A stretch of DNA of 20,397 nt, from IMG/VR virus record IMGVR_UViG_3300014711_000010, positions 1-20,397 of that record. One strand, given 5' to 3'. Below, piece after piece: positions 1-20,397 of the stretch (its first letter is position 1; every line of letters begins with the position of its first letter). The DNA is from a virus. Under the pieces are notes generated by a model. The model did not search any database and had not been told where the DNA came from. It was given only the letters and a program-made list of their open reading frames with translations. The position numbers and the translations under genes are program-made.

Positions 1-1
1 C

Positions 2-775
2 AGTAACGGTGTGAGCTTTGGATTGAATGGTTCGACCATCACAGCTAGTGTCGCTGGTGGTGGAGGTGGTGGTGTGACCACCCCCTACTTCGAGCCGTAC
101 CAACTTGGTAACAACACATCCATCTTCGCATTCGGTCAGAACACAATCTATCTGCAACCAGTGTTGCCGCCTGATAACGTGGTTGTCAGCAACATCGAGT
201 ATCAAATGTCGCTTGCTACGACGACCGCTGGCGTGGGTTCCGCAGTAGTTCAGCGCACGATTGATTATGGTTTGTATGAGTACGGTACTGGAGCATCTAG
301 TGCGTCTTTGACGTTGCTCGGCTCCAGCCAGATGGTCATCGGTGTGTATGTTAACAGCAACGTTTCCGCTGGCTACACGATCAGCCAAGGTACGGCAAGC
401 TATACGACTTCTAGCGCAGGCACAGCGGTCAACTCTGTGCTGTCTGGTCAGAAGTATATGTACTTCCCATTCTCTACCACTCTGAATGCCGGTGGCAACT
501 ACCAATGGGCTATTCGTATGTCGAGTGCCAGCACCTTGACCTCAACACCAAACGCAGCGTTCGGTATGGTCATCCTGACACACCAGACAGCGACCACATG
601 GGGTAAGTTGAAAACAAGCGGTGCGTCTATCTCTGCTGCGTCCTACCTTGAAGAGTTTGACGGTCGCGTTTACACAGCTACATCGTCCAACCTGCCCAAT
701 GTATTTGCTGAGTCGAACTGCTCAGTTATGAACAGCAAGGCGCGTATGTACCTCAAGTTTGAAAACGAAGCATGA
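2..775 (+). CDS. Virion structural protein, 5'-truncated by window edge
   Basis: The reading frame is open from base 2, so the true start is probably outside the window; a GTG at 11 is the first possible internal start. The visible N-terminus reads SNGVSFGLNGSTITASV followed by a run of six glycines. From memory, this serine-glycine-valine segment recurs in tandem in large environmental phage structural proteins, which makes a longer upstream repeat region likely. The remaining ~230 residues are rich in Thr, Ser, Gly and Tyr with few charged residues, as expected of a beta-sandwich virion or appendage domain. There is no signal peptide or catalytic motif. It ends in TGA overlapping the ATG of the 41-codon ORF that follows. 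Function is inferred from composition and context. It could be a head fibre, tail fibre or baseplate-like protein. Confidence 0.7.
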   Translation, partial: SNGVSFGLNGSTITASVAGGGGGGVTTPYFEPYQLGNNTSIFAFGQNTIYLQPVLPPDNVVVSNIEYQMSLATTTAGVGSAVVQRTIDYGLYEYGTGASSASLTLLGSSQMVIGVYVNSNVSAGYTISQGTASYTTSSAGTAVNSVLSGQKYMYFPFSTTLNAGGNYQWAIRMSSASTLTSTPNAAFGMVILTHQTATTWGKLKTSGASISAASYLEEFDGRVYTATSSNLPNVFAESNCSVMNSKARMYLKFENEA

Positions 776-897
776 TGCCTTTTGAACACAGAGTCATTGA
801 TGGGATTACCTACTACCTATTGGTTGATGTTGGGTATGGGTATTACATCGTTGTTCCAGAAGGTGCGACGGCAACGCAAGTTATTTTCGTAGGGTGA
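772..897 (+). CDS. Small 41-aa hypothetical protein
   Basis: This short ORF starts at ATG 772, overlapping the stop of the preceding structural gene in an ATGATG arrangement, and ends at TGA 895-897 just before the glycosyltransferase start. It fills what would otherwise be a 124-nt gap in a region where genes are otherwise packed end to end. The product is rich in Tyr, Val, Ile and Gly (ITYYLLVDVGYGYYIVV in the middle), so it is probably a small beta-structured domain rather than a membrane helix. The upstream Shine-Dalgarno signal is weak (GAA-rich), so translation would rely on coupling. No family is recognised. Its reality rests on spacing and overlap only. Confidence 0.5.
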   Translation: MMPFEHRVIDGITYYLLVDVGYGYYIVVPEGATATQVIFVG

Positions 898-899
898 CG

Positions 900-1631
900 A
901 TGGAACCTCAAATCATAAGTTCATACGATGGTGGCGCTCATAACGCTGACCTGAACAAGACCATCAGCCGCCTGTCCAAGACGGGCAGCTACAAGGATAT
1001 GTCTTGCGTGATGATCGTGCCTTGCTTCGGGTCTATCCCGACCAAGGCGGTTGCATCATGGATGAACCTGTATTCACCGCCGAATGGCAAGTTCACCCGC
1101 TTGTTTGCGGTAGGAATGGAAGTCGGACACGCTTTCAGCACCGCTATCGAGTCGATTCTGGCGCATCCAGACATGCGAAACTGGAAGTACATCCTTACTA
1201 TTGAGCATGACAACTTGCCTCCACCGGACGGTATTGTGAAGCTCTTGGAGTCAATGGATGCCCACCCCGAATACGCCTGTATCGGTGGCCTGTACTTCAC
1301 TCAGGGGCCAGGCGGTTGCGCTCAGATTTGGGGTGATCCGAAAGACCCTGTTCTGAACTACCGCCCACAAATTCCAATTCCCAACACAGTACAGGAATGC
1401 TGCGGTACGGGCATGGGATTCAACCTGTGGCGCATGGAAATGTTCAAGGACAAGCGCATCAAGCGTCCGTTGTTTGAGACAAAGACGCAAGGCGGCGTTG
1501 CTACACAGGATTTGGCATTTTGGACAGAGGCACGAAAGTACGGCTACCGCTGTGCAATTGATACTTCAGTGAAGGTCGGGCACTATGACCTCGACGGTAA
1601 ACGCGGGGGCATCCCCGACCATGTATGGTAA
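900..1631 (+). CDS. GT-A-type glycosyltransferase (family 2-like)
   Basis: Predicted nucleotide-sugar glycosyltransferase of 243 residues. The N-terminal half reads SCVMIVPCFG (about 35-44), a typical first strand of a GT-A fold. EHDNLPP at about 102-108 fills the position of the DXD metal and nucleotide binding motif. GTGMGFNLWR at about 169-178 and TQDLAFW at about 202-208 match the acceptor-side loop and catalytic acidic residue region. VGHYD at about 226-230 supplies the terminal His often used as a metal ligand. Start: ATG 900 has AGGG 6 nt upstream, whereas the alternative GTG at 894 has no usable spacing. The end overlaps the methyltransferase start by 7 nt, so the two are probably co-translated. 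Likely role: adding sugar to virion proteins or to host surface glycan. The fold is fairly sure; donor and acceptor are unknown. Confidence 0.8.
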   Translation: MEPQIISSYDGGAHNADLNKTISRLSKTGSYKDMSCVMIVPCFGSIPTKAVASWMNLYSPPNGKFTRLFAVGMEVGHAFSTAIESILAHPDMRNWKYILTIEHDNLPPPDGIVKLLESMDAHPEYACIGGLYFTQGPGGCAQIWGDPKDPVLNYRPQIPIPNTVQECCGTGMGFNLWRMEMFKDKRIKRPLFETKTQGGVATQDLAFWTEARKYGYRCAIDTSVKVGHYDLDGKRGGIPDHVW

Positions 1632-2182
1632 CTAAGAAGAAACCTGCTCCGACACGCTTGGATATTGGCTGCGGCTCAAAGAAGCGTGAGGGCTTCCACG
1701 GTGTCGATCAATATGCGATGGACGGTGTTGATACTGTCCTGAAGATTGGTTCTGCTAAGTGGCCCTTTGCTGATGACTCGATTGAGGAAGTAGTTTCCAG
1801 CCACTTTGTTGAACACCTGACAGCAAACGAGCGCGTTCACTTCTACAACGAACTCCATCGTGTAATGAAGAAGGGTGCCAAGGCAACAATCATCGTGCCG
1901 CATTGGGCTTCTAACCGTGCGTATGGTGATCCAACCCATCAATGGCCTCCAGTGGCTGAGATGAGTTTCTACTACCTGTCTAAAGCTTGGCGCACAGAGC
2001 AAGCGCCGCACACAGATAAGAAGTGGAACAAGGACGGTTTTTCGTGTGATTTTCAGGCTACTTGGGGCTACAGCTTCACGCCTGAGCTTTCGCTGCGTAA
2101 CCAAGAATACATCCAATTTGCGCTTGCAAACTACAAGGAAGCGGCGCAAGACCTGCACGCAACTTTGACCAAAGTGGGGTAA
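1625..2182 (+). CDS. Class I SAM-dependent methyltransferase
   Basis: A 185-residue Rossmann-fold methyltransferase. Motif I is LDIGCG at residues 12-17, followed by an acidic residue at the end of strand 2 (GVDQ, D28). SSHFVEHL at 58-65 is the strand 4 region, and VMKKGAKATIIVPHW at 80-94 is the helix D and strand 5 region usual in small methyltransferases. GDPTHQWP at 101-108 is a segment I recall from phage and metagenomic predicted methyltransferases of this type. The length is that of a minimal catalytic domain without a target-recognition domain, so a DNA methyltransferase is unlikely (no NPPY or PC motif). It overlaps the glycosyltransferase by 7 nt and lacks a clear ribosome binding site, suggesting coupling. 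By context it may methylate a sugar made by its neighbour; the substrate is not shown by the sequence. Confidence 0.8.
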   Translation: MVTKKKPAPTRLDIGCGSKKREGFHGVDQYAMDGVDTVLKIGSAKWPFADDSIEEVVSSHFVEHLTANERVHFYNELHRVMKKGAKATIIVPHWASNRAYGDPTHQWPPVAEMSFYYLSKAWRTEQAPHTDKKWNKDGFSCDFQATWGYSFTPELSLRNQEYIQFALANYKEAAQDLHATLTKVG

Positions 2183-2185
2183 AAC

Positions 2186-2770
2186 GTGACTACGGCCTTT
2201 CAATCTGGAGCATTCCAGGCTGATTCATTTCAGATTGATAGTGCCCTAGGTTCGTTCACGCTCACCGCTGACTCGGTAAGCTACACCTACTCCGGTGTAG
2301 CGGCACTTCTTTCCAAGACAAGCATCCTATCAGCAGAAGCCGGTTCCTACACCTTCACCGGTGTAGCGGCTTCGCTGTTAAAGACACGGGTGCTATCTGG
2401 TGAGGTCGGATCGTATGTTCTGACCGGTGTAGCTGCCACTCTCACCTACACCCCCGCTGGTGCCTACTCGCTGACCGCTGATGCGGGTTCCTACACGCTC
2501 ACCGGTTCTGACGCCACACTCACCAAGAGTCGTGTGCTTACCGCAGAGGCGGGTTCTTACACTTTGACAGGTAAGAATGCCACGCTATCATGGGCTGCTG
2601 TCGGTAGTGCCGTGTGGCCCGATCCGTCAGATGTGAGACTCGGTGTGGCATACGGTCCTACCGGTACGGAGTATGTTGGTACAGCGCCGGCAAACCGACT
2701 GAAACGCTGGACAGGTAGTGCTTGGGAAACTAACGGGCTGAGAAGCTGGAACGGATCATCATGGGTATAA
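2186..2770 (+). CDS. Repeat-containing beta-rich virion protein
   Basis: A 194-residue protein starting at GTG 2186, with GGGG and A-rich sequence just upstream and no better ATG in frame. The N-terminus (AFQSGAFQADSFQ) is a short Phe-Gln repeat. Residues 26-134 hold five copies of a motif close to LTAEAGSYTLTGxxATL, with starts near residues 26, 48, 70, 96 and 118, so a period of about 22 with one 26-residue spacing. The C-terminus ends in a Trp-rich segment, RLKRWTGSAWETNG then RSWNGSSWV. There is no signal peptide or enzyme motif. Such repeats fit short beta-hairpins or a fibrous virion appendage. Its place directly after the glycosyltransferase and methyltransferase makes it, or a neighbour, a possible glycan acceptor; that is inference. 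Confidence 0.7.
   Translation: MTTAFQSGAFQADSFQIDSALGSFTLTADSVSYTYSGVAALLSKTSILSAEAGSYTFTGVAASLLKTRVLSGEVGSYVLTGVAATLTYTPAGAYSLTADAGSYTLTGSDATLTKSRVLTAEAGSYTLTGKNATLSWAAVGSAVWPDPSDVRLGVAYGPTGTEYVGTAPANRLKRWTGSAWETNGLRSWNGSSWV
2261..2587 (+). repeat. Five tandem ~66-nt coding repeats (22-aa units)
   Basis: Five in-frame units encode variants of LTAEAGSYTLTG..ATL. The DNA has diverged between units, although the first two keep CTACACC...GGTGTAG inverted repeats at 2281-2300 and 2347-2366. Unit starts are at about 2261, 2327, 2393, 2471 and 2537, so the third unit is followed by an extra 12 nt. Confidence 0.75.
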
Positions 2771-3087
2771 AACGACTTGCTCAAAGTGCTGTCGGTACGG
2801 GTGCAGGGACGCTGCTTTACACCGTTCCGACCTCCTACCGCACCAACGTCACCAACATTGATGTGGGTAACACCACTTCTGCGGCTATCAATTTCACCCT
2901 GTATTTGGTGGATTCCGGTGGGTCCACATCAGCAAGTAATATGCTGTTCCCCACAGTCAGCATCCCCGCGAACACAATGATCCAGTGGACGGGGTTGCAG
3001 CAGATCAGTGCTGGAGCGTTCATCAAGGCTGTCGGTAGTGCTGCCGGTATCACGGTCAATATCACCGGCGATGAGGTGCGAGAATGA
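2761..3087 (+). CDS. Small beta-rich virion protein
   Basis: A 108-residue protein beginning at ATG 2761, which overlaps the end of the repeat protein gene by 10 nt. The sequence alternates small polar and hydrophobic residues (LLYTVPTSYRTNVTNIDVGN, then INFTLYLVDSGG and MIQWTGLQQISAGAFIKAVG). This is the pattern of an immunoglobulin-like or jelly-roll domain often found in phage decoration or fibre-associated proteins. There are no cysteines, signal peptide or membrane segment. The stop overlaps the next start in an ATGA junction. No named family is recognised; the virion assignment rests on composition and neighbours. Confidence 0.65.
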   Translation: MGIKRLAQSAVGTGAGTLLYTVPTSYRTNVTNIDVGNTTSAAINFTLYLVDSGGSTSASNMLFPTVSIPANTMIQWTGLQQISAGAFIKAVGSAAGITVNITGDEVRE

Positions 3088-3845
3088 TCAATCAATATCC
3101 TCAAGACTCATCTAGTTACGGTGTCAAGGTCGCCCGAGGCGTCATTGCAGGTGCTCAACCTTTCGGTGCATTCGGTGAAGCTACACCTACCGGAGCCACT
3201 ACAGACAACGTGATCTGGGCTAACGGCGCATTTGTGAATCCGGCTGCTGCTGGTATCCAGTTGAGTCTTGTCAGCACCTCGGCTAATGATGCTGCTGCCG
3301 GAACAGGTATTCGGACAGTTGAGATTCAATACCTTGACGCTAACCTAGCCGAGCAGACCGAAGTGGTGACACTCAATGGATTAGCTGCCGTTACGACAGT
3401 TGCCGCCAATATAAGGTTCATTAACGGTTTTCACATGAAGACCTACGGATCGGGCAAGTCCGCCGCTGGAATCATCACGGCAACCAATACCGGTGTCACC
3501 TACGCTCAGATTAACGCAACCAAGACACGGGCTGCTTGTAGTGCCCGAATGGTGCCAGCGGGAAAGAAACTGTTCATTGATTCGCTTTTTGCGGGTGCCA
3601 CCAGTGGGTCAGCCGCTGCGAAAGTGACTGTTCAGATTTGCGCTAGTAAACTCGGCTCTATTGACTACACGGCTGATAGCATCTTTATTCCCTACGGTGC
3701 TGCAAGCTACCAAGACAACTCCGGTGGTCTGAGCGTGTCAGCACCACTGGTTTTTACCGAAGGTACTGCCGTTGCAATGGTCTATACGACCGATAAGGCT
3801 GCTACCATCTCCGGCTCTTGGTTTGGCTGGTTGGAGAACGCATGA
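3084..3845 (+). CDS. Probable virion structural protein
   Basis: A 253-residue protein starting at ATG 3084, with GAGG 7 nt upstream and a 4-nt ATGA overlap with the preceding gene. It is rich in Ala, Gly, Thr and Ser with few charges, and has regular beta-type stretches (GIRTVEIQYLDANL, KVTVQICASK, AVAMVYTTDK). There is no catalytic motif, signal peptide or membrane helix. It lies at the end of a run of three overlapping beta-rich genes and before the small protein and zinc-ribbon genes that lead to the scaffold. A head-decoration, fibre or attachment role is likely but not shown. No family is recognised. Confidence 0.65.
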   Translation: MINQYPQDSSSYGVKVARGVIAGAQPFGAFGEATPTGATTDNVIWANGAFVNPAAAGIQLSLVSTSANDAAAGTGIRTVEIQYLDANLAEQTEVVTLNGLAAVTTVAANIRFINGFHMKTYGSGKSAAGIITATNTGVTYAQINATKTRAACSARMVPAGKKLFIDSLFAGATSGSAAAKVTVQICASKLGSIDYTADSIFIPYGAASYQDNSGGLSVSAPLVFTEGTAVAMVYTTDKAATISGSWFGWLENA

Positions 3846-4084
3846 CACCAGAACTTCAAAAATACTACGAAGATCGCCTAGCCATGTGCGGCTCACCCGC
3901 ATGGCGCGAACTGATGAAAGACATTGAGGGGATGCTCAAAGCCACTGACACCCTCTCGTCTGTGACTGCATCTCACTCTTTGGACTTCCGTAAGGGTGAG
4001 GTGTCAATGATGCGCTGGATGCTGTCCATCGCTGACGTTAGTGAAGAATCATATATGAGGTTGCAAGATGCGAGTAATGAATGA
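3842..4084 (+). CDS. Small helical conserved-looking phage protein
   Basis: An 80-residue, mostly helical, charged protein (MTPELQKYYEDRL at the start, then FRKGEVSMMRWMLSIADVSE). The start at ATG 3842 is chosen over one 24 nt upstream because it forms the ATGA overlap with the preceding gene and has GGAG 5 nt upstream. It resembles, from memory, small proteins found just before scaffold genes in podovirus-like phages, but I cannot name a family. Its 3' end overlaps the zinc-ribbon gene by 17 nt. A role in head assembly or portal-adjacent structure is only suggested by position. Confidence 0.6.
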   Translation: MTPELQKYYEDRLAMCGSPAWRELMKDIEGMLKATDTLSSVTASHSLDFRKGEVSMMRWMLSIADVSEESYMRLQDASNE

Positions 4085-4298
4085 CTTCTGTTGCGGTGAC
4101 TGCGGTGCAGTGACCGAGAAGCTGGTGGATCTTGAGTTCAAGACCATTGAGTGCCCTGAATGCGGTGGAAACGCTACTTTGTTGCAAGCGATGCCAACCG
4201 TGAAACTTGAGGGTATTACGGGCGCTTTCCCTGGTGCCGCAGACCGTTGGGCACGAATCCGCGAAGAAAACGCTAGGATCAAGGGCAAACGCGCTTGA
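4068..4298 (+). CDS. FmdB-like zinc-ribbon protein
   Basis: A 76-residue protein with two CxxC knuckles: C9-GD-C12 and C29-PE-C32, the second followed by Gly-Gly. The knuckle spacing, the acidic segment between them and the later Met-Pro then GITGAFPG segment resemble the FmdB family zinc ribbons of bacteria. The C-terminus (DRWARIREENARIKGKRA) is a basic helix that could bind nucleic acid or protein. The start at ATG 4068 has GAGG 7 nt upstream; an ATG at 4077 in the same frame is less well placed. The last codons overlap the -35 element of the promoter that follows. A zinc-binding regulator or assembly factor is plausible; the target is unknown. Confidence 0.75.
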   Translation: MRVMNDFCCGDCGAVTEKLVDLEFKTIECPECGGNATLLQAMPTVKLEGITGAFPGAADRWARIREENARIKGKRA

Positions 4299-4322
4299 CT
4301 ATACGGTCTTTTGTGATATAAA
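4295..4322 (+). promoter_or_regulatory. Sigma70-like promoter before scaffold and capsid
   Basis: A TTGACT -35 box at 4295-4300 and a TATAAA -10 box at 4317-4322 are separated by 16 nt. TG at 4314-4315 sits one base before the -10 box, giving an extended -10 element. Transcription would start near 4329 and give a leader of about 73 nt before the scaffold ATG. It lies in the largest non-coding gap of the plus-strand block (4299-4401), exactly before the genes needed in highest amount. The leader has a weak imperfect hairpin (CCACT at 4335-4339 with AGTGG at 4356-4360). Confidence 0.65.
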
Positions 4323-4401
4323 TTGAAGTACGACCCACTACAACTCGTTCAGAGCAGTGGATTTAATTAACCCGACAACCCATTTGGGCCGGAGAGGAAG
4401 T

Positions 4402-5163
4402 ATGGCTGAGATCAATGATTTAGATGACAACTCTGACGTAGGTGAACTTGAGGCTGTTGAGAAACAGATCGAACAAGTTCCCCCACCGCAAGCAGAGCCT
4501 GAGTTACCTGAGAAATATCGCGGCAAGTCTGTCGCTGATGTGGTCAAGATGCACCAAGAGGCTGAAAAGCTCATTGGTCGCTCGATGAACGAGGTACATG
4601 AGGTTCGTAAACTTGCTGATGAACTCATCAAGTCACAGTTGACCCCGAAGCCAAAAGTCGAGGAAGCGAAGCCTGTAGATTTTTTTGAGAATCCCCAGGA
4701 AGCGATTCGACAGCAGATTGAGAACAATCCGCGAGTGCTGGCAGCAGAGCAGTATGCGAAGCAGGTGCAAGCGGAACAGGCAAAGCAGAGGCTGAATCAG
4801 CTTCATCCAGACGTTCATCAGATCGTCGCAAATGAAGACTTCCGCAACTGGATTGCCGCCAGTAAGGTCCGTCAGCAACTGTTCCAACAGGCTGATTCTT
4901 ACGATCTCGATGCTGCTAATGAACTGCTTTCGACCTACAAGGAACTACGCGCCGTGAAACAACAGCGTGAAACAGCAGTGGATAACACTGCTCGTGACGC
5001 GACGTTGAAGCAGGTGGCAGTAGATGCTGGTGGGTCAGGAGAGAGTACCAAAAAGATTTACCGACGCGCAGACCTCATCCGTCTGAAGATGCGTGATCCG
5101 GCGAAGTACGAAGCCATGCAAGACGAAATTCTTGATGCTTATGCTACGGGTCGAGTTAAATAA
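4402..5163 (+). CDS. Capsid scaffolding protein
   Basis: A 253-residue, highly charged, helical protein directly upstream of the major capsid gene, the usual place of a scaffold. The N-terminus is acidic (about residues 1-35), then PEKYRGKSVADVVKMHQEAE, a segment common in podovirus scaffolds, then Gln, Glu, Lys and Ala-rich coiled-coil-like stretches. The C-terminus is basic and helical (IYRRADLIRLKMRDPAKYEA), matching the coat-binding end of scaffolds. Start: ATG 4402 is preceded by GGAGAGGAAG; a frame extension back to 4357 lacks such a site. It should direct procapsid assembly with the coat protein and then leave or be cleaved. Assignment rests on order, composition and remembered family resemblance. 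Confidence 0.82.
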   Translation: MAEINDLDDNSDVGELEAVEKQIEQVPPPQAEPELPEKYRGKSVADVVKMHQEAEKLIGRSMNEVHEVRKLADELIKSQLTPKPKVEEAKPVDFFENPQEAIRQQIENNPRVLAAEQYAKQVQAEQAKQRLNQLHPDVHQIVANEDFRNWIAASKVRQQLFQQADSYDLDAANELLSTYKELRAVKQQRETAVDNTARDATLKQVAVDAGGSGESTKKIYRRADLIRLKMRDPAKYEAMQDEILDAYATGRVK

Positions 5164-5185
5164 GTTCATTTTTTAGGAGTCCATC

Positions 5186-6217
5186 ATGGGCCTGGGTACA
5201 AATCAAGTCACCACCGCAGTTGCCAATAACTTCATTCCCGAGTTGTGGAGTGATGAGGTCATTGCCGTTTACAAACAAAAATTGGTTCTTGCCAATCTGG
5301 TCACGAAGATCAGCTTCAAGGGCAAGAAGGGCGATACGCTGCACATTCCAGTGCCCGCCCGTGGTTCCGCATCCTCCAAGGCTGCGAACACCCAAGTTAC
5401 TCTGATCGCTTCGACCAACAGCACCGTTGACGTGCTGATCGACAAGCACTACGAGTACAGCAAGCTGTACGAAGACATTGCTGAAATGCAAGCTCTGTCG
5501 TCCATGCGTAAGTTCTACACCGAAGACGCTGGCTACGCTCTGGCGAAGCAAGTGGATCAGCACCTGCACCTGTTGGGCGCTGGCTTCAACGGTGGCACGA
5601 TCTCTGCTGCTGCCGCCTACGAAAAGGCCGTGATCGGTGGCGACGGTTCCACCAACTTCTCGGGCGCAACCCCCGGTAACGGTACGGCTCTGACCGATGC
5701 CGGTATCCGTCGCATGATCCAGACTCTGGAAGATGCTGACCTGAACAGCGATGAACTGTCTCTGGTCATTCCTCCCGTCGAGTCCAACGTGCTGCGCGGT
5801 ATCGCTCGCTTCACCGAGCAAGCGTTCCGTGGTGACGGTTCCACCATCTCCACCGGTCGCTTGGGCAACCTGTACGGTGTGGAAGTGTTCACCTCCACCA
5901 ACTGCCCGTGGATTCACGTTAACAGCGTGACCTCCACTCAGTCCGTCACCTTCTCGTCCACTGCCCCCACCGGTGCCGCATACGTTGACGAATTGGGCAA
6001 CACCGTGGACTGGTCCACTTCGACCCCCACCGATACCAAGTACCGCGCTGGCATGATCTTGCACAAGGATGCAATGGCCCACGCTGAACAGCAAGGTATC
6101 CGTAGCCAGTCGCAGTACAAGCAAGAGTACCTCGGTACTCTGGTGACTTCCGACACCATCTACGGTGTGAAGGAACTGCGCGATTACGCTGCTCTGGCGT
6201 TCGTTGTACCCGCCTAA
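5186..6217 (+). CDS. Major capsid protein (probable HK97 fold)
   Basis: A 343-residue protein forming the phage head shell. The N-terminal region NFIPELWSDEVIAVYKQKLV (about 15-34), then the KGKKGDTLHIPVP segment and DVLIDKHYEYSKLYEDI, match the opening helix, E-loop and beta regions of phage coat proteins that I know from podovirus-like genomes. Length fits the family. AGGAG lies 6 nt before ATG 5186. Codon choice is strongly biased (many CTG, AAG, ACC, GGT and TCC), stronger than in flanking genes, as expected for the most abundant protein. It follows the scaffold by 22 nt and is closed by a UUCG hairpin at 6223-6242. No protease or decoration domain is fused to it. Confidence 0.9.
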   Translation: MGLGTNQVTTAVANNFIPELWSDEVIAVYKQKLVLANLVTKISFKGKKGDTLHIPVPARGSASSKAANTQVTLIASTNSTVDVLIDKHYEYSKLYEDIAEMQALSSMRKFYTEDAGYALAKQVDQHLHLLGAGFNGGTISAAAAYEKAVIGGDGSTNFSGATPGNGTALTDAGIRRMIQTLEDADLNSDELSLVIPPVESNVLRGIARFTEQAFRGDGSTISTGRLGNLYGVEVFTSTNCPWIHVNSVTSTQSVTFSSTAPTGAAYVDELGNTVDWSTSTPTDTKYRAGMILHKDAMAHAEQQGIRSQSQYKQEYLGTLVTSDTIYGVKELRDYAALAFVVPA

Positions 6218-6222
6218 TTGAT

Positions 6223-6242
6223 CTAGGGGCTTCGGCCCCTAG
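6223..6242 (+). terminator. UUCG-loop hairpin after the capsid gene
   Basis: A perfect 8-bp stem, CTAGGGGC with GCCCCTAG, closes a TTCG loop; C(UUCG)G is an exceptionally stable tetraloop. Only TCTTTG follows, so the U-tract is poor. It probably acts as a partial terminator or as a 3' stability element for the capsid message, leaving read-through to the next gene. Confidence 0.7.
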
Positions 6243-6269
6243 TCTTTGATCAACTTAGAAAGGACAATC

Positions 6270-6614
6270 ATGGCTTTTACTACCGCTACCGTCGCCAGTG
6301 TCGAGCAAGGCACGAAGCAGCTTCAGGGTGCATTCTCTGAAATGTGGGCTGTCAAGCTGACAGTGGACCCCGCATCCATTGCTGCTGGTGCTGAAGATAC
6401 TGCTACTTTCACCATCCCCGGCGTTGCCTTGGGTGATATGGTTCTGGGTGTTGCACCCGGCGTATCCCTGACCGCCACTGGTGAAATTGCTGTCGATTCG
6501 TGGATTTCCGCTGCGAATACCCTGACCATTCGCCTCACGAACCTCCACGCTGCGTCTGCTGCCGACTTGGGTTCTTCCACTTGGAAGGTCCTGATCGGTC
6601 GCCCATCCTGGTAA
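6270..6614 (+). CDS. Probable capsid decoration protein
   Basis: A 114-residue, beta-rich protein directly after the capsid gene. Start: ATG 6270 has AAAGGA about 5 nt upstream; the frame extends back to 6246 without a ribosome binding site. The sequence (VKLTVDPASIAAGAEDTATF, then GVALGDMVLGVAPGV and AANTLTIRLTN) has the alternating pattern of an immunoglobulin-like sandwich and resembles small post-capsid proteins in related phages. No cysteines or membrane segment. It is bracketed by two UUCG hairpins, so it may be made in amounts near those of the capsid. A head decoration or cement role is the most likely. The alternative is a minor structural protein. Confidence 0.7.
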   Translation: MAFTTATVASVEQGTKQLQGAFSEMWAVKLTVDPASIAAGAEDTATFTIPGVALGDMVLGVAPGVSLTATGEIAVDSWISAANTLTIRLTNLHAASAADLGSSTWKVLIGRPSW

Positions 6615-6622
6615 TCAACCGG

Positions 6623-6647
6623 ACCCCGCTTCGGCGGGGTTTCTTTT
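6623..6647 (+). terminator. Rho-independent terminator with UUCG loop
   Basis: A 7-bp stem, ACCCCGC with GCGGGGT, closes a TTCG loop (6630-6633) and is followed at once by TTCTTTT. Strong stem, stable tetraloop and U-tract make this a good intrinsic terminator after the decoration gene. The ATG of the next gene begins at 6648, right at the end of the U-tract. Confidence 0.85.
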
Positions 6648-6848
6648 ATGACTAAAGTAACATTCCAGTGCAAACGTAGTGGTAATTTCGTGTCGTTCTC
6701 CAACGAGAATGACATTGCTGGTCTGCGTAAGCATGAGGGTTACAAGGAGATCACAAATGAAGTCCAAGAAGTCCGGCAAGAAGCCCCCAAAGAAGTGCTG
6801 AAGCGCACACCCCGTAAGGCTGCTGTGCCAGCGTTTTTGCAGGAGTAA
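6648..6848 (+). CDS. Small basic hypothetical phage protein
   Basis: A 66-residue protein, MTKVTFQCKRSGNFVSFSN at the N-terminus and KEVLKRTPRKAAVPAFLQE at the C-terminus. The N-terminal half looks like a small beta domain; the rest is charged and probably disordered or helical. The only good start, ATG 6648, abuts the terminator U-tract, so its ribosome binding site would have to lie inside the hairpin; no clean Shine-Dalgarno is present. Translation therefore needs read-through and opening of the stem. No family is recognised. It lies between the decoration gene and the internal virion gene block. Confidence 0.6.
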   Translation: MTKVTFQCKRSGNFVSFSNENDIAGLRKHEGYKEITNEVQEVRQEAPKEVLKRTPRKAAVPAFLQE

Positions 6849-6851
6849 GTC

Positions 6852-7523
6852 ATGGGTGAAGGTGATAATTCTTCCGACCAAAGTGCAGCGGAAAGTGCAC
6901 GTTTATCTGCTGCCGGTGATTCGTCTGCGTATAACGGAGCTTCGCAATCCTCCGGTGGTGGTTGGTACAGCGGAAACCAAACGGACGCGAATCAGACCGC
7001 TGCGGAAACTGCTCGCCTACTGGCAATGGCTCAGGGTGAAAACCAGCTTGCCAACATTGGTGTCGGCTCCACACCCATCTCCGATCAGCGTAACTGGTCT
7101 ATCGGCCCCAATGGTCAGATTTACGGAAACATTCAGAATGCTGCTGCTGATCTAGGTATCCAGCCTTCTCAGACCGGCGCATCTGTTCCTTCATGGCTGG
7201 CTGCACTGTCCCCTAAACTTGCGGGAATGTTGTCGGGACTCGGAGCATTGCAGAACGCAGGACTCCCCGGTTACTCCATGACCCCTGAAGAACGGGCACT
7301 TGCTGACTCGTTTGGTGGTTCATCCTCGTCGCGTAGAGGGTATGATTTCGGCTTGATGGGTGCTCCCCAAGTAGCACAGCAAAAGACACCCCAAGAGCTT
7401 TTATTTGGTTCTCCTTTTGTGAACAGTGTTGGTCTGTTCCAGAATTCGATTCCTGTGAACCAACAGGTTTCCTACTCCCAACAACCTAGTGTGATTAACG
7501 GGTTGTTTAAGGGTTACATCTAA
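6852..7523 (+). CDS. Low-complexity probable virion protein
   Basis: A 223-residue protein rich in Ser, Gly, Gln and Ala. ATG 6852 has GGAG 6 nt upstream, inside the end of the preceding gene. Two related segments, SAAESARLSA (about 11-20) and TAAETARLLA (about 47-56), suggest a short internal duplication. The middle (WSIGPNGQIYGNI) and the Gln-rich C-terminus (PVNQQVSYSQQPS) have no enzyme motif. There is no signal peptide or clear membrane helix. It is the first of four consecutive low-complexity genes before the tail adaptor, the position taken by internal or ejection proteins in podoviruses. The role is inferred from place only. Confidence 0.6.
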   Translation: MGEGDNSSDQSAAESARLSAAGDSSAYNGASQSSGGGWYSGNQTDANQTAAETARLLAMAQGENQLANIGVGSTPISDQRNWSIGPNGQIYGNIQNAAADLGIQPSQTGASVPSWLAALSPKLAGMLSGLGALQNAGLPGYSMTPEERALADSFGGSSSSRRGYDFGLMGAPQVAQQKTPQELLFGSPFVNSVGLFQNSIPVNQQVSYSQQPSVINGLFKGYI

Positions 7524-7534
7524 CGAGGTTTGAT

Positions 7535-8458
7535 ATGGCTATTGATTTGACTAGCGGAGATATATTGAGCGCCGGAGCAGGTTTGCTCGGTGACTATTTG
7601 AAGGGTCAATCAGCAGCAAGTGCAGCGCAAGGTGCATCGAATACTATGAGTCAAGCGGCTCAGGCTGCTAAGTTCAAACCATTCGGTATTACCACCTCGT
7701 TTGGACAATCTGGGTTTAACTATGACCCATCCGGCAATCTGATTGGTGCCGGATACCAATTGGCTCCTGGTGTTCAGGAACAACTCAACACCCTGTTCGG
7801 CTCATCCAAGGGTCTGCTTGGTCAGTTCACAACTGCCCCGACTGCTGCTGCACCTTTGGGTGCCGGTGCTCAATCTGCGATGGGTCTGGGTCAGCAGTAC
7901 CTCGGTGCCAGCCCCCAGGAGCAAGCGCAGAAGTGGATGCGTGACCAGCAAGACCTGTTGGAAGCCAGTCGCGCATCGAAGCTCGCCGGTATCCGATCTA
8001 ATCTGAATGCTACCGGACGTACCGGATTCGCTATCGGTGGTGATGGTGGTATGGCTGCATCGAACCCAGAGCTTCAGGCTTACTACAACGCCATTGCACA
8101 GCAGGACAAGGACTTGGCGGCTCAGGCTACCCAAGGTGGTATGGACTACGCTAAGTTCGGACTCGGTATGCTTGGCTCCGGTGGTGATCTGCTCAAGTCC
8201 ATGTACGGTGCTCAGACTGCCGCATTCTCACCCTATCAGACTGCTCTGACTGGTGCTAATACGCTGGAGTCGTTGGGTCAAAAGTCGTTTGACTTGTCCA
8301 CGGGTGTTGGTGCTCAACAGGCTACAGGTGCATCGAACACATTGGCTGCTCAACAAGCCGCTGCTAATGCTGCACAACAAGCTGCCGCTTACAATCCATG
8401 GGCGGGGTTGCTCAGTGGTGGCGCTTCCGCTTTGGCTAACTACAAGTGGGGTCAATAA
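7535..8458 (+). CDS. Internal virion protein (DNA-ejection type)
   Basis: A 307-residue Ala, Gly and Gln-rich protein. GAGG lies 6 nt before ATG 7535. The N-terminus (SGDILSAGAGLLGDYLKGQSA) is amphipathic to hydrophobic, followed by helical Ala/Gln stretches, a central MRDQQDLLEASRASKLAGIR helix, and a C-terminal Ala/Gln run before the weakly hydrophobic end PWAGLLSGGASALANYKW. Composition and order resemble the small ejection proteins (such as the T7 gp14 position) that enter the cell envelope with the genome. The next gene starts inside its stop codon (TAATG). No catalytic motif is visible. A minor virion structural protein is the alternative. Confidence 0.65.
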   Translation: MAIDLTSGDILSAGAGLLGDYLKGQSAASAAQGASNTMSQAAQAAKFKPFGITTSFGQSGFNYDPSGNLIGAGYQLAPGVQEQLNTLFGSSKGLLGQFTTAPTAAAPLGAGAQSAMGLGQQYLGASPQEQAQKWMRDQQDLLEASRASKLAGIRSNLNATGRTGFAIGGDGGMAASNPELQAYYNAIAQQDKDLAAQATQGGMDYAKFGLGMLGSGGDLLKSMYGAQTAAFSPYQTALTGANTLESLGQKSFDLSTGVGAQQATGASNTLAAQQAAANAAQQAAAYNPWAGLLSGGASALANYKWGQ

Positions 8459-9750
8459 TGGCTGATACTATGGCTGGTTTGTTTGGTCCCACGCCGGAGG
8501 AAGTACGCGCTGCCCAGATGCAGGCGTACCAGCAGCAGGCACAGCAGTATGGTCGCATGGACCCGTTTGAACAGGCTAACACTGGTATGTTCACCTCGGG
8601 TGCTCGCATCGGTGATCTGATTGCCCGAGCCACCGGTGGCGTCAACGTGGCACAGCAACGTGCCCAACAGCAGCAAGAGGCCATGCGGGGTTTGGATACG
8701 ACTACCCCAGAAGGATTGCTTCAATATGCTGTAAAGCTCAAAGACATCAATCCGGCAATGGCTGCTCAAGCAGTTGCTGCTGCTCGCAAATTGGCATCTG
8801 ATATTGCTGACGAGAAGTACAAAACTGCACACGCCGCACAATTAGGTGCATTGGCTAAGAAACAGGAAGCTGAAGCCGCTGCTAAGGAAAAAGAGGACGG
8901 ATTGAAGAATCTACCTCCCGAAGTGCAGGCGATGCTGAAGTTGCAAACCATGGACCCAACCTCCCCTGGCTACACGCAACTGAAGGCATGGTTGGACAAG
9001 AAGATGGAAGGTAAGGGTGATTGGTCCGAACCTTTTGATCTTGCTGGTGCTACCGTGCAGAAGAATCTCCAAACTGGTGAGATTCGCACTGCTGTTGCTC
9101 GTCCTCCTGTGACCAAAGTAAGTGTTGGTGGAGCAGGTGGTACAAAACCTAGAAATCTATCTCGTGAAGCAGGTTTGAAATGGGAACTTGATAACGGGAT
9201 GATTGATCAAGCGACTTACGATGCTGCAATCAGTTCGACCCCAGGTGGTGTGCTGCGACAAAAACAAACAGACGCTATCGCAACCGCTGAAGCCGGATTC
9301 TCGGCAGTTGAACGAAATATCAACCAGCTTTTCGATCCCAATAGTGGAAAATTGAAACCTGCTGCTCAACCGCTATTCGGTCAGTATGCTCAGTATCGTC
9401 CAGAGGCATCCATGCCGCAAAGCACGGTTGATGCAAAACTGGCTTTGGAAGGTCTGACCGATCAGGTGATGATGGCTAACCTTGCTGACGCAAAAGCACG
9501 AGTGGGTCAATCTTTCGGTTCGATGCAGGTACAAGAGTGGGATAAATTTACTCAACAACTGACTTCATTGAAGCGCGGATTGAGTGAAAAACAAGCCGCA
9601 GAATCCCTCAAGTATGTTGCAGACTTCATCAAGAATAAACGCGCCATTTTGAATAAGGCATTGAACACCCAAAACGTGATTCAGTCGGATCGAACCCCTC
9701 CTAGTCAGACAGGTGGAAATCGTCAGTTCAAAATATTGGGTAAGGAGTAA
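8458..9750 (+). CDS. Internal virion protein, helical
   Basis: A 430-residue protein. Start: ATG 8458 overlaps the previous stop as TAATG; a GTG at 8446 in frame is possible but less economical. The N-terminal 70 residues hold the LFGPTPEEVRAAQMQAYQQQ and Gln-rich helix; residues about 80-150 (TTPEGLLQYAVKLKDINPAMA, then KKQEAEAAAKEKEDG) look coiled coil; a Gly-rich linker follows near 225; the C-terminal third is helical again. This long-helix layout is typical of podovirus ejection proteins that line a trans-envelope channel. No lytic transglycosylase or peptidase motif is seen. It sits between two other candidates of the same class, with 6 nt before the next gene. Confidence 0.7.
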   Translation: MADTMAGLFGPTPEEVRAAQMQAYQQQAQQYGRMDPFEQANTGMFTSGARIGDLIARATGGVNVAQQRAQQQQEAMRGLDTTTPEGLLQYAVKLKDINPAMAAQAVAAARKLASDIADEKYKTAHAAQLGALAKKQEAEAAAKEKEDGLKNLPPEVQAMLKLQTMDPTSPGYTQLKAWLDKKMEGKGDWSEPFDLAGATVQKNLQTGEIRTAVARPPVTKVSVGGAGGTKPRNLSREAGLKWELDNGMIDQATYDAAISSTPGGVLRQKQTDAIATAEAGFSAVERNINQLFDPNSGKLKPAAQPLFGQYAQYRPEASMPQSTVDAKLALEGLTDQVMMANLADAKARVGQSFGSMQVQEWDKFTQQLTSLKRGLSEKQAAESLKYVADFIKNKRAILNKALNTQNVIQSDRTPPSQTGGNRQFKILGKE

Positions 9751-9756
9751 CCCTCA

Positions 9757-11721
9757 ATGGCTATCTACCGAGTACAAGCACCTGATGGTTCGATTCTTTG
9801 GATTGAGGGGCCGGATGATGCCACTGAAGCTGAATTGACTCAGGCTGCGTCTAGCCAGTGGAAACCCCCAACTAAGCCAGTGGATTACGAGGCTACTGCT
9901 GAATCTCAGTCGTTCCTAGAAAACCTCGCCGCAGGTGCAGGTGGTGCAGTTGAAGGTTTACGTCTAGGTGCGAAACAACTGGTTCCGGGATTGACCCCAC
10001 CTACAGAACAAGAAGTTCAGGACTACCAAGCAGCAACCTCAGGATTGCGGGGGACAGGTGGTGGTATTGTCGGTGAAATCATGGCCAACTTCTTACCAGC
10101 AGGACTCGCCATGAAAGGTGTGTCTGCTGTGCCAAAAGTGGCGAGTCTGTTAGCGAAAGGTGGCGCAAGAGGTGGTGCCACGGTTGCCGCTACAGGTGGT
10201 GCTGTTGGTGTTGGTGAAGGAGCATTGATACCGGTTACAGAAGATCAGAGTCGCGCTACAAACATGGCGGTTAGTGGGACTGTAGGAACAGTAGCTCCAG
10301 CAGCTACCGGACTTGTTGTGAAAGCGGGTCAGATCGTCAAGAACGCTGCTGCTCCGATGTTCTCCAAACAGGCTGCTCAACTAGCTGGCGGGAAGATGCT
10401 GACTGACGTTACCGGTGAACGCACTGGTGATGTGATCAGCGCACTTCGTTCCACACCGTCTGTCATCAGTCCTCAGAATGCAGGACAGGCAGCAGTTGGA
10501 GCAGGTTCTCCAGAGTTCTCTGCGATGCAACGGATCGTCAATGATCTGTTTCCTCAATCTGCTGAGTCTCTTTCTGCTGCTCAACGTAAAGCTCGATTAG
10601 CCACTCTTGAGTCGTTTGCTAAAGATGAAACTGCTCTAAAAGCGGCATTGAAAGCACGAGGTATTGAATACAGTCAAAACATGAAAGAGGCTTCCCGCCT
10701 TGCTGTGAATGACCGTATTGCTAGGGAAGCGGCTTTCAACCCACCAGTACCCACAACAACGTTAGTTCCATCAAACCTGCAACCGGGGATGATGACTTCG
10801 GTAAGAACCGCCGGAGAGATGGGTCCCGCCCCACTGGTTCCGATTCTTCAAGGTCTGCGACAAAACCCACTTGCGTCAGCAGCAGCATCCGATGCGAAGT
10901 CAATGGCTGCTGGAAACATTGGGCTTCCTCCAAATATGAAGAAACTGACTCAAGCTCAGATTGATGACATTCTGAAAGACCCGATGCAGTCTTTGGAAGG
11001 TCTGCAACTGATGAAGTTTGCCATTGACAACCGACTCAACCCGAACATGGCAGGGTCGGCAACAGCAGCAGTCAAGATGAAAGATAGCACCATTGCTAAC
11101 GTCAAAAACGCTCTCATGCAGGGTGTGCGGCAAACCGGTGAAGGTGGTAAGAAGTTCATGGAAGCTAATGCTCGATTCGGAGAGCAGTCTAAAGACATCT
11201 TCCAGATGCGAGTCGGTCAACGAGCTACAGACATTCTTGACCCTAACTTGGGTACGAAAGAACGCGCTGCTGCATTGGCAAAGGCGGTTGAAGACGAGAA
11301 GAAGTTGGTCAAGGATGCTGGTGGTTTTGGTAGGGATGATCTTGAGACTCAACTCACTCCGACCAACATGGCGAAGATTCAAAACGTGGTCAAGGAATTG
11401 GATATTGACACCACGTTGACTGAATTGGCTCGGAAGGGCGCTCAAGGTCAGGCAATCACTGACGCTGTTGGTGGACTCGTGAAGATTCCCCCAATGCTCA
11501 ATAGTGCTGTGACTATCACAAACAACCTTTTCCATAAGGTGTTCGGCAGGGCTAAAACCGCAACTCTCCGTGAGCTTAGTGAGACTATGCAGGACCCTGT
11601 TAAGACCGCAATGCTCATGGAAAAGGCTACGGAAAAAGAGAAAAACGCTCTAAAATTCCTCATGGGTGCCATGAAAACTGGTGCTGTAACTGGCAGTGCT
11701 GTCGTGGAGACTACTCGATAA
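9757..11721 (+). CDS. Large internal virion protein (ejectosome)
   Basis: The largest internal virion candidate before the tail genes, 654 residues. AAGGAG lies 9 nt before ATG 9757. The N-terminus, [20 protein letters not shown] then [11 protein letters not shown], is a small beta domain that I recall from large ejection proteins of environmental podoviruses. Residues about 53-75 and 100-190 are rich in Gly, Ala and Val (glycine-zipper-like), consistent with membrane insertion during DNA entry. The rest (about 200-600) is helical and charged. No Glu-based lytic transglycosylase motif is evident. The stop overlaps the adaptor start as TAATG. Likely delivered with the genome to form part of the channel across the envelope. 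Confidence 0.75.
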
Positions 11722-12374
11722 TGGCTACTTTTCTATCAATGGTGAACGAAGTCCTGGCACGACTGCGTGAGGAACAGGTTTACACCGTGAACCAGAACTC
11801 CTACTCAACCATGATTGGCCTCTACGTCAATGATGCCAAGAAGCAGGTTGAGGAAGCGTGGGAGTGGGATGCGCTGAACACCACCGTCCCTCTGTCCACC
11901 ATCGTTGGCACCACCACCTACACGCTACCCGGCTCGGGCACCCGTCAGAAGGGTATCGACGTTAACGTGACCACTACGAGTCGGCAGACGAAGATACAAG
12001 CTCGGTCGATGAAGTGGATTCAAGACCAGCAGCAACTCTCCACCGTCACTCCCGGCTCACCCTGCTACTACGCATGGAACGGGTCTGACGGTACGGACAG
12101 CAAGGTTGAAATCTTCCCCACACCCGATGGTGTCTATACCCTAGCGTTCAATATGAACGTGCCGCAGGTCGATCTGGCGGATGACACCGACATCATCACC
12201 GTACCCTACGAACCAGTGGTTGCCGGTGCGTTTGCCCGAGCACTGGTGGAGCGCGGTGAGGATGGTGGTCTGTCCTCGGGTGAGGCGTACAGCCTGTTCA
12301 AGAGTGTTCTGGCTGACCGCATCGCTATCGAGCAGACACGCTCCCAAGACTACGATACTTGGGTGGTGGTCTGA
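11721..12374 (+). CDS. Tail adaptor (P22 gp4-like head-tail connector)
   Basis: A 217-residue protein with the typical opening FLSMVNEVLARLREEQV, an N-terminal helix, then GLYVNDAKKQVEEAWEWDAL (about 29-48), a helix pair characteristic of P22 gp4-like or T7 gp11-like adaptors in podoviruses, followed by a beta-rich middle and a helical C-terminus (EAYSLFKSVLADRIAIEQT). It would dock under the portal and join it to the tail hub. It begins at TAATG with the ejection protein and ends at TGATG with the gp10-like gene, so the tail proteins are translationally linked. The family is well supported by motif and order; the exact subfamily is not. Confidence 0.8.
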   Translation: MATFLSMVNEVLARLREEQVYTVNQNSYSTMIGLYVNDAKKQVEEAWEWDALNTTVPLSTIVGTTTYTLPGSGTRQKGIDVNVTTTSRQTKIQARSMKWIQDQQQLSTVTPGSPCYYAWNGSDGTDSKVEIFPTPDGVYTLAFNMNVPQVDLADDTDIITVPYEPVVAGAFARALVERGEDGGLSSGEAYSLFKSVLADRIAIEQTRSQDYDTWVVV

Positions 12375-13918
12375 TGCAGCCGGTCCGTACATTCTCAATC
12401 ACTGCTCCGGGCTTCGCCGGGGTCAATACCCAAGACGCACCTGTTGACATGGATGTGAAGTTCGCAATGGATGCGAACAACGCAGTGATTGACAAGTACG
12501 GACGCATCGGCGCTCGTAAGGGTTGGGAGTCTGTAGCCACTACCGGTGTCACCCTCGGGTCAACCGATGTGGAGTCCATTGGTGAGTGTGTGGCAACCGA
12601 TGGCACCAAGACCATCATCTGCGCTGCGTCAAACAAAATCTACAAGCTCACCGGTACAACCCTGACTGAGTTGACCTACGGTGGCGGTGGTGTAGCACCC
12701 ACGATCACAGCGAACAACTGGCAGATGTGCACCCTAAATGGTGCTCTGCTCCTGTTCCAAGAGGGTTACGACCCCCTACTCTACGATCCTGCTACCTCCA
12801 CTACCACCTACCGCCGTGTCTCCGAGCACGCCTCGTACAGCGGTACTCTGGGTAAGAACGACTGCGGTATCACTGCATACGGGCGTGTGTGGTCTGCTCG
12901 GTCTGACACGGACAAGATGACGCTGCAATGGTCAGATACGCTCACGTTCCAGAAGTGGACGGGTGGTACTGCCGGGTCGCTGAACCTCTACGGTGTGTGG
13001 CCTCAAGGTGGTGATGAGATCGTGGCTTTGGCTGCTCACAACAACCAGTTGATCATCTTCGGTAAGAAGCAGGTTCTGATCTACACCGGTGCCAAAGACC
13101 CGTCCACCATGACCCTGTACGATGCCATTGGTAACAGTGGCTGCGCAGGTCGTGACACGGTACAAAACACCCCGCAGGACTTGATCTACCTGTCCTTCAA
13201 TGGTGTGCAGTCTCTGGCTCGCACGATCCAAGAGAAGTCAGCACCACTGGTGGCGATGAGTCGCACGGTCAACGATGACGTCAAAGCATACCTGTCCGCT
13301 GCTGACAGTGGTACCAGCATCAAGTCCGTGTACTCGGCACTCGATGCGTTCTACCTGCTGACGTTCAAGGACTCGACCATCACGTTCTGTTTCGATATGC
13401 GTACCCCCATGCAGGACGGGTCGCATCGAGCTACTACTTGGCTCAACATCTCCCCACGCAGCTACCACTACTCTATTGATGGGGTGTTGTACCTCGGCAA
13501 GCCCGGAGCACTAGCCAAGTACAGTGGGTACACAGACAACGGTGTGTCTTACCGGATGACCTACTACTCCCCATGGATCGACTTCGGGGACCCGGTGAGA
13601 ACGTCGATCCTGAAAAGAATAGTCATGTCGGTGATCGGGGTGACTACCCAGGCGCTGACCTACAAGTGGGGGTTCGACTACATTGGTCTGACCAACGCTC
13701 AGAACACCAGTATTGGGAACAGTGTTCCATCTGGTGAGTACAACATTGCCGAATACGCTATCGCTGAGTATTCACGGAACCTTACCGTCAGAAATGTCTC
13801 GGTAAATGGAAAAGGTTCTGGTAAAGTGCTGCAAGTTGGCGTCGAATGTCAGATTTCGGGCTATCCCGTGTCTATTCAGCGAGTTGACGTTTTCACTAAG
13901 GATGGTGCGTTCAAATGA
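12374..13918 (+). CDS. Tail hub or DNA-stabilisation protein (P22 gp10-like)
   Basis: A 514-residue protein. ATG 12374 shares bases with the previous stop (TGATG); a frame extension to 12359 is less likely. The N-terminus FAGVNTQDAPVDMDVKFAMD, then NNAVIDKYGRIGARKGWESV, is a hallmark I know from P22 gp10-like packaged-DNA stabilisation and tail hub proteins in podovirus-like genomes. The body is a chain of beta strands with repeated Trp and Tyr positions (for example LIIFGKKQVLIYTGA and YLSFNGVQSLARTI), consistent with a propeller-like hub. It probably seals the tail tube after packaging and carries the spikes. T7 gp12-like tail tubular protein B is the close alternative. The stop overlaps the spike gene by 4 nt (ATGA). 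Confidence 0.78.
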   Translation: MQPVRTFSITAPGFAGVNTQDAPVDMDVKFAMDANNAVIDKYGRIGARKGWESVATTGVTLGSTDVESIGECVATDGTKTIICAASNKIYKLTGTTLTELTYGGGGVAPTITANNWQMCTLNGALLLFQEGYDPLLYDPATSTTTYRRVSEHASYSGTLGKNDCGITAYGRVWSARSDTDKMTLQWSDTLTFQKWTGGTAGSLNLYGVWPQGGDEIVALAAHNNQLIIFGKKQVLIYTGAKDPSTMTLYDAIGNSGCAGRDTVQNTPQDLIYLSFNGVQSLARTIQEKSAPLVAMSRTVNDDVKAYLSAADSGTSIKSVYSALDAFYLLTFKDSTITFCFDMRTPMQDGSHRATTWLNISPRSYHYSIDGVLYLGKPGALAKYSGYTDNGVSYRMTYYSPWIDFGDPVRTSILKRIVMSVIGVTTQALTYKWGFDYIGLTNAQNTSIGNSVPSGEYNIAEYAIAEYSRNLTVRNVSVNGKGSGKVLQVGVECQISGYPVSIQRVDVFTKDGAFK

Positions 13919-16050
13919 CAAATTACACCAAAAGTACCGATTTCGCAGTCAAAGATGTACTGCTTACCGGCAATCCCAACAAACTCGTCAAAGGCTCCGA
14001 AGTCGATGTTGAGTTCTCCAACATGGAACTCGCTGACGCTACCAACGTCAAGAAGACAGGCACCACTGGCTCGGCTGTCATGCCAGTCGGCACCACTGCT
14101 CAACGTGACGCATCCCCCGCTGTAGGTTACACCCGAGTCAACACCACTTCCGGCACACTGGAGTGGTGGGACGGCACTATCTGGACCTCGGCTAACGGTG
14201 GCGATGCTTACGACTTGGAGGTGACTACTGCCACCGCTGGTCAGACAGTCATCACCACTGCGAGCAGCTTCGTAGTCGGTTCGCACACCCTGATGGTGTA
14301 CCTGAACGGTCTGCTGGTCAACAAGACCAGTGATTACACCGAGACAACCACCAACTCGTTCACGTTCAACACGGGTCTGACTGCCGGTGATGAGGTGGTT
14401 GCTCAAATCTGGCGCACCAACATTGCCACATCTGGCGATGCACTGACGGTGAGCTACACCCCCGCAGGCACCGGAGCCGTAGCAACCACGGTTCAGAGCA
14501 AGCTGCGTGAGAGTGTGAGCGTGAAGGACTTTGGGGCTGATCCTGCAAACTCAGCAGCAACCAACAAAATTGATTTTGACAACGCATTAGCCAGCACATC
14601 CACGAAAGTAACAGTGCCATCTGGTACGTTTGCTTCAGATGCAATTACCACTCCTGCTGGAAGCATTCTTGAAGGAACAGCATCAACTTCCAGTTTGACA
14701 GCACTGCTAACACTTGGTTCAGGTTCGGCGCTAAAAAACATTACGTTGAATGAGGCAGGAAATATCCCGTTAAAAATATCAAGTGGTGCAGACGGTGTTG
14801 TTATTGATGGTGTGTCTGCATCAACAACAAATTACGCTACCACGTTTGATCTGAGTGGCACAGTCTCCTTGACAGTGAAGAACTCAATTCTTTCTTCAAC
14901 TGGTTACGCACTGCTGACAAACACACCTGTTGCTGCAAGTGCAAGTTCTAAAGTTCGCATCCAAGACAACTCTTTGACTTCGGCAGATGCTGATGCGATT
15001 GAACTAAATCACCCAACTGGAACGGTGACTGGTGCTATTGCTACTGGTAACTTTCTTTCTACAACATCATCAAGTGTTGCTACTACAGCAGGTTTTGCAT
15101 ACGGGAATGCAAAGACGAAGCAATGGGTGTTCAATAACAATGTTGTTTTAGACAGTCGATTAGAAGCTATCCACATCGAGGATGAACAACGTTGGGGAAC
15201 TGCGGTTGGTAACTCGGTAGTTTCCCGCGCACATGGAGTATTAGCATATCCAGCGCTTTCTGGTTTGCTTGGCGGGACATTCCCGATTCTCGGCAACAAC
15301 TTTTACGCCCCTGCAAAAGTAACTGTACCTGGTGGCATTACAAACGCTGGAATATTCCTTAGCTATGCCTCACCGTATAGTCCAATAAACGGAATGCCGG
15401 TCATAGGCAATGTTGTTGAAGGGTTTACCAAGGGCATCCACCTTCGACCAACATTGACGGCAGTTCCGAATGTTGTCATGGCTACGCATAACTCTCTGAT
15501 TGGAAACACAGACGGAGTGCATGTAGAAGGTACTTCCAACGCTTTTAATAGACAATTTGGAACCAATTACATTTCTGGTGCCACAAACCTTGTTTATGCT
15601 TCTGGACAAGGCTGGGCAGTGGGTAAGGTTGTTTCGGAAGCACAACCTACTGCAATCATAGCCAATGGTGGCTATGGTGGATTTATGCCGACCATGTTGG
15701 ATGGTTTTGCATATCCGATAGCAAGCACGACAACAAATGCAGGAATAAACACTTCAATCCTTCTTGCCCCACTTACTGCAAATAACCGCCTATTTGGAAG
15801 AATTAAGTACAACGGTCGCCGTTCTGGAGTTGCTGATTGGGTTTACGCGTCCGCAACCATTTTGTGGGACGGAACGACTCTCACTGTCACCAACCTTTTA
15901 TCCAGATATGGCAATGTTTCGTCCGGTGCGATAACTGGTATCACTTTTGCGCAGGGCGGCTCTGGTTTGTATTTCCAACTGACAACTCCGAACGCAACCC
16001 AATACACCTATGGCTGGACTGAGTTTGATGGTGAGTATTACGACGCATAA
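13915..16050 (+). CDS. Tailspike or tail fibre, modular, beta-helix type
   Basis: A 711-residue receptor-binding protein. Residues 1-55 form the likely virion-binding region; MPVGTTAQRDASPAVGYTRV then LEWWDGTIW (56-90) is a small module common in tail fibres; about 97-170 (TLMVYLNGLLV, then GDEVVAQIWR) is another adaptor-like beta module. TTVQSKLRESVSVKDFGADP (191-210) marks entry into a pectate-lyase-like right-handed beta-helix. The remaining ~500 residues are Asn, Ser, Thr and Gly-rich, with helix-type ladders. Base use changes near 14540: upstream is C-rich at third positions, downstream is clearly more A+T-rich, pointing to an exchanged C-terminal domain. No catalytic residues can be assigned. 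It should bind, and perhaps depolymerise, the host surface polysaccharide. Confidence 0.82.
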   Translation: MTNYTKSTDFAVKDVLLTGNPNKLVKGSEVDVEFSNMELADATNVKKTGTTGSAVMPVGTTAQRDASPAVGYTRVNTTSGTLEWWDGTIWTSANGGDAYDLEVTTATAGQTVITTASSFVVGSHTLMVYLNGLLVNKTSDYTETTTNSFTFNTGLTAGDEVVAQIWRTNIATSGDALTVSYTPAGTGAVATTVQSKLRESVSVKDFGADPANSAATNKIDFDNALASTSTKVTVPSGTFASDAITTPAGSILEGTASTSSLTALLTLGSGSALKNITLNEAGNIPLKISSGADGVVIDGVSASTTNYATTFDLSGTVSLTVKNSILSSTGYALLTNTPVAASASSKVRIQDNSLTSADADAIELNHPTGTVTGAIATGNFLSTTSSSVATTAGFAYGNAKTKQWVFNNNVVLDSRLEAIHIEDEQRWGTAVGNSVVSRAHGVLAYPALSGLLGGTFPILGNNFYAPAKVTVPGGITNAGIFLSYASPYSPINGMPVIGNVVEGFTKGIHLRPTLTAVPNVVMATHNSLIGNTDGVHVEGTSNAFNRQFGTNYISGATNLVYASGQGWAVGKVVSEAQPTAIIANGGYGGFMPTMLDGFAYPIASTTTNAGINTSILLAPLTANNRLFGRIKYNGRRSGVADWVYASATILWDGTTLTVTNLLSRYGNVSSGAITGITFAQGGSGLYFQLTTPNATQYTYGWTEFDGEYYDA

Positions 16051-16060
16051 CGGAGCCGCA

Positions 16061-16258
16061 ATGACCATGAACATCCCCCAACTCCTAAAGTCCCGCACCG
16101 TCCTATTCGCCATCCTGCTGGCAGTTCTCTCGGTGCTGCAAGGCTATGTCTTTCTACTTCCACTCACACAAGTCGATCAGATGCTGGTTGGTATAGCCAT
16201 CAGCGTCATCGTCACCGTGCTTCGTATCGTCACCACACAACCTATTGGAGACAAGTAA
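16061..16258 (+). CDS. Small two-TM holin-like membrane protein
   Basis: A 65-residue protein with two predicted membrane helices, about 13-33 (TVLFAILLAVLSVLQGYVFLL) trimmed at its ends, and 41-57 (LVGIAISVIVTVLRIVT). The C-terminus VLRIVTTQPIGDK resembles the C-terminal signature of small phage holin-type proteins. ATG 16061 has GGAG 5 nt upstream; ATG 16067 is a second, less well spaced choice, which might allow dual starts as in other holins. A frame extension to 16010 inside the spike gene is not favoured. It lies between the two spike genes. It is likely part of the lysis machinery. Confidence 0.68.
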   Translation: MTMNIPQLLKSRTVLFAILLAVLSVLQGYVFLLPLTQVDQMLVGIAISVIVTVLRIVTTQPIGDK

Positions 16259-17914
16259 ATGTCTAAAGCGTTAAAGAACAAGGTCAAGCTCAATGATGTT
16301 GTGTCGGTTACTGACTACGGAGCAGTAGAAAACGGAGTAACCGACGACACAACCGCAATCCTTGCTGCCGACGACGTTGGGTATGCAAACGTCACCGGCC
16401 CAAGTGTTGTGGCACTTGGGGTTACTACAGCTACCATTCTTCAGAATGGATTGATTGGTACAACGACAACGGCAGCGATGGCTGATGCGCGTGTTGACAA
16501 ACCTACGGTGGTCGTATCTTCCACAACCACACGACCATCTCGCGCAAAGGTAAAGAGCCTGAAGATCACCGGAAACACTGCCGACACGGTGAATGATTAC
16601 GCTGACCTGTCAACGGTATCCGAGTTCAGCCACTACATTGAGAATCACCTTGAAAGCGTAGGTTCTGGCGTAACTGTCAGCTATGGACCTACAACACTTG
16701 GAAGCTATACCGGCAGCATCTCCGCCGATCCCGGTTGGGAAGATCAACCGCTGCGTTGTTCTGTTGGTGCGACTGTTGCGTTCAACAACGTCAAGACCAC
16801 AAGCTGGCTTGGATACGAAATCTTCTGCGCCAATCATTCTCGCGTGGTTGGTAACGGTGTATGGAATAGCACAGCATCATCGCAGCATGGTTACAGGTTC
16901 ACCGGATACCCTGGTGGCCCTAACCAGTTCAATTCGGCAGCGGCAAACACTGCGCGACTTGTGCAGAACGGTCTTTCTGTTCAGACCTCCACTCGATTCA
17001 ATAGCCTGTCTGGTTTTGTCACAGAGACACCGACAATCGCCGGACTGAATCTTGCTGTAAACAACGACAAACCAAACTGGCATCACACAAACAACTTCAT
17101 GCAAGGCATCTCCTATCAGGGGACGCATGGGGTTTACGCTGCAAAACCGCAGTACAACCACATCCAACATATCGTTGATGGGGCAACTACTTTCGGTGTT
17201 CACTTTGATGCGACCGGAACTTACGGTGACAACAAAGGTAACTTGCTGGATGCAATCGTCACCAACTCGCAAGAGGGTGCCAGCATCAACAGCAGCCAAA
17301 ACATTGTTCGCATTGTTGCAAGCAACCTGACCGCCAGAGGATTGGTGGTGGCTGGCAGCGGCAACATCATCGACCTAGTGGTGGATCGCTCTGGCTCCTT
17401 TGCGCTTCAAATGTCTGGAAGCCAGAACCAACTACGCATCTCCACCACGCAGACTGCCGCCACGGTTGACCTATCTATCAGTGGATCAAGCAACTATGTG
17501 CAGTGCATGTTGGGTGGCTCGATCACTGTCTCTGGCAACGACAATAAGTTTGTTGGATTCGCCAATCTGACAGGCTCGACAAGTATTGCAAACAGCGGGT
17601 CGCGAAACGACTTCAATGGAATCTCTAACGCAAGCGGCATGGTCTACACAGCAGGCTCTGGTGCCGTCACTGACGTTAATGGCGAAATCACAGTTACAAC
17701 GCCAACTCGTCCAACGATGACTGGTGTAAGTTATGTTGCAATGGGTCAGATTTATGGCACAACTCTGGCAGGGCACACAGCCAACTACAACGGCACCAGC
17801 GGCGCTACCGGGTTCAAGTTCCGCATCTACAACGCAGCAGGGGCTGCATTAGGTGCAGGTGTCAGCGTGATTATGACCGTGCAGTACGGTGTAGCCCTTA
17901 ACCCGCAGCCGTAA
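16259..17914 (+). CDS. Second tailspike, beta-helix, without anchor module
   Basis: A 551-residue protein. ATG 16259 follows the previous stop directly; GGAG lies 8 nt upstream. It opens almost at once with VVSVTDYGAVENGVTDDTTAI (14-34), the standard start of pectate-lyase-superfamily beta-helix spikes, with no adaptor module before it. The middle and C-terminal parts contain repeated GSxN-type turns (AGSGNIIDLVV, MSGSQNQLRIS, ISGSSNYVQCM, VSGNDNKFVGF, about 366-440), the ladder of a right-handed parallel beta-helix. The final ~100 residues look like a separate beta domain ending in VIMTVQYGVALNPQP. It probably attaches through the first spike or another protein and binds or cleaves a second receptor glycan. 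Catalytic residues are not identifiable by eye. Confidence 0.78.
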   Translation: MSKALKNKVKLNDVVSVTDYGAVENGVTDDTTAILAADDVGYANVTGPSVVALGVTTATILQNGLIGTTTTAAMADARVDKPTVVVSSTTTRPSRAKVKSLKITGNTADTVNDYADLSTVSEFSHYIENHLESVGSGVTVSYGPTTLGSYTGSISADPGWEDQPLRCSVGATVAFNNVKTTSWLGYEIFCANHSRVVGNGVWNSTASSQHGYRFTGYPGGPNQFNSAAANTARLVQNGLSVQTSTRFNSLSGFVTETPTIAGLNLAVNNDKPNWHHTNNFMQGISYQGTHGVYAAKPQYNHIQHIVDGATTFGVHFDATGTYGDNKGNLLDAIVTNSQEGASINSSQNIVRIVASNLTARGLVVAGSGNIIDLVVDRSGSFALQMSGSQNQLRISTTQTAATVDLSISGSSNYVQCMLGGSITVSGNDNKFVGFANLTGSTSIANSGSRNDFNGISNASGMVYTAGSGAVTDVNGEITVTTPTRPTMTGVSYVAMGQIYGTTLAGHTANYNGTSGATGFKFRIYNAAGAALGAGVSVIMTVQYGVALNPQP

Positions 17915-17927
17915 ACGGAGCCACAAA

Positions 17928-18314
17928 TTGAATCCCCCCGAATTCAATCTACTCGATTTCGTTAAGGACTTCCTCTGGGCACCACTCCTAGCACTCATAG
18001 CTTGGGCGTGGAACCGTAACGAGAAGGCCCATGATGACCTGCGTACCAACCATGAGAAGCTCTCTGACTCAACCCATACAGGACATTCAACGCTGAATGA
18101 CAAGATCATGGAGTACGTTGATAGTCAGATCAATGAAGTCAAAGGTGAGCAGCGGCGTAGAAGTGACAAGCTGGCAGATCACATCGAGAAGCTGTTTGCC
18201 AATGCCGAGCTAGACCGTAAGGAATTCAGCAAAGTGATGGCTGACCACCGTGAGGACTCATACAAGCGGCACATTGAACTGCTTCATGCAATCAACTCAA
18301 AGGCTGACAAATGA
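17928..18314 (+). CDS. Single-TM protein with long helix, lysis-cassette
   Basis: A 128-residue protein that starts at TTG 17928; GGAG sits 7 nt upstream and no ATG is better placed. Residues about 15-28 (DFLWAPLLALIAWAW) form a short membrane segment preceded by acidic residues and followed by an Arg/Lys-bearing region, then a charged helix of ~90 residues. The layout recalls i-spanins or XhlA-like lysis accessory proteins. The charge pattern, positive after the helix, argues for a cytoplasmic C-terminus, which does not fit a classical i-spanin. The stop overlaps the DUF5675-like gene as ATGA. The lysis role is inferred from place. Confidence 0.62.
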   Translation: MNPPEFNLLDFVKDFLWAPLLALIAWAWNRNEKAHDDLRTNHEKLSDSTHTGHSTLNDKIMEYVDSQINEVKGEQRRRSDKLADHIEKLFANAELDRKEFSKVMADHREDSYKRHIELLHAINSKADK

Positions 18315-18724
18315 AACTCCAAGTTGTCCGATTCATGTGTGGAGCTACCTGCACCATTGGTGAGCTACTGGTAGATGGTGAGCATGAGTGTTGGACACTG
18401 GAAGATGTAGTAAGACCTGATGGTGTCAAAATTTACGGGGAAACGGCGATACCTTATGGAACTTATTCTGTGGTTGTTACTTTTAGTAATCGCTTTCAGC
18501 GCGATCTGCCTTTGCTTGTCGGTGTACCTAATTTTGAAGGAATTCGAATCCACCCAGGCAACACCGCCGCCGATACCCACGGCTGCATCCTCGTTGGACG
18601 AGGACACACAGGTTCCCGAGTTAGTGAATCAGTATTGGCATTCAATTCCCTGTTCCCCAAAATACGGGATGCCTTCAGACAGGGTCAAGAAATCACGATT
18701 ACCTTCAGCAGTGGAGATGCTTGA
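18311..18724 (+). CDS. DUF5675-like probable lysis enzyme
   Basis: A 137-residue protein with the DUF5675-type core: G73-IRIHPGN around 74-84, then DTHGCILVG at 88-96. His81, Asn84, Asp88, His90 and Cys92 form a plausible active-site cluster. The THGC tetrad also resembles the [ST]HGC motif of YkuD-type L,D-transpeptidases, though His81 is closer to Cys92 than in that family. AAAGG lies 7 nt before ATG 18311. Neighbours are a TM protein and a 3TM-holin-like protein, so a role in cleaving the cell wall is likely, and no other endolysin is visible. Codon use between ~18421 and 18545 is unusually T-rich at third positions, in the part overlapped by a second long frame. Confidence 0.72.
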   Translation: MKLQVVRFMCGATCTIGELLVDGEHECWTLEDVVRPDGVKIYGETAIPYGTYSVVVTFSNRFQRDLPLLVGVPNFEGIRIHPGNTAADTHGCILVGRGHTGSRVSESVLAFNSLFPKIRDAFRQGQEITITFSSGDA

Positions 18725-18731
18725 TGAATGA
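18420..18731 (+). CDS. Candidate nested membrane protein (alternate frame)
   Basis: A 103-codon frame from ATG 18420 (or 91 codons from ATG 18456) lies within the DUF5675-like gene in another frame and runs 7 nt past its stop into the next gene. The predicted product has a basic N-terminus (KFTGKRRYLM), one strong membrane helix at about 14-38 (ELILWLLLLVIAFSAICLCL, then SVYLIL) and a soluble tail with ATPPPIPTAA. This topology, and nested coding in a lysis cassette, recall spanin pairs such as Rz/Rz1, but the lipobox is not canonical. Neither start has a convincing ribosome binding site. It could be a chance frame; kept as a low-confidence candidate. Confidence 0.3.
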   Translation: MVSKFTGKRRYLMELILWLLLLVIAFSAICLCLSVYLILKEFESTQATPPPIPTAASSLDEDTQVPELVNQYWHSIPCSPKYGMPSDRVKKSRLPSAVEMLDE

Positions 18732-19236
18732 CTTACTTAAGACTATTGCTAGCGGTCTTGGGACTGCTATTGCTGGCCCTCTGGGCGGCGTTGCTGCTGG
18801 TTTCATTGCTGACAAGTTGGGGCTTGAAACACGGACTGTTGAGGCCGTTACGGAAGCTCTTAATTCCAACAAACTCACACCGGAACAGGTGAGTCAGATC
18901 AAACTGGCTGAACTTGAGTTTCAGAAGTTCCTGAAGCAAAACAGCATTGACCTTGAAAAGATTGCAGCGGAAGACCGTGGTAGTGCGCGTGACTTGCTCA
19001 AAGCCACTGGCTCCTACGTCCCCGCTATCCTGACTTTCGGTATCACCATCGGCTACTTTGTGGTGCTTCTCGGTATGATGCTCAAGCTATTCGCTGTAGC
19101 CGACAGTCAGGTCATGTTGATGATGTTGGGTCAGTTGGGGACTGCTTGGGGTGTGACCATTGCGTTTTGGTTTGGGACGACTCGTAATTCGCAGGAGAAA
19201 ACAAATCTACTGGCAAACTCCGCGCCTGCAAAATAG
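18724..19236 (+). CDS. 3TM-holin-like protein
   Basis: A 170-residue protein resembling the gene-transfer-agent/phage 3TM holin family. Residues 8-30 are Gly, Ala-rich and hydrophobic, followed by a charged amphipathic helix (41-82), the family-like EDRGSAR segment at 83-89, then two strong membrane helices at about 99-121 and 129-151. The start is ATG 18724, which overlaps the previous stop as TGATG with GGAG 7 nt upstream. It probably forms membrane lesions that release or activate the lysis enzyme. It is the last plus-strand gene, and its 3' part (19112-19236) is antisense to the 3' end of the MazG-like gene. Confidence 0.75.
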   Translation: MNDLLKTIASGLGTAIAGPLGGVAAGFIADKLGLETRTVEAVTEALNSNKLTPEQVSQIKLAELEFQKFLKQNSIDLEKIAAEDRGSARDLLKATGSYVPAILTFGITIGYFVVLLGMMLKLFAVADSQVMLMMLGQLGTAWGVTIAFWFGTTRNSQEKTNLLANSAPAK

Positions 19237-19417
19237 CGTCTAGCTCCTGGATACATCGCATCATATAGACGCAATCGTCGAGCTTTTCTTCCAAGCTATG
19301 CTGAAGCCACTGGCGCAACTCCAGTGGGTTCCTAGCCACCGTGGTACCGTACTTGTTGATCCCTAGCTCCTGACGCTCACGGATCATCTCAATGACAGTG
19401 GTTTCGGTATCTCTCAT
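19112..19417 (-). CDS. MazG-like phage protein
   Basis: A 101-residue protein, last gene of the minus-strand operon. Residues 9-62 (IEMIRERQELGINKYGTTVA, then LRQWLQHSLEEKLDDCVYMM) match a phage family I know as MazG-like or nucleotide pyrophosphohydrolase-like: a KYGTT segment followed by an all-helical part with Glu43, Glu44, Asp47 and Asp48 as candidate metal ligands. The last ~40 residues look disordered and are encoded antisense to the 3TM-holin-like gene, so the tail may have arisen by read-on into that strand. The start overlaps the upstream stop by ATGA. It may hydrolyse nucleotides during infection; activity is unproven because the catalytic pattern is partial. Confidence 0.7.
   Translation of the reverse strand: MRDTETTVIEMIRERQELGINKYGTTVARNPLELRQWLQHSLEEKLDDCVYMMRCIQELDAILQARSLPVDLFSPANYESSQTKTQWSHPKQSPTDPTSST
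19236..19272 (-). terminator. Possible weak minus-strand terminator hairpin
   Basis: A 7-bp inverted repeat, GCGTCTA at 19236-19242 and TAGACGC at 19266-19272, encloses a 23-nt loop. Read on the minus strand it is followed by TATTTT, as in an intrinsic terminator. It begins exactly at the end of the 3TM-holin-like gene, but lies within the MazG-like coding region. The large loop makes it weak. Confidence 0.25.
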
Positions 19418-19590
19418 TTCCAGTCATCCTGATACTTGCGAAGCTCTTGCATGGCGGTTTTGAGGTCTAGCCTCAACTGCTCGATAGCTTCACGGTCATG
19501 CTGCATACGGACATAGGCTTCCTGTGCAAACTTCACCAGTGCCTCGTTACTCCATGCTGCAATGGAGTCGAATTTAGGATCATCTCTCAT
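19414..19590 (-). CDS. Small helical hypothetical protein
   Basis: A 58-residue protein with a helical, probably coiled-coil sequence (EALVKFAQEAYVRMQHDREA, then IEQLRLDLKTAMQELRKYQ). The start at 19590 is chosen because it gives a 4-nt ATGA overlap with the upstream gene, as at every other junction in this operon, and a GGAT motif lies upstream. The frame continues to an ATG at 19629 without a ribosome binding site. No family is recognised. It may form an oligomer or bind a partner protein. Confidence 0.65.
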   Translation of the reverse strand: MRDDPKFDSIAAWSNEALVKFAQEAYVRMQHDREAIEQLRLDLKTAMQELRKYQDDWK

Positions 19591-19790
19591 GCTGTCATCC
19601 ATTCGGGTTTCTTGGGGAGTGGTGCCCATGCAGACCAGAAGCGGTTCTTACCGTCCCAGATGCCGTATGACGCGACACCGCCGATGCCGAGAAGCTGGAC
19701 CTTAACACCTCTCGGGCATGAGTCCATGTGCTGCCAGAAGTAGTCTGTAGCCACCGCTACTGTATTGTTTCCATTGATCCTGTGGTTCAT
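19587..19790 (-). CDS. Small conserved-looking phage protein
   Basis: A 67-residue protein with the segment FWQHMDSCPRGVKVQLLGIG then GVASYGIWDG and FWSAWAPLPKKPEW. This Trp-rich pattern with CPRG and WAPLP is one I recall from many small phage proteins in early-region operons; the function is unknown. Start: ATG 19790 has GAGGA about 7 nt upstream and overlaps the upstream stop by ATGA; the ATG 24 nt further out is less suitable. The short beta-rich sequence suggests a compact single domain. Confidence 0.7.
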   Translation of the reverse strand: MNHRINGNNTVAVATDYFWQHMDSCPRGVKVQLLGIGGVASYGIWDGKNRFWSAWAPLPKKPEWMTA

Positions 19791-20059
19791 TTCATATCCT
19801 CGGGTCGTGGGCAATCATCATAACGGGTAACTTGGGACGCAGCCCACACTTGGGTAGCGTTTACCTTACGGGTGATCTTCCACCGGTCAACGTAGAACAA
19901 CGGGTTATCGGGCAAGGCGTACCTGATGGTGCTGCGAGGGAAGCCAGTCAGCTTCTCAAGCTCATAGGCAGTCAACCCGTCCTCAGACTCACTCAGGGTC
20001 TTGAAGCAAGCATTGACGCACTGGCGGTAGCGTTCAAGACTGATGGGTGGGGTGCTCAT
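19787..20059 (-). CDS. Winged-helix DNA-binding protein
   Basis: A 90-residue protein with a winged helix-turn-helix: DGLTAYELEKLTGFPRSTIR (27-46) gives the two helices, with GFPRSTIR as the recognition region, and NPLFYVDRWKITRK (52-65) the wing. The leading helix (SLERYRQCVNACFKTL) could mediate dimerisation. ATG 20059 overlaps the upstream stop by ATGA; the ribosome binding site is weak (AGGA at about 13 nt), so coupling is likely. It may regulate its own operon or a host gene. It is the only candidate DNA-binding regulator seen in the window, apart from the zinc-ribbon protein. Confidence 0.72.
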   Translation of the reverse strand: MSTPPISLERYRQCVNACFKTLSESEDGLTAYELEKLTGFPRSTIRYALPDNPLFYVDRWKITRKVNATQVWAASQVTRYDDCPRPEDMK

Positions 20060-20286
20060 AGCTTGGCGAATCCTGAATCTGCTGGTGGATAGTCTGCTTC
20101 GTCGATCTCGAAGACACGACGAATCTCGGCGGGATCGTTGATGACTTGCTGCGTGTGTGCCTTGATCACCAGTGCGGCAAAGCGTTCAAGCATGTTGTCT
20201 GTAAACCCACATTCTTGACACCAAGAGCCAAGGCAGTCACCCATTCCTGCCTCACGCGCCAATCGGATAACGTCATCACGGGTCAT
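20056..20286 (-). CDS. Small hypothetical phage protein (MTRDDVIRLAREAG type)
   Basis: A 76-residue protein that opens with MTRDDVIRLAREAGMGDCLG, a start I recall from very many small phage proteins of unknown function, followed by a Cys pair (C23-QE-C26) and a helix (LERFAALVIKAH). The start at 20286 is decided by an excellent AAGGAGG 4 nt upstream and by the ATGA overlap with the gene before it; the open frame continues to an ATG at 20319 without such a site. The C-terminus is acidic (FEIDEADYPP). Confidence 0.75.
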   Translation of the reverse strand: MTRDDVIRLAREAGMGDCLGSWCQECGFTDNMLERFAALVIKAHTQQVINDPAEIRRVFEIDEADYPPADSGFAKL

Positions 20287-20397
20287 GCTTCCTCCTTCAC
20301 CAGTGGCACATCGCGCCATTCGGCATAGTCTTCATGGTCTGAGCGTAGTTCTTCGTTCACCCACTTCTGCTGCAAGACGCGGATGACCATTGTTGAC
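20283..20397 (-). CDS. C-terminal part of a small phage protein (edge of window)
   Basis: A frame on the minus strand ends at 20283 and is open to the window edge. From ATG 20390 it encodes 35 residues (VIRVLQQKWVNEELRSDHED, then YAEWRDVPLVKEEA). The AEWRDVPLV end resembles the C-terminus of small phage proteins seen beside the MTRDDVIRLAREAG type. There is no ribosome binding site in the seven remaining bases, so the true start may lie outside. The stop overlaps the next start by ATGA, and its last codons supply the AAGGAGG of that gene. Confidence 0.6.
   Translation of the reverse strand, partial: STMVIRVLQQKWVNEELRSDHEDYAEWRDVPLVKEEA

Follow-up and report, generated by a model that had tools for sequence, protein, structure and literature searches.

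Evidence for an overprinted single-pass membrane protein gene within a DUF5675 putative peptidase gene of phage lysis cassettes

Does the DUF5675-like gene in the lysis region of this phage carry a second, nested gene, and is the product of that gene a spanin, as the initial annotation had proposed? We analysed a window of 20,397 nucleotides (the whole stretch of DNA considered here), which comes from a linear IMG/VR record of 23.6 kb that is possibly incomplete. The features on which the argument turns are the following.

17928..18314, plus strand: small protein upstream of the DUF5675 gene, with an N-terminal hydrophobic segment and a long polar helical region; 4-nt overlap with the DUF5675 start
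18311..18724, plus strand: DUF5675 host gene in the lysis region; 137-aa product, putatively a cell-wall peptidase; Pfam PF18925
18420..18731, plus strand: nested ORF at its maximal extent, 103 codons from ATG to TGA, +1 relative to the DUF5675 ORF; predicted single-pass membrane protein
18435..18437, plus strand: apparently lost start site, ACG, at host codon 42
18456..18731, plus strand: shorter nested form from ATG 18456; 91 aa, MELILWLLLL...
18462..18536, plus strand: predicted transmembrane segment LILWLLLLVIAFSAICLCLSVYLIL; KD19 3.04; host-frame codons T-ending
18657..18695, plus strand: conserved tail motif PKYGMPSDRVKKS; M84, P85, K90 and S92 almost invariant
18724..19236, plus strand: downstream membrane protein with a C-terminal TM region, holin-like by position and overlapping the 3′ end of the nested ORF

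The host protein matches Pfam PF18925 at 104.2 bits (gathering score 26.7; E=4.7e-30), which bears out its original labelling as DUF5675-like. Its AlphaFold2 model has a pLDDT of 91, and comparison of this model with the PDB returned no fold match with E<0.001. The peptidase assignment is putative: related crAss-like phage genes are annotated as L,D-carboxypeptidase/transpeptidase, and the motif HPGN..DTHGC is like that of L,D-transpeptidases/carboxypeptidases by eye only. No phage record contains a protein at 60% identity or above to the host protein, and a close relative was not found among cultured-phage records. The major capsid protein of the window (5186-6214) belongs to phrog_267, and its best phage-record matches are cyanophages, CHP58 and A-4L among them, at only 28–31% identity. 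A family match was not found for the small upstream protein; the downstream membrane protein matches phrog_1544 (E=7e-17; function unknown) and lies 3′ of DUF5675 in several relatives too.

The nested frame has the layout first described for it, a 103-codon frame with a basic N-terminus, a hydrophobic helix and a Pro-containing tail. It is open from 18420 to 18731 and ends 7 nt beyond the host-gene stop. The translation at maximal extent (MVSKFTGKRRYLMELILWLLLLVIAFSAICLCLSVYLILKEFESTQATPPPIPTAASSLDEDTQVPELVNQYWHSIPCSPKYGMPSDRVKKSRLPSAVEMLDE) has a basic N-terminal side (KFTGKRR), a hydrophobic segment of 25 residues (15–39) and a Pro-rich tail that contains PPPIP. AlphaFold2, given a shallow alignment of 22 sequences, predicts a single helix for residues 6–46, its membrane-spanning part at pLDDT >90, followed by a tail without structure (pLDDT about 50). 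Within this tail, homologues share the motif (Y/L/F)GMPSxx(V/A)KKS, which constrains codon choice in the host frame. No credible family match for the nested protein was found in Pfam, PHROGs, NCBIfam or PDB sequences, and tblastn of phage records with it gave zero matches. A single-sequence contig scan for a stand-alone homologue returned DUF5675 contigs only, and a search of the open literature found no mention of the nested gene. One match to phrog_5139, a family of unknown function, covers the tail only (L195:4125-4394; E=4e-4); only 1 of 22 members shows it, and we took it for chance.

We compared the window with a synonymous null in which host-gene codons were redrawn at the codon frequencies found elsewhere in the source (400–500 draws). 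The length of the open run alone is weak evidence (P=0.04–0.06). Peak 19-residue hydropathy is 3.04, compared with 1.34±0.44 under the null, and was equalled in 0–1 draws; open run and hydropathy jointly were equalled by zero draws. A shift to T-ending host codons over the membrane segment had been noticed from the sequence, and the counts agree: of the 26 helix codons in the host frame, 17 end in T, compared with 7.8 expected, and of the 55 in the tail 10 do so, compared with 17.6. Run length was rejected as a sole test, since frame +2 is also in excess over the synonymous null in 16 genes, where it lacks hydrophobicity (L207, L217, L156, L091, L095, L170 and ten others). This excess openness of frame +2 probably reflects local codon-usage effects.

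Scanning viral contigs and contigs from bacterial genomes yielded about 260 loci with 181 distinct DUF5675 genes. In a tree of these genes, made by a quick method from 136 columns, the window falls within a clade of 24 rows (SH-aLRT 95), some members of which are partial contigs, and a +1 frame with a membrane segment is present in 22 of the 24. The frame is open through both helix and tail in 21 clade genes and through the helix alone in one more. Labelled on the whole tree, the trait requires 6 changes, compared with 29.8 when labels are shuffled. The sister group (GC 0.62–0.70) is without the nested feature, and the trait was convincing in none of six phage records. Clade members originate from uncultivated phages, the sole member from the bacterial genome set being L082, a Geobacteraceae MAG contig. 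At some loci, for example L205, L188 and L224, a gene further 3′ resembles an integrase by eye. Hydropathy of the nested frame in 22 relatives lies ∼2–6 s.d. above synonymous-codon nulls, for which codon usage was taken from short loci. The initial annotation had proposed looking for alternate-frame stops in close homologues, and at 73–81% identity there are zero over the overlap. Among the exceptions in the clade, L192 has stops in the frame, L165 has lost the hydrophobicity and L203 keeps the helix with a stop in the tail; these three suggest that the nested gene can be lost or shortened.

Codon constraint in the overlap points in the same direction as the open frame. Outside the overlap, synonymous codon identity between sub-lineages is 0.443, compared with 0.364 at saturation, and therefore ∼12% of codon memory remains. 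A joint null over nine near-independent lineages, each with an open frame through codons 46–118 and a helix above KD 2.0, gives a product of ∼1e-22 at 12% codon retention and 1e-15 at 30%. Synonymous variation was expected to be reduced under dual coding, and codon conservation is indeed higher inside the overlap: the same-codon excess between lineages is 0.139 for the helix and 0.263 for tail codons 113–128, compared with 0.079 outside, and is absent from host codons 76–95. Third-position T (T3) is also enriched over the helix codons of the host frame, whose position 3 serves as position 2 for the nested frame; the mean z is +3.4 in 22 clade genes and −0.6 in the 147 other DUF5675 genes, and the clade has no such enrichment beyond the helix. 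The 22 genes were chosen partly by hydropathy, itself T3-dependent, and the resulting bias is small because they make up almost the whole clade. Single-change counts give dNN/dNS of 0.50 (0.27–0.93) for the overlap and 0.30 (0.17–0.53) for the tail in the +1 frame, compared with 1.49 and 2.88, respectively, in the +2 control frame; SS sites in the overlap were too few for dSN/dSS. Raw column conservation is elevated in both alternative frames and in a sister group, and since the +2 frame and the sister group also score high it is not decisive alone. Only the tail excess and the between-lineage codon comparison separate the nested frame from these controls.

The relatives also indicate where translation would begin. 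At host codon 42 the +1 frame has ATG or TTG in 17 of 22 relatives (6.7 expected). Nine of these have ATG, and in 9/9 a correctly placed Shine–Dalgarno sequence (GGAG, GAGG or AGGA) stands upstream, where about 2.9 are expected under the same null. The codon-42 start has apparently been lost in the window, which reads ACG. Other starts in the window are ATG 18456 (host codon 49), which is common to close relatives, and ATG 18420; the start-codon survey found no good Shine–Dalgarno sequence upstream of either, so that the early reservation about poor ribosome binding sites holds for both. Because the conserved start is gone and the remaining ones are without good Shine–Dalgarno sequences, translation is less certain in the window than in its relatives.

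Judged by this comparison of sequences, the nested ORF is almost certainly a real protein-coding gene. The opposite reading, a chance open frame set by host-protein composition and local codon preference, hydrophobic by accident and then inherited, is highly improbable. It draws on the weakness of run length in single genomes (P=0.04–0.1), on the 16 genes with a non-hydrophobic excess in the other frame and on the inflation of raw column conservation in both alternative frames, but it has to contend with a joint null of 1e-15 to 1e-22 despite codon retention, a T3 shift confined to the helix codons of the window clade, the enrichment of start codons and Shine–Dalgarno sequences at codon 42, and a dNN/dNS that is below 1 for the nested frame alone. 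Constraint on the RNA, from a structure or a regulatory site, with the open frame as a side effect, is barely credible: whereas the same-codon excess is visible as +2-frame conservation too, what results is a peptide with a membrane helix and a conserved motif, and +1-silent changes are preferred to +1-replacing ones. Programmed frameshifting into +1 would fuse the DUF5675 N terminus to the membrane tail and is compatible with L183, L184, L186 and L211, in which the +1 frame already opens close to the 5′ end of the gene. We regard it as very unlikely, as the +1 frame stops before codon 37 in the window and in many relatives, and the codon-42 ATG with its Shine–Dalgarno sequence in nine relatives argues for internal initiation.

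If the nested gene is real, its identity as a spanin can be weighed separately. Two-component spanins consist of an inner-membrane i-spanin and a lipobox-containing o-spanin, and u-spanins unite both (PMC6139136). A spanin component, such as an inner-membrane protein resembling i-spanins or an atypical o-spanin, would suit an embedded +1 gene in a lysis cassette, which is the classic Rz1 arrangement, as well as a product with its TM at the N terminus and Pro in its tail. The earlier observation that a spanin cannot be seen elsewhere also stands. We found no convincing lipobox protein in the cassette region of the window, no Rz-family match on the 23.6-kb contig (from a record that may be incomplete), and neither Rz nor a convincing lipobox protein near the cassette in the window or in relatives with the other layout. 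Against a spanin, the lipobox pattern [LVI][ASTVI][GAS]C occurs in 0/22 nested proteins, so that the reservation about a non-canonical lipobox is confirmed and the suggested lipoprotein check comes out negative. A lipoprotein reading of the sequence AICLC was rejected: its first Cys derives from host-frame Asp-Leu-Pro, and the aligned Cys is lost in L182, L186 and L211. Of i-spanin features, the N-terminal TMD is present and a structured, mainly helical domain in the periplasm is absent, the tail being disordered and without a coiled coil; nor does the protein resemble a u-spanin, its TM being N-terminal and the lipobox absent.

A spanin role is also opposed by eight relatives in which the nested ORF persists next to a full Rz/Rz1 pair. 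Here an Rz-like gene lies 3′ of the DUF5675 gene with its nested frame, and each such gene embeds a +1 lipoprotein (Rz1), at the following positions.

L202:4829-5299, Rz-like gene with embedded Rz1
L199:2996-3469, Rz-like gene with embedded Rz1
L205:5193-5678, Rz-like gene with embedded Rz1
L082:5652-6119, Rz-like gene with embedded Rz1
L188:4829-5302, Rz-like gene with embedded Rz1
L186:4562-5110, Rz-like gene with embedded Rz1
L190:5626-6072, Rz-like gene with embedded Rz1
L117:3864-4337, Rz-like gene with embedded Rz1

The Rz1 lipoboxes in the eight are LGAC, LSAC, LSGC, LTAC, LAAC, LQGC, VSGC and LVGC, and the six Rz proteins that were scanned all match Rz-like spanin PHROGs. These phages have their own Rz/Rz1 and therefore carry two embedded pairs each, close together, and the nested protein is not their spanin. 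The proposal of a nested spanin thus survives in one part: dual coding of a membrane protein is strongly supported by the codon, null and start tests, whereas spanin identity is opposed by the missing lipobox and by Rz/Rz1 in the eight relatives. We consider a spanin component quite improbable, the window and the relatives with the other layout being where such a role might still apply.

A different lysis function fits better. The nested protein is small, has at least one TMD and lies in a lysis cassette, as would a holin or antiholin; similarity to a known holin family was not found. Its gene and that of the enzyme are flanked upstream by a small membrane or coiled-coil protein and downstream by holin-like proteins. 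A holin-type lysis factor is the best fit because this is a small single-pass membrane protein from the mRNA of a putative enzyme. That the product is a membrane protein acting in lysis is probable, and that it is of the holin or antiholin type is possible at somewhat less than even likelihood, the other holin-like proteins already contained in the cassettes counting against it. Those same genes, and the absence of both holin and spanin similarity, favour a real membrane protein with a role outside lysis, such as superinfection exclusion or host takeover; a single TM with a disordered tail is common among small phage proteins of these kinds. Such a role is unlikely, however, given that the nested ORF accompanies DUF5675 and neighbouring late genes of the lysis region in both cassette layouts and that lysis is the better fit to late co-expression.

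Our preferred explanation, an overprinted single-pass inner-membrane lysis protein that is most likely holin- or antiholin-like, stands as a whole at about even likelihood. The overprinted gene would have arisen in the ancestor of one DUF5675 clade and been upheld by selection on its protein. Its product would be 85–105 residues long, with a short, mostly basic N terminus, one helix of 20–25 residues and a disordered Pro/Ser-rich tail that closes with the shared motif, and its topology would most simply be N-in/C-out in the inner membrane. Initiation at an internal start within the DUF5675 mRNA would make it along with the putative peptidase. The open frame, the helix, the conserved codon choices, the initiation signals in relatives and the place in the cassette are seen in the sequences; translation, topology and a role in lysis are inferred. 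In that role it may serve as an accessory holin, or as an antiholin that times membrane opening for release of the enzyme.

Several known systems share parts of this arrangement. Rz1 within Rz is the model of lambda-type embedded spanins (PMC6139136). As there, a small membrane-associated protein of the lysis cassette is encoded wholly or almost wholly by the +1 frame of a different gene in the lysis region; unlike there, the host gene encodes a DUF5675 putative peptidase rather than an i-spanin, the nested product has a predicted transmembrane anchor and no lipobox, and several genomes have both arrangements. Single-TM class III holins adjoin endolysin genes in KP34-like phages (PMC4411677). 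They resemble the nested protein in being small, in having one TM helix and in being encoded close to a gene for a cell-wall hydrolase, but they are separate genes of other sequence, and the nested protein has no holin-family match. A second product from within an endolysin gene is also made by Ms6 lysA (PMC3111421) and CTP1L (PMC4777826); these embedded products share the endolysin frame, whereas the nested ORF is in +1 and its product is unrelated to that of its host. By overprinting and layout, although with no claim of sequence similarity, the nested protein can be likened to protein E of phiX174. The E gene is an overprinted lysis gene within D, which encodes the scaffold protein of this small ssDNA phage, and E has an N-terminal TM helix and a soluble tail and blocks MraY.

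Standard annotation is blind to overlapping genes, of which the best example from dsDNA phages, Rz1 in Rz, also comes from lysis cassettes. The nested ORF and DUF5675 would form a second, unrelated overlapping pair with strong comparative evidence from two cassette layouts. It would offer a test case for the birth of membrane genes through overprinting, and suggests that seemingly simple phage lysis cassettes may hide further components.

A separate DUF5675 clade of lower GC (0.33–0.39; L169, L171–L175, L177, L180 and L181) has a +1 ORF of 73–92 codons with a membrane segment of KD 2.6–3.3 (null about 1.1). Its helix lies ∼12 codons further 3′ than that of the window clade, with a column excess of z 2.8–3.6. 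We tentatively suggest, as an unlikely reading, that DUF5675 was overprinted at least twice independently, in the window clade and in this AT-rich one, founding an unseen class of enzyme-tied lysis-control proteins. Were this true, such proteins would be hard-wired to the enzyme that they regulate. In the DUF5675 gene of a crAss-like phage, cr10_1 (L267), the corresponding region holds a short hydrophobic stretch in +1 (38 codons, KD 2.55, P=0.014).
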